Positions 1-64,000 of a DNA stretch of 64,000 nt are shown in pieces. Each line of letters opens with the position of its first letter. The first letter of the stretch is position 1. The stretch lies in the NCBI GenBank assembly GCA_963575745.1, contig CAUYUJ010022513.1:58493-122492 (forward strand), in the 5' to 3' direction. The notes under the pieces were generated by a model. That model ran no database searches, had not been told where the DNA came from, and saw only the letters and a program-made list of their open reading frames with translations. Made by a program: the position numbers and the translations under genes. Source of the DNA: Prorocentrum cordatum (Eukaryota; Sar; Dinophyceae; Prorocentrales; Prorocentraceae).

Positions 1-689
1 ATCACGACCTTTCTGATTCATCGCCAATGCTGTCGCGTAAACTGTGGCAACTGACGGTCCTTCCACAGTGATCGCGACGTCGCCGATGCGAATGCGTCTA
101 GCCTTGGGTGGCGGCGAACCACTGGAGCCCCTGGTGGGAGCAGGTCTTTTCGGAGGCGACGGTTGAAACGATCGGCGATCTGGGGGGTGTCGGAGGAGGA
201 TTCAGGAGCCACGTTTCCCCATTGCGAAGGCTACCCGTTGACACGGCAGTCGCACAACGGGCACCATCCACCTGCATTGCGCTGTCCGAGCCCAGAGCAC
301 CGCGCGCGCTCGCCGGGCTGGCCACGAACGAACGCTGGGGCGGCGCTACCGGCCGAGCTGGCAGCGGCCGCAGTGCCCAGAGCGCGTACTCTATCAGTCT
401 TCTTACCGGCAACAGATTCGCCGTCTTCGTCGGCATCCATGAGCTCCGCGCCGTCGGCTGAGCCGACGCCGGGCCACCTACTTTCTCTGCGAGCGCGGGC
501 GACGCCGAGGTCAGTCGTGGCAGATAGTTGGTCGCATTCAGCCGCCATCTTATCCCGCGGTCCTGCATTCTCGCCAGAAGATCCCTCCCTCGGCCCCCGT
601 GAACTGGGCGCCGAGCTCAGCGAAGCGCGAGTGCATGCCAGAAGCGAGGGCGGGCTCCTGGGACTTGAACTCAAACCCAGATCCTTGGC

Positions 690-1240
690 GTCCACCTCGG
701 CTAAGTCTGAGCACTGCGCCGCCGCTCTGACCTCCGCGTCAAGCGCGCAGCGTCGATCCTTCTCTGCTGAGGGCAGCGTTCCGCTCCAAGCGGAATCTGC
801 TCCACTACGCCCCCATCGGGAAAAGCCGCGCGGCGGCCGCTCGAAATGACCTTCGCGACTAACTCCCGCGTTATCCCAAGCACCCTAAAGCGCCGCCGCT
901 CGAGGGGCAACTCAGGCAGTTTCCAGATGTGGTCAATGCAATCCTTCGGGTATTGGGACGGCTCGCAAGTCTCCTCGCCGCTGCGCGCTCCCTGCGCGCG
1001 GCCCATCACGCACTGGGGCGCCGCGCTTTTGGCGCGGGCCTCGAATGTGAGGGAGCATAAACAGGCCGGGGGTTCTTCCAAATCAGGGAGCGACTGGTCC
1101 TCAGAACCACTGGGTTTGAGGATGTAGATAAGTTTCCCGCCTGGGATCTCAACCCCCGCGGTGCGATCCTTCGCGCGCGCAGAGTTCACGGCGGCGAGAT
1201 GAAGCGGGCATGCCAAAACTCAATATTCGCATTCATCGGG
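690..1240 (-). pseudogene. Unassigned minus-strand coding-like fragment
   Basis: A frame of about 170 codons contains KDRTAGVEIPGGKLIYILKP, then EEPPACLCSLTFEARAK and KDCIDHIWKLPELPLERRRF. Composition is mixed and balanced, unlike the Arg/Pro/Gly-only shadows typical of this window, so it may be true former coding sequence. I do not recognise a family. It lies downstream of the gag-like fragments on the same strand and may belong to the same element. Confidence 0.25.
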
Positions 1241-2481
1241 GCGCAGCGAAAATAGGACCGGCGCAAGCGGATGAACCGCCTGAGGGGCTTCTTTGCGCTC
1301 CCGAGACGGGCCCGCCTTGTCCCCGACGGCAAAGGTGCCTTCCGCGGGCGACTGACCAGTGAGTTCGATGGGGCCAGCCCCGAAAGTTCCCTATGGCCGC
1401 TGCCAGATTGTAAGATCATCCGCCTGCGCCATAGGATCCGGCCCAAGGCCCAGCTGCTCGGCCGCAGCGACTGGGCCACGGGCGGAACCGGTAGTCCAGA
1501 AAACCGCGCCGGAGCACGGGTGGGATTTCCCTCGCTGCTCTGGAGATCCCCCCACAACTTCCACCCTTCAATGGGGGTGGGAATTTCGCCCCTATCACCC
1601 TCGCAAGCAAAGACCGTCAACGGGGGCAAGCCATGCGCACGGAGAACTGATCTATCCACTTCCACAACTCGCACCACCAAGCGGCCACGGAGTCGCTGTC
1701 ATACCTGTAACTGTTATACGCAAAGGGCTTTCTTTTGAGCGATTCAATGTACCGATAATGCTGCTCATTCCAGATCGATGGGGCGGTCAGTCAAACAAGG
1801 CCATGGCTTCCGGCGATGGAACGGGCCCCGGGTCATTGCTGCGAAATGTCTGCCCTCTGCGGGACATCTTCAAACGCCTCTGCTGGCTCTCATGCCGCCG
1901 CCACCTCGACCTATCGCGCCGGCGAAGATGAATGTCAACGGTTGCCTAAGAATCTTCCTGCCTACTACGCTGGACCGTGACGGACGGGCCCGCGCCCGCG
2001 GGCTTCGCGATCAGCTGCGAAGGCCAATCCAGCAGGCTCTCCTGAATCGCCACCATCGGTCTCCTTGCAGAGAAAGCTCGCTGAATGAGAGGCCGAGAGG
2101 CGGTCGTGAACTCAGCAAACGGAGAAACTGATTCATACGCTTGAATGCATCCAGAATTTGCGTGGGCGAAGACGCAATGTCTCTGCTTGCCCACGAGTAA
2201 TCGAAAGCGACGTTCCAAATTATCGGTACCTTTTTAATCTTTCGTTTCCTTTAAAGTGAACAGCGCGGTGATCTTCTAGATCCCCACCCCACCAGGGCGT
2301 TGGTTTGAAACCGTCGCTCCGTCATGGGGCGCTCGAAAATCGCGCCTCAGTGGCACCTGGGGATAAAATATCAACGCGCCCCCACTTGGACCGACGGCTC
2401 TCGAGCACGCGCTGGAAAAAAACAAAAAAACGAACACCGATGGATCCAATTCCCCTCTCGTGGGCGTCGCGCTGGGGCCCT

Positions 2482-2504
2482 CCAGACCGGTTCAACCGGT
2501 CTGG
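2482..2504. repeat. Perfect 11-bp hairpin
   Basis: Arms CCAGACCGGTT and AACCGGTCTGG are separated by a single base. It stands alone in the decayed coding region. It may be the core of a small inverted-repeat element, but no longer terminal repeats are visible around it. Confidence 0.6.
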
Positions 2505-5369
2505 GAGTCCTGCTGAACCGGGGGAAGAGGACCGTCGCCGACGGAGAGCCCACGCGAGCTCGGCCAGCGTGGGATCGCGTCCGGCAATCGACTCTCGCGC
2601 ACGCGCGTCGATGATTGTGCGAGCTTGGATGGGGCGGGGCGGGGGACCCCCCGCGTAATCCACATCGCCCCAACACGCCTGGCCTCGCGCGACGCCGCCC
2701 CTCGAGCGCAGGGGCCCCCCAGGCGACTGCGCAGCTCCACTGGCCCAACGCAGCGACGCCTGAAATATTCGAATAGATAATTGCCCCCAACGGCCACTCG
2801 ATCACAGCTGGGCAGCGCATGGCAGGGGGCCTGACCCGCAAACCAGGAAAATAACAAATGTCGCGATCAAGCCACCGCCCACGGCAGAAATTGCGCTCGG
2901 CGCCTGCGGCGAACTTGCTGTTCTTGAATTTGGATCGAGCAACGCCCTCTGCGCCAGAGGCTGCTCTGGCACCCTCGGCAGCATTCAAAGTAACTCCCGA
3001 GGGCAATTTCTCAGCGCTGAGGTTGAAACAGCACCCAGCATCGACTCATGATACGCATCAAACCGAGCTTGACAGAGTCAAGAGCTCCGTGGCCACAGCG
3101 GCCGAGCCACTTCGGGCGGCTGCACCCCGAAGTTGAAACTCGAGTCGAGACGCAAGACCTCATCTTCGAGCTCAGAGGCCTTAAACAGAGCAGGCAGGCT
3201 CGAATCCTTCGACGCAATTAAAAGCCATTCGGGCCCGGAAGTGCCTGGGAATTCCCACCGGCCCCCAGGGTGGGAAGGCGTTTCCCTCGGCGCGTGGCGA
3301 CGAGCCACCGTGCGCGCAATGGTGGGTTCCCTGGTCGATGAATGAATCCTCGCCGATAACTTGCGCGAAGCAGAAAACCCCGTCATCGCGCAGCTGGCTC
3401 GCGGGGCTACGCCATGCGCGATCTCGGATGCAGCCCGAGGAAGCAAGGAATTCAGCGCGGCGACAAACTTACCCCTCCTTTAAAGCGCAGAGCCCGCCGC
3501 GCCATCAGCTTTCCCGATGTAGGGAACAGGCTCGCTTCGGCCCGCGGCCTTCGGGAATAGCGTTGCGATCGAACCGACCCGTAGCTCATAATGCGCGACC
3601 AGGGGCGGGGCAGGCAGCGAGGCCTTGACCGGCACGCAATTCAGGAGACCCCCCTGTTAACACCCCTTTGGTGCCACTGGCGAAACAAAGGCCGGCGTGC
3701 AACTGCAAGCATGACGCGCCATTCCGCGAATTCCGCGGATTGCGCCTCCCTTCGCGCAAACGGTTCAGACGCCCACGCATCTACGGGACAAAGACTGCCG
3801 TCGCTATAAGAAGAACGATCACCGGCGCAGGAGACAAGGAAGGACTCGCCATTCCTCCTAGGAAACCGGCGGTTGAACAGCCACGGGGCGCTCGTGGCTC
3901 GTGCCCAAGGGGTTTTGCGCGATATTTTCAGCGAGATCCATGAGGGCACTTCTTCCTCCCCTGCCCGTGCCAACGAGGCGCTTTGCCCTTCCCGCTGCCT
4001 TTGCTGCTCTTTCCCCCCGCCTCCTCTCTGGCTGCCGCTTTGGCTGCCCGTGTCGGATCCGGGGTCTGCGCTTGCCGTGCATTGGCAGCAGCGGAGCCTG
4101 CTTGCTTCTGGCCAAAAACGAATCCGCGGCTTCCCCCTGCCTTTATCAGCGACTCCCTCCACGGCTTCTCAGCGTCAGTCAACCCTCGCTGCTACCGATA
4201 ACGGGGCTCGCGGCGCGCAGGGCTTCGGACAGTTTCGGGCAGCTTGGGATCGGGCGGCCCAGGGGCGGCGGATCGACTCTGCCCCTCGCAATCTCTCCTG
4301 GAACGACCCCCATCCCCCGAGCCCCCCGAGGGGGCAGCGTCTGCCGGGCCTGCGCGGGCTGGGGCGGTGCAGCCATGGGCATCTTATGAATGCGTGGGCA
4401 GCATTTGTTTTGTCTCGGGTACAATTTCCATTGCACCGACCATTTGCATGCGGGTTCTTCCTGCGCGCCCATCCCGGGCGCGGTCCGCCCCCGTCGCCGG
4501 CGAAGCCAAGGCCGGGGCGGCCCGCGGCCCAGCTTCGCTGGCCTTCTTGCGCCACCATTGCCCACGCTGATTCAGCGTGAATATTCGGAGGTCAAATTTC
4601 AAGTCCTCACGCGCGCGGCCAATTCGTTTCTGCATCTGGGTAGACAACCAATCAGAAGTGCAAATCCCGTCTCCGACTTCGTCTCGGGACAGAGCATGCC
4701 AGGCTAGCGCTGTTTTTATCGTGGGCACATTCCCCATTGGTTCGTGGGCGCGCGCACGGGCTGTAGCGGCCACCTTAGGAGAGGGCGATGTAAAACCAAG
4801 CATTTTACGACGCGCAGCCATCTTTCTAATGCGCTCAAGGAGGTCGCGACGCATGAACTGCTGAACGTGCCGGGCAAATAGAACCCCAAACGCATGTCGC
4901 GCAAATCATCTCCACCCCTCAACCGTCGACTATCGTTCTGGGCATCTTGCTCCATCCCCCCATCTGGGTAATCGGGTGGACATGCTGCATGGGCAGGCCC
5001 CTCCTCTGACGCACCTGGGTGCAGTTCTCCGTCGGAGCTGATGCGATGAGCATGGCAAGGCGACTGATACGCCATGGATCCCCTAGCTCTTAAGCGCGAG
5101 CGCTGTGGTCCACAGCTTCCATGATCCTGGGAAGGGCGCCAGCGACGTCGGGCGAAGCTGAAAAAATCACGCGCGCCGCGCGCAACTTCCGCGCTCTCCA
5201 TTCGTTAGGGCTTCTGGCGGTCCCAACCTTACTTCGGTTGCTCGACTTGCCTGTCGCCGACGATGAAAAGGGCCAAGTGGGGCCCGGGGCGGATCTCCCC
5301 CGTCGCCGCCCCCAAACGGGCGGGCCGTCGCCGGGGCCAGGGAGGGAATTGCGATTTGCTTCGCCCCCG

Positions 5370-6414
5370 TCAGCCCCATCGTCGCGGCCGCCGCCACCTC
5401 CTCCTCCATCGCTCCCCTTTTGGACCGGGCACGAGGGGGAGACTGCCAAAATGCTGCTCGCTTTTCCGGGCGTCGAACCGCCAGAGGGCGAGGCGAATGC
5501 GCCGGGGCCGCGACGACGGCGTCTCTGCGGGGCAGTGGGGGGTGCCCTCCAGCACCCCCTCTACAGTGGCATGGGGCGCGCGCTCCTCGGCCTCTTGTTC
5601 CTGCGACGGTGTAGCCATGAACTGCGGCGTTTTCCGAGCAACCTCCTGTTTCATCCTCCTAAGCTCTTTCTTCTCCTTCAGAACATGATCCAGCGCGTCC
5701 TCTTGTGCCTCAGTGAAAGCGACGGCCGGCGTGTCCATGTCCAGCTGGCGAGACAATCTCCTTCTTCTTCTTCCAGGCGTTTCTGCCTCGGCCTCGTCGC
5801 CCGCCTATCTCTGAGAGTAAGGCGCACGTCGCTCGGTGCCAATGTTGACGCGAGCGATGCGCCGCGGCGCGCCGCGCCGAACACAACTCTCCCGCATAGG
5901 CAGCAAACGTGCATTACAATTCTCCAGCGGGGCACTGCCCCCCCCCCTGGACTGCTCCGCCCCCGCTGCCAACCGATTGGGTCGGGGCAGGGGTAGGGCC
6001 GCTCGGAAATGGGGCCCGATCGCTCCTGGAACGACGCCGATGGCCAAGCCCAAATGTCTGCCCGACACGGGGCCCCGGATCTTGGGTTGCCAAAAATGTT
6101 CTCCGACACCGCGAGTTGATCATGAGGCGCGGACGGCTTCTCTTGCCGTTCCGTTCACTCCCGAACGGGTGTTGTTTGGAAAATTCACGCCTGTTTTGGG
6201 CGCGTTCCTGTTCAATCATAGCATCCCTGATTTCTTCGCCTGATCGGTGGCGGTTTGCACAGAGGGGGGGCGACTCTTGGATTGCAGCGCTTGCTCTCTT
6301 CCTTTCGTGCTGCGCGACGGCGGCAGCCTGAGCTGCCCTTCTGGGAAAATCTGCCGCCGCCCTCTGCTCGGATATCGATGCGGCCGCTCGGGCGCGTTCG
6401 AATGTGCGCTGCAT
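5370..6414 (-). pseudogene. Coiled-coil, gag-like fragment in two frames
   Basis: Two minus-strand frames abut with a phase change. The upstream one (6,414-5,914) starts MQRTFERARAAASISEQRAA and continues as an Ala/Arg/Gln/Glu helix up to a RSGEEIRDAMIEQERAQNRRE stretch. The downstream one (5,756-5,370) carries AFTEAQEDALDHVLKEKKEL and RRMKQEVARKTPQF, again strongly helical and charged. Such charged coils are common in the first open frame of LINE-type elements. There is no enzyme motif, and the phase change argues against a working product unless the assembly has an indel. Confidence 0.35.
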
Positions 6415-6680
6415 GCGTTTTCTCTTGCAGCCATTTTCCTCGCCGTCGTCCGCTCGTCATCCGCGATTGCCAATCGAACTGTAGCCTTTTCTTAACATAC
6501 TCAGCTTCCAGCAGAACAACTGCACTGCCTCTGAAGTCGCTGGCTGATTTAGGCGAGCATTCTGAACTACCAACTTCAGTCGTTCATTATCAATGCAAAC
6601 TCATGCCTTCCATGGGGGGGCTGATCGCCGCCCCCCTCCCACTCATCCGTGTCAGCAAATACTCTGTGCGCGCTGTTGTT

Positions 6681-7223
6681 TTACGAATCATGAAATGTCA
6701 AAAATCCACTGAGCAACGATACGCATAGTCCACATGCCGGAGTCCTCCAAGAGCCCCACGTTTCGTAAGCTCCAACGTTGAGGCCCCCGGGAACACACGG
6801 ACCCCGATGGTTTGGCAACGTGATTTCCAGCAGCAATATCTGCGCGTTTTTGACCACTCGCGGGGGATCTGTCAGATTCTCGACATGTTCATCAGATGCG
6901 CCCAAGCGGGCCTCTCGCGCGCGCATGTCGAAATCATTCGAACGCCCGTGCGCGGTCCGGGGTGAGGAGGCACGATTCCTGTTCAAATAACACCATGCGG
7001 GCAACTCGGGTCCGTCGGCCGCGCGCGCATGCCAAAATCTGTCCACAACTTTCATCATCGACGCGTGGACGCCATCATCGTCATCGGCGTGATCAACATC
7101 GGCGCCGTCATTGGCCTCGCCGTCGTCATCGCCACCATCGTCACAAACATCGATATTATTCACCGTGTCTGCCATTGCCGACGTCGCCATAATACCGCAC
7201 CCGCCCGGGTCACCGACTTGCAA
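6681..7223 (-). CDS. Hypothetical Asp-rich protein, 180 codons
   Basis: A minus-strand frame runs from an ATG at 7,223 (alternative ATGs a few codons in, at MATSAMADTVNNIDV) to a stop at 6,681. The first third is an acidic run of Asp and Glu that lies on a GAC/GAT/GTC-rich stretch. The rest is mixed, with ENLTDPPRVVKNAQILLLEI. No family recognised. It lies directly 5' of the gag-like fragments on the same strand, so it could be their leader frame or a chance frame over a trinucleotide repeat. Confidence 0.25.
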   Translation of the reverse strand: MQVGDPGGCGIMATSAMADTVNNIDVCDDGGDDDGEANDGADVDHADDDDGVHASMMKVVDRFWHARAADGPELPAWCYLNRNRASSPRTAHGRSNDFDMRAREARLGASDEHVENLTDPPRVVKNAQILLLEITLPNHRGPCVPGGLNVGAYETWGSWRTPACGLCVSLLSGFLTFHDS

Positions 7224-7439
7224 TCGACTGCCCGCCGTCAGCGCGGCCTGCTAGATGCGCGCGGACATCCCCAGCGTTCAACGCCACCGCGGCCGCGTCC
7301 GTCGGGCCAGACTAGATGACCACTCTGCGCGCGAGCCTGCGCGCTAGCGTGGCCGCAGCGGTGCACCAGCCAGCGCCAAGCAGTCATCGCAATCGCAGCC
7401 GCATTGGCTTTGCAAACCTGGCTGCGGGATCAGAGGAAT

Positions 7440-7835
7440 TGACAGACTCCAGTTCTGCAAAGTGAATTGCACCACATTAAATGTATTACATAGATTGCAC
7501 CAAATATATTGCACAGCATGTTGCACCACAGATGCTACTCCACATAAATGGCACGCTGCAGGTTGTACCACATACACTTCACAATACATGTTGCACCGCC
7601 TGTGTTCCACAACGTAAAATGTACAACATCCAATACACAGCACATCTATGTATATATATATATAAATGTAAATGTACATGTAACTGTAGATGTATGTGCA
7701 CACACCTACATATGTTGACCACACAGACTGCCCCACATATACTACACAAGAAGTATTGCACCACATAGGCTGTACTACAGAGACTGCATAACATGTAATG
7801 CACAACATAGATTGCGCCATGTAGACATCTAGAAG
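7440..7835. repeat. AT-rich degenerate minisatellite (TTGCACCACAT motif)
   Basis: About 400 bp of unusually low GC in which variants of TTGCACCACAT recur roughly every 15-25 bp, interrupted by a short TA run near 7,652-7,665. It contrasts sharply with the GC-rich flanks. No coding signal. Function unknown; it could be a matrix-attachment-like or recombination-derived sequence. Confidence 0.7.
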
Positions 7836-7919
7836 CACCATGTTTGGAGTCCACGCTGGCTACCATTTCTGTCGTGTTTGATGGATGTCTGTATTCTTCA
7901 TCATTGCAAGCTTCTGTCA

Positions 7920-8345
7920 GCTCAAGACGGCCAAGGAAGCCTCAAGATGCCCTCAAGACGGCCCACGAGGACCCCAAGAGGGCCCCACGACGGCCCAAGA
8001 TGGCCTCGATTGCGGCAAGTCCCGCATTCGTGACGGCCCAGCATTCTGGGCGGCGGCTATTCGAGGAGGTACGGGAGGCCGTCACGTGACACCTCGGACC
8101 TCTTGAAGGCCTTGGGGGCATGTTAGGTCCTTCGGGGGGCTCACTGGGGCCACTCATCAGGCCTCCTTGCAGCGTCTTGGAGGCGCCTCGGAGGCTCTTG
8201 GAGCTCTTTGAACCTGTCTGACAGCGCTCTTGAGTATCTGGGCGTTTTCGGAGTCCGCCTTGGGGGACTACTATCTGGGTCGTCTTGGGGCCCTCGTAGG
8301 AACCTCGAGGGCCGACTGAGTGACTCCTTGGGCCGACTTGGGGTC
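7920..8345. repeat. Family G degenerate purine/pyrimidine minisatellite, copy 1
   Basis: Short degenerate units of the type CAAGANGGCCC / GGGCCNTCTTG repeat about every 12-15 bp, first in one orientation (7,920-8,010) and then in the other (8,090-8,345). Similar stretches occur at 20,250-20,540, 23,665-24,070 and 59,270-59,520. They give long but meaningless open frames rich in Pro, Arg and Gly. Confidence 0.65.
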
Positions 8346-8360
8346 CTCGTGCACCGCCCT

Positions 8361-8556
8361 TGGACATGTGGTCGGAGAATTGCACCGCATCGCCGATGTA
8401 TCGCCGATGAGCCGCCGATGCATCGACGATGCATCGGCGACGTCGCCAATGCATCTGCGACGTCGGCGTGGAGAGAGTCGGGCTCCACATCGAGCCGCAC
8501 AGCCCATGCACCGGCGATGCGGCGCGATCCACCGACTCCTATCTGCCCGGACCCCA
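8361..8556. mobile_element. Family C inverted-repeat element, copy 1
   Basis: Left part reads toward the right part as an inverted repeat. The left end has GCACCGCATCGCCGATG and the right end GGCGATGCGGCGCGATCC. The middle is packed with GATGCATCGGCGA permutations and holds the family hallmark TCGGGCTCCACATCGAGCCG. Four other full copies lie at 15,061, 25,151, 28,701 and 63,766. There is no coding capacity, so it would need a transposase in trans. Confidence 0.8.
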
Positions 8557-8617
8557 GTCCATTCGGGAGGCCTAGACGCAGGCAGGTGGACCCTTGCTCG
8601 AAGATCGGCGATCAGAA

Positions 8618-8725
8618 AGATGTGGTTCGCAGAGGGTGTGGTTTGCAACCGGCACCCCTGGGGGCACCGTGGGGGGCGGGCGGGGACCTCGCTGAAGATC
8701 TCCGCCGCGCCCCGAGGAGGCCCGA
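8618..8725. repeat. Family O dispersed repeat, copy 1
   Basis: Starts around GATGTGGTTCGCAGAGGGTG and runs through GTGTGGTTTGCAACC and GGGGCGGGCGGGGACCTCG to CGCCGCGCCCCG. A second copy with the same order of motifs lies at 38,858-38,965. A partial relative of its right end repeats at about 9,000-9,045. The right part contains GACCTCG and AGATCTC half-palindromes. Nature unknown. Confidence 0.6.
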
Positions 8726-8744
8726 AAACAGTGTCGTGCCCACC

Positions 8745-8990
8745 AGGCCCTAAATGGAGCAGAGACCGACTGTCCGGGCATTCCTATGGGCCCTACCACG
8801 AGATGTTCTTAGCTCCCAATACATGTTCTAAACACAATTACATTGTTCTTAGAACATAACCCCGACGCATTGAAACGAGACAGTCCCAGCCAGAAATGCT
8901 CTAAGGACACTTCGCGCAAGCCACAAAGGGTTATTGGAACATTCTTTGGACCTATAGGCAAGCCAGGACGCTTCGCCACTGCTTGAGCTA
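8745..8990 (+). repeat. Family L dispersed sequence with coding-like motif, copy 1
   Basis: The left end translates as MEQRPTVRAFLWA and, after a one-base phase change, YHEMFLAPNTCS. The right end carries GCCACAAAGGGTTATTGG and a CCAGGACGCTTCGCCACTGC block. The same order recurs near 50,128, 51,145 and 60,900, with a left-end fragment at 50,888. This looks like a dispersed piece of an ancient coding sequence or element terminus. Confidence 0.6.
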
Positions 8991-9289
8991 GAGTTCTCCG
9001 CCGCGCCCCGAGGAGGCCCGAAGAGGACAGTGTCGTGCCCCCAGGCCCCAACGGCGCCGATCGCAAACCACGCCATGGCGTCACCACACCCCGTGCAGTC
9101 GCCGAGAAGACGCGCCGCGCCTCGTCCAGGAGCGGCGGCGCCGCCGTCGGCGCGGGGCTCGGCGCGAGGGAGGCCGGCTCCTGCCTCTGCCGCAGCTGCT
9201 CGGCGAGGCGGTGCGTGCGGTGGAGGCCAGCGGCGCCGCCGTGAGCTCCCGCCTCGCTTTGGGGGGCGAAGGGAAGGTCCTCCTCCGCC

Positions 9290-10050
9290 CTCCTTTCCCC
9301 TCCTCCTCCTCCTCCTCCTCCTCCTGATCCTCCTCCTCCTTTCCCCTCCTCCTCCTCCTCCTCCTCCTCCTCCTCCTCCCCCATCCTTTTTACTGATAAA
9401 TAACTCCTCCCTCTCGCACCCCGAGACGTGTCGGTGGGGCGGGCCGGGCGGTTCGCCTAAGACTTCCTCACCATTTATGAGCCGTAAGCTCAGACTCTGC
9501 AACAGCTTCCAGATGAAGGACGGGTTGTTTTCAAAATGCGGCTCTCGCCTAAACGCCGCGCGCATGCGTCTTACAACATTAGAACAGCTTCACGGATGTA
9601 GAGCGGTACCTTTTCAAAATGAGGGTCTCGCCTTATCGCCGCGCGCATTCGCCCGAAGGGTTCGCAGCTGTTTCAAGGACTTTTTTTGTCTGGTTGACAT
9701 CCCAGATTTTTCTGCACGGTGTGCAACTGTCAGAGCGCAGCAATTACATTGATTCGCAGTGTTGAAAATCCAAGAATGGTGCCCTGGCACGAATGAGTAA
9801 GGACACAACCGTAAAGTGGATTCCCAGCGTTGAAGTTGCAGGAATGGTGTTCTGGCGAAGCTCAGAATTTCAAGCAGTACCTTCCAACGGGGCAGTCATT
9901 GCCCTCTGTGAAAACTCATTGTAGGGGCCTGTGAAGAGGAAGCTTCGAGGAAAGGTTTGTTACAATGTCGTTGATGCATCTTGGGTTTACGCTAGTCCTC
10001 CTTCTCCCCCTCTTCCTCCTCTCCACTCCCCTCCTTGAGAGGAGGAGGAG
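9290..10050 (+). mobile_element. TCC-flanked composite module N, copy 1
   Basis: Order: a TCC tract (about 9,296-9,380); a conserved leader with CGCACCCCGAG, GGGCGGGCCGGGCG and GACTTCCTCACCATTTATGA; two 82-bp units built on TTTTCAAAATG plus CTCGCC and GCCGCGCGCAT; a segment with GTTGAAGT..GGAATGGTGTTCTGGC; a tail with CTTCCAACGGGG and GGGCCTGTGAAGAGGAAGCTT; CATCTTGGGTTTACGCT; then TCC-rich sequence again. Copies with seven and four 82-bp units lie at 48,120 and 62,165 in the same orientation. No protein is encoded. Confidence 0.8.
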
Positions 10051-11494
10051 GACGAAGACAAGAAGAAGGGTGAGCGCTAGGGAGGACGACAGGCGCAGGG
10101 CGGGAAAACCTCGCGGCGCTGAACATTTTGGCGGTACATGTTGCCGAAAGGTCGGCGACAGGCCCCCGACAGCGGAGCTGCAAGTCCTGGGCGGGGTGGG
10201 CAACGTGGGGCTGCCAGGCCAGGCTCCAGCAGCGCTGGCTGCTGCTCCGCAGGGACGGGCTGGCGCTCTCCTCTGTGATTGGGCAAGTGCCCCTCGGACG
10301 CGCTCTTCTTCGAAGGATGGGGAGGGTCGACAGGAGGCGGTAGGAGGCAACTCCTCAGCTTATCATGCGAACGATTACGTGCTATACTACGACCGACGGA
10401 AGGGGGCCATGAAAGCCCAGAATTCAGCCTGGCCAGGCCGGACTAGGTAGAACTGCTGAAAGGAATTAGATTGTTTTTTTTGGGGGGGGGGGACACGCAC
10501 GGATATACCAGCGCAGCTGCTGAATGCAACCTCCCAGGGGTTGCATCCTGAAGGGAGGGAGCGATGAGGGTCGGCATAGGGGGCTGGCTTCAGGGGGGGT
10601 GAGGGCAACGACCTGGAACTGGCGATACATCGCCGATGGATCGGCGGCATGCCGCCGATGGTAGAACCAAACGTTCGTGGGCGGGGTGAGGAGCCAGGCC
10701 ACAGTCGGCGATGAATGGGCCACTGGCAACATGGGGAGTCGACGCGTTCCCCCCTGAGTCGATCCCCCCCCCCGATCGCTGCCACGGAGAGCACTGCTCG
10801 AGAGCTTCGTTTGGTTTCATCGGGGTCGGCCTGGGGTCGCGGCCGCTCGCCGCAGGCGGCATGACCTGGCATTAGGTCGGGCATGTCCCCCGACAGGCGG
10901 CTCTTGGACGAAAAATTAAAAAGCACTCAAAAGATACCCCAAAATCTTCAAACAAATCATGGAAAACTCGTCCCCAGTCTATGTTTGAAGATTCCCCCTG
11001 TAGGGGGACAGGCCAAACTTCAATCTGGCACGGGACTGCCCGGGCAGGTCCGCCCTGGAGCCACCAGGCCCGAGGGCAGGGGGGGTTGGGTTGGAGGAGG
11101 GAGTCGGCGAGGGGGGAAGCGAGGAGGGGGTGGGGGCAAGCTGGGCGCGCTCGAGCCACTCGGGCGTTGGCAGAACTGGGTTTAGTGGGGCCTGGTTTAG
11201 TGCTGTGTACCGGGGGACGCCCCCCCGCCCCGTTCCACTGACCGGAACTGCCGCGACCCGAACAAACACCAGCTACGGCAGACCTGGTTTAGTGACTCTG
11301 GCCAATTTAGGGGCTCCGGGGCCCTACAAACCTGGTCCCCTTACCTGGGGTCCTGGCTATACCCGAGCCATACCTGACATCCTACCCCTCCCTCCCATCG
11401 CTTTTCCAGGTGTGGGGATGTCTTTTCCACGTCCGCGGCCGCGTGCCATGGCCGACTGGAACTCCACAGAAGAGTCCACTACAATAGGAAGCCC
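10051..11494. other. Mostly unassigned; partial family C-like relics
   Basis: No gene recognised. At 10,615-10,680 there are GATACATCGCCGATGGATCGG-like permutations that resemble the middle of family C without its ends. A GTCGGGCATGTCCCC motif (10,876) and TGTAGGGGGACAGGCC (11,000) recur near 60,777 and 61,333, which suggests a further dispersed family. Homopolymer G runs near 10,482-10,492 and C runs near 10,767 are likely assembly-error points. Confidence 0.45.
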
Positions 11495-11665
11495 GACCAA
11501 AAGAAACCTTCCACACGAAACCCAACCCTGAGACCCCAGGAGGTACATTAATGCTTAATGTGGGAACGTCGCGCCTTCCACAGAAACCCATCGAAACCCA
11601 AGAAACCCATGACACCCTGGAGGCAAGCAGTGTGTTTCTTGGCATGGGTCTCCACTGCATGTGAT
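11495..11665. repeat. Family M dispersed repeat, copy 1
   Basis: Shares a run of landmarks with 14,525-14,708 in the same order and orientation: AAACCTTCCACA, CCCAACCCTGAGACCCCAGG, GTGTGGGAACGTC, CATCGAAACCCAAGAAACC, CACCCTGGAGGCAAG and TTCTTGGCATG. Roughly 80% alike by eye over 170 bp. No coding role evident. Confidence 0.75.
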
Positions 11666-11967
11666 GCGCAATCGGAATGGGGATGCTGTATACACAGGAG
11701 GGGGCGAGGGGGTAATTAAGGGGGAGGAGGCAGAGCTGAGCATGGCAGAGCGGCACCAGCGGCGAACAGAAGTGCGGCTAACTGATGGGCCATGGCCAGA
11801 GGTACCCACCAACTGGGACAAGAGCTGACCTGGTGCTCGTGGACGACATGGGCGCGCGCGCGGGCGTCTGCTGGAGCTCTGCAGGGGGGAAGCCTCTGGC
11901 CAAAACGACCCCCCCCTGATGGAACAACCGAGGGGGCTCGCCAGGAGAAGGGGAATGAGGGCAAGTG

Positions 11968-12003
11968 TCGTCGTCGTCGTCGTCATCGTCGTCGTCGTCG
12001 TCG
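11968..12003. repeat. (GTC)n microsatellite
   Basis: Twelve GTC-type triplets with one CAT interruption. Minus-strand translation is poly-Asp, which explains acidic open frames here. No gene assigned. Confidence 0.9.
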
Positions 12004-12364
12004 AACGTCTGAATTAGAGGAATAATAAACGGCATCAACACAAACTTTTGGAGTCGCTCCACGCCAAACATTTATGTCTGTGTTTTCCTTACTTACGCAG
12101 GACGAAAGATTTTCCTCTTGAGGTGCAAATGGCCATGAGGAGTTCGCAAGACAACGTCGGCGCCGGAACGGACGGCGACCAGACGAGCTGTTTGCAGCAA
12201 CCGGGGTGAGAGGGATGTATGTATTCATTTCGAATGGGACCCGCGCGCGGGGAGCTGGTGGGTGTGCGCGAGACGACGCAACGCCCATCGTGGAGAGTTA
12301 ATTACCGAACCCCCCATCCCCCGTAGAATCTTAACACGGGCGGTTTGCGGGGTCCGCGGATCCG

Positions 12365-12560
12365 ATTTCTTCCGGTTCCCTGTTTAAAATTAATTATATA
12401 AACTTAAAACAGGGTAGAAATCGGATCCGCCGTGAAAAATAAGACCGAACACGGATCCAGCAAATCCGAAATCGGATCCGCGCGGACAGAAATCGGATCC
12501 ACCGAAACACACCAAAACCAAAATTGGATCCGCGCGGCCTTCATTGGATCCGACGGCGGC
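12365..12560. repeat. AATCGGATCC-type direct and inverted repeats
   Basis: Variants of ATCGGATCCGC occur at least six times in 200 bp on an AT-richer background, including pairs in both orientations. The block is flanked by a short TTAATTATATAA stretch. No coding potential recognised; an old inverted-repeat element is possible. Confidence 0.55.
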
Positions 12561-12767
12561 TATCTCACACGCGTCTGCTTCGGACTTCAAACCTTCGTTC
12601 CGGGCCCAAGAGGAAAAAACTTTCGTCCTGGGGATGTATTTGAGGCATGGAAACTCGCCGCCCTCAAAATTTCATGGCCGATTTCGGAAACCCCGAACTC
12701 AAAAAGTGGTGCCCTCTCTTGATTCGGGCAGGTGGTAAGGGGGGGCCGGATGGGGGGTGAAGAAAAG

Positions 12768-12796
12768 GGCCCTAAAGGGGCCCTTTAGGGCCCCTC
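12768..12796. repeat. Palindrome next to a TCC tract
   Basis: GGGCCCTAAAGGG is followed at once by its reverse complement GCCCTTTAGGGCCC. It sits 30 bp before the long TCC tract that starts near 12,825. Confidence 0.7.
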
Positions 12797-12824
12797 TTGG
12801 AGCCAGCTGGTGCCCTAGAGCCTC

Positions 12825-13470
12825 CTTCTCCTCCTCCTCCTCCTCCTCCTCCTCCTCCTCCTCCTCCTCCCGACACCCTCCTCCCTCGCTCCGCGTTCCT
12901 GCCTCTTCCTCCTCGCTTAATCCTCCTCGCTTCGCTCCTCCTCCCCCCTCCGCTCTCCTTCTCCGCTTTTTCCTCCGCCTCCTCCTCCTCCTCCACCTCC
13001 GCCCTTCCTGTTCCCCCTCCTCCCCCTTTCCTCCCTCGCCCCTCCCATAATTGCCCCCACCCCCCACCCCTCCTCATTCCCTTCTGTCGTTCCCTTCCTC
13101 CACCTCCTCCTCCTCCTCCTCCTCCTCCTCCCCACTCTTCCTCCACCTCCTCCACCTGCTCCCGCCTTCCCCTGCCCTCCTCCTCCTCCTTCCTCCTCCT
13201 CCTCCTCTTCCTCCTCCTCCTCCTCTCCTCCTCCCTCCTCCCTCCTCCTTCCTCCCTCCTCCTCCTCCTCCTCCTCCTCCTCCTCCTCGTCCTCGTCCTC
13301 GTCTTCCTCCTCCTCCTCCTCCTCCTCCTCCTCCTCCTCCTCCTCCCTCCTCCTCCTCCCTCCTCCCCCTCATGCCCCTTTCCCTCCTCCCCCCTTCGCC
13401 CTCCTCCTCCTCCTCCTCCTGCTCCTCCTCCTCTTCCTCCTCCTCCTCCTCTTCCTTCTCATCCCTCTCG
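12825..13470. repeat. Long TCC polypyrimidine tract
   Basis: About 650 bp that is almost entirely C and T on this strand, built on TCC with TTC and CCC variants. It creates long open frames of poly-Ser, poly-Pro and poly-Leu on one strand and poly-Glu, poly-Gly and poly-Arg on the other; these should not be called genes. Mirror-symmetric polypurine/polypyrimidine sequence of this kind can adopt triplex structures in vitro (known for the class, not shown here). Confidence 0.95.
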
Positions 13471-13698
13471 AGGTTGGAGGGGGCCGGCGGAGTCCGCGGT
13501 TGGGGGGTCTGCGGCTAGAGCGGCCTGATGCCCGAAGTCCAGGTGGCGCGACTGGGCCACGAGGAGCACCTCGGCGAAACCCGAGCGGGGACTGCGCGTG
13601 GAGGTCCCTGCCCCTCGAGTGGGGCGGAGGCCGGCGGAGGTGAGCCCGCCAAGGCCGAGCTGGGCCCTAGGATCTCGGGCATCGAGGTCAACGCAGAT
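13471..13698. other. Unassigned GC-rich spacer
   Basis: Contains no recognised gene. It resembles GC-rich exon-like sequence (CGAGGAGCACCTCGGCGAAAC) immediately before a family B element, so it could be a fragment of an exon that B interrupts, but no homologous protein was recognised. Confidence 0.3.
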
Positions 13699-13897
13699 CG
13701 GCGGCGAGCGAGGGGGAAGTGAGGCGGAGAAGGCCACCTCAGAAGGCGGCGGGGCTTCTCAGAAGGCCTCGCGCATTCTGAGAGGTGGTCTGTCTCGGCG
13801 GGGAAGGCTTAGAAAACTCCCCGGAAGGCCAGGAAATTTCCGAGCCTTCTGAGAAGGCCCGCCTCTTCTCACTCAACCCTGGGTTCGTCGCCGAGTC
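13699..13897. mobile_element. Family B inverted-repeat element, copy 1
   Basis: Left end GGCGGCGAGCGAGGGGG leads into AAGTGAG and then a set of CTTCTCAGAAGG palindromic half-sites. The right side has CTTCTGAGAAGG and ends TTCTCACT..TCGCCGAG as a decayed inverse of the left end. It is about 200 bp with no coding capacity. The best preserved relative is at 19,087-19,283; a shorter one lies in an intron of the oxygenase gene at 36,174-36,270. Confidence 0.75.
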
Positions 13898-14524
13898 GAG
13901 GAGACGGAGAGGCTGCTCGCCAGCAGCGGCGTTGGCGGCGAGCGTAGCTGCACGATGGCGGCGGGGAGGGAGGCGGCAATCGATGCTGCGCTCTGTTCCC
14001 GCAGGTGTCGGCCCGGCGATGTCGGCAGGAGGCCTGATGGCGAACCCCCTCCTGCAACTCCGAAGGAAGGGGTAGAGATAAGAGAGAGGACGAATGCAGA
14101 AGCAGAAAGCGGCGGAGAAGGGATGAGGAGAGGGCGGAGGTAGAAGGATGATGAGGGGGGGATGTGTAGGGAGGAGAATGAGAGAAGGAGGAGGACGAAG
14201 AGGAGGCTCGAACTATAACAGGGTAGAGGAGGAGGGCGTCCGCAAGAGGGGACAATGGGGCCTCCTCCTCCTACTCCTCCTAAATTGCACCCTCCTCTTC
14301 CTCCTTGTCCATCTCCTCCAAGCGGCCCGCCCCCGAGCATAGCGCCCTGATAGCAGAAAATGCGAAGACGCAGGTCCAGGAGCAGGAGGTCTGCTACAGG
14401 GGGACAGGGGGGAGAGCAAGGCAAGGTGCACCTTCATATATCTGTTCCCAGGGATCGAGGCCTCCCAGACTAAAAACGCGGCCAGCATCGAGTCGAGGCG
14501 AGAGCGCGATCCTTGGATTCAGTG
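13898..14524. other. Purine-rich spacer without recognised gene
   Basis: About 600 bp with many AGG/GAG runs (14,060-14,260) and a CTCCTCC run (14,262-14,320). Open frames are short or of biased composition. Nothing else recognised. Confidence 0.4.
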
Positions 14525-14708
14525 GAGGCCAGTCCACAAGAAACCTTCCACAAGAACCCAACCCTGAGACCCCAGGACGTCCATTACTTTTTGGTGTGGG
14601 AACGTCACGCTTTTCATAGAAAGACCATCGAAACCCAAGAAACCGAGGCAGGGCACCCTGGAGGCAAGAAGGGGTACTTCTTGGCATGAGTCCCCACTGT
14701 AAGCTGTG
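14525..14708. repeat. Family M dispersed repeat, copy 2
   Basis: Direct-orientation copy of the sequence at 11,495-11,665, with the same landmarks including CCAACCCTGAGACCCCAGGA, GTGTGGGAACGTC and CCCTGGAGGCAAG. Small indels separate the copies. Confidence 0.75.
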
Positions 14709-14825
14709 ACGAAATCTGACGCGAGACGGCTGCCGGACCGCCTCAAGACCTGGCGGACTCGGGCTCCGCGTCCCCCCTGTGGACTCCTCTGTGGTTCATG
14801 TTTATCACGATGAGAAGCCTCTAGC

Positions 14826-14945
14826 GAGGAGGAGGAGGAGGAGGGAAGAGGAGGAGGAGGAGGAGGGAAGAGGAGGAGGAGGAGGAAGAAGAGGGAAGAG
14901 GAGGAGGGAAGAGGAGGAGGAGGAGGTGGAGGGAGGAGGAGAAGT
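14826..14945. repeat. (GAG)n / AGG purine tract
   Basis: About 120 bp of nearly pure A and G with GAGGAGGAGG runs. It explains acidic or glycine-rich open frames. No gene. Confidence 0.95.
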
Positions 14946-15060
14946 AAGACAACTAATTAAAACGCGTACCTGAATACGGCCCCTTCGTCCGCGAGGCCAG
15001 CCTCGTATCGCAAACACTAACGCAGTGCAGAAGTCTTGATGCTTGCAGACGCCTCCTGGA

Positions 15061-15275
15061 TGTGGTCCGAGCAGACGGGGTCGAAGGGTCGCGCCGCATC
15101 GCCAACGCATCGCCAATGTATCGGCGATGCGTCGGCGATGCATCGGCGATGCATCAGCGACGCTGGCGATGCATCGGCGACGTCGGCGCGGAGAAGCACG
15201 GGCTCCGCATCGAATCACGTCGTCGACGCATCGGCGGTGCGGCGCGATCCTCCAAACCCCATCCACTCGGACCCC
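15061..15275. mobile_element. Family C inverted-repeat element, copy 2
   Basis: Left end GTCCGAGCAG and GCGCCGCATCGCC; right end GGTGCGGCGCGATCC followed by ATCCACTCGGACC, the inverse of the left. The middle is GATGCATCGGCGA permutations plus a variant of the hallmark (CGGGCTCCGCATCGAATC). It has more internal permutations than copies 3-5. Confidence 0.8.
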
Positions 15276-15327
15276 ATGCAGTAGGCCCAGATCCTTGCCG
15301 GAGGCGCCGCCAGGGTGCCCAGCGCGG

Positions 15328-15363
15328 ATCCGAGAAATCCGCGCTGGGCGCGAAACATTTTTT
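15328..15363. repeat. Hairpin related to family A terminal sequence
   Basis: CCCAGCGCGGAT and its exact inverse ATCCGCGCTGGG flank a short CCGAGA-type loop. The GCGCGGAT core matches the tip of family A terminal repeats, so this may be a deleted family A copy. Confidence 0.55.
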
Positions 15364-15463
15364 CCCAACCATCCTTTGGTGTTGGGTCCTCGTTTCGAAG
15401 AGACGGTGCCCCGCGTTCCTCTCCTCTCCTGCTCCTCTCCTCCTCCCCCTCCTCCCTCTGCCC

Positions 15464-15468
15464 ATCAC

Positions 15469-15503
<35 letters not shown>

Positions 15504-15514
15504 CCACCACCACC

Positions 15515-15548
<34 letters not shown>

Positions 15549-15579
15549 TCATCATCACCATCATCATCATCACCATCAC

Positions 15580-15639
<60 letters not shown>

Positions 15640-15721
15640 CATCCTCATCCTCATCCTCATCCTCATCCTCAGCATCCTCATCGTCATCGTCATCGCCGTT
15701 CATCGTCATCGTCATCATCAG

Positions 15722-15810
<89 letters not shown>

Positions 15811-15812
15811 AT
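15464..15812. repeat. (CAT/ATC)n trinucleotide tract
   Basis: About 350 bp of ATC triplets with an ACC run near 15,503-15,527, an ATCCTC hexanucleotide run near 15,635-15,670 and CGT interruptions. It yields poly-His, poly-Ile and poly-Ser frames on the plus strand and poly-Met and poly-Asp on the minus. Not coding. Confidence 0.95.
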
Positions 15813-15829
15813 TTCGGCACCACCCCATT

Positions 15830-17245
15830 GTGGCACACCCCTCACACGTTTCGTGGCCCCATAGGGAGCTCCACAGAAGGCCCAAGTGGCGGTGTCCACA
15901 TGCGTCCGCGCCATCCATTTCGGCACACCCCTCACGCGTTTCGTGGCCCCACAGGGAGCTCTACCGAAGGCCCCAGTGGCGGTGTCCACATGCGTCCGCG
16001 TCACCCATGTCGGCGCACCCCTAACATGCTTCGTGGCCCCATAGGGAGCTCCACCGAAAGCCTCAATGGCGGTGTCCACATGCGTCCGCGCCACCCATTT
16101 CGGCGCAGCCCTCACACGTTTCGTGGCCCCACAAGGAGCTCTTCCCATTTCGGCGCACCCCTCACACGTTTCTCGTGGCCCCACAGGGAGCTCCACCGAA
16201 GGCCCCAATGGCGGTGTCCACATGCGTCCGCGCCACCCATTTCGGCGCATCCCTCACGCGCTTCGTGGCCCCATAGGGAGCTCCACCGAAAGCCCCAGTG
16301 GCGGTGTCCACATGCGTCCGCGCCACCCATCTCGGCGCACCCCTCACACGTTTTGTGGTCCCATAGGGAGCTTCACCGAAGGCCCCAGCGGCAGTGTCCA
16401 CATGCGTCCGCGCCACCCATTTCGGCGCACCTCTGACACGTTTCGTGGCCCCACAGGGAGCTCCACCGAAGGCCCCAATGGCGGTGTCCACATGCGTCCG
16501 CGCCACCCATTTCGGCACACCTCTCACGCGTTTCTTGGCCCCACAGGGAGCTCTACCGAAGGCCCCAATGGCGGTGTCCACATGCGTCCGCGCCACCCAT
16601 GTCGGCGCACCCCTCACACGTTTCTTGACCCCATAGGGAGCCCCACCGAAGGCCCCAGTGGCGGTGTCCACACGCGTACGCGCCACCCATTTCGGCACAC
16701 CTCTCACGCCTTTCTTGGCCCCAGAGGGAGCTCCACCGAAGGCCCCAGTGGCGGTGTCCACATGCGTCCGCGCCACCCATGTCGGCGCACCCCTCACACG
16801 TTTCTTGACCCCAGAGGGAGCCCCACCGAAGGCCCCAGTGGCGGTGTCCACACGCGTACGCGCCACCCATTTCGGCACACCTCTGACACGTTTCGTGGCC
16901 CCACAGGGAGGTCCAGCGAAGGCCCCAATGGCGGTGTCCACATGCGTCCGCGCCACCCATTTCGGCACACCTCTCACGCCTTTCTTGGCCCCAGAGGGAG
17001 CTCCACCGAAGGCCCCAGTGGCGGTGTCCACATGCGTCCGCGCCACCCATGTCGGCGCACCCCTCACACGTTTCTTGACCCCAGAGGGAGCCCCACCGAA
17101 GGCCCCAGTGGCGGTGTCCACACGCGTACGCGCCACCCATTTCGGCACACCTCTGACACGTTTCGTGGCCCCACAGGGAGGTCCAGCGAAGGCCCCAGTG
17201 GCGGTGTCCACATGCGTCCGCGCCACCCATTTCGGCGCCACCGAT
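15830..17245 (+). repeat. 90-bp satellite array, about 16 units
   Basis: Spacing of GGTGTCCACATGCGTCCGCG is 90 bp across the array, with one short unit near 16,141. Units read TTTCGTGGCCCCACAGGGAG, CTCCACCGAAGGCCCC, GGTGTCCACATGCGTCCGCG and CCACCCATTTCGGC. Since 90 is a multiple of three, a 30-residue periodic frame stays open on both strands. From about 16,641 a 270-bp higher-order unit (three monomers, marked by CACGCGTACG and AGGTCCAGCGAAGG) is repeated almost exactly. Mutations do not favour any one frame, so translation is doubtful. Confidence 0.9.
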
Positions 17246-17305
17246 GACAATATTTACAACTGCGGTACTCTCAACTGCATATGGTTGGGCCCTTCGCCAA
17301 GCTAC

Positions 17306-18868
17306 TTTAAATGCCGTTGTTGTTTTCCCAACCATCCGGTGGTGTTGGGTCCTCGTTTTGAAGAGACGGTCCCCGCGTTCCTCTCCTCTCCTCCTCCTCC
17401 CCCTCCTCCCTCCTCCCCCCCTCCCTGCGTTCCACCCACCTATTACAACGCTTCGTGGCCCCATAAGGAGCCCCACCGAAGGATACTACCGTCCGCATGC
17501 GTCCCGCGCACCCAGCACAGCGTTGCGTGGCCCCCTCCCCCCTCCCCCCTGCGTTTCGCCAACCCACTACAACGCTTCGTCGCCCTATGAGGAGTCCCAC
17601 CGAAGGTCCCAGTGTTACTGTCTGCATGCGCCCCGCGCACCCAGCACAGCGTTTTGTGGCCCCATTGGGAGCCCCACCGAAGGTCCCAGTGCTACCGTCC
17701 GCATGCGTCCCGCACAACCAGTACAGCGTTTCGTGGCCACGTAGGGAGCCCCACCGAAGGTCACAGTTCTACTGTCCGCATGCGTCTCGCACACCCAGTA
17801 CAGCGTTTCGTGGACCCCTTCTCCCTCCTCCCTGCATTTCACCCACCCAGTCTAGCGCTTCGTGGCCCCCTGGGGAGCCCCACCGAAGGTCCCAGTGCTA
17901 CCGTCCGCATGCGTCCCGCACACCCAGTACACCGTTTCGTGGCCCCATAGGAAGCTCCACCGAAGGTCCCAGTGCTACCGTCCGCATGCGTCCCGCACTT
18001 CCAGTACATCGCTTCGTGGCCCCATAGGGAGCTCCACCGACGGCCCCAGTGGGACCGTCCGCATGCGTCCTACACACCCCTTGGCATTGTTTCACCTACC
18101 CAGTACAAGTGTTCCGTGGCCCCATAGGGAGCTCCACCGAAGCCCTCAATGGGACCGTCCGCATGCGTCCCGGAAGCCCAATGAATGTGGTACTTTCACC
18201 CACCCAGTACAAGTGATCCGTGGCCCCATAGGGAGCTCCACCAAAAGCCTCAGAGGGACCGTCCGCATGCATACCGGAAACACAATTTGGCATTCTCACC
18301 CACCCAATGCAGCGTTTCGTAACCCCATAGGGAGCTCCACCGAAGCCCCCAATGGGACCGTCCGCATGCGTCCCGGAAACCCGATTTGGTATTTTCACCC
18401 ACCCAGTACAGCGCTTCGTGGCCCCATAGGGAGCTCCACCGAAGCCCCCAGTGGGACTGTCCGCATGCGTCCTGGACACCCCTTGGTATTTTCACCCACC
18501 CAGTACAACGCTTCGTGGCCCCATAGGGAGCTCCACCGAAGCCCCCAGTGGGACCGTCCGCATGCGTCCTACACACCCCTTGGAATTGTTTCACCTACCT
18601 AGTACAAGTGTTCCGTGGCCCCATAGGGAGCTCCACCGAAGCCCCCACTTGGACCGCCCGCATGCGTCCCGCACACCCAATTTGGCGTTTTCGCCCACCC
18701 AGTGCAGCATTTCGTGGCCCCATAGGGAGCTCCACCGACGGCCCCAGTGCTACCGCCCACATGCGTTCCCCCCACCAAGTACAGCGCCCCATAGGGAGCT
18801 TCACCGAAGAAGATATTCACAATTGCGGCACCTACAACTGCATATGGCTTGGTCCTTCGCCGAGATGA
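17306..18868 (+). repeat. Satellite module 2 with 77/99/129-bp units
   Basis: Begins with the same leader as module 1 (TTCCCAACCATCC, GTTGGGTCCTCGTTT) and ends with the same tail (ATTCACAATTGCGGCACC, CAACTGCATATGGCTTGG). Monomers share TTCGTGGCCCCATAGGGAGC, CCACCGAAG and GTCCGCATGCGTCC with module 1 but differ in length. Spacings of GTCCGCATGC are 77, 129 and, in the later half, 97-104 bp. The ATC tract of module 1 is missing. The two arrays are diverged sisters. Confidence 0.85.
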
Positions 18869-19086
18869 TTATTCTTCGGTTCTCCGAGACCCGAGGCGAC
18901 ACACCGCCCGCAACCTCGTGCCGCTCCCTGCCCCTCCGCAGGCTGGGTCCCTCGCCCAGGGCGGCGGCCCGCAGCCCGATCCGACCAGAGGCCGCGGGCC
19001 GCGCCGCGCCGGAGACTGTGGCCGCGCGCTCGCCAGGCCAGGCCGGAGACTGGCCTCGCGTGCTCGCCAGGCCAGGCCAGAGGATT
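18869..19086. other. GC-rich unassigned spacer
   Basis: Very GC-rich, without recognised gene. CAGGCCAGGCCGGAGACTGG and nearby GCTCGCCAGGCCAGGCC form a short imperfect repeat just before the family B element. Confidence 0.35.
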
Positions 19087-19283
19087 GGCGGCGAGCGAGG
19101 GGGGGGGGAGTGAGAAGGACAAGGGCTTCTCAGAAGGCGGCGGGACTTCTCAGAAGCCCTCGCGCCTTCTGAGAAGCTTTCTGCGTCGTCGGGGAAGGCT
19201 TAGAAAACTTCTCAAAGGCCCAGGGACTTCCGAACCTTCTGAAAAGGCCTTCTCCTTCTCACTTCCCCCCCTCGCTCGCCGCC
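19087..19283. mobile_element. Family B inverted-repeat element, copy 2 (best preserved)
   Basis: The 197-bp element is bounded by GGCGGCGAGCGAGGGGG and its inverse CCCCCTCGCTCGCCGCC. Inside these are AGTGAGAAGGA and its inverse TCCTTCTCACT, then nested CTTCTCAGAAGG palindromes. No open frame of interest. The terminal pyrimidine run plus AG|G in one orientation would make a ready-made splice acceptor, as seen in the oxygenase gene copy. Confidence 0.85.
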
Positions 19284-19312
19284 GAAAAGAGAACGGCATG
19301 AACATAAGCTTG

Positions 19313-19345
19313 CCGGGGCTCTGCGCGGATCTCTTGGATCGGGGC
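19313..19345. repeat. Solo end of family A
   Basis: TGCGCGGATCTCTTGGATCG matches the terminal sequence of the family A element at 24,204. The opposite end is missing because a family D element follows immediately. Confidence 0.5.
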
Positions 19346-19371
19346 TGGACCCGACGAGCGGCGAGCGTGAC

Positions 19372-19540
19372 CACAGCCACGCCCTCGCGGTCTGGATTCC
19401 GGGGCGCGGGCCTGCGGCGGATGCGGTCGCACAGATACGTTCCGCGTGGGGCATATAATACGGCAAAACGCCCCGTATCCACGGGGTCGCGGCCGGGCGC
19501 CTGGCCCGCGAGGCCGTGGATACAGCTACGTCTTCCGTCC
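19372..19540. mobile_element. Family D inverted-repeat element, copy 1
   Basis: Left end CACGCCCTCGCGGTCTGGAT; right end CCCGCGAGGCCGTGG, roughly the inverse. The interior has GGTCGCACAGATACGTTCCG and CCACGGGGTCGCGGCC, both shared with the copies at 30,368, 51,330 and 58,355. It is a minus-orientation copy relative to 30,368. Non-coding. Confidence 0.7.
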
Positions 19541-19599
19541 ACGAGGACCCTCATGGCGGCACCTCTGGCGCTGCCCTTGGTGCGCACCACGCGCCGGGG

Positions 19600-20035
19600 A
19601 TAATAGTTGTCCACTGCGTGGAGCTCCCCGTATGGGTTGCTATTTGCATGGGCCAGTCCGCCGTGCGTGTCTAGACACAAGGGTTTTCGGAGATAAGCGG
19701 GCTTGATGTATAGAAGGGGGTTCGTAAGGTTGAGTGCGAGTGTCAGTTGGTCTAGGTATGAGAGAGTCTGAGTACGAGTGGGTCTGATAATGCGTAACTG
19801 CGAGTATGAGCGAGTCTGAATGAGTGGTATGAGTGTGGGTAAGTCAGAGTATGAGCGAGTCTGAATGAGAGTGGTATGAATTTGGGTAAGTATGAGTGTG
19901 AATGGGTCTGAGTGTGAGTCTAATTAGCACGAGTCTGAGTCCGAGTGGGTTCTGAGTACGAGTGGGTTTGATTACGAGTGAATGGGCGGGTCGGAGTGTG
20001 AGTGATTCTGTGTGTGTGTGAAAGCCTAAGCGTGA
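19600..20035. repeat. Arm 1 of a large inverted repeat
   Basis: Begins with CACTGCGTGGAGCTCCCCGT, then GTGTCTAGACACAAGGGTT and a degenerate GAGTCTGAGTGTGAGT hexamer-like array to about 20,035. The inverse sequence, TCAGACTCACTCACACTCA arrays followed by AACCCTTGTGTCTAGACAC and GGAGTTCCACGCAGTG, lies at 22,030-22,610. About 2 kb separates the arms. TCTAGA is the centre of a small palindrome in each. Confidence 0.75.
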
Positions 20036-20249
20036 GTGGCTCCAAAAGATCCCGACGAGGTTCCAAGAACAGCCCAAGAGAGCTGCAAGAGCCGTCCCAC
20101 GAGAGCCCAAAGAGAGTTTAATCGTTGATTTCCAATGTTTTTTCTAATGTTTTTCACCTTCTCTTATTTCCCGCTTCCAACCCTCGAAGATCGAGGATTT
20201 TGAAAAAGAAAATGAAGGGATTTCCAAGAATCGCTTTTTTTTTCAAAGT

Positions 20250-20540
20250 GGACTCCTACTCGGAGATCCCACACATCCCCTGACACCTGGCTGGTACCGC
20301 GCCTCCCGGCTTCCCGGGGGGCCCCCAAGACGCCCAAGGACAGCCCAGACGACCCGAAGGAGCCCCCAGAACGTAAAGAACGGCCAAACACGCTCCCGCG
20401 CAGCCCGAGACACCCTTCCGACGGCTCTCCAGGCCTCCAGGAGGCCTCTAGAACCCCCAGGGGGTCCGGAAGATCCCACACCCCTGAGGGGCCCGGCAAA
20501 CAAAACCCGCGAGGCATAAACAAAAAACAGCGCCGAACAG
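20250..20540. repeat. Family G minisatellite, copy 2
   Basis: Degenerate units such as CCCAAGACGCCCAAGGACAG and CCAGGCCTCCAGGAGGCC. Flanked by short A or T runs (20,229-20,240 and 20,581-20,590). Same class as 7,920, 23,665 and 59,270. No gene recognised between here and 20,977. Confidence 0.6.
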
Positions 20541-20977
20541 CGCCCAGGACCTGGAAAAAATGGAAATCCCACAATTCCTTCTTTTTTTTTCTCCAAGTTT
20601 GGCCCCGGTCTACTCTTGCACAGCAGACCACAATTCAGACCCCCCTCACCTCCCAAAAAAGAAACCGGAAGCCTTGGAGGGCCCCAAATCGCTGAATACA
20701 TAGAAAGGAAATTAGCGATTTCTTCGTTTCCGCACTTCCCCTCCTATACGATTCTGAGGCTTGCGCAGGGCCTCCGAGGGAGTCCTTGGACGCAAGAAGC
20801 GACCATAATGATATTACATGAGTTAGCCGATCAAGCCTAGCTAGAACGCGCGCGATGGTTCTAGTATATCGATGTAGATGTACATATGCAGTTGCAGTTT
20901 TTTGTTCCCCATATCCAGAAGATGGGGTTATTGCTATTCATATATATATATGTATCCAAAGTATGGGCTTATTGCTA

Positions 20978-22610
<1,633 letters not shown>

Positions 22611-23660
22611 TATTCCGACCGCGCCGAGGCTCACACCTTCTCCCTCCTCCCTCCTCCTCCTCCTCCTCATGTTATGTTATGTCATGCCATGCCAGGTTAT
22701 GATCTGCTACAGTCTGTTGTGTTATGGTATGGCATGCTATGTTCTGAAATGTGATACTATGGTATTGTGAGTGATGTTATAGTATGATCTGCTACGTTAT
22801 GGTATACTGATGATGCTAACTAAGAAGACCATGATGATGCCGATGATAACGATGCTGTTGCTGATGATGCTGTTGTTGCTGATGATGTTGATGACGCTGC
22901 TGCTGCTGATGATGATGCTAATGATACTGATGATGATGCTGCTGGCGGAGCAGATTCTGAGGATGTCTCGAGCGAGGCGCGGGTTTCAGCAGCCCCAAGG
23001 GGGAGCCGACAGGGGTATTGCATTCCTCCGTTCGCGCCAGAATGGCGCGGATGTCTCGAGTGGTTTGCCTGCTTGCTGCCGCAACATCCTCCGCTTTCGA
23101 TTTTGCGGATGCCTTGAGCGAGGCGCTGGTTTTCGCCCCCAAGTGGGGCCGCCAGGGGGTATTGCACTCCTCCGTTCGCGCCAAGATGGCGGGGATGTCT
23201 CGAGTGGTTTGCTGGTTTGCTGCCGCAACATCCTCCGCTTTCGGAGCAGATTCGGAGGATGTCTCGGGCGAGGCGCTGGTTTTCGCAGCGCTGGGGGCAC
23301 ATAATGAGGGGATGTCTTGAGCTGTTTGCTTGTTTTGTTGGCCACTCGTCTGCGTTCAAAACAGAGTCTGAGGACGCCTCTGGCGAGGTGCTGGTTTCGA
23401 CACCCCAAGGGGGCCCAGATTGTGAGGATGTCCCAGGCTCACTTCTGCTCAACCTCAACCTCACTCGTGCTTAGATTCACTCAAACTCCGACTCGCATTC
23501 ATCATACCCATACTCAGACTCACTCACACTCAGATTTACGCACACTCGGACTCACTCACATTTAGACCCACCCACCCTCAGACTCACTCGTAGTCAGACT
23601 CACTCGTACTCAGACCCACTCAGATTCAGACTTTTACTCATCATAATCATACTCAGACTC
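22611..23660 (+). repeat. Segmental duplication, copy 2
   Basis: Repeats the order of copy 1 with a shorter GAT tract and a slightly shorter hexamer array. Long identical runs such as GTCTCGAGCGAGGCGCGGGT and CAGCAGCCCCAAGGGGGAGC suggest a recent event. The right edge is where TCAGACTC gives way to the family G minisatellite near 23,662. Confidence 0.8.
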
Positions 23661-23664
23661 TCTC

Positions 23665-24070
23665 AGGGATCGGGGGTGTGTTGGAGCCTCTGGGGGGTCC
23701 CGGAGGCCCCTCGGAGGTCTCTGAAGCCTCCTGCTTGGGGCCGTCCTGAGGGTCTCTTGGGTGGTCTTGGGGCGGTCTTGGGCGGCTCTTCGGCGTTCTT
23801 GGAGCGTTGGAAGCTCGAAAACGCGAGAAGCCAAAAACATAAAAACAACAAATCAACGATTTTGGCCTTTTCGGGCCGTCCCGGGACACCTCTCGGACCT
23901 CTCTTGGGGTCTCTTGGAGGCCACCTGGGAGCCTCGAGAGCCGTCGGAAGACTGACTTGGGCTGCTTGGGAGCGTCTTGGGCCATCCTTTCGCATTCTGG
24001 GGGCTCCTGGGCGGCGTCTTGGGCCCTCCTGGAGCGCTGTGGAAGCTCCCCGGAAAGGCTGGGGGAATGG
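23665..24070. repeat. Family G minisatellite, copy 3
   Basis: GGGGTCTCTTGG and CTTGGGCGGCTCTT variants repeat across about 400 bp, broken by an A-rich island (23,815-23,870) with AAAAACATAAAAACAACAAA. No gene. Confidence 0.6.
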
Positions 24071-24138
24071 TACCAGAAGTGTTCCCGAGATGTTCCAGGA
24101 AGGTGTGGGACCCGGGGCCGGGGGGGGGCGGTATATAC

Positions 24139-24195
24139 ATGTACATCTATATATATATATATATATATATATGTGCATATGCGTGTGTGTGTGTG
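24139..24195. repeat. (TA)n and (GT)n dinucleotides
   Basis: ATATATAT run followed by GTGTGTGT, immediately left of the family A element. Confidence 0.9.
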
Positions 24196-24203
24196 TTTAA
24201 TTT

Positions 24204-24336
24204 CTCTGAGGTCCGCGCGGATTTGTTGGATCGGTGCTTGATCTCCCTCCCTGGCGCGCGGAGCGCGCCAGGGACGAAGCCAGAGGCACCGCCAGGGGGC
24301 CCCAGCGACGATCCAAGAGATCCGCGCGGACCTCAG
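24204..24336. mobile_element. Family A inverted-repeat element, copy 1 (intact)
   Basis: The 133-bp element has ends CTGAGGTCCGCGCGGAT and ATCCGCGCGGACCTCAG, exact inverses. The match extends, with few differences, through TTGTTGGATCG and CGATCCAAGAG. A 25-bp near-perfect palindrome at 24,249-24,273, core GGCGCGCGGAGCGCGCC, fills the middle. Two other copies lie in adjacent introns of the oxygenase gene at 34,841 and 35,515. No coding capacity; this fits a non-autonomous element or introner. Confidence 0.88.
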
Positions 24337-24380
24337 CGATGATCATCAGAACGTGTATGCCTCCTCTTGCCCTTCGACCG

Positions 24381-24725
24381 ATGATCCTCAGAACGTGTGT
24401 TAGTGCCAACGCGTGTGTTGTCGAAGGCAGCCCTTCAATACGACGCAGGTGGTGCGATGAGGGCCGATACGGGCTGCGTGCTATGGTAGGGGGAAACAAT
24501 TCGTGGACACTCCCCCGCTCCGCCAAACTCAAAGTTGGCACGCGCGGGGGAGATTGCGGTCGAAGTGCAACTCATCAGACCCACCGCCAACTTTGAACAT
24601 TGGGGGAGGGGGAGGCGTTGACCGATGAATGCGGCATGCGCGTTCGCTATTTTTCTCCGTGGTCTGTACCAGCGGGGCTGGACGAGGTTAACGCACATTC
24701 GGTTAACACACGTCCTGAGGACCAC
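24381..24725. mobile_element. Family F inverted-repeat element, copy 1
   Basis: Left end GATCCTCAGAACGTGTGTTA; right end GGTTAACACACGTCCTGAGG, its near inverse. Internal landmarks are CGAAGGCAGCCCTTCAATACG and GGGGCTGGACGAGGTTAACG. It is longer than the 56,159 copy because of an insert that includes AAACTCAAAGTTGGCACGCG and an inverse CCGCCAACTTTGA. A solo left-end relic lies just outside at 24,342-24,362. Confidence 0.78.
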
Positions 24726-25150
24726 CGAGTGGAGGGGGGGTCGGCGCCGATCCAAGAAGTCCGTGCGGAGCTCCAGCAATTCCCATGTTTATGCCTCTCT
24801 GTCTCGCTCGGCAGGGAGGCGCGGCTCAGGGCGGGGCAAGCGCCACGCAGCACACGAGGCCGACCGCCGCTGGCAGCGCGAGCTGGTGGCATCTGCCGGA
24901 CTTGCGCCCTGCGGGGTCCCACCCTCTCCAAGGATTGGCCGTGATCAGCAGACCAGAGGCCTCCCATGTGGGCGACGATCAAAAACGGGGCCCTTACGCG
25001 AGATGGCGTAGCGACCTCACGCTGCGGCTTGCGCGGGCCGCCAGCGCGGCAAGCTCCATTGGAGACAGGGGCACTTACGCGCGAGCTTAAGCGGGCAGCT
25101 TGCGCGCCAATGTTAGCGCAAACGACCCTGTTTTTTCGCGTCGCTCAAGT

Positions 25151-25318
25151 GGAGTCCGAGCAGCTGGGGTCGGAGGATCGAGCCGCATCGCCGATGCATC
25201 GGCGATGTCGGCGATGCGTCGGCGCCATCGGCGTGGAGAAAATCGGGCTCCACCTCGAGCCGCATCGCCGATGCATCGGCGATGCGGTGGGATCCTCTGG
25301 CCCCATCTACTCGGACCA
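25151..25318. mobile_element. Family C inverted-repeat element, copy 3
   Basis: Compact copy: GAGTCCGAGCAGCTGGGGTC and GGATCGAGCCGCATCGCCGA at the left, GCGATGCGGTGGGATCCTC and CCCCATCTACTCGGACCAC at the right. Hallmark TCGGGCTCCACCTCGAGCCG in the middle. Confidence 0.82.
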
Positions 25319-25825
25319 CATCTGGGAGACCTAGACACCCTCGCCGATCATCGGGCAACATCGACACAGATTTGCAGAGCTCGAAAAAACGGCGGGAATT
25401 CTTGTTGCTTGTTTTAGCTTTCAGGGGCTCTTGCTGGGCCCTGGGGCCGTCAAAAGCGACTGGGGATCGGAAAGCGGCTCCAGGGAACGGGTCGAGAGGT
25501 CTGGGGACCCGTCTCGAAAAAATTAGGCTGCCAGATGGCTGGGTCCACCCAAGATCGATCAGATCGAATCGGGAAATCGTATCGAATCTGAATGTGCATC
25601 GGATCGGGCCGAATTGGCACGGGGTCGGAATCAGATCGGATCGGCCGCACCAGGATGCGCAGCAGCGCCATGTGAGCATGTTTTGTATGGCGTGCGCGGT
25701 GGCTAGACATGACAGCCTAGGTTTTCCTTGCTGGAATGAAGGGAAATAGCACGCGCAACAAGAGCAGGCATGTACGCGCATGCTCCCCCTGAAGGGAAGA
25801 CGAGGAGCGAGGATGAGGCAGAGAA

Positions 25826-25910
25826 GAGGTGGCGAGCGCAGGTGGGAAGTGAGAAGGAGAAGGCCTTCTCAGAAGGCGGCGGAGCTTCTCAGAAGTGAGC
25901 GCCGCAGGAA
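25826..25910. mobile_element. Family B element, truncated copy 3
   Basis: GGTGGCGAGCGCAGGTGGG, AAGTGAGAAGGAGAAGGCC and CTTCTCAGAAGGCGGCGGAG match the left half of the 19,087 copy. The right half is reduced to CTTCTCAGAAGTGAGCGCCG. An internal deletion is likely. Confidence 0.65.
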
Positions 25911-26174
25911 CTGGCAGCGCTGCGGGAAAGAGACGGCCCAGGGATCGAATGGCCGCCCGAGCCCTCGAGGAAGGCCTCCGCCTCAGCCGCCTGCGCATCG
26001 AACAAATCGGTAGGGAGGGGCGGCCGCGCAGGCGTAAAGATCAAGCGAAGGGGACGAGGTTAGGCGTAGGAGACGGAAGGGAGAAGAGGTGGGGAAAGGA
26101 CGGAGGACGGGAGGTCGACTCAGCTGGCAATCGCGACCGAGACCAGCTCGGCTTGCACGCTGGCATGGCTCGGC

Positions 26175-27680
26175 TTACGCAACGAAAATCGCGGTCTGGC
26201 ATTCTGCTGGAACCCTCGCTGCATCCGTGTGATCATCTTCTCCCAGTAGCCCTCCGACGGCAAAGCCAGCATGCCCAAGGAGTTTGACAAAAAAGTTCAA
26301 ATACTGTACGTATCCCCTTCTCCGTGCGACCGTGGACGACTTTGACCTCCAGCGGCCCGAAATTCGTCCATTTCAGCACCTTGTGGCTCTGAACGCCTTT
26401 GGCGTTGAAGGTGAAACTCCCAGCCTTCAGCTTGTCCGCCCATACCCTTGTGATGTTCACTTCCTGGAAATACGTGTCGACACAACGTCCACCCAAGCGA
26501 CTCGCGTCTGCTTCTACCGCAAACAGCGCGTCCTCGACGCGCTTACCACATGGGATGTTGACCAATATAACCTTACGTGGCGGCATCAGGTCGAACCGTT
26601 CACCGTGGATGTTTTGCAGGTGCGGATCGCCAGTGGCCGTCGCCGACGTCGGCGGAGTCGCGCCGACGTTGGAGCCGGCGTTGGCGCCTGAGTCGGCGAA
26701 GGCGTCGGGGACGAAGTCGAACTGGAGGTCGGGCTGCTCGTCGGACTGCACGTCGGGGACGCGGTCAGACTCGAGATCGAGGACGCGGTCGGACTGGAGG
26801 TCGGGCTGCTTGTCGGACTGCTAGTCGGGGCCTCTGTCGGCGAAGACGTCGGGCTGGGCGTCGGGGACGAGGTCGGACTGAAGGTCGGGCTGCTTGTCGG
26901 AGTCGGGGCAGGCGTCGCAGCGTAGAGGTCGTGTACCTATTGCGCTGATAACGCCGACCGGTAAAACTGGAGGTCGTCGATGGAAGCATCCAAAGAGTGA
27001 TTCCCTGAACTGCCAACTGAATTGTATTAGGTGCCGAGAACTGCATCGTCGACCAAAGCGGGTTCTAAGGTGTGCCACAATTCGATGCGAGAGCCCCATG
27101 CAACAACTCATCGTTCTTGAACAGACGCATGCCTGTAGGGTCTGAGACGATCGAAAATGCACCCACGTGTTAAACGCATGCGGATAAGCAAACGATCTCT
27201 CCCAACAAACCCGAACACCCTGGCAATTCACGTACATGCCGTAACATTGAACGGTGTTGTCGCTGTCAAAATACAATGCCCCTTGCCCATGAAGTCTAGA
27301 ATCAATTAGGTAAGACCGACCGTGCGGATTGTGCGCCCGCATGCCCGTTCACAACAACATACTGAAGGTATCGCCGGCCGCTCCAATTGAGAATGCTGCT
27401 GCACCTGAAGAGCTCTCGAAAGAAATAGCTCCAACGCTGTTTATTCCCGTCGACTGCGTATAAGACCCGTAGAGCGTGTGCAAACCTGTGGATGTCGTAG
27501 CAGCAATGTTTTTGTCGAGATCCGGAGCATGCTTGTCGGGCTGACGTCCGACCCGTGCACGGACACATGGATGCGATGCAGCTCGGCGTCCACAATGGAA
27601 GCGAGCGCGGATGCCGTCGCGAAGATCAGCTGGTTCGCCATCGCTGAATCGACAATGGCTGGGAACTGTAAGAACATATG
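26175..27680 (-). pseudogene. LamG-like / Ser-Thr-Pro linker / vWD-like secreted protein, broken
   Basis: Four coding blocks follow in order on the minus strand. (1) About 27,500-26,940: a LamG/concanavalin-like part with ISFESSSGAAAFSIG, YLIDSRLHGQGALYFDSDN, CQGVRV, FNTWVHF, GMRLFKNDELLHG and DDLQFYRSALSAQ. (2) 26,935-26,680: a linker of repeated SSPT and PTPSPT. (3) 26,650-26,300: a vWD-like domain starting GDPHLQNIHGERFDLMPP, with LGGRCVDTYFQEVN. (4) The family C-terminus GGLLGEDDH and CQTAIFVA before a stop at 26,175. Blocks lie in different frames (shifts near 27,330, 27,150, 26,650 and 26,300), and TAG at 26,937-26,939 interrupts ALSAQ|VHDLY. A pseudogene is most likely; some shifts could be assembly errors. 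Intact relatives would be secreted or surface proteins. Confidence 0.8.
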
Positions 27681-27904
27681 TTCAGTTGATGTTCAATTAG
27701 GATGCTTTGGGCAAGATATGATCACCTTGAGCCAAACTGCGTTGAGCCAAACTGGCTACGGAACAGCGCCATGTAAGCATTGGGCCGCATCGGACGGCCA
27801 ACATGTCGGAATCACTTTGGACAGAGCTGGCCAGCATCGACGTCGGATCGAAATGGACCTTGCCCACTCCCTTGCAGCCAAGACTTCGGGATCGGGTCCG
27901 CACA

Positions 27905-28030
27905 CGAACACCAACACGTACGGATACCACTGGTCCCCGGACCTCTGGTGGGGTGCGCTCTGACCAGAATTTCGCCGCAAATCCAGCGGTGGCGACGAGG
28001 GCCGCCCAGGAGGCCCGTCCAGCGAGAGAG
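27905..28030. mobile_element. Family J element, copy 1
   Basis: Landmarks in order: ACGTACGGATACCACTGG, GGTGGGGTGCGCTCTGACC, AAATCCAGCGGTGGCGACGA and GCCCAGGAGGCCC. Same order as 37,743-37,882, where terminal inverted repeats are clear. Here the right end has decayed. The flank to 28,700 holds no recognised gene. Confidence 0.55.
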
Positions 28031-28700
28031 CGAGGCCAGGGGGTGGCCGTGTGGGCACCTCCTCCTCCCCTGAGAGTACCTGCCAGGCGACCGGGGAACC
28101 GAGGCCATGAGGGAAGTGCAGACCTACGGGGGGCGTCGAAAGTGTCGGGCCCAGTCCGTCGGGTGACCATGGAAGGCTCTGGGCGGGGATATAGGGCCTC
28201 ACCCAGGCCTCCAGCGATGATATTCTCGCTTTTTTTGACTCCAGGGGCCCTCGGCAAGCTCAGAAAGCGTCCAGAGCCGACTCAGAATGACAAGTCGGCC
28301 CTGTGGAAAGGGTCCAGACTTCAAGGAGTCCAGTGCGGCAAAAAAAACAAAAGACAACAGCGTGGTATTCCTTGGGTTCTTCCACGGGGGGTCCCCCCAG
28401 TGGTCCTGGTGCACCCGGGCACGACTGAGGCTCAAAATAGGCTCCGTCTCTTGTCACAAGTTTCTCGCGGTGGAGCCTGGACTGTGCGCGTTCCACGCCC
28501 ATCGAACTTCGGCGACCTTCGACGGTCATACTCGCGAAAGCTGGGTGGATGCACTGGACAAGGGGCCATGGGCGGACACGTAACCTCGTCAGAAATGGCA
28601 AGGGCAGGGGAGAACTGAAGCTTCGGAAGAGGCAAGGTCGAAGATAGACGACAGGATCGGATCCGGGCAGAAGGGCTGCGTCTCCAGGCCGCCCAACTGG

Positions 28701-28858
28701 GATCGAAATAGATGGGGTCGGTGGATCGCGCCGCATCGCCGATGCATCGGCGATTCCGATGCATTGGCGAGGTCGGCGCGGAGACAGTCGGGCTCCACAT
28801 CAAAACGCATCGCTGATGCGTCGGTGATGCTGCGCGATCCACCAGTCTTGCCTACTTC
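28701..28858. mobile_element. Family C inverted-repeat element, copy 4
   Basis: Left end GATGGGGTCGGTGGATCGCG; right end TGCTGCGCGATCCACCAG. Hallmark variant TCGGGCTCCACATCAAAACG. Internal permutations GATGCATCGGCGA and GATTCCGATGCATTGGCGA. Confidence 0.8.
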
Positions 28859-29079
28859 GGCCTCATTTCGGCGGCCTCCAGGCTTGGCTGGGGGGCATAC
28901 GCGTAAACCCAATCGTCGACTGATAACAAGCCCTGTTGGACAGTCGCGAATAAGAGTGAGGGGGCTGCGGGGACGTCTGCAACTGCGAGGCTCTGAAGAA
29001 GCCCGCCGCAAGCGCCTAATTTTACAAATTATACCATGAGCCAGCCGCAGGCGCCCATTTCTTGTGAAAGCAATGGGGG

Positions 29080-29250
29080 TGGGGTCGCGGGGTGGGTCGC
29101 GGGTCGCGTGTGGGTCGCGGGTGGGTCACAGGGTGGGTCGCGGGCGGGTCGCAGGGTAGGTCGCGGGTGGGTCGTGGGTGGGTCGCGGGTGGGTCGCGGG
29201 CGGGTCGCGGGGTGGGTCGCGGGTGGGTCGCGGGCCGGGTCGCGGGGGGA
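29080..29250 (+). repeat. GGGTCGCGGGT minisatellite
   Basis: Units of 10-12 bp based on GGTCGCGGGTGG repeat about fifteen times. The repeat gives Gly/Arg/Val or Thr/His/Pro frames that should be ignored. Confidence 0.9.
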
Positions 29251-29254
29251 CGAC

Positions 29255-29415
29255 GCCGAACACCAACACCACCAACAACAACACCACCACTAACACTAAC
29301 AACAACAGCAACAGCACCAACAACAAACAAACAAACAAACAAACAAACACACAAACAACAAACAGCGACAACATCAACATCAACATCAACAACACCAACA
29401 ACAACAATAATAATC
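29255..29415 (+). repeat. (AAC)n-type tract
   Basis: CAACACCAACAACAACACC units, an AAAC tetranucleotide run (29,322-29,350) and an AACATC run. Poly-Asn/Thr frames result. Sits directly against the GC-rich minisatellite, an abrupt composition switch. Confidence 0.9.
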
Positions 29416-29589
29416 AACATCGCGAAATCCCACTTCAGCCTCGCACCCGGGAACAGTGAATGACCGTTCGGCCCCTTCACTCTGACATGTCCGCTGAATC
29501 AGTGCGCTTTGCGTGCTGATGGTGCTTGCTCATGTATGAAAAAGGTAATGGCACAAAGAGCGACCCAAGTCTGGCCTGTACGCATGCAC

Positions 29590-29880
29590 AGGACGAAAGG
29601 AATTACCAATGGACCACTTCGGGTCTCTCACCCCCGCGAACAAAGACAAATTTGGAAACAACACGTCCACAACGCGGACTGACACTTCCGAATGCGTCAC
29701 TTGGTGTGAACCGAAAGTGCAGGCGCTCACGCGAAGAGGGCGTTGCACGTTTGCAAAACACAACCTGACGAGAATATTCCTCCAAGAACCCGTCTTCAAA
29801 GACACACATAGCCCAGACCTGCAAGACCATCGCTATAACACTCTCAACATTCCTTTTGATACAATCCAAAGATAATCACT
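29590..29880 (+). pseudogene. Possible protease-associated-domain-like exon remnant
   Basis: Unique-looking, lower-GC sequence. A plus-strand frame from about 29,609 to the stop at 29,873 contains CVTWCEPKVQALTRRGRCTF and then NLTRIFLQEPVFKDTHSPDL. The RRGRCTFA core resembles the RGxCxF motif of protease-associated domains, but the expected downstream Gly/Ala/Val segment is absent. The minus strand is also open here (VLQVWAMCVFEDGFLEEYSR), so strand and coding status are uncertain. Confidence 0.2.
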
Positions 29881-30094
29881 CGCCTTCACGGGACGTGCTT
29901 CTCCCGACCAACATCCACTGGCACTGGCGCATTCTCTCCCACCATCTGCTCCCGCCACCCTGACCACGAGGCATGTGGTCGAGGAAACTATCATGTCAGC
30001 AAAAAAACTGCGGGCCGATAGGCTGCTGCATAGCCACCCTCGTGTACCCTCATTTCTACCCCTTATCACCATCAAGTCAGATCCTTTTCAGATG

Positions 30095-30235
30095 GTCGAT
30101 GGTCGTCGATGCCGTCGTCTTATCGTAGTCGTACTTGTCGTAGTCGCACTCGCCGTAGTCGTACTCGTTGTAGTAGTAGTGCTCGTCGTAGTCGTCTTCG
30201 TCGTCGCAGTCGTCGCCGAAGGCGCCCGCACAGTA
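30095..30235. repeat. (GTC/GTA)n degenerate trinucleotide tract
   Basis: GTCGTAGTCGTACTCGTCGT-type sequence for about 140 bp. Poly-Val, poly-Arg and poly-Thr frames are artefacts. No gene from 29,881 to 30,367. Confidence 0.9.
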
Positions 30236-30367
30236 GCAGCAAGACTACATTGCTGAGACAGCAGCGGTGGGCGTGCGACGAATTCCCCATCGCTCTGTGA
30301 GTCTTGATCCCTGCGGAACACTCGAACATGACTAAGGGGTCGTCGCAGGCGGAACACATAGCCGCAT

Positions 30368-30530
30368 CCATGGCCTCGTGGACCAGGCCACTGGCCCGCG
30401 GCCCTTGTGGACACGGGGCGTTTTTCGCGGATGCCCCGCGCGGAACGTATCCGTGCGACCGCGGGTCCACGGGATCGCGCCCCGGAATCCAGACCGCGAG
30501 GGCGTGGACATGGATACGTTTGCCTGACGC
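30368..30530. mobile_element. Family D inverted-repeat element, copy 2
   Basis: Contains GGCCCTTGTGGACACGGGGC, GATGCCCCGCGCGGAACGTA, GTGCGACCGCGGGTCCACGG, CGCGCCCCGGAATCCAGACC and a right end GCGTGGACATGGATACG. Opposite orientation to 19,372. The last part is the inverse of the family CATATCCGTATCCGCG end seen at 58,370. Confidence 0.7.
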
Positions 30531-30894
30531 CAGCACATACTCACTGAGCACCGAGTCCGAGCGCTTTCACATCCCACCTTCGAATGGACACTGCCTGGAG
30601 GTAACGCGAGGACGGTCGGCGCAGATCGTGATGGACCCTACCAAGGTGCTTTCGCTCCGAAAGCAAGTTATTCGGAACTTAGTGGGCCCTCGAAGCGACA
30701 AGGTAATAATTTACTGATTCCGTGTTGCTGCTGTTTGCCAAGTCTGGTGTAATATGTTTCCCGGTTCCGTCGCCGTTTGTTTCCAGTTCCAGCTTTGGTT
30801 CCAATCCAGGGACTGTTTCACCCCCCCGTGAACAATTTTCCACCGTTTCCATGTTGTTCCCCCGCCAAACATAAATCGTTCAAAATCTGTCCCC

Positions 30895-30990
30895 ACACCC
30901 CTCCAGGGGTCCATCTTGATCCGCTTTTCGAGGCGGATCCAGCCGTGGCGACGAGAAGCCTCCAGGAGACCCAGGAATAACCAAAAACGC
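30895..30990. mobile_element. Family J element, partial copy 2
   Basis: GAGGCGGATCCAGCCGTGGC and GACGAGAAGCCTCCAGGAGA match the middle of the 37,743 copy. Both terminal repeats are missing or too diverged to see. Confidence 0.55.
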
Positions 30991-32840
30991 TAAGGAACGC
31001 CGCCGTCGTCTCGACTGGCCATTCTGCGAGCTACGGGTGTGTCGCTCCGAATGCATCGACATCATTCACAATCCCCCACGTCCTGCCGCATGCAAGCGAT
31101 CCCCCCTATGAGGCTCCAGATGCTTGTCATCCTGCAACACAGCAGCCGCTCACAGCCTCGCACGTGAGCTGGCAAATGCAAAGCACCACCGCCTAGACCA
31201 AAAAACAGCGTCGTCGACGGTAACGCTCAAGCTTTCAAAGCCATGGTTTGGCCTGATACCATATAATTACTGCAGCCAGCTTGGATCACTCTCGTAGCTG
31301 GGCGAGTTGAGAAGACGGCAGCTCAAAAACGACCTCCTGACCCAGCTCAAAAACGAGCTCCTGACCCTATCCAAGGTCCAAAGGCACGCAGAAATTTCAG
31401 GATGGGAGTTCAGCCGTGGTGACGAGGCCCCCCCGAAGGCCGTCAACCGTTATCTCAGCTCGCCTCCCTCTGGATATCACGCTCCGCAGCCTGCTTGAAC
31501 ACTCCTGGCTTGTCAAACGATCTCGACAATACAGAAGACGCGATGGCAGAGAGCGCTGGAAACAGCAGGGCCAATGTCTTGCAGCTTCCAGGAGATACAG
31601 CATGGCAACAGTAAGACGCATCCGTTCCTGAAAACGGTGAGCAGCAAGGGCTCCCAACTTCGCGCTTCGCGCTGCGCGAAGCGCGAAGTGCGAACAACTT
31701 CACGCTCTCGCGCCGCCTCCCAGGGGAGAAGAGGAGGACGAGGAGGAATCGGAGCCAAACCGCCAAGCGCGAAGCGCGGATGACTTCGCGCCCTCGAAAG
31801 CGCCCTTGGAGAAAATTGCTTCGGATTTGGCACTGGAACCAAGAAGAAGAATGACGGAACCAGAAGACAAACGGCGCTGGACTCGGCGGGCAAGCTGCGC
31901 AGCGGAAGCGCCAATACAGGCTGTCCTGGCGTTCCCAGGGCCTACGAATCGGGGAGGCGGAAGACTCGGCTACGGGGGACTCGGGTTGGCCCGACGGGGC
32001 CACCATCAAAATGACGAGGCCCAATCTGAAACTGGACGCGAGCTCCCGCTGCAAACATCCCACGAAAACTGGGCCGTAAAAATCCATGGCGCGCTCGTCG
32101 AAAAACGTCGGCAAACCCGACTTCCGGCTTACTCGATTCTTTCGTCTCCCCGAACGAAGCGCGATTGACGACAGCTGACCTGCCGGGCTTTGCTTGGCTC
32201 TGCCCGCGCAGGAACGCACGCGTGCGCTGCTCTGACCCCCCGTACAGACTGCCGAGAGGCCGGGCCCCTCCTGGCGCACAGCCCCCGCAGCCCTGGCGCG
32301 CGCTCCGGCGATGCGTGCTCGCACGGACAGCCCCCCCCCCCCTCCCCTCCCTCGCCTTGCCCCTCCCCTCTGCGGCCGCCCGCTCTGTCCCGTTCTCCAT
32401 GCCAGCTAATGCGCTGCAACGCGGCGCCCCTGCTTAGTCCAGCTTGCTCCGCCAGCGCGGACGACCCCTGCCTAGCCGCCGGCGCAAAAGGTGTTCGCAC
32501 GGACAAGCTCGATGATCCTGATGACACGTGGTAGCTTGGTCGGCCCAGGATACGGCAGGACAATTGTCGTATCGTTTTGGATTAATCTGGTTGTTGCAAC
32601 TGTTCTGGCGCATTTGCTTGACGTTTCTGGCGCCGTCGTTGTACATTGTTCGTTTCCCCTGGTGGAACTGGTCCAGATCACAATTTGTTGTTCCAGATCC
32701 GAACGGGGTCCGAACGTCATTCGGGCCCCAAGGCTGCGCAGGCCGTTTCGGTGAACGTTATCTTTACAGCTTCGGTCTTTCATTATCAGGATGCCGCCCT
32801 CTGAAAACGGTTGAACAAACTGCCCTGCCGTTTCCAGGGC
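30991..32840. other. Unassigned region
   Basis: No gene, RNA or clear element recognised. Small features: a 24-bp direct repeat GCTCAAAAACGACCTCCTGA at 31,320-31,370; GAAGCGCGAAGTGCG-type nested palindromes at 31,660-31,700 and 31,765-31,785; a 289-codon minus-strand open frame (32,324-31,455) without a recognised domain and with composition typical of random GC-rich sequence. Confidence 0.4.
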
Positions 32841-32991
32841 CCGCCGAGTGTGCACCAACGTGCGTTTGTCCACCGAAGCCCTTTCATACGACATGGGCGG
32901 TGCAAGGAGGGCCAACGCGAGCTTCGTGCTGTGAGTGGAGCTGGACGAGGTAAACACACTCTGGGTTAACACTCGTCCTGAGGATCACCGA
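32840..32991. mobile_element. Family F element, copy 2 (left end decayed)
   Basis: GCACCAACGTGCGTTTGTCC, GAAGCCCTTTCATACGACA, GAGCTGGACGAGGTAAACAC and GGGTTAACACTCGTCCTGAG recur in the order seen at 24,381 and 56,159. The left terminal repeat GATCCTCAGAACGTG is not visible. Confidence 0.68.
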
Positions 32992-33289
32992 CAAGCATGA
33001 AGTACACGCGCGCATGATGGCAAATCGGTCGTGCGGTCAGTGGGCGTGCGCACCCGAGCAGGCCTTGACACGCCCATCTGTGCACGCGCACGCCCCCACG
33101 CCCACGCGCAACTTTTGCGCTCTGCCAGAGAACCGGGAGGAGAAGGCAGCAAGGAGCAAGGAACGTGTTGCTGCAGTTTGAGACACGCTGTGCTTCAGAT
33201 CCTCAGGCTTCCCGTGCGAGCAGCTGGGCAACCTTAACCTTGCACGCACAGGCGTCCCTGCACTCGTGCCTGGTGACTCGCACCGAGCC

Positions 33290-34330
33290 GCGCTCAGCAT
33301 GTCCCCAGGCTCTCTCCGCACGTCCAGCGCCGCACGCCGCTGACAGCATTCCCACGGTCGGCAGTACGCTTGGCAGCGTCGACTTGAAGACAGCAGTGAA
33401 GGTCTCGTAGGCCCCAAGCTGCTCCCAACATGGCTACATCCTCTCGCCGCACGTCCAGCGCCGCCCGCCCACTCAGAGCTGTATCGTATCCTCGGCGGCG
33501 TGCTGGGCAGCGTACTGTGGAAGCTCGGTAAACCCGATGCAGCGCGCAGCACGGCCCCAGGCAGGCTGTCTCCGCACGTACTATATCGTACCTTCGGCGG
33601 CAGTGCCGCGCACCGTCGACTGGAACGTCAACGTGGAAGCCCAGTAAGCACAACGCAGCGCTCAGCACGGCCCCAGGCAGGCTCTCTTCGCACGTCGAGT
33701 GCCGCCCGCCCACTCAGAACTATTTCCCACCTTTGGCGAAGAGTTGGGCAGCGTCGACTCGAACACCACTGTGGAAGCCAGGTAAGCCAAACGTAGCACT
33801 TGGTATGATCCCAGGCAGGCTCTCTCTGCAAGTCCAGCGCCGCCCGCCAACTCAGAACTAGATCGTACCTTCGGCGGCGTGCTGGGCAGCGTCGACTCGA
33901 GGACTGCCTTGAAAGCCCATTGAACCCGACGCCGCGCTCAACAGGGCCCAAGGTAGGCGCTCTCCGCACGTCCAGCGCCGCCGCCCACTCAAGCTATGTC
34001 GTACCTTCGGCGGCGTGCTTGGCAACGTCGACTCGAAGGCTACAGTGGAAGCCCAGTGAACCCGACGCCGCACCCAACACGGCCCCAGGCAGACTCTCTC
34101 CGCACGTCCAGCGCCGCCCGCCCACTCAGAGCTGGACCCCACCTTCCGCGGCATGCTGGGCAGCGTCGACTCGAAGGCCACCGTGAACACGTCCCAACGC
34201 CAGGCTCAGCAGGGCCCCATGCAAACTCCCTCCGCACGTCCAGCGCCGCCCGCCCGCTCAGAGCTACCGCACCCTTGGCGGCATGCTGGGCATCGTGGAC
34301 TTGAAGACCACCGTGAAAGCCTCGTAGGCA
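33290..34330 (-). repeat. Tandem array derived from the 3' end of the oxygenase gene
   Basis: About eight units of 110-140 bp. On the plus strand each carries TCCGCACGTCCAGCGCCGCC, CCGCCCACTCAGAGCT, CCTTCGGCGGCGTGCTGGGC and AGCGTCGACTCGAAG. The last unit (34,230-34,330) is the real end of the gene: its minus strand encodes the final YEAFTVVFKSTMPSMPPRV and the stop at 34,264. The others encode decayed versions such as AFESTLPSTPPKVR, so the terminal coding segment and its 3' flank were amplified downstream of the gene. Confidence 0.82.
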
Positions 34331-36183
34331 TCAAGAAGCCCGTCGCCGTCCATGTCGGCAACGCGCAACAGAGCTGCGGCAACCTCCCGGCCCCGCCCGG
34401 GCGCCGCGCTGGGCCGCTGGAGGTTGGCCCTCCGTGCAAACTCCTCCGCCTCCGCGATGCTGAGCCTCCCGTCGCCGTCGCTGTCGGCGGCCGTGAAGTG
34501 CCCCTTAACCGTGACGAACATGTTGCACTCTGCCTCTGGCTTAATCCAGAGGCTCCAGCTCCAGCGATTTCCGCGGCTCACCGCGACACCGTGCAGCAGG
34601 TCGGCCTGGTGGACCACGGCGTCTCCCGTTCGCAGCGGCAGGTAGCTCTGGGCGGCGCTGTAGTTGCTCATGAGGAAGAGGCCGCCCTCGTAGTCCTCGG
34701 AATTCAGCGTGAACACCACCGACACGGAGGCCTGCATGTCCTGGTGAGCGTGGAGCCCACGCCTCTCGCCCTCCAGGTAGCGGCGCACGAGCGAGAAGCA
34801 GACCTCGAGGAGCAACAACAAAAACATAAACAACAACTCGTGGAGGTCCGCGCGGGTTTCTCGGATCTGCTGGACACCCCTCCCTGGCGCGCGGAGCGCG
34901 TCAGACGGGCCCAGCGCCATTCCCAGAGATCCGCGCGGGGGTCAGGAGAGGTATGGCTACGGCTGGACCTAGGACAGAAGAACGCCCTCCAAAAACATGA
35001 GGCCCTCCACCCGCCAGACTGGAGAACATTCGAGGGTGCTTTCCCCCAGGATGCACAAGAACATTCAACAAGCACGAAGATCATCGGGGTACCCTCCCCG
35101 AACTGAACTCAATCTTGTACCTCGGTCCGACCGTACGCAATTATTTCTTCGAAGACCACACACGTGTCGCACGCGTACCGCGCGCGCACGAACAACATGG
35201 CCCTGTCCATCGCGGGGCGCATGACATCATCCAGCGGCCGGTGCAGCAGCCTGGCTGCCTTGTAGACGTAGAACTCGTGGGTCGCGGCGCCGTCAATCGA
35301 GTCGGGCTTCGCCTCTAGAAGGGCAACAAAATACACAAACAGAAACTTTCGGAACTCGCAAGATTCGTGACAACGCCCGTGACCAGCCCCGCCCTCCCCC
35401 CTCCCCCGCCCTCGCGCCGGCGCCGTGTAGGAAATACCAATCTCCTGAGCATTCCCGGACGGCGCCGGCGCGAATTGCGACGTGACCGGCCGCCCGCTAC
35501 CGCCAGGGGATAGAAAACATTGTCTCTTTCCTGGATCGGCGCAGGAGCCCCTCCCTGGCGCGCGGAGCGCGCCAGGGGCGGCGCCGGAGACGCCTCCAGG
35601 CCAGGGGGGGCCCAGCCCAGCGGCGATCGAAGGAATCCGCGGGGAACTCCGAGTTACGCTCGCTCGTGTGTGGAGGGCTATCTGAATCAAGACGTTGGCG
35701 GACCAACGGCAAACAGCGGCACATGACTAGCGGCAAAAAGCGGCCCGCGCCCCGCGCCAGCCGTCCACCAATCACCCCCGGATCGCCGCCAATGGGCGCC
35801 AATCGTCCAAACCTGCTTTCAGTGAGCTGCAAGGCTTCCACAAAAACCAACCTCGAAGGATTCCACAAGCTTCAAGACTTCCACAACACTTCCACAAAAC
35901 CAGAAAAAACTGCCCATCCGACAAGAAGGATTCCTATGCCGTGTTTTGTTCCTCCAGCCTCGAACGCGTCGAGCGGCGGCATCCGCGACAGGACGAGGCG
36001 AGCCTCCTCACGCGACAGGAGCCCCCGCAGCAGGGCCCACTCCGCCCCGCCCTCCGCGCCGACGAACTGGTAGCCTCTCCAGGCGCCGAGTCGGACCAGC
36101 TCGCGGCTTCGAGACCACGCAGGGATGTCCGGGGGCGCCGAGGAGGGGGGGGGGCAGGAGGGCAGGTTAGCTCGGCGGCGAGC
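34264..36183 (-). CDS. Fe(II)/2-oxoglutarate oxygenase with two EF-hands, three exons seen, 5' end incomplete
   Basis: Likely a prolyl-4-hydroxylase-type dioxygenase: Fe(II), 2-oxoglutarate and O2 used to hydroxylate a protein or small substrate, with calcium-binding EF-hands. Exons on the minus strand: A 36,183-35,959 (SRELVRLGAWRGYQF, LLRGLLSREEARLVLSRMPP, ending DAFE); B 35,312-35,157 (AKPDSIDGAATHEFYVYKAA to CDTCV); C 34,803-34,264. Exon C has RRYLEGERRGLHAHQDMQAS with the HxD iron ligands, LLHGVAVSRGNRWSW with the distal His and the 2-oxoglutarate Arg, then EF loops DSDGDGRLSIAE and DMDGDGLLDAYE. Both internal introns are phase 0. One is GC-AG (35,958-35,313) and the other GT-AG (35,156-34,804). 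Start codon and signal sequence were not found; exon A's acceptor at 36,184 is plausible only. Confidence 0.85.
34841..34942. mobile_element. Family A element inside oxygenase intron B-C
   Basis: Ends TGGAGGTCCGCGCGGGTTTC and AGAGATCCGCGCGGGGGTCA are inverse to each other. The centre CCTGGCGCGCGGAGCGCG is shared with 24,204 and 35,515. The element makes up about a third of the 353-bp intron and lies next to its acceptor; between them is a pyrimidine-rich minus-strand run ending CTCCTCGAG|GTC. The junctions share GGTCT on both sides, as expected from a target duplication. Confidence 0.85.
35515..35655. mobile_element. Family A element inside oxygenase intron A-B
   Basis: CTGGATCGGCGCAGGAGCCC and CCCTGGCGCGCGGAGCGCGC match the left and centre of 24,204. 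The right end is CGATCGAAGGAATCCGCGG. The outer left end has decayed. The surrounding 646-bp intron ends with a pyrimidine-rich minus-strand run CCCTTCTAG before AG|GCG. Exon A end and exon B start share GAGGC. Confidence 0.78.
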
Positions 36184-36270
36184 CTGGGGGAGAAGCGAGA
36201 AGGGGCGGGCCTTCTCGGAAGGCTTAGAAGTCCCCCGGCCTTCCGAGAAACTTCCTGAGCCTCCCACGCA
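36174..36270. mobile_element. Family B element 5' of oxygenase exon A
   Basis: GGCGGCGAGCCTGGGGGAGA, AGCGAGAAGGGGCGGGCCTT and CTTCTCGGAAGGCTTAGAAG match family B (19,087). Read on the minus strand the element end gives TTCTCGCTTCTCCCCCAG|GCT, a polypyrimidine run and AG|G acceptor directly before the exon A frame. So the element probably forms the 3' part of a third intron. Confidence 0.7.
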
Positions 36271-36484
36271 GACGCAGAACACCATTCCAGGCGTCGTGGG
36301 GTCCTCGAATGGACCGAAAAAGTGGGGCCCAACCCTGGGACATGCGATATGTGGGAGTCCATCCTCGATAGGGGTGTGTCCGAATAGCCCCCTTGGGGTG
36401 TATCCCAAGGTTACCCTCCTTTCTGAACGGCCTCGTTTTCCGTCGAAGAATCGGAGGATAGGGGGGGAGACAATCGCCTGCGAA

Positions 36485-36528
<44 letters not shown>

Positions 36529-36530
36529 CA
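36485..36530. repeat. (CTG)n microsatellite
   Basis: CTG triplets with TTG interruptions. On the minus strand this would be a CAG/Gln run or, in another frame, poly-Ser. Upstream of the oxygenase exons; not shown to be exonic. Confidence 0.9.
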
Positions 36531-36667
36531 CGGCTGTTGGACAATTAGGACAACAATCCACCCTCTCGGCCAAGGTCGGGCTAACGGCAATGTTGCTTAA
36601 CAGTGATGTTCCGAACCAAAGTGTAGGAAATCACGAACCATACTTTCGACATTTCAGATGATAGAAA

Positions 36668-37643
36668 TGGAGGAGAAGGAGGAGGAGGAGGAGGAGGAGG
36701 AGGAGGAGGAGGGAGAGGAAGAGGAAGAGGAGGAGGAGGAGATGGATGTGAGAGAGGAGGAGGAGGAGGAGAGGAAGGAGGAGGAGGAGGGGGAGGAGGA
36801 GGAGGAGGAGGAGAGGAGGAGGAGAGGAGGAGAGGAGAAGGAGGAGGAGAAGATGGGAAAGAGGAGAAGATGGGAAGGAGGAGGGGTGGAGGAGGAGAAG
36901 GGGGAGGGAGGAGGAGGAGGAGGAGGAGGAGAGGAGGAGGAGGAAGAGGGAGGACAGGGGGAGGAGGAGGAGGAGGAGGAGGAGGAGGAGGAGGAGGAGG
37001 AGGAGGAGGAGGAGGAGGAGAAGGAGGAGGAGGAGGAGGAGGAGGAGGAGGAGGAGGAGGAAGAGGAGGAGGAGGAGGAGAAGGAGGAGAGGAGGAGAGG
37101 AGGAGAGGAGGGGAGGAGGAGGAGAGGGAGGAGGAGGGAGGAGGAGGAGGAGGAGGAAGAGGAGGAGGAGGAGGAGGAGAAGGAGGAGGAGAGGAGGAGG
37201 AGGGAGGAGAGGAGGAGGGAGGAGGAGGAGGAGGAGGGAGGAGAAGGAGGAGGAGGAGGGAGAGAGAGAGGAGGAGGGGGAGGAGGAGGAGGAGAGAGGA
37301 GGAGGAGGGGAGAGGGAGGAGGGAGGAGGAGGAGGAGGAGGAGGGGAGGGGGAGGGGAGGAGGAGGAGGAGGAGGAGGAGGAGGAGGAGGAGGAGGAGGA
37401 GGAGGAGGAGGAGGAGGAGGAGGAGGAGGAGAGGAGGAGGAGGAGGAGAAGGAGGAGGAGAGGAGGAGAGAGGAGAGGAGGGGGAGCAGGAGAGAGGAGG
37501 AGGAGGAGGAGGTGGAGGAGAAGGAGGAGGAGGAGGAGAGGAAGAGGAGGAGGGGGAGGAGGAGGAGGAGGAGGAGGATGAGGAGGAGGAGGGGGAGGAG
37601 GAGGAGGAGGAGGAGAGGAGGAGGAGGAGGAGACGAGGAGGAG

Positions 37644-37678
<35 letters not shown>

Positions 37679-37712
37679 GGAGGAGGAGGGGAAGGAGGAG
37701 GAAGATGACGAG
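36668..37712. repeat. 1-kb GGA polypurine tract
   Basis: Over 1,000 bp of almost pure A and G on this strand, built on GGA with GA, GGGA and GAA variants. It produces open frames of more than 450 codons on the minus strand (poly-Ser/Pro/Leu) and over 300 on the plus (poly-Glu/Gly/Arg), all artefacts. It begins about 490 bp 5' of oxygenase exon A, so the minus-strand gene lies downstream of a pyrimidine-rich template. Confidence 0.95.
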
Positions 37713-37742
37713 TCCTCGATGACCCCCCATGTGGAAACCAAA

Positions 37743-37882
37743 AGGTACCCATACCGCTACTCCCTGGACACCTCCCAGGGTGCGTTCTGGCCAGGATTCT
37801 GAGGCGAATCCAGCCGTGGCGACCAGGACCTTCCAGGAGGCCCAATAAGGAGAAAACGAGAGGTAACGGTATGGGTATACCT
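37743..37882. mobile_element. Family J inverted-repeat element, copy 3 (best preserved)
   Basis: Left end AGGTACCCATACCGCTAC and right end GTAACGGTATGGGTATACCT are near-perfect inverses. The interior holds CAGGGTGCGTTCTGGCCAGG, GGCGAATCCAGCCGTGGCGA and TTCCAGGAGGCCCA, shared with 27,905 and 30,895. The element is 140 bp and non-coding. Confidence 0.82.
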
Positions 37883-38721
37883 GTCCACCTCTGCGAAGTA
37901 TCACCGCTCTCAACGACCGGCGTGCACCTGTTCCTCCTGAGACCCCCTGCGACGCCCCCGGGGGCACGGCCCGCTGCGCGGCGACGAGCCGCCCCCGCCG
38001 CGAGGCCGGCACCGCGACGCAGGCGTGCACGCCCGGGCGGGGCCGCGCGAGCGGCCGCGGCCCCGCGCGCGCCTCGCGCCCAGCGGCCGAGCGGCAAGGC
38101 GGGAGCAGTCAACATGTCGAAGCGGGAGATCGGCTCGGGTCGGAGCGTGCAGCGAACCAGGCCGCATCGTACAGTCGGGGCTGATTGGAGAGGACGCGCG
38201 AGAGGACACCAGACCCTGCCGAAGGCCACGCTGCAACAGGAAGGTGAAGGCATGGCTCGCAGAGCACGGGACATAAGGGTACCCTCGGTTTGGCAGGGTC
38301 CACCTACTAATCAACCTCGACTGTAGGAACAAGGACAGGCGACTCTGGCACCACCAGGGCGAGGAGGTGCGAGAAGCAACGGGGGCCTCCCTGGTGGTGT
38401 GGTCCCCCCCTCTCGCTCGAGAAATCCCCAGCCTCCAGCTCGAGGAGGCATCGTGGACCCCCTCGCTGAAGGTGGCCCCCTGGCGGTATTGGTGTCGCTT
38501 CTCCTCCCTCCGGCATCGGCACTGCCTCGAAATTGGATCGGAGATTGGCAACGCCGTGCGCCAAGCACCGGGCGCCATCGGACATCGCCGGGAAAGATCG
38601 GAGTCGAAGCGAATCGGACCAGCTGGAGCCGATGTCGAAGCGGAGCGATCGGATCAAAATGGACCCTGGCAGGGTTGGACAGCCCCAGGGGTCCCTGAGA
38701 CCCTTGTCTGGCGACTCCGAA
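37883..38721. other. GC-rich region without recognised gene
   Basis: Arg/Ala/Pro-rich frames on both strands over 37,960-38,100 reflect very high GC. GTCGAAGCGGGAGATCGGC (38,115) and GTCGAAGCGGAGCGATCGG (38,634) are related, a hint of another dispersed or inverted family. No protein family recognised. Confidence 0.35.
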
Positions 38722-38860
38722 CTCGCCATCGCACGGACGTCCATTCCCGTGCATCTTTCGGCTTCGTGCGTGTATTGGGCGCAAGATGATCCAAGGCGCT
38801 CCTCGATGGTCCTCGCCGAGAAGAGAGGACACGCGTCCGAGCGATCCCAAGCGAAGGATG
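38722..38860. mobile_element. Family H inverted-repeat element, copy 1
   Basis: Left end CGCCATCGCACGGACGTCCA; right end GCGTCCGAGCGATCCC, the inverse. Internal landmarks TTTCGGCTTCGTGCGTGT, CAAGATGATCCAAGGCGCTC and GATGGTCCTCGCCGAGA are shared with 50,329 and 58,546. Confidence 0.8.
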
Positions 38861-38965
38861 TGGCTTGCAAGGGGTGTGGTTTGTAACCCGCGCCAACGGG
38901 GGGCGGGCGAGGACCTCGACAGAGATCTCTGTCGCGCCCCGCCGAGGGCTCGTCAAAACTTTGGC
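38858..38965. repeat. Family O dispersed repeat, copy 2
   Basis: GATGTGGCTTGCAAGGGGTG, TGTGGTTTGTAACCCGC, GGGGCGGGCGAGGACCTCG and CTCTGTCGCGCCCCG follow the order seen at 8,618-8,725. It abuts family H. Confidence 0.6.
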
Positions 38966-40139
38966 GCAGCGTGGCGACCCCCCAAGTGACGTCTCTTTGC
39001 TTTCCCAGGTAGCCGTCGTTACCCAGGGGTTGGGTGGGCCGGCAGGGTAGCGGTCACGGCGGCCGCGGCGTGCACCCGCTGGGGTGCGTCCGCGCCAACG
39101 GCGCATGAATCGCCTGTGCGCACCACAGCATGTAAGGGGGTCCAGGCCACCCCTCCCAAGGCGGTCATTAGCGCATTAGCGTTATCTGTGGGGGGTGGGA
39201 GGCTCGGCCAGGGTGACGAGAGTTACTCCTGGAAGGACAAAAACTCGAACTAAGCCCCAACGGTACCGATCGCAAACCACAGCCATTGTAGTAGCCAGCT
39301 TTTGGTTATTTTTTTGGGGGAGGCGGAAGAACGAGCGCCACCACAGGGCTTCCAGGCTCGGTCGACCGCTGTGCGACTCGGGAGGTCGCCAGGCAGACCA
39401 GGACACCACACGAGCCGACCAGCGAGAGGCAAAAACTCATGCACTGACCCGTGGCCTGATAGAGGAGTGAAGGATTTGTTGCTCCCATTGTACTTAGGAC
39501 CACATCCCATAAATAATTTCGAGCACTCAGAAAAGTGTCGAGACAGTGTCGAACGAGTATCGCCTCCCAAGGCCCGACAGGAGAAAACCCTCCAGTCTCG
39601 GTATCTTCTTGGTGCTCGGAATTATTTCTAGTGATCAAGTCTGAAGCAGGTTGGAACGTCATAATTAAAACGAAAAGGGCCCCCGAGATCCTGGCGCATA
39701 TTTTGAGTCGAGCCTGCCGTGTGCCGTTTTCGGTCACTTTCCGCCTCCGGGGGGCCCTCGCTGGGCCCAGGGGGGCCGTCAAACAACGGCTCGCGATGAG
39801 ACGCCGCCCAGGGGTCGGCACTTCCAGGGTCCTCGCATGGAACAACGGAACCAAGACCTCGCATATCTGGTCAAGAGGTGCTACAGTGAGGTAGAATTGG
39901 TGCTCAGGAGGGGCCCTGGGTTTCCTTTAACATCCTGACGTACTTTTTTTGTTCGAGCCGATCTCTGTCTGCCCAATCTCGATCCCCAAGACCCTCACAG
40001 TTCGATCTGGCTCGACACATGGCGCAGTAAAACTTGGTCAGCATGATCTTTCACAATGGTTCAGCCTCGGATCTCCAGAGAGGGGGCGCTGTGGCAGCCT
40101 CGTGCCATGACGCCCCACGCGCTGATTTTCGAAACCCCG
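38966..40139. other. Unassigned region with scattered element fragments
   Basis: CCCCAACGGTACCGATCGCA and AACCACAGCCATT near 39,256-39,290 match CCCCAACGGCGCCGATCGCA at 9,045. No gene recognised. Some lower-GC unique sequence at 39,480-39,680. Confidence 0.35.
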
Positions 40140-40275
40140 TGGATCATCCAACCCGGAACGACCGGCGCTTTTCCGCTTGCCAGATCGCTCCTTCCTGGCT
40201 GGTTCTGGGCAGCTGGCGGCGTCCAGCCCAGAACGCCAGCGGCGGGGTCGCCGCCGTGTCGGCACGACACGAAAC
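40140..40275. mobile_element. Family K element, copy 1 (right half clear)
   Basis: GCTGGCGGCGTCCAG, CAGCGGCGGGGTCGCCGCC and GTGTCGGCACGACACGAAAC match the right half of 61,366-61,550. The left end is not clearly visible. Confidence 0.5.
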
Positions 40276-40904
40276 TACCGCACATGCGTCCGGGAGTCCC
40301 CGGGCCCCCGACAGCCCCCGCCTTCGACGAAGCTCCCCGCAAGAATGCGTGACGCGCCCGCCCCTGGGCCGTCCACCCCTCGCGCCTCCGCGCCGCCACC
40401 GCGCGAGGATGGCCTAGGCAAAAAGTGAATGACCTTTGGTGCGCGGCTTGCCGCTGGCGACGTGCGATGCGACACTGGCGGCCTGACAGCTGGGGTTTGG
40501 GCCCCCCCGCCCCCACCCCGAACGCCGCGCACCCAAAGGCCACTGCGGCGAAGGGCCGCCCTTACGCGTAGGTATGACAGAGTCTAGGGGCTGCGGTCGA
40601 CCCCAGTTTTCGACGAGGCCCCCCTGGCGAACCAGCGCAGCGCCCGCCCCCGAGATTCGGTGGGGAGTTTGGGCACCACTTGCCTCGGCGGCGGCCCCAA
40701 CGGCACGCACTGCCCTGCAAAACTGCATCGCGCGTCGCTCCGCTTCGCGGGGCCGGGGGCTCAGGGCGCTGATGCTCGGGGACCGGGACGACGCTACCGG
40801 CTCGCGTGCCACGCCGAGGCACGGCGGGCCAGAACACGCGGCAACACACTCCAGCCAAATGGTCCCGACCGCGTCCGCCCCCCGTTGCCCCCCGCTCGAG
40901 CCTT

Positions 40905-41065
40905 CACGACGCACAACCCCCGCCCTGGCCAGAAGTTCACGAAGAGCTCCCCAGCCGGCGCCGCCGCCGCCCACGTGCCCCGCGCGCGCCGCGCCGCAGC
41001 CGAAAGGCACCGCGCGCGCCCGCGCGCTGCCAGCCGCCCCGCATTGGGCCCGAAAAACGCGTGGT
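40905..41065 (-). pseudogene. Coding-like block shared with 56,321-56,465
   Basis: The minus strand encodes HAFFGPNAGRL, then Ala/Arg-rich sequence, then GELFVNFWPGRGLCVVKARA. A second minus-strand site near 56.4 kb encodes AAFFGPNALQF, Ala/Gly-rich sequence, and GGAAVNFSPGAGLCVVKARV with nearly the same spacing. The family is unknown to me. Here it follows the PPC block of the retroelement. Confidence 0.4.
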
Positions 41066-41979
41066 CGCGCTCAGCGGGCGCGCCCAAGAGGTGCGTTGCC
41101 GCGCACAAGCCAATCCGCCCGATCCTCCTCCTCTCCCACCCTAGCCCTCTTTCGTTCGGCGAAACGCGAATGGTGGATCTGTGCATCTGGCGCGTGGGCC
41201 CCAAATCCACGGATCGACCGAATCGAGGAGAAGTATGAAGCCAGCAGTGCCGAATTTGCACGCGCGCCCGAAGCCACATCGGCGTTTCCTCGGTTATTCG
41301 CTCCTCCGTCCTCCCCTTCCACCTGTCCCTCCCCCTCCCCCTCCCTCTCCCCCTCGCCCTCCCCCTCCTTCCCCCCCCATCCCCCCCCCGCCCGCCCCGC
41401 CCCCCGCTCCTCCATGTTGTGATCCGGCCATCAGAAGATTGATTAATCCTGCGTTGCCGGGACGATTGCTTGAGTGGAAAAATCCCCCTCCGCCCCGTTC
41501 GCTCGCTCGCCCCGCAAGGGTTCATGAAGTAAGGACCAGGGCGCAGCCTCCCCCAGTTCCTTCTTGAAACGGCTCGCGCGCCGCACTCGCGAGAGGAAAG
41601 GGGGAGAGGCAAGGAACGCATGGGGGAGAGGCATGGGAGGGGCCCGTGCTGAACAAGGGCCCCAGGACCCGCTCCCACCGACAAGTGGCCCCGTGCCCAA
41701 CTTTACAATTAAGCAGCATACGATCCTTGTGCATGACACGCTAAGAAGAGGCTTCGAGGGGGGATACACATGCTTCAACTCCAGCCCAATGTATTCCAGG
41801 CCCCAATCCCAGGTTCTGCAAGTAAGATGCAGGAGCCTCCTGTGCAATGGTGCGAGCCAATGACCTGCAGAGCGGCGGAAGGGCAATGAACCACCCTCCA
41901 TCCTCCACCCCCCCCAAGAGTTCCGCGCGCACGCAACCCGGCGCCCCCCCCCCCCCGAGACAAGCGCAGCGCCGTGCTG

Positions 41980-42470
41980 CGAGGAGAAGCAACGCGCCCC
42001 AAAGATCCCGATGGGTTTGACAGCCTGAGAACGGAAAGAGCACCGATCAATCCTCGAAAACGCGACTCGCTGCTCAATCAACGCGCGGATGCGGGGCAGT
42101 CTCCAGCTGCTGGAGAGCATGTGGGGCCGACGAACTAATGGCAAGATGATCCATGATGGCTGGCACGCCGCTCAGCCAGCACGCGTGAATAAATTGGATG
42201 ACAGTGCGCAGGAGACGACTCCCCAGCCTGACCTGCTGCAATTCCGCCGCAGAGATGCGGGGGGGCCGCCATGGGCGAAGGATGGAGCAGGGGGCGCGGG
42301 GGGCGGCGAGTCCAATCGCTGTCTTTGAGCTGGAAGTGGCGCGCAGCACTCCAGGTTGGGCAAGGTGGTTCCATGACCACTCCCAACGCATGTCCCCGCC
42401 TAAAATCCAAAGAGCCACCGCCCCCTGTCGCATGAGATCTCCGTTCGCGCAGTGATTGGCAATGTCCGCG
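41980..42470 (-). pseudogene. PPC-motif methyltransferase-like domain fragment of the retroelement
   Basis: Minus-strand blocks in order: VVMEPPCPTWSAARHFQL (Cys codon at 42,360-42,362); after a frame change, RISAAELQQVRLGSRLLRTV and HACWLSGVPAIMDHLA (42,275-42,140); SSAPHALQQLETAPHPRV; then RCSFRSQAVKPIGIFGARCF (about 42,055-42,000). PPC plus a following Trp/Ser and Arg resembles motif IV of C5-cytosine methyltransferase-like folds. Dinoflagellate retroelements are known to carry methyltransferase domains. Catalytic competence cannot be claimed: the cofactor motif was not found and the frame is broken. Confidence 0.5.
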
Positions 42471-43921
42471 CGGAGAATCCAAACTCGCATGAGAAAGTCG
42501 CCCGTTCTCTTCTCGAAACACACCCGCATGCCATCTTCGCGCCCAGCTCAGAAAGAAGGCGCACCAAGCGCGCGATCCTCTGCTAAGGGGGTCGCTCCGA
42601 ACGCGCGCTCGCGAGCGCGCCCGCGGCCTCTTGCCCGGCGCGCCGCGCGGCGCGGGCACGCTGCGCGCAGGGGCGCTTCGCCGCCGCGCGCGAGAGGGGC
42701 GATGGGGGAGGGGGGGGGGCGCGCATCTTCGCCGACGTGCGTCTAGCGAAAGCCCCGCGCCTCCCTGCCCGTTCCTCGGCAAGTCTTTCTCGACGTCTCC
42801 CCCGGCAAATCCCATCCCCCCCGCGGGCGCCCGGATGCTAAAAGTCCGGTTGGCCGACAGGCGGCGCTTGGATCTGCGCAGATGCTTGCTGAGACAAGCC
42901 CCCCTCTCAACGCTCCTTCACGCGCGCTTGTCAAATGCCGCCGACAGCAACGCCCGTGGGAACATCGCTCGCGGGATGGAATGTCACTCCGCGGGCGGTG
43001 AGCGCGCGCGCCGATGGAGCTAGGCACCCGCGCTCGTAGCACGCCGAAGGGGGCTGGGCAGATGGGGGGTCCGGGCGAATTGAGACGGCCAGCTGGGCCC
43101 TTCAAACCTACCTCTAGTTCGCGCCCCAGGGCGACCCCCCCCCGTGCTTTGCTGCTGCCTGCCCGCCCAGCTTATCCAGTCAGCTGCGTCGTGCACCTGC
43201 ATGATGGAGCAGCTGTGCGCTCCTTGCAACCCAGCTCGATGCTTGTTCGGCTCCTCTTCGGCCATCTCGAGCTAATGATTTCTGTCCTCCCCGGAGATGC
43301 ACAGTCTGACTAGCCGCTCGGAGTCGTCGCGGGCCAGGCCCTCCGCGCAAAGCTTCGGGGCCGCGCCTGGGCCTCGCCGCGCGAGTGGCCATGCCCCGCG
43401 GCAGCCTGCCAGCTCGCGCTGACATCCCCCCGCGTAGGCGTTATGCCGCTCACTGTCGTTCCCTCTTGGAAGAGCCAGGGGGGCCACGCGCGCTCGCGCT
43501 CGAGGCTCTCGCGCGCGAGGCCAGCAAGGCGTTCGAGCGACGCCGCGCGGCTGCAGGAAGGACAGGCTCGGCGGCAACGCAGGGTAAGATATGGGGGGCA
43601 GCTCCCGAGGGGCAGCAGAGAAAAGGGATCGCGCGGATGCCGCGCGAGCAAAGGGGCAACGATCGCCATCTTCACGCGCGCGGCTCCCGCTGACATCATC
43701 GAAGGAGCCCAAGCGTCTGCAGGGCTGAGCAATGCCGGCCTTGAAGCTTCACTTATGCGAGACCAGCTGAGGACAAGTTCTCAGCGGGCAATTATGAGCA
43801 ACTCACCCTTCCGCCGCTGGCAACACCGCTCAATCCCCCGCCCCACTTCGCGCAAGTAGCCCCGCGTTCTCGCGGGCGTCTCCCGCGAGAGTCCACGTCG
43901 AATCGCCGCGAGACGCCGCGT

Positions 43922-44240
43922 CTATATCATGGCCACGCGCAGTCCGCGACGCGCAGTGGCCTCGGAGATTGCGTCGACCACCGCTGCCGACCTGAAACTG
44001 GCGTCGCCGTTGCGCATCATCGCAGTGAGATCGTCGACAAACGAGATGGCCAAAAGGTGCTCCACCGTCGCTCCCCCGAGAGAGGCGCCCCCCGCCCGGG
44101 CCGGGTCCCCAGCGCGCGTTTTTCTCCCGCGACAATCCTCGACCATCCGCTGGGTCGAATTGAAATCCGCGTCATGGGCGTCCGCGGACGCGGCGGATCC
44201 ACGGCGAGCCTGGGCCCCGGGGTCGACGATGAGCTAAGTG
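43922..44240 (-). pseudogene. Reverse transcriptase palm fragment
   Basis: The frame reads RKTRAGDPARAGG, then HLLAISFVDDLTAMMRNGD and RSAAVVDAISEATARRGLRV before a stop at 43,922. FVDD corresponds to the catalytic F/Y-x-D-D box of reverse transcriptases, and the upstream R.GDP to the motif before it (family knowledge). Spacing between the two is about 25 residues; intact enzymes usually have more, so some deletion is likely. Thumb and downstream regions cannot be traced in frame. Confidence 0.6.
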
Positions 44241-44439
44241 TTCCCCAATCAATGCTTGCACTGAAGGGGCCCTTGTGGAGGTTGAAAGATTTGGCAAAAA
44301 TTTCCCGCCGATTTAGGTCGCGCGCTGGGTTCCTGGGCCCCCGGCTCCAGGCTCCCAGGCCCCCCTTTCCCGGCCGATTTCGGCGGGCGGTGGGGTTCCC
44401 AGGTTCCCGGGTTCCTGGTCTATTTTTTCTTATCGATCG

Positions 44440-44700
44440 GTCTCAGCACCGATTTCATTTCCCACCTCTCTATCGATCTCAATCACCATCGATCTCACAA
44501 TCGATCTCACAGTCGATCTCGCAAGCGATCTCGCAAGCCATCTCACTAGATCGCGCGAGCGATCTCGCGATCGATCTCCCTGTCGATCTCATTGAATCGA
44601 TTTCACTCTCGGTCTCGCGATCGACCATACAATCGTCCTCAAACGATCCCACTATCGATCTCATTATCGATCTCACAACCGATCTCAAGATCCATGCGAC
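44440..44700. repeat. CGATCTCACAAT minisatellite
   Basis: About 260 bp of 12-16 bp degenerate units around TCGATCTCACAATCGATCTC. It gives periodic Ser/Ile/Arg frames. It interrupts the retroelement remains just 5' of the RT fragment. Confidence 0.9.
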
Positions 44701-46063
44701 TATTTTTCAAATCATCCACTCATTGGAGTTTTCTCAGGTGTAATTTCTTGGCTCCTAGACGCCCCCAATATGCGCTTCCCCGACGAGCGCCGCCATGCGC
44801 TCAGAAGGGGGGGGGGGGGGGGGGGCCTCTCGAAGACCGGGGCGGCGGCCGGCTGCGCCCGCCCCCGGGCGCAGCAAATCAGGGAACTCCACGCGCTCTG
44901 CGCTGGCGGGCAGCTGGATAGCAAACTGGGGGGCGGCGCGGTCGAAGGCGCCGGCGAGGTCGATGCGCGAAACAGCGGCGGGAGCGCCCGGCGCCTGCTT
45001 GGCCTCAGCGCAAGATCCCACGCGACGCGCAGCCGCGTCCGCCCTTTCCCGGGCCCCTCCAACCTGAGTGGGCATCGCGGCCCCCGTGAGAAAATCGCTC
45101 GACAACTGCTTGGTCCACCTGTGGCGACGCGTCGCAATGGCGCCCCCAGTGAGGGTGCTTCCTCGAGCCTCCTTGGACGAGGCGTCGCCACTGCCTCTGT
45201 AGAAATATCTGACTCCAGCGCCGTTATATCCCAAGGGTTCGGGGCCCGCGGGGGCCGCGAGAAAAAGCGTGGGGGCCGAGGTGCCTGGGCGCCGCTCCGG
45301 GCCCAAATCTCCCCAAGTCGCCGTGAACTCCTTCAGGGCCTGCCCCTCTCCGCGGGGCAACTCTTGCGAGCGCTTTCTCGAAGTCGCGGATTGACGGGGG
45401 CGCCCGCGAGTCCCCGGGCGCTTTTTCGCCCGGCGAGCAGGGGCGCTTGTTGTTAGATTCGATGATCCCCCTAGCCTCAACCTGGCCCCCTGACGCCACT
45501 CGGCAGAGCTGGTCCTGCGAGTGCTGAACCAACGTCTGACGCGCGCGCCCCCCCCCCCCCCCCCCCCCCCTGGTCATGACCCATGCGCGGGAAGGTCGCG
45601 GGCCCCTTGGCCGCGCGAGCTCCGAGTCGCAACGGCGGTTTCTAAGTGCTGCCGCTGCTTGGCACGCGCCTCGGCGTCTGCGCTCGCATCTCCATCGGGC
45701 GAACCCGCGGCCCCATGGAAGCGCGCGCGCTCTTGCCCGAAGCACCTCATTCAAGCCCCCCCCCCCCGCCGCTCGCAAAAGCGCCGAGCGAATCGCGGAA
45801 TGCATGGGGGAAAACGACTTCTCTTGAATGATGAACCTGGCCCGCCTGTGAGCTTCCCTGGCGGCGCCCCCTGAGTTGGCTCCTCGGCGCCGGGCGGCGA
45901 TGTCGTGGAGGCGCCCCGAGGCGATTCCACGAGCGAGCGCCTCACGGGCTCGACGCTGCGATGGGGCGGCCCCCCCTTCCGCCTTCGAGCTCGCAGGGCC
46001 CCCCCTTTCTCTGCCGACGCAAACGGCGAGCGGGGTCGTCATCAAGGGCTGGCGCGGCCGGAA

Positions 46064-47905
46064 CTACCCGCGGCAGAATGCTCGGCTGTTTTGTCCCTGA
46101 GATGCCCGGCCGCGGCTTCGAGGCGGTCGTTGAGCCCCGCGCCCCGCCGCGGGGGCGGGGCTTGATTTCTGCCCTCGGCAAAAATCCGAAACGCAGCTGG
46201 GGCAAATAATATTTCTCCTGCCCGTCCTAGCGTCGACCGCCCCGCGGGCGCGGCAACTCTGGGTCCGCTCGAAGTCAGCTATCGCAAGCATGTGGTCCGC
46301 TTGGCTACATCGACTGCCGAAATCTTTGTCGAGCGCAATTTTCCGATGTTTCGTCGCCGCTTCTGGCCGCGCAAACTGATTCGACGCGCCGGCCCCCGGT
46401 TTGCCTTGCCGGGCCTTGGAGCTAGATGTGTTCGTCCGTCTCGAAGTGCTTCTCTGCCGCCGGCGTCGAGGGAGCGCCTCGGTGAGAGCTCTGAGGCACG
46501 GGCGCGTCCTTGGCCAAGTCCTCGTGTAGTCCCTGAATGATCGGACACGAGCTAACCCATGAGTCGGGCAAGTCCGCGCTGAACACATGCCGGCCGTCAC
46601 TGATACCAGGGGCCCTGCCGCGACCACCGAGCTCCTCTGACCCATGGGCTGCGCAGGCGATGGCAATCTACCGCTGGGACCTGAAAACTGACTGCAAGTC
46701 GAGGTTTGGGGGGGGGTCGGGAAACTCAAGTGCGGGTCCAAAGGCGCGTCGGTGCCCGTTTTTTCCTGAGACTGATGGCAGAGGAGCTGTTCCAGCCCCG
46801 CCATCGCTCTCGGACTCTCCTGTTGCGAGTTCTGGGCATGAGGGAGCCCTATCTTGCCCTTGCCTTTGACCTGGTCCATCCACTCCATGCTGCTCCTGCC
46901 TTCGCACCTGTCCCTGCCCTTCCCCGTGTCAATCCCATATCCAGGTGGCCACCCTGCAGCGCAACTCCACGCCGGCAGGGGGGCGGGAGCTTGGCGGAGG
47001 CCACGCAAGGCGCAGTGGTGCACCCTGGACAGCCTGCAGAGGCAGTCCCTGGAGTCCCTGGGCTGCCTGCGGTGGGGCGCCCTGCTGAGGCGCTCTCTGC
47101 ATATTGTGAAGTGTTCCCTAGACTCCCTATTGAGGTACGCCCTGCTGTCGAATTCCCTGAACTGCCTCGCCCAGTGTCCGCTGCAGGACGTGTTGATGCG
47201 ATGCCTACACTTTCCGCGGCCCCTGCTGATGTGCCCCTGTGTCTCCGGAGGCCCATGCTGATGTACCCCCTGTGCTCCCAGCTGCTGAGGTCCCCGAGCT
47301 CCCAGCTGAGGTACTCCCTGGGCCCATGTCATGACGTACATATGTTGCAGATGCTGCATATGAGCCATATGTACCTGAATTATCAGAGCCAGGTGCTGCT
47401 CCACGGAAGCTTGACGCTCGTGCATGGCGATCGTTCTGCGCACAAATCCCGGTTGTTGTTTGATCTTGGTATTGTGGTTCCTTCCGCTGTTCACCGCCGT
47501 GGTTCCTGATAGCGCCGATGCGCTTCTCACTTCTTTGTTCCGAAGAGTTTTTCTACGATCCGCTGCCTGCCAAGCTTCGCTCATGTCCTCGTCCACTTCG
47601 CAATCGTATTGCTCTTCTCTGAGCTCGTCCAGTTGATCGATGTATTCCTTCATTTGCCTGGGCTTCCCCTCTGCCTCGAGCTCCTGAAACAAATGATCAT
47701 TCTGTCTGGTGCGGACGACCTCCGTTCTCTCGAACATCTTGTTGCGCTTTGAACCCATTCCGTTGATGTTTGTTTGCGTCCGGGGGTCCTGGGCCTGGAA
47801 GGTGCTCTCGAACGTGCCCTTGCCGCGTGTTGGAACCATGCAAGACAACAGCGCCACCACAACGACGACCAAGGTATGCCGCTTATTCCGCACTAGCAGG
47901 TCCAT
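46064..47905 (-). CDS. Long frame with N-terminal hydrophobic leader; possible element first frame
   Basis: Open for 613 codons from an ATG at 47,905. It starts MDLLVRNKRHTLVVVVVALL, a basic then hydrophobic stretch that looks like a signal peptide or anchor. An acidic helical part follows (QMKEYIDQLDELREEQYDCE, EDMSEAWQAADRRKTLRNKE). Then comes a low-complexity Gln/Gly/His region (46,950-47,320) lying on a degenerate GCTGAGGTACCCC-type DNA repeat, and a Ser/Thr/Arg-rich end. No family recognised. The frame may be partly accidental after residue 200. Confidence 0.3.
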   Translation of the reverse strand: MDLLVRNKRHTLVVVVVALLSCMVPTRGKGTFESTFQAQDPRTQTNINGMGSKRNKMFERTEVVRTRQNDHLFQELEAEGKPRQMKEYIDQLDELREEQYDCEVDEDMSEAWQAADRRKTLRNKEVRSASALSGTTAVNSGRNHNTKIKQQPGFVRRTIAMHERQASVEQHLALIIQVHMAHMQHLQHMYVMTWAQGVPQLGARGPQQLGAQGVHQHGPPETQGHISRGRGKCRHRINTSCSGHWARQFREFDSRAYLNRESREHFTICRERLSRAPHRRQPRDSRDCLCRLSRVHHCALRGLRQAPAPLPAWSCAAGWPPGYGIDTGKGRDRCEGRSSMEWMDQVKGKGKIGLPHAQNSQQESPRAMAGLEQLLCHQSQEKTGTDAPLDPHLSFPTPPQTSTCSQFSGPSGRLPSPAQPMGQRSSVVAAGPLVSVTAGMCSARTCPTHGLARVRSFRDYTRTWPRTRPCLRALTEALPRRRRQRSTSRRTNTSSSKARQGKPGAGASNQFARPEAATKHRKIALDKDFGSRCSQADHMLAIADFERTQSCRARGAVDARTGRRNIICPSCVSDFCRGQKSSPAPAAGRGAQRPPRSRGRASQGQNSRAFCRG

Positions 47906-48119
47906 CTCTGCCCCTGCATCTATGAACCGTGATGCGTCAGGAGCCGATCCAGCGCGCGGAAATATCTTCAAATACCGAACTGCTCGACGCTGAACTCGCT
48001 TGAGTCTGGGCCAGGGAAGTTCTTTATCCCTGAACGGCGTGGCTGACTCGCGGCTGATAGCCGCTGGGGCTGTCCGCGGGCAAAATGTAAAAAAAAGGCG
48101 GCCCTCACGGGGCCAAACC

Positions 48120-49560
48120 CTCTCCTCCTCCTCCTCCTTCCCCTCCTCCAAACTCCTTCTCCTAATGAATAAATACTCCCTGTCGCACCCCGAGGCCAGT
48201 TTTTGGGCGGGCCGGGCGTTTCGCCTGAGACTTCCTCACCATTTATGACCCTGAAGCTCAAACATTGGCACCAGTTTCACAGATGGAGGGCGGGTGGTTT
48301 TCAAACTGTGGTTCTCGCCTTAGCGCCGCGCAAATTCGTTCTCAAAAATTGCCAGAGCTTCACGGATTGAGGGCGGGTCGTTTTCAAAATGTGGCTTTCG
48401 CCTGGGCGCCGCGCACACTCGGGCTAAACATGTATCGAACTTTCGCGGATTGAGGGCGGGTGGTTTTGAAAATGTGGCGCTCGCCTTAGCGCCGCGCACA
48501 TTCGAGTTGAACATTTACAAGAATTTGATTGAAGTCGGGTGTTCTCAAAATGTGGCTCTCGCTTTAGCGCCGCGCACATTCGTCTCAAACATTTGCAAGA
48601 GTTCCACGGGTTGAAGGCGGGTCGTTTTCAAAATGTGGCTCTCGCCTGAGCGCCGCGCACACTCGCTTTAAACAATTGCAAGAGCTTCACGGATTGAGGG
48701 CGGTTCCTTTTCGAAATGTGGCTCTCGCCTGAGCGCCGCGCGCATTCTTTATACAACAATGCAAGAGTCTAGCTGATGGAAGGCGGTTCCTTTTCAAACT
48801 GTGGTTCTCGCCTGAGCGCCGCGCGCATTCTTGATACAGAATGGCAAGAGTTTCGCGGATTCGCATGATCGACGTACCAGAAACTTTGTTTTGGAAGGGT
48901 TCACAATTTTTTAGGGCGCAGCACATACGATGACTCGCAGAGTTGAGGTCCCTGGAATGGCGTTCTGGTACGATTCAAGATCGTCAAGACGCAGCAGTCA
49001 GGTTCATCCGTGGTGTTTGCATACTGGACATAATGTTGTGGCTTGCTTCAGGGTCTTCAAACGGTTCTCTTCCAACGAGGCATGTCCCCCAATGGAGGTG
49101 AACCGTTCGAGGGGCCTATGAAGAGGGAGCTTGGGGTGAGGATCTATTCCAACATCATTGGTGATTATTGGGCTTACACTGGTCCTCCGCCTCCTCCTCC
49201 TCCTCCAACTCCTCCTCCTCCTCATCATCATCCTCCTCCTCCCCGTCCTCCTTCTTCTCCCCCCCCTCCTCCTCCCATTCCGCCTCCTCTTCCTCCCCTT
49301 CCTCCTCCTCCTCCTCCTCCTCCTCCTCCTCCTCCTCCTCCTCTTTCCTCTCTCCTTGTTGTTCTTCTTATTATAACTCCTCTTCATCTTCCTCTTCCTC
49401 TTCCTCCTCCTCCTCCTCCTTCTCGTCCTCCGCCTCCGCCTCCTCCTCCTCCGCCTCCTTCTTCTCCTCCGCCTCATCCTCCTTGTCCTCCTCAACCTCC
49501 TCCTTCTTTTCCTCCTCCTCCTCCTCCTCCTCCTCCTCCTCTTGCTCCTCCTCCTCCTCC
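48120..49560 (+). mobile_element. TCC-flanked composite module N, copy 2
   Basis: Leader GTCGCACCCCGAGGCCAG, GGGCGGGCCGGGCGTTTCG and CTGAGACTTCCTCACCATTT; then seven units of 80-83 bp keyed by TTTTCAAAATGTGGCTCTCG and TTAGCGCCGCGCACATTCG (48,299-48,845); then a middle part with GTTGAGGTCCCTGGAATGGC and CAAGATCGTCAAGACGCAGC; then GGTCTTCAAACGGTTCTCTT, GCCTATGAAGAGGGAGCTTG and CCAACATCATTGGTGATTAT; then a TCC tract to 49,560. Same orientation and order as 9,290 and 62,165. Confidence 0.85.
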
Positions 49561-50117
49561 CAAATCCTCTCCTTCGTACTTCCACCCGTCCCTCCGTCCT
49601 CCGATCCGCGCCTCCATCTTCCGTCACACCCCCTACTCACTCCAACCCCCCCATACTTGCTCGCCCTCTTCTCCTCACGGCCCGCACAGTGGGGGGTGCG
49701 CGAAGGGGGCAAAGCGAGGCTGGGCGATTCCCAGTTCGCCCGTGACGGGGGCCGCGCGCGGCGCTGGGAGTGAGCGCCAGAGCGCCGCCCGTTCAGTGAG
49801 TCGAGGGAACACATGCTTCTGCTTGCATGAAGTTCGGGTGTTGCTAGAAGTGCCCCCGGCGTAAGGTTCCCCCAGGATTTCCACGGAGGCCCCCACGGCC
49901 TCCAGAGCACCCCTCACAAGGCTCAGAGGGCCCCAGGCACTCCAAAATTCAGCGAAAAGCTGGGGGCACCTTGGGCCAGGGACACCTTCAGCAACCCCCG
50001 AGAGGAAGTACGAAACCATCCTACGATTGTAGCCACAGATCGCTTTCCTCCAACCGCGACGCCGTGTTTAGCGCGAGGGCGGCGGCCTGGCGAAACCCTC
50101 ACCCTCTTAGCGCAAGG

Positions 50118-50328
50118 GCCGACCGCCGCGGCATTCCTACAGGCCTACCACGACGTGTTCCCAAAACCAAATGGTTTTCAAATGAAAAACAAAAGGATTT
50201 CTAAAAAACAGTAAGCCTTTGCGCGAACTCAGGGCTGCCTCCGCCAGAGATGTGTCGAGAGCACCTCGTGGTGCAGACCACAGAGGAGGCTCTCAGAACA
50301 TCGTTCGGTGGGCGTGCAGGCCAGTCCT
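50118..50328 (+). repeat. Family L dispersed sequence, copy 2
   Basis: Left part translates QGPTAAAFLQAYHDVFPKPN in frame with AAGGGCC at about 50,113. The right part has GTGCAGACCACAGAGGAGGC, TCTCAGAACATCGTTCGGTG and GCAGGCCAGTCC. It is then interrupted by the family H element at 50,329. Confidence 0.55.
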
Positions 50329-50470
50329 TGCCATCGCTCGGACGTCCAGTCCCCGTGGATTTCTCGGCTTCGTGCGTGTGTTCCTTTTTTGTTGCGCGAG
50401 GAGGCAAGATGCTCCTCGATGGTCCTCGCCGACAATAAATACATGCACACGCCCGAGCGACGCCAAGAGT
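50329..50470. mobile_element. Family H inverted-repeat element, copy 2
   Basis: Left end GCCATCGCTCGGACGTCCAG; right end ACACGCCCGAGCGACGCC. Internal TCGGCTTCGTGCGTGTGTTC, GCAAGATGCTCCTCGATGGT and CCTCGCCGACAATAAATAC. About 140 bp. Confidence 0.82.
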
Positions 50471-50687
50471 CAGGACGATTCGCCAGTGCTTGACCCCCGG
50501 GACGCCCCCGCCTCTCGCAGCGGCCCGCCGCCAGCGCGGCCCCGGCGCGCGGCCGCGCGCGGCCGCCCCGCGGCGCCGCGGCTGCGACCTCCGCGGACCA
50601 GACGCCCCCGCACGGCCGCCGCGGGAGGCCCGGCGGCGTCCCCGCCTGCGGGGCCGAGGGCGGCGGACACATCCGCGTCCGCATCTT
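50471..50687. other. Extremely GC-rich unique segment between elements H and E
   Basis: No recognised protein. Plus-strand frame ends ..RTHPRPHL and, if the family E element is removed with one target copy, continues EQGQAVRAFLQAYCGA, that is, into the family L motif. This continuity hints that the segment and the L fragment at 50,888 were contiguous before E inserted. Confidence 0.35.
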
Positions 50688-50883
50688 TCGGGTCGGGCGA
50701 AAGGGGGGGATAGCAAAGGGGGGGTTTGAGAATCAGCTCACGGAGCTGATTTTCCCGGCGCCGGGAGGCGCCGGGCGGCGCCCATGTATCGAGGAAGTGG
50801 CCCCTCGGTGAGGCCGAAACCAGCTGCACGCAGCAAATTTCGTAACCCCCCCTTTCCCAATCCCCCCCTTTCGCCCGACCCGA
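50688..50883. mobile_element. Family E inverted-repeat element, copy 1, with 5-bp target duplication
   Basis: The 196-bp element starts TCGGGTCGGGCGAAAGG and ends CCTTTCGCCCGACCCGA-like sequence, its inverse. Immediately outside both ends is ATCTT (50,683-50,687 and 50,884-50,888). Interior: GATAGCAAAGG, AGAATCAGCTCACGGAGCTG, ATGTATCGAGGAAGTGGCCC, CCTCGGTGAGGCCGAAACCA and CAGCAAATTTCGTAACCCC. Non-coding. The duplicated 5-bp target is direct evidence for insertion. Confidence 0.92.
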
Positions 50884-50887
50884 ATCT

Positions 50888-50945
50888 TGAGCAGGGACAG
50901 GCCGTCCGGGCATTCCTACAGGCCTACTGCGGCGCCAATCTGCAG
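50888..50945 (+). repeat. Family L left-end fragment
   Basis: Translates as LEQGQAVRAFLQAYCGANLQ, the left motif of family L, directly after the family E insertion. The normal continuation (HDMF) is replaced. Confidence 0.5.
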
Positions 50946-51144
50946 TTACCCCTGACTGCCCCCAGCCCTGGAGATTCGGGAGGGCTGGAAGCGCGAATGA
51001 TCCGGGAGAGCTGCGGTCAAGGGTAACTCTGGTTTGGCCCCCCGAGGCGCGAATCTGCGGTCACCTCTGACCGCCCCCAGCCTTGATGACTCGGGGCTCC
51101 CATCCTCGCCCCAGCAGCAAAGCATCGCTGGTGGGGGGGCAGCT

Positions 51145-51335
51145 TGAGCAGGGACCGACCGTCCTAGCATTCCTATAGGACTACCACGTAATATTCTTAA
51201 TGCTCTGGTAACACAAACAGGATAGTGTCCGCCAGACACGTGTTCTAAGAACAATTCGTGCAAACCACAAAAGGTTCTTCAAACCATTCTGTGGTGGGCC
51301 CACAGACAAGCCAGGACGCCTCGCCACTGCTCGAG
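51145..51335 (+). repeat. Family L dispersed sequence, copy 3
   Basis: QLEQGPTVLAF, a stop, then DYHVIF. The right part has AAGAACAATTCGTGCAAACC, ACAAAAGGTTCTTCAAACCA, GTGGGCCCACAGACAAGCC and AGGACGCCTCGCCACTGCTC. A family D element follows at once. Confidence 0.6.
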
Positions 51336-51560
51336 CACCCGCGCCCTCGCGGTTTGGACTCTGGGGCGCGATCCCGCGGACACGCGGGCGCATGGACGTC
51401 GGCGGCGCGCGCAAGGGCGCAAGGGGGGGGGGGCCCTCTGCACGTGGCCGGGGCTGGTCTCCGCGCGGGGCATCCGCGAAGAATTGGCCCCGTACCCGCG
51501 GGGTCGCGGCCCAGGGGCCCGGCCCGCGAGGCTGCGGATGCGGACATGTTTCTCGCCCAC
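51330..51560. mobile_element. Family D inverted-repeat element, copy 3
   Basis: Left CACCCGCGCCCTCGCGGTTT; right CCCGCGAGGCTGCGGATGC then GGACATGTTTCTCGCCC. Interior GGGGCGCGATCCCGCGGACA and GGGGCATCCGCGAAGAATTG, CGTACCCGCGGGGTCGCGGC. Longest of the four copies because of a middle insert with a G run at 51,424-51,433. Confidence 0.68.
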
Positions 51561-53000
51561 GCCATGGGCGGCTTCCGCGAAGCGAGGGGACCCTGGGCAA
51601 GGGTGGCCACCTCAGACGCACCCGGATTTTCCACAACCTGGGTTTTTCAGCCGGCGTTTCTCCTCTCCTTCGGTCCCCGGGGGCCGTTTTCAGGCCCGGG
51701 ACTACCAAAAACGGATCCTGGACGAAAAACTACCCTGCCCGGGGAAAGCGGACGGGACCCCTGGGGCCGCGGATGAAACAAATCATGCTGGCGGATGTCG
51801 GGGTAACGCGTCTCGAAAAAAATGGTGACGGCCGGAATGATGAGAAGCAGAGACCACCGCCGCCTGGGCCTGGGTGGTTGCACGCCTGAGTGTCGTCCAG
51901 AGCTGGGTTGCGCTCGGACATGGCTTTCCGGCCGCATCTGCAGGAACGCATCCTGAAGTAGGACAACCACAGAAGACCGACGAAAATGTGTGCGCGGACA
52001 TCCGGCGCCTCGACTTGTTCGAGGCATCGGCCCCCAACCCCCTCGACAACGAGCATATTTTTCCGCCGCGCCGTTTCTGGACGGTCCCCGGGACCAAGCG
52101 GCCTCCAGAGGCCAATAACCATAAACACTAGCCGCGCCCCGCTTTCTTCGAACCGCTGGATGACTGGGTGTGCCCACGCCAGGAGAGGTCACTCCAGCGA
52201 AAAGCCGCTCGCACGCGTAGCCTTGAAGGGACCGTGAGGAGGGACGAGCCCAGGTGTGGAAGCATCGACCTGGAATCGGCGACACATCACCAATCGAAAA
52301 ACTTGGCGACGGGCCCCCGATGGTGAACCCGCGGGCTGCTGGTCGGGGCGGGCTATCCGGCGATCAGTCATCATCGTCCGATCATCCCAAAATGATCCTC
52401 GTTGTCCGGGCTTCGGATCATCACTCGGGTGTCCAGCAGCCTCTCGGGACGATCTGGGCCCCCCCAGAACGCTTTGGGCGAGGCGCAACTGCTGGAAGGC
52501 ACCCGAGACCTGAAAACCGGGATAACCGACGAATGCCTCGAACCTCGAACCCGAAACGTGCCACCCTAACCAAAACCGCTCGGGCACAGAGTCGCTCTCA
52601 AGCGCAGCCCGGCCTTGGCCATGCATCTCCCCCCCTAACGTTGTCCGATTTGGGGGCCGGTGCGTTCCCCCTGAAAGAACTCCTGATGGGTAGACCCGCG
52701 CCAAATATCATTCCAGCGAAGAGCCAAATTCACGCGCAGCCCGCAGGCAATGCCAAAAAAGGGTACTGGTTCACCACAAACGGGATCGCCACGTGGAGGA
52801 AACGGATGTCCCTCCACGCCCCCAGGACTCCCAGAAACGCACAATGACGTCAAACAGCTTTTCGATCTTCGATCCTCAATCGATCGTCGTTGTCTCAAAA
52901 GCCCGGGCGGCACCCCTTCATAATGCCATGGCCTTCCGCAACAGCTGAAAATTAAACGTGGCCGGTGCGTTCTATGTGGTGTTAACAGGCACGCCACAAC
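51561..53000. other. Unassigned region
   Basis: No gene recognised. ACGGATCCTGGACGAAAAAC (51,710) resembles ACGGATCTTGGGCGAAAAAT (61,220) and CTCTTGGACGAAAAATT (10,902), a further weak dispersed family. GACACATCACCAATCG..GGCGACGGGCCCCCGATGG (52,279-52,323) resembles a piece near 57,835. Otherwise nothing supported. Confidence 0.35.
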
Positions 53001-53250
53001 ACTTGACAGTTACGGTCGTATCATATGCCCCATGCGCTCTTATTGAATGCCATGTGTAATCCCATGAACAATGTGGGTTACCTACATGATAGCATCCATA
53101 TTACATGGTATAGCATACACGTATCACAACAACGCCCGCAATGATAACACACATATAACCATATAGCCGCAGACATAATGCCATTCGAAACAACATATGT
53201 ACCATCGTACATACTAACATGCTTGATAGACAATCATTCCGACAGTCGGA
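53000..53250. repeat. AT-rich degenerate repeat (CATAT/ACATGG motifs)
   Basis: Low-GC block with many ACATAT, CATGGTAT and ATAACAC variants. A similar block lies at 55,600-55,935. Together they bracket the TCC tract and the 161-bp satellite. Confidence 0.6.
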
Positions 53251-53329
53251 CCCTGCATGGGAATCGATTTAATGTGCCCCTCGTGTCCTCCTCGTCGCCT
53301 TGACAGAGGCGTCTTCCAGTCCCTGATGC

Positions 53330-53740
53330 GACTCCTCCTCCTCCTCCTCCTCCTTGTCCTTTTCGCCCTCCGTCTCCTGTTCCTTCTCGCCCTCCCCCCT
53401 CCTTTTCCTCCGGTGCCTGCTCCTCCTCTTCCTCTTCCTCCTCTTCCTCCTTGTCCTCCTCCTCCTGTTCCTCCCCCTCCTCCTCCTCCTCCTCATCATC
53501 ATCATCCTCTTTCTCCTCCTCCCTTCCTCCTCCTCCTCCTCCTCCTCCTCCTCCTCCTCCTCCTCCTCCTCCTCCTCCCACGTTCCTCCTTTTCTTCCTC
53601 CTTTTCCTCCTCCTTTTCCTCCTCCTCTTCCTCCTCCTCCTCCTCCTCCTCGTCCTCCTCCTCGCCATCTACTCGCTATCGCTTTCTTATCCTCCTCCTG
53701 CCTGTTCTCCCCTTGCTCCTCCTCTGGCTCCTGGCCAGGG
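53330..53740. repeat. TCC polypyrimidine tract
   Basis: About 400 bp of TCC with TTCC and ATC interruptions. Immediately left of the 161-bp satellite. Poly-Ser/Pro/Leu frames are artefacts. Confidence 0.95.
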
Positions 53741-54054
53741 CAAGTTGATTTTCCTCGGCGCCGATGCGGCAGATCGCGAAGCCGTTGGGGCAGCCCCGCG
53801 GGCGAGGCCGTTGGGACAACCCCGCGAACCGCTGGGGCGCGGTAGCCAGCCGTTGGGACAGACCCGCAGGGTTCGAGCTTATCGCGGCCACGCTCAGGCG
53901 GAAGCACCTTGAAGTCCAGTTCTGCCGCGAGCTGCTCAGTTTCATCCCTGGAAATCACTGCTCTCTTGTCGATTTTCTCCGGCGCTTTCCGCAAGGACGC
54001 CGGCGGCCCGCGCTTCAGGGAGTCTCGGCAAACAAGTTTGCCGACGACCACCTC

Positions 54055-55265
54055 GGCATACAACACTCGGATTGCCAACATGAAGTGCGAGCCCATCGGG
54101 AGGGGTGCTCCATTAGGGCAACTGGCAGGCCAGCTGAAAATCGAGCCCCCAATATGTGCCACCTCTTCCGAACGCGAGCTGGAGACGCTCCTGCGATCCA
54201 CTCCTGGACGAAGCTCCCGCTCGACACTTCCTCCAGATTCACGCCTCAAGAGGCCAACACTGACGACGTTTACGGGAATTGAATGACCAGGTCGGATTGC
54301 TAACATGAGTTGCGGGCCCCATTAGTGGGGGCGGGCTCCCGCCTGAGACTTCCTCGCAATTCACTCACAGACGAGGCTCCCGCTCGAGGGGGCTTCCGCC
54401 TGAGACTTCCTCGCACTTCACTCCCACACGAAGCTCTTGTCTGAGGCTTCCTACATATTCAAGCTTGGGGATCCCAAAAATGAGGATCGTTGCGAATTTG
54501 TGGATGACCCGCTCGGATTACTAACGTGAGCTGCGGCCCCATAGGGAGAGGGTTTCTGCCCGGAACTTCCTCGCAATGCACTCACCGACGAGGCGCCCGC
54601 TCAAGACTTCCTCAAGACTCACGCCTCAGGAGCCAACAAAAGTCACAACAATTACAGGTATTTGGGCGACCCACTTGGATTACTTACATGAGCTGCGGGC
54701 CCCATAGGGAGGGGGCTCCCGCCTGAGACTTCCTTGCAATTCACTCACAGACGATGCTCCCGCTCGAAACTTCCTCCATATTCAGGCCCGAGGAGGCCAA
54801 ACATGACGACAATTACGTTTTTTTTGATGACCCGCTCGGACTATTGACATAGACTGCGGGCCGCTTAGGAAAATGGCTCCCGCCTGAGAAGTCCTTGCAA
54901 TTCACTCACAGATTAGGCTCCCGCTCGAGACGTCCTCAATATTCACGCCTCAGGAGCCCAACAATCACGACAGTCAGAAATTGTTGGGTGGCCTACTCGG
55001 ATTATTAACATGACCTGCGGGCCCAAAATGGAGGGGGCTCCCGCTTGAGACTTCCTCGCAGTTCGCTCACAGACCAGCTCCCGCTCGAGAGTTCCTCCAC
55101 ATCTGCGCCTCGGGAGCCAACAAAAAAACAACTGTTGCAATTTGTTGGATGACCCGCTCGGATTACTAACGCGAGCTGCGGGCTTCATAGGGAGGGGGCT
55201 ACTGTCTGAGACTCCCTCACAATTCACTCACACGCGAGGCTCTTGCCCGAGACCTCCTCCATGTT
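54055..55265 (+). repeat. 161-bp satellite, about seven units
   Basis: The marker CGGATTACTAACATGAGCTG recurs at about 54,061, 54,293, 54,514, 54,679, 54,837, 54,998 and 55,159. The later spacings are 158-165 bp, the first two about 225 bp. Each unit has GGGCCCCATAGGGAGGG, CTCCCGCCTGAGACTTCCTC, CAATTCACTCACAGACGAGG and CTCCCGCTCGAGACTTCCTC. CGCCTGAGACTTCCTC is also in the leader of composite module N. No protein is likely. Confidence 0.88.
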
Positions 55266-55559
55266 CAGGCCTTGCTCGAAGCGGTCGCCACGGGCGCCGC
55301 GCAAACGGCGTTCGAGCGGGCGTCGGCGGCGGAGATCACACGACGACGCCGGCGACGGTCGCAGCAGCAACGGCACTGGGGCATCACAACGTCAACAAAA
55401 CCCATGGGGACTAGAGCCCCTCACCGCGCGGCCGCAGGAGCTGCGGCCGTCCGCTCTTCTCCTCCTGTCGCCCACCCCGAAAACACTCCTGAGGACATGT
55501 CCTCCTCCTGTCCTGTCCGCCCACCTACCCTCCAATTTCTCTTTCGCCCTCCCTGCGTC

Positions 55560-55935
55560 GCACAACCATGCCAAATACACACACACACACACACTGTACA
55601 GCACCACGTGGGCCATATGCATAAAACATCACATGCGCTTCGCGATGGGGTACCATATAACAGCCATTATTCAGCATATCACGAATCATATACGTAGTTG
55701 AACAAATACATACGCGCCCATGGCATGCACCGTAACATGCAACATATCATATGTGCTAACTGACTGAACGCTTGCGGTATAAACGAAACACAGCTAACTC
55801 ACAATGATAATCCAACGGATCGCACACGTAGGAACCTATAACATATGTGACCCACAACAAACCATCAAACATAACATACAACCGACCGTACATTAAACAT
55901 ACGGTAACACCACGTAACACATAAACCGCGATTAC
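55560..55935. repeat. AT-rich degenerate repeat with CA run
   Basis: A (CA)n run at 55,576-55,594, then CATATCATATGTGCTAAC-type sequence to 55,935. Lower GC than anything around it. No gene. Confidence 0.6.
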
Positions 55936-55964
55936 CAGACCATGTGTTTGCTTAGGCTAAATCA

Positions 55965-56112
55965 AGGAGGGAGGAGGGAGGAGGGAGAAGGAGGAGGGGG
56001 GGAAGAGGAGGAGTAGGAGGAGGAGGAGGAGGAGGAGAGGAGGAGAGGAGAGAGGCGGAGAGGGGGAGGGGAGGAGGGGGGGAGGGAAACGACGACGACG
56101 ACGACGACGACG
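55965..56112. repeat. GGA tract followed by (GAC)n
   Basis: AGGAGGGAGGAGG-type purines to 56,088, then GACGACGACGACGACGACGA. Frames across it are low-complexity. Confidence 0.95.
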
Positions 56113-56158
56113 AACGAGGCAGCGCATCAGGAAATCACGGGTGGCGGCCTCCTCTTGC

Positions 56159-56304
56159 CGATGATCCTCAGAACGTGTGTTAGAGCCAGCGTGTGCTTGC
56201 CCACCGAGGCCCTTCACTACGACGAAGGCGATGTGATAATCGACGGGTTGGGTTGAACGGGGCAACACACATTGGGCTAGCACACGCCCTGAGGATCATC
56301 GATC
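56159..56304. mobile_element. Family F inverted-repeat element, copy 3 (compact)
   Basis: 146 bp. Left end GATGATCCTCAGAACGTGTG; right end GCACACGCCCTGAGGATCAT, its near inverse. Interior TTGCCCACCGAGGCCCTTC, ACTACGACGAAGGCG and CAACACACATTGGGCTAGCA. On the minus strand it begins 16 bp after the CVVKAR codons of the coding-like block, so it could be an intron-forming insertion. Confidence 0.82.
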
Positions 56305-56640
56305 TTGGCGCAGCCCGAACCCGGGCCTTGACCACACAGAGCCCCGCGCCCGGAGAGAAGTTCACCGCCGCGCCCCCGGGCCGCAGCACCAGCGCGCCCG
56401 CCGCGCAGGCCCCCCGCGTGCCGGCGACGAACTGGAGCGCGTTGGGCCCAAAGAAGGCGGCGTCGGCGGCCCAGGCGCCGTCGGCGGCGTCCTCCGCGCA
56501 TCGGGGGGGGGCGTCCAAAAGGGGGGGGCGCAGATCATGGCCGTCGGCATGTGCGCGGCCCAGGGGGGGGCCCGGGACGTAGTGAACTCCGCCGACCCTG
56601 TCGGCGTGTGTGAGGGGCTTTTCCGTTCGAGCCGTCATCT
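56305..56640 (-). CDS. Candidate exon of unknown protein
   Basis: Minus-strand frame with GVHYVPGPPLGRAHADGHDL, DAAFFGPNALQF, GACAAGALVLRPGGAAVNFS and PGAGLCVVKAR, no stop for over 110 codons, ending where family F starts. The FFGPNA and VNFxPGxGLCVVKAR parts recur at 40,905-41,065. Mixed composition favours real or former coding sequence. Neighbouring exons and a start were not identified. Confidence 0.35.
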
Positions 56641-56716
56641 CCGTTATTCTTTGTACTCGTCGTCTCTGTCCTGCGCCCTAGCCGCCCGAGCCGCGCCCGA
56701 GCCGCTCGAGCCAAGC

Positions 56717-57095
56717 CGACCTTGAGCAACGTCGTAATTCAGTCGAAGGGAAGCCCCTTCCCTTTGATCCCTCCCCCGCCGGGAGGGGGGGGGGGTAGCG
56801 ACCCCCCCCCGGGTCAGATACGACGCCCCCCCCCCGTACCGACCTTGAGCAACGTCGTAATTCAGTCGAAGGGAAGCCCCTTCCCTTTGATCCCTCCCCC
56901 GCCGGGAGGGGGGGGGGTAGCGACCCCCCCCCCGGGTCAGATACGACGCCCCCCCCCCGTACCGACCTTGAGCAACGTCGTAATTGAGTCGAAGGGAAGC
57001 CCCTTCCCTTTCCCTTCCCCGACGGGGAAGGGGTAGGGGGGGTCCCGGGGGGGGTCCCAGGGGAGTCCCGGGGAAGTCCCGGGTCAGATACGACA
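56717..57095. repeat. 123-bp tandem triplicate
   Basis: CTTGAGCAACGTCGTAATTC recurs at 56,721, 56,844 and 56,967, exactly 123 bp apart. Each unit also has GAAGGGAAGCCCCTTCCCTT (a perfect palindrome), CCTCCCCCGCCGGGAGGGG and GGGTCAGATACGACGCC. Units 1 and 2 are nearly identical; unit 3 diverges on the right. Period 123 keeps a 41-residue frame open. Confidence 0.92.
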
Positions 57096-58354
57096 CCTCC
57101 CTCCCCCACCTTCTCGTCCTTCTCCCCGTTCCCCAAAACCCCCCCACAGCCCGTGCCTCTTGCTGCGCATTGCGAACAGGGTCGGCGGCAACGGCCGTAA
57201 GGCCTTCGCAATAAGAGGCGCCATGAATCCGGGGAGATAGCATGGCCCCCGCCACCCCTCTTGGCCGCCCCCGAGCGAAGCGGGCGCGAGGGGCCCTGAG
57301 CTCCTGGCGGTGCGATTCTGTTGCACGGTGCGGTTTTGCCACATTTCGGCCGGAACCCTCGCGGATCGGCCCGAGTCGACACATGCAGCAGTAGGATGCG
57401 ACCTGGGGCTCAGATTGTGAAATCTGTGATCTTGCAACCGTTCCGTGATGTATGTAATTGGGCGGGCAGGTCTTGAGTTGACCATTTTTTCTTGGAGCGC
57501 GTAGACACGATTTCTCTTCCTCCCTTCCCCTCCTCCTGCGCCCACGGGCAGTGTACCATAACCGTTATGTGTTTTAGGGCGTGTGCGGAGCTCACAATAG
57601 CTTTGTTTGCCGATGCGCCGTGCGGGCGCCTGGCACACCGACCGACCGATCCGTGATATCGGATCTCATAGGGGGGACCGGGGGGGCCGGGAACGAGCGG
57701 GCGACGTTCCCCTCTGCCTCCTCATGCGCAGCCGCGACTGCCGGTTCCATCTTCCGCCTCGGGTTCCTGCCCCCTTTCCTCGGCAACGTTAGTGGTGGGA
57801 AGGGGGAGGGGAAAGGAACGTCAACCTTGAATCGCCGACACATCGCGAGTAGGCATGGCGATCAACCCCCGATCACGAACCCGCGCATTCCGGGGCGGGG
57901 CGGGCCATCAGGCCGTGATCGGCGATCAATCGGCGGCGATTGAGGGTCGATGGATCCCCCCCTGCGCCTGGACCCCCCTGACGTCTCGCCGGACCCCTCC
58001 CGAGAAACCGGATACGGACTCGGAGGAAGGGGATCCTCCGAGCGCTCCAGGCCGCCGCGGCCCTTCAGGGCGGGCACGCTCCAACCCCGCCCGGCCAGCG
58101 CCAGCGCCGTTGCTGGCACCCGAGCTCGGGGCGCAGATACCCGAGGCCGGAAAGCCGCCGAGAAACCGACGGAAGGACTCGAGGCATGCGATCCCTTGGT
58201 GTTGCTCCACACGCGGTGCCCCCCGCAAGCTCTGACCCTTTCCCCAGGGCCGGTTCTTCAACCTGGGCTGTCTTGTGACGGCCCGAGAAGCCGAAAACGA
58301 TAACGCACTCCTTCCGTCGTGAGTTTTCACGGCGCGAACATGTTCGGCCGTGTG
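57096..58354. other. Unassigned region
   Basis: No gene recognised. GATCGGCGATCAATCGGCGG (57,918) resembles the family C middle without the ends. GGCGCGAGGGGCCCTGAGC and other GC-rich stretches lack a conserved frame. Confidence 0.35.
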
Positions 58355-58528
58355 CGAAAAACATATCCGTATCCGCGGTCTCGCGGACCGTGCCCCTGGG
58401 TCGCGACCCCGCGGGTACGAAGCGGTCAATTGGGGACGCCCCGCGCGGAGCGTATCTGTGCTACCGCGTATCTGTGGGACCGCGCCCCAGAATCCAGACC
58501 GCGAGGGCGCGGATACGGATATGTTTGC
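58355..58528. mobile_element. Family D inverted-repeat element, copy 4 (best preserved)
   Basis: Ends CATATCCGTATCCGCGGTC and CGAGGGCGCGGATACGGATATG are inverses. Interior GGGTCGCGACCCCGCGGGTA, GACGCCCCGCGCGGAGCGTA, TCTGTGCTACCGCG and GACCGCGCCCCAGAATCCAG. Family H follows within 20 bp. Confidence 0.85.
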
Positions 58529-58545
58529 CGCCTTGCCATCGCTCG

Positions 58546-58680
58546 GGCGTCCACTCCCCATGCATCGCTTGGTTTCGGGCGCGTTCTGTTCTCAGGATGG
58601 CCCAAGATGCTCCAAGACTGTCCAATTTTGCTGGCGCTGGCCTCGCCGAGCAACATGCACACGTCCGAACGATGCCAAAC
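58546..58680. mobile_element. Family H inverted-repeat element, copy 3
   Basis: Left end CCATCGCTCGGGCGTCCACT; right end ACACGTCCGAACGATGCC. Interior GCTTGGTTTCGGGCGCGTTC, CCCAAGATGCTCC and CTGGCCTCGCCGAGCAACAT. No gene recognised from here to 59,270. Confidence 0.8.
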
Positions 58681-59269
58681 CGATCTTGATTCAGGATGAC
58701 TGCCTGCCATGGAGGCGGCTTTGGACGCCCGCAGTTGGTACGGAAGCAATGGGTACAATGCCCAGCAGCAACTCTTGTCCAGCACCGACAGCGCTCGCGG
58801 TTGGGCAGGCGGCCTTCTGTCTCGAATGGACAAGGTTCGCGACGACGCCGACAGCGAATCCTGTTCAAAGTGGACAAGGACTGCTGTCAGTCTTCGTACC
58901 TTTTCTTTCCGTGGCCATTTCGATCGTGCCGAGTACGGGGTCCCAATGGTCTGGACTTTTTCCCCAAGGTCACTCTTCACCCTGAGTCGTTTTGTGACTG
59001 ACCCGAGGCCGGGTAAGGGCCCCGAGAGGCCGAAACCTGCGACTTAAAAACTTCGTCTCGAATCCCACCAGCCCTCTGGGCGTAGGTGGTTTAGGGAGTT
59101 TCCTCTTCCACCCCCCCTTCTTCCCCTTCGGGGAGGGGTTCACCCCTACCCCCTCCCCTGGACCTGGACGGGGTCGGTCGCATTGGTTTTACTAAGGGTT
59201 TTGGCCCCATCTTGGCCTCTTGGGGGGGCAACGCTAAAATGAGCTCCCCTCTTCTTCGATCGATCTCCT

Positions 59270-59520
59270 CCAAGAAGCGTCCAGGAGGCCCCAAGAAGTC
59301 CCAAGATGGCCCCAAGATGGCCCCAAGAGGCCCCCAAGAGGCCCCCAGGAGGCCCCCAAGAGGACCCAGGGCGGCCTCAAGAGGCACCCCCGAGGCACCC
59401 AAGACGCCCAAGAACACCCCAGGACCGCCAAGAGACCCCCAAGACGTCCCAAGAGGCCACCAAGAGGCCACCAAGAGATCCCCCAAGAGGCTCCGAGAGG
59501 CATACAAGAGACCTCTGGCC
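59270..59520. repeat. Family G minisatellite, copy 4
   Basis: CCCAAGAGGCCCCCAGGAGG-type units, about 12-15 bp, for 250 bp, followed by a TCC-rich run to 59,690. Confidence 0.7.
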
Positions 59521-60131
59521 CTTTTGCTTGCCCTCCTCCTTCTGCTCTTTCTTCCTCCTCCCACTCCTTCTCTTCCTCCTCCTCGTCCTCCTCCTCCTCC
59601 TCCTCCTCCTCATCCTATTCATCCTCATTCTCTCCACTCCCTCATCCATCCATCCAGCCTCCTCCTTCTCCTCCTCCCTCCTTCGCACGGTTCGGTCGCC
59701 CCTCTCTTTGCTCCCGCACTCCCCTGATCACCTCAACTCGCATGGACATCGTTTCTGGAGGGGCTGGTGGGTTTTTTTTTTTACAGCCGCAGGCGGAAGC
59801 GCCAACGGCGGGAGGTCGCGAACGGGCCGCGGACGCGACTAAATTACCTAACGCGCGCGGGGCCGCGGATCAGGCGGCTCACGACAGCGTCCAGGGCGGC
59901 GGGGCCGATGCAATCCAGGAGCCAGACAAAAGGTGGGGATATGCGAAACGTTAATAATTTCACATCGAAGCGTTGGGGGTCTGTCCGGAAATCGGCCCGG
60001 ACGACTTTCGCACCCCGACCCCGCCGCCCCACGAGTGCCCCTGAGTCGCCGAGCGGCCAGGGCAGGGCTCGGACTCCGCCGCCGACTCGGACGCTCCAAG
60101 GTAAAGCCGAGGCTGGAATCCCATGGCCCAT

Positions 60132-60329
60132 TCGGGTCGGGCGAAAGGGGGGGATAGCAAAGGGGGGGTTTGAGAATCAGCTCACGTAGCTGATTTTCCC
60201 GGCGCCTCCCGGCGCCGGAGGCGGCTATGTATCGAGGAATGGGCCCCTCGGTGAGGCCGAAACCAGCTGGCTGCATGCAGCAAATTTCGTAACCCCCCTT
60301 TCCCAATCCCCCCCTTTCGCCCGGCCCGA
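60132..60329. mobile_element. Family E inverted-repeat element, copy 2, with 5-bp target duplication
   Basis: The 198-bp element has ends TCGGGTCGGGCGAAAGG and TTTCGCCCGGCCCGA. It is flanked by CCCAT on both sides (60,127-60,131 and 60,330-60,334). The interior is nearly identical to copy 1 at 50,688, except GTAGCTGATT for GGAGCTGATT and a changed GC palindrome after CCCGGCGCC. The close match suggests recent activity. Confidence 0.92.
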
Positions 60330-60671
60330 CCCATGGCCGAGGGCCAGACTTGGCGGGGAGGCAGTCAAGCGCCCCTCCAACGGGGACTCCACTAACGGGC
60401 ACTATGGTCAACGACCCGGGGAACCCAAAGCCTCTCCGATGTGGGCAACGCTGCAATGCCATAACGAGGCACAATAATGCCAACTTTCCGCGAATCTCCA
60501 AAGCAAGTACCCGTTAGAGAGTACGCAGTCGCACCCACCGTTGCCCAACACCGACGGCGGCCGCCGCCGGGCAGGCGACCCCACGTCTCAAGTGGACAGC
60601 GCACACGGCGATACCCACCTCGAGCTCATTTTCCAAACGGACCGGGCCTCCGCCCCCGCGTGGGCTGACGA

Positions 60672-60718
60672 ACAACACACATACATACACACACATACAC
60701 ATACATACACACACCCAT
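60672..60718. repeat. (CA)n / CACATA microsatellite
   Basis: ACACACATACATACACACAC-type run. No gene. Confidence 0.9.
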
Positions 60719-60894
60719 AAAGAGGTGTCGCAACCCGAGTTCTCTGGCGCACTCGAGTCTTACGTTTCCCCGGCTGTAGAGGGACATGCCCGACTTAGTG
60801 CTCGCTCGCTATGGGCAGGGCTCGGGACCTCGCCGTCGAATGGCCCGCGGCTCCTCGCGCGCGCCCGCGGCGTCGCCCCCACCCGCCTGCGGCA

Positions 60895-61240
60895 GCGCGG
60901 CCCCGCACTCCTGGAGCAGGGAGCGACCGTCCCGGCATTCCGAGAGGCCTACCACGACATGTTCCCAGAACCCACAGATGCTCCGAGGACCAAATTCAAT
61001 GCTCCTAGAGCATAAACCCGATGAGTTCACAGAAGACAGTCTCAGCCAGACCCGAGGGCGAGGCGGGACCTCCCCTCTTATCGGTGCACGGCAAGCTGGC
61101 GGCACAAGCTTGGGAAGAGCCGAGCCAGGACCGCGCGAAAGGGGGAGGGGCCAGACCCCCCCACCTCTGCGAACATCTCGTGCAGACCACAAAAGGTTCT
61201 CAGAACATTCTCTGCTACAAACGGATCTTGGGCGAAAAAT
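60895..61240 (+). repeat. Family L dispersed sequence, copy 4 (longest)
   Basis: Plus-strand LLEQGATVPAFREAYHDMFP, then EPTDAPRTKFNAPRA and a stop. Further right are CAGAAGACAGTCTCAGCCAG and TCGTGCAGACCACAAAAGG, TTCTCAGAACATTCTCTGC, as in the other copies. Upstream, ARGVAPTRLRQRGPA continues the open frame. A protein-coding origin is plausible but the family is unknown. Confidence 0.6.
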
Positions 61241-61365
61241 GCAGAATACGGGAAAATACTCCGAAAGAGCCTGAAATGGCCAAACAATAGTAGTCCCCAA
61301 ACTATTTTTACTATTTGTTTGCGTAGTCCTCCTGTACAGGGACAGGCCCGACTTAAGCCCATACG

Positions 61366-61550
61366 GCAGGTTCGTGTCGTGCCGACCCCAGCGTTGGTTT
61401 CTGACACCGCAGGGATCGTTCAACCTTGAACGATCGGCCGCTGCCGCAACGTCCGATCGTTCAACATCGATCGATTCTGGGTCGCCGGCGGCGTTCAACG
61501 TTGAACGTCGGCGGCGGGGTCGCCGCTGGTCGACACGACGCAAACCTACC
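61366..61550. mobile_element. Family K inverted-repeat element, copy 2
   Basis: Left end CGGCAGGTTCGTGTCGTGCC and right end GTCGACACGACGCAAACCTACCG are inverse. Interior contains GATCGTTCAACCTTGAACGATC (a palindrome) and TTCAACGTTGAACGTCGG. After it, AGGCAAGCCACGGCGCTTTG resumes the family L right end, so K probably inserted into L. Confidence 0.75.
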
Positions 61551-61687
61551 GTAGGCAAGCCACGGCGCTTTGCCACTGCTCGGAACTCCAGCGCCGGCAG
61601 TGGCGGGGGCGCTCCGGCCACGGAGCGGGGCACGCCCGCCAGGGCGGCGGCGGCGCAGAGCAGCGGGCGGCGGGGCCTCTGCTGCAG

Positions 61688-62060
61688 CTGGGGAGGAGGA
61701 GGAGGAGGGGGAGGAGAGGGAGGACGGGGGGAGGAGGAGGGAGGAGGGGGGAGGGGGAGGATGGGGAGGAGGAGGAGGAGACGGGGGAAGGAGGAGGAGG
61801 AGGAGGAGGGAGGAGGAGGGAGGAGGAAGGAGGAGGAGGGGAGGGGGAGAGGAGGAGGAGGGGGAGGAGGAGGGGGAGGAGGAGGGGGAGGAGGTAGGGA
61901 GGAGACGGGAGAGAGGAGGATCAGGAGGATCGCGGATCATCGAACGAGAATCGGGAGGAGGAGGATGATGAGGAGGAGGCGGAGGCGGGGCGGAGGCGAG
62001 GAGGAGGGGAGGGATGAGGAGGAGATGAGGAGGGGAGGGGGGAGGATGATGCTCGAGGCT
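61688..62060. repeat. GGA polypurine tract
   Basis: About 370 bp of AGG/GGGA purines with one short mixed island (61,918-61,950). It gives Glu/Gly/Arg and Ser/Pro frames only. Confidence 0.95.
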
Positions 62061-62164
62061 TGAAGCTTCGAGGTCCTCGGCGCTGCGGGAGAGACAACGA
62101 TACGACAGGGGGGGGGGGGCCCGCTCTAAACGGGGGGAAGCATCGAAACCAACATCTCCCTCCA

Positions 62165-63445
62165 CCCCGCTCCCCCGCCTCCATCCTCCTCCTCCCCCTC
62201 CCCCTCCTCCTCCTCCTCCTCCTCCTCCTCCTCCCTCCCCTCCTCCTTCATCCTCCTCCTCCTCCTCCTCCCCTTCCCCCTCCCCCTTCCATTCTCTCCT
62301 CCTCCTCCCCTCCTCCTCCTTCTCCTTCTCCTTCTTCCCTTCTCCTCCTCCTCTCCTCCTCCTCCTCCTCCTCCTCCTCCTCCATTCCTTCTCCTTACAA
62401 CTAACATCTCCTTGTCGCACCCAGAGGCCAGCTTTTAGGGCGGGCCGGGCGTTTCGCCTGAGACTTCGTCACCATTTATGACCCTGGAGCTTAAACGCTG
62501 GCACCAGTTTCACAGATGGAGGGCGACTGGTTTTCAAAATGTGGCGCTCGCCTTAGCGCCGCGCACACTCGTTTTATATCAGAGATGCAAGAGTTCCACA
62601 GCTTGAGCGCGACTTGCTTTCAACATGTGGCTTTCGCCTCAGCGCCGCGCACATTCGGTCTCAAACACGCAAGAGTGTCACGTATTGAGGGAGGTTCCTT
62701 TTCAAACTGTGGCTCTCGCCGTAGCGCTGCGCATATTATTTTGTTTAACGTTGCAAGATCTTCACCGATTGAGGGCGGTTCCTTTTCAAAATGTGGTTAT
62801 CGCCTTAGCGCCGCGCACATTCGCTTTGAAACTCTGCAAGGGTTTTACGGATTCCCATGATCCGCGTACCAAAGTGGTGTTTTGGAAGGATTCAGGACTT
62901 TGAGGGTGCAACAGTTATGTTGTTTCGCGGTGTTGAAGTCCCAAAAATGGCGTTCTGGCACGACTCCAGATCGTCAAGACGCAGCAGTCAAGCTGATCCG
63001 TGGCGTGGAAGTCCCGAAAACAATGTTTTGGCATGACTCAAGGTCTTCAAACGGTTGTCTTCCAACGAGCCAGCTCCCTCAAGTGAGCATCAATCCTTGA
63101 ATGGAGCCTATGAAGAGGGAGCTTGGAAGGAGGGTTCATTCCAACATCGTTGATGATTCCTGGGTTTACATTCCTCCTCCTCCTCCTCCTCCTCCTCCTC
63201 CTCCTCCTCCTCCTCCTCCTCCTCATCCTCCCCCTCCTCATCCTCATCCTCCCCCTCCCCCTCCTCCTCGCCCCTCCCCCTCCCCCCTACCCCCCCTCCT
63301 CCTCCTCCACCTCCTCCTCTTCCTTCGGCTCCTCTCTCCTCCTCCTCTTCCCCCCTCCTCCTCCTCCTACCCTATCTCCTCCTCCTCTCTCCTCCTCCTC
63401 CTCCTCCTCCTCCTCCTCCTCCTCCTCCTCCTCCTCCTCCTCCTT
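62165..63445 (+). mobile_element. TCC-flanked composite module N, copy 3
   Basis: TCC tract (62,190-62,390); leader GTCGCACCCAGAGGCCAG, GGGCGGGCCGGGCGTTTCG and GAGACTTCGTCACCATTTAT; four units of 82-86 bp (from 62,531); middle GTTGAAGTCCCAAAAATGGC and CCAGATCGTCAAGACGCAGC; GGTCTTCAAACGGTTGTCTT, GCCTATGAAGAGGGAGCTTG, CCAACATCGTTGATGATTCC and TGGGTTTACATTCC; then a second TCC tract to 63,445. Confidence 0.85.
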
Positions 63446-63765
63446 GGGCCTTCCAGACGCCTCGGCCCTTCGCCCTCGCCTCCTCCCACGAGGTGGCCCT
63501 CGGCCTGCTGCCGGCCCCGGCCGCGGCCGGCCCCCCTCGGCGGTGCCGCGCGCGGCGGGCCATGGGCCGCGCGGGGCGCGCCGCTGGCCGAGGCGGAGGG
63601 GATCGCCCGCGGCGAGGAGGGGAACACGGCAGTTCCTGGAAGGGGGGGGGGAGCGTCGAGCCCGAATCGCCGATTTATCGCCGACAGGTCGGCGATAGGC
63701 CCCCGAGAGCCCTTGTCTCAGCGGTTGCATTTTTCGTCGAAGCAGCGGGGATTTAGAGGACTGCC
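63446..63765. other. GC-rich spacer
   Basis: Very GC-rich Arg/Ala/Pro frames (63,450-63,600) without recognised family. CGCCGACAGGTCGGCG (63,681) is a small palindrome. Confidence 0.35.
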
Positions 63766-63949
63766 AGATGGGGTCGAAGTACATGGGGTCAGACGATCGC
63801 GCCGCATCGCCGATACATCGCCGATGCATTGGCGACATCTGCGATGCATCGGCGACGCGAGCGTCAGGAAACTCGGGCTCCACATCGAGCCGCATCGCCG
63901 ATCTATCGACACTGCGGCGCGATCCTCGGACCCCATCGACTCGGACCCC
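63766..63949. mobile_element. Family C inverted-repeat element, copy 5
   Basis: Left GATGGGGTCGAAGTACATGG and GATCGCGCCGCATCGCCGAT; right GCGGCGCGATCCTCGGACCC and CATCGACTCGGACCCC. Hallmark TCGGGCTCCACATCGAGCCG intact. The outer sequence GTTTAGGAGGCC also resembles the outer ends of copies 1 and 3. Confidence 0.85.
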
Positions 63950-64000
63950 GTTTAGGAGGCCGAACTAGAAAGTTTCATAGAAGAAAGAAACAAAACCATA

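Follow-up and report, generated by a model that had tools for sequence, protein, structure and literature searches.

A family of inverted-repeat elements as the probable origin of two introns in a gene of the dinoflagellate Prorocentrum cordatum

Introners are already known from dinoflagellates (PMC7789003, PMC9860276, PMC10666404, PMC11453091, PMC10522408, PMC11782384), and in Polarella and other members of the group many introns have been attributed to recent introner insertion (Roy et al. 2023, cited through PMC11453091). The introners of Symbiodinium microadriaticum (Gozashti et al. 2022, PMC9860276) are described as having inverted repeats, a short target duplication, an acceptor borne by the element and a donor derived from the duplication; those of Amoebophrya (Farhat et al. 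2021, PMC7789003) as having direct and inverted repeats at intron ends; and those of P. cordatum itself (Dougan et al. 2023, PMC10666404) as having both kinds of repeat near the intron ends, the latter being counted by a pattern that combines an inverted repeat of 8–20 nt with a direct repeat of 3–5 nt within 30 bases. The element family described here, family A, resembles all three. It differs from the S. microadriaticum introners in that 5 bp rather than 4 bp are duplicated and that the duplication can supply the G of the AG acceptor, and from those of Amoebophrya, which are reported to have largely non-canonical splice sites and to lack an inverted repeat specific to the family. Moreover, it is defined by its sequence, and its diverged intron copies would miss the pattern used for P. 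cordatum. In the literature searched, the scope of which excluded supplements and most subscription journals, no sequence-defined introner family of P. cordatum was found. Family A is a new family of a known kind of event, visible here in unusual detail.

The gene and its exons

The window, i.e. the whole stretch of 64,000 nucleotides that was analysed, originates from P. cordatum, a red-tide alga: its exons match GenBank protein P0012 (“unnamed protein product [Prorocentrum cordatum]”, 685 aa, retrieved with the P. glacialis homologue P0001 as query) at 100% on the minus strand, and a search of the organism's own genome (4.128-Gb assembly, 21,875 contigs) places it at C21664:58493-122492. The features of the gene are as follows.

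35959..36106, minus strand: exon A (P0012 model, 100% match; begun at 36184 in the initial annotation)
35313..35958, minus strand: intron A-B, 646 nt, GC-AG reading (published protein and gapless homologues)
35157..35312, minus strand: exon B (100% match to P0012)
34804..35156, minus strand: intron B-C, 353 nt, GT-AG reading (published protein and gapless homologues)
34264..34803, minus strand: exon C including the stop codon (100% match to P0012)

Junctions A|B and B|C are both in phase 0, consistent with the published model, and P. glacialis P0001 as well as the Logan proteins P0002 and P0003 align across both without gaps, which together with P0012 bears out the phase 0 joining of the three exons proposed in the initial annotation. 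Protein P0013 is gapless over A|B and diverges just before B|C, where it offers no support. The published gene model is known from its protein, from which we infer splicing, and the direct repeats described below make each cut ambiguous within 5 nt. Donors in P. cordatum are reported to be GC in 51.4%, GT in 24.7% and GA in 23.8% of cases (PMC10666404).

“Fe2OG dioxygenase” is the database name attached to P0001 and P0012; a Pfam scan of the spliced protein returned only EF-hand and FG-GAP, both below threshold. Pfam scans of 20 ORFs of the window gave a single weak match, to ARL6IP6, and the comparison of viral contigs with alignment A1 gave 54 pattern matches and 0 relatives. The N-terminal exons of P0012 differ from those of its homologues. 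When upstream exons were sought in the window with the N-terminus of the Polarella homologue, only weak matches were obtained, at 41087-40902 (E 0.02) and 56458-56282 (8e-4) on the minus strand, for a region missing from the published P. cordatum model. Degenerate tandem repeats resembling AYEAFTVVFKSTMPSM (window 33287-34321) span the last dioxygenase codons and continue past the stop codon, and big tandem-repeat blocks are found at 15814-18864.

Family A and its copies in the genome

A family A copy in each intron had been noted in the initial annotation, and its core is indeed found in both (35652-35525 and 34944-34842). Another family, C, which goes unmentioned there, occupies half of intron B-C (TACGGTCGGACC...CCAGCCGTA); this intron measures 177 nt once family C is subtracted.

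35525..35652, minus strand: family A core in intron A-B (nhmmer and BLAST), perhaps itself a second, nested copy
34842..34944, minus strand: family A core in intron B-C (nhmmer)
34958..35135, minus strand: family C, 178 nt, with TA at either end, inserted into the 5′ portion of intron B-C (about 30 aligned genome copies with conserved ends)

At three other places (L002, L019 and L027) inner arms like those of family A adjoin family C as they do in intron B-C, either by nesting or as a composite element.

The 177-nt intron B-C was used to search the genome, which gave 1937 first-look candidates, 40 of which were scored, with 55 matches. The best 39 scored places besides the window share 78-89% identity with the B-C copy, mainly over the core, and 20 of these 39 were retrieved (the first twelve, together with eight chosen manually). 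Outer arms lie beyond the inner palindromes at both ends of 17 of the 20 copies and at one end of the other three (score of at least 10). The full element, measured from arm to arm in the 17 two-armed copies, spans 168-204 nt, with 199 nt in seven of them, and its consensus arm is TAGGGGAACAAAAAATGACATAAACATAAAAACTCGGAGG; TAGGGGAAC is likewise family A arm sequence. The five letters flanking the element are identical on both sides in seven of the 17 (L053, L055, L059, L066, L067, where the flank is a run of G, L068 and L069), versus 7 of 272 mispaired flanks (Fisher p 1.7e-6, the mispairs not being independent). At a fixed register, 5-bp matches are found in 3/17 own pairs versus 1/272 mispairs, and an exact 5-bp duplication is absent from the box examined in 10/17 copies. 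Outside the 17, copy L051 has ATCAA on both sides, and L033 is a family A copy that lies within a family B element, its flanks matching as GAAGG/AAGGT. A duplication of 4 bp had been considered and was replaced by 5 bp after the arm-defined genome copies were compared. Loose 4-mer matches in the box arise by chance in 51% of trials and are uninformative.

The abundance of the families was gauged from 20 stretches of 10 kb (17,098 N; about 183 kb unmasked) on contigs chosen for holding family C elsewhere, and hence not strictly random. Family A gave 9 core matches in 6 stretches, family B 5 in 4 and family C 0; sequence outside the core is also common to the family A copies of this sample. Extrapolated genome-wide, the 9 family A matches, some of them fragments, correspond to about 203,000 (Poisson 95% range 93,000-386,000). 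Words following the terminal 14-mer were TAG in 1229 cases (23 in the backward control), TAC in 645 (10) and TATC in 237 (0); the excess of TAG over TAC fits splicing or target preference equally and supports no conclusion. In the window, a very short element at 12015-12100 (86 nt between arm starts) has both family A arms, no match to the core and a splice-like end, TTACGCAG|G.

Element ends, splice sites and direct repeats

Two profiles of the arm were used. The first, of 34 nt, was built from 12 copies, with 18/24 ends chosen by eye and 4 poorly aligned ones dropped, leaving 14 arms outside the gene; the second, of 40 nt, was built from other genome copies only, and its null of 12800 segments includes true family A arms. 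Window arms outside the training set flank family A cores at 19279 and 24811. Within the gene, the arms and the short direct repeats are located as follows.

35923..35956, minus strand: intron A-B, 5′ end: outer arm of family A (first profile 16.1, reached by 3/7852 null segments; second 6.5, 41/12800)
35316..35349, plus strand: intron A-B, 3′ end: outer arm of family A, inverted (first profile 25.3, 1/7852; second 28.9, 7/12800)
34807..34840, plus strand: intron B-C, 3′ end: outer arm of family A, inverted (first profile 19.4, 1/7852; second, 40 nt, 37.6, 3/12800)
35957..35961, minus strand: GAGGC, copy 1 of the 5-bp duplication at intron A-B (sequence; family makes 5-bp duplications)
35311..35315, minus strand: GAGGC, copy 2 at intron A-B (sequence)
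35153..35157, minus strand: GGTCT, copy 1 of the 5-bp duplication at intron B-C (sequence)
34800..34804, minus strand: GGTCT, copy 2 at intron B-C (sequence)

Of the four intron ends, three carry an arm, 2-3 nt inwards from the splice site in the readings given above, and with the first profile none of the ten ends of the other five published introns scores above 4.9. At the remaining end, the 5′ end of intron B-C with family C taken out, scores of 4.8 (225/7852, first profile) and -7.8 (473/12800, second) are not significant alone, so that the case for intron B-C rests on its 3′ end, its core and the duplication. An early reading of the introns as mere hosts of nested repeats was abandoned on the grounds that the outer arms reach the intron ends.

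The association extends to a second gene. P0023 (“unnamed protein product, partial [Prorocentrum cordatum]”) was reached through an ORF next to the family A copy at L046:6314. Its exon EGEKPIF... begins at C20077:106277 and the family A arm at 106281, adjoining the published 3′ splice site. The register is that of A-B and B-C (offset 3), and the arm scores 6.8 with the second profile (39/12800) and 19.3 with the first when the L046 arms are left out. This is the only end of that intron located, residues 382-412 being unmapped in the 24 kb read, and two other mapped P0023 introns have no family A arms. In all, family A ends were located at two introns of one gene and at one 3′ end in another.

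As regards the pattern of Dougan et al. 2023, GAGGC and GGTCT fall within its direct-repeat range of 3–5 nt. The longest exact inverted match is 7 nt in intron A-B, and there is none of at least 6 nt in B-C, in a box covering 10 bases of exon and 30 of intron, which differs from the program of that study; in the same box, an inverted match of 8 nt is found among the seven published introns in intron 5 only.

The direct repeats read GAGGC[TGGAGGAAC...GCCCTTCTA]GAGGC at A-B and GGTCT[TCGAAGAAA...CTCCTCGA]GGTCT at B-C, the same repeats as had first been pointed out on both sides of each junction. Repeats of 4 nt are also found at published introns 1, 2 and 4 of the gene, all without family A arms. 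When donors and acceptors are mispaired, the mean repeat is 3.24 nt versus 25/7 for own pairs, and 1302/5040 permutations reach the observed sum; repeats of at least 5 nt arise by chance in 16% of random AG|GY x AG|G pairs and 3.9% of G|GY x AG|G pairs. The direct repeats were accordingly dropped as stand-alone proof, mispaired and random splice-site pairs giving similar lengths. GAGGC and GGTCT are informative because family A duplicates 5 bp at that very register.

Paralogous genes were compared at the two intron positions. A protein search of the own genome gave 13 matches, corresponding to the three exons of the gene itself and ten other places, eight of which were retrieved (left out were C15445, whose figures equal those of C13544, and C13672, which falls short of the junctions). 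The B|C position is uninterrupted by an intron in 8/8 places (the alignments of L075 and L078 being gapped near it), and A|B in the 3/3 that reach it (L071, L074, L075). These paralogues are 29-45% identical to the gene, and on that account intron gain in this gene is favoured, with loss in the paralogues still conceivable. Metagenome and Logan homologues, some of which may be transcripts, are also uninterrupted at the junctions.

Origin of the two introns

Taken together, we consider it highly probable that both introns began as family A insertions into coding sequence, and an introner origin is well supported for the family A introns. In the series of events that we infer, which comprises transposition, the order of the steps, the exact splice positions within the repeats and splicing itself, family A would be a DNA element with inverted repeats and no genes of its own, moved by a transposase presumably supplied from elsewhere, each insertion having duplicated 5 bp (GAGGC, GGTCT). 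Read outwards, the terminal repeat of the element is pyrimidine-rich, and its consensus ends in TA (...TTTTTTGTTCCCCTA); a duplication beginning with G could then complete an AG acceptor, and the first copy could provide the donor, GC in A-B and GT in B-C. In intron B-C the first G of the duplication would complete CTCGAG and the first copy would give G|GT, and in A-B the first copy would give GAG|GC, with the acceptor within TAGAG. Splicing would take out the element and one copy of the duplication, leaving the coding sequence unchanged, and later insertions would have lengthened the introns, by family C in B-C and by other sequence in A-B.

It could be argued that these are ordinary older introns into which the abundant families A and C inserted by chance, the arm-like ends being a pyrimidine-rich splice signal. 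The frequency of family A in the genome sample, the position of the cores within the introns and the frequent direct repeats at the introns of this gene would all agree with this. However, the arm is also found at the 5′ end of intron A-B, where no pyrimidine tract constrains the sequence, the other published intron ends lack it, and copies elsewhere share both the arm register and the duplication length, which makes chance insertion an unlikely explanation. Very improbable, in our view, is that both introns are ancient, were lost from the paralogues (e.g. by cDNA reinsertion) and later had their contents replaced by family A up to the ends: the paralogues are distant enough to allow it, and the uninterrupted relatives may derive from transcripts, but this requires, on two occasions, a replacement that extends as far as the splice sites and comes with a duplication of the length typical of the family.

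The initial annotation went further, in proposing that families A and B had each recently made introns in this gene, with the end of family B supplying the acceptor of exon A.

36172..36287, minus strand: family B half copy, not supported as an intron-making end (homology passes the proposed AG|G at 36185/36184)

Family B does lie directly 5′ of the exon A start proposed there, this copy reads CCCCCAG|G, and one copy of the genome sample, L039, also has CAGG at this point (CCCCCCCAGG). Nevertheless, family B homology extends about 12 nt beyond the AG, into the supposed exon A, and AG is found at that point in 0/5 other window copies reaching it and in 1/5 sample copies, the other four lacking it. 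Moreover, the published exon A starts at 36106, 78 nt downstream of the start proposed earlier, with its acceptor at 36107 after CTCGAAG. The latter is an unconvincing acceptor, and a W common to P0001 at 36117 suggests that exon A may start somewhat upstream of 36106. Nor is recent gain supported, in view of the identity of 78-89% between the intron B-C copy and the other best-scored places, mostly over the core, and of the further inserted or unexplained sequence in both introns. There is no support for family B as an intron maker, and with it the involvement of two unrelated families falls; the two-family proposal as a whole is scarcely credible, and the introner origin that it put forward stands for family A, by its arms at three of four ends and its 5-bp duplication. 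Other family B copies are located in the window at 13698-13894, 19085-19285 and 25892-25828, the first two being foldbacks of about 200 nt with inverted arms starting TYGGCGGCGAGCGAGGGGG.

To return to the origin from family A that we favour, no GY-AG intron would result from duplications like GTGTT (L068) or GTTGA (L069), and these, together with copy L033 inside a family B element, suggest that family A is a general element which makes introns only at suitable targets. The present data provide a sequence-defined introner family for a dinoflagellate whose introners were counted by pattern in PMC10666404, and diverged, nested introners such as those described here are expected to be missed by a pattern search. 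For the arms, the length, the 5-bp duplication and the splice-site rule alike, the 4-Gb genome and its RNA data offer a test. It is tempting to speculate, although we hold this to be somewhat doubtful, that family A is an intron maker on both strands, its arm being a pyrimidine tract followed by TA, with just a G missing, and that an intron may therefore arise in either orientation where the target starts with G and offers a donor. With some 1e5 copies or more, such insertions could account for a sizeable share of the introns of P. cordatum, and nested insertions for part of their length.
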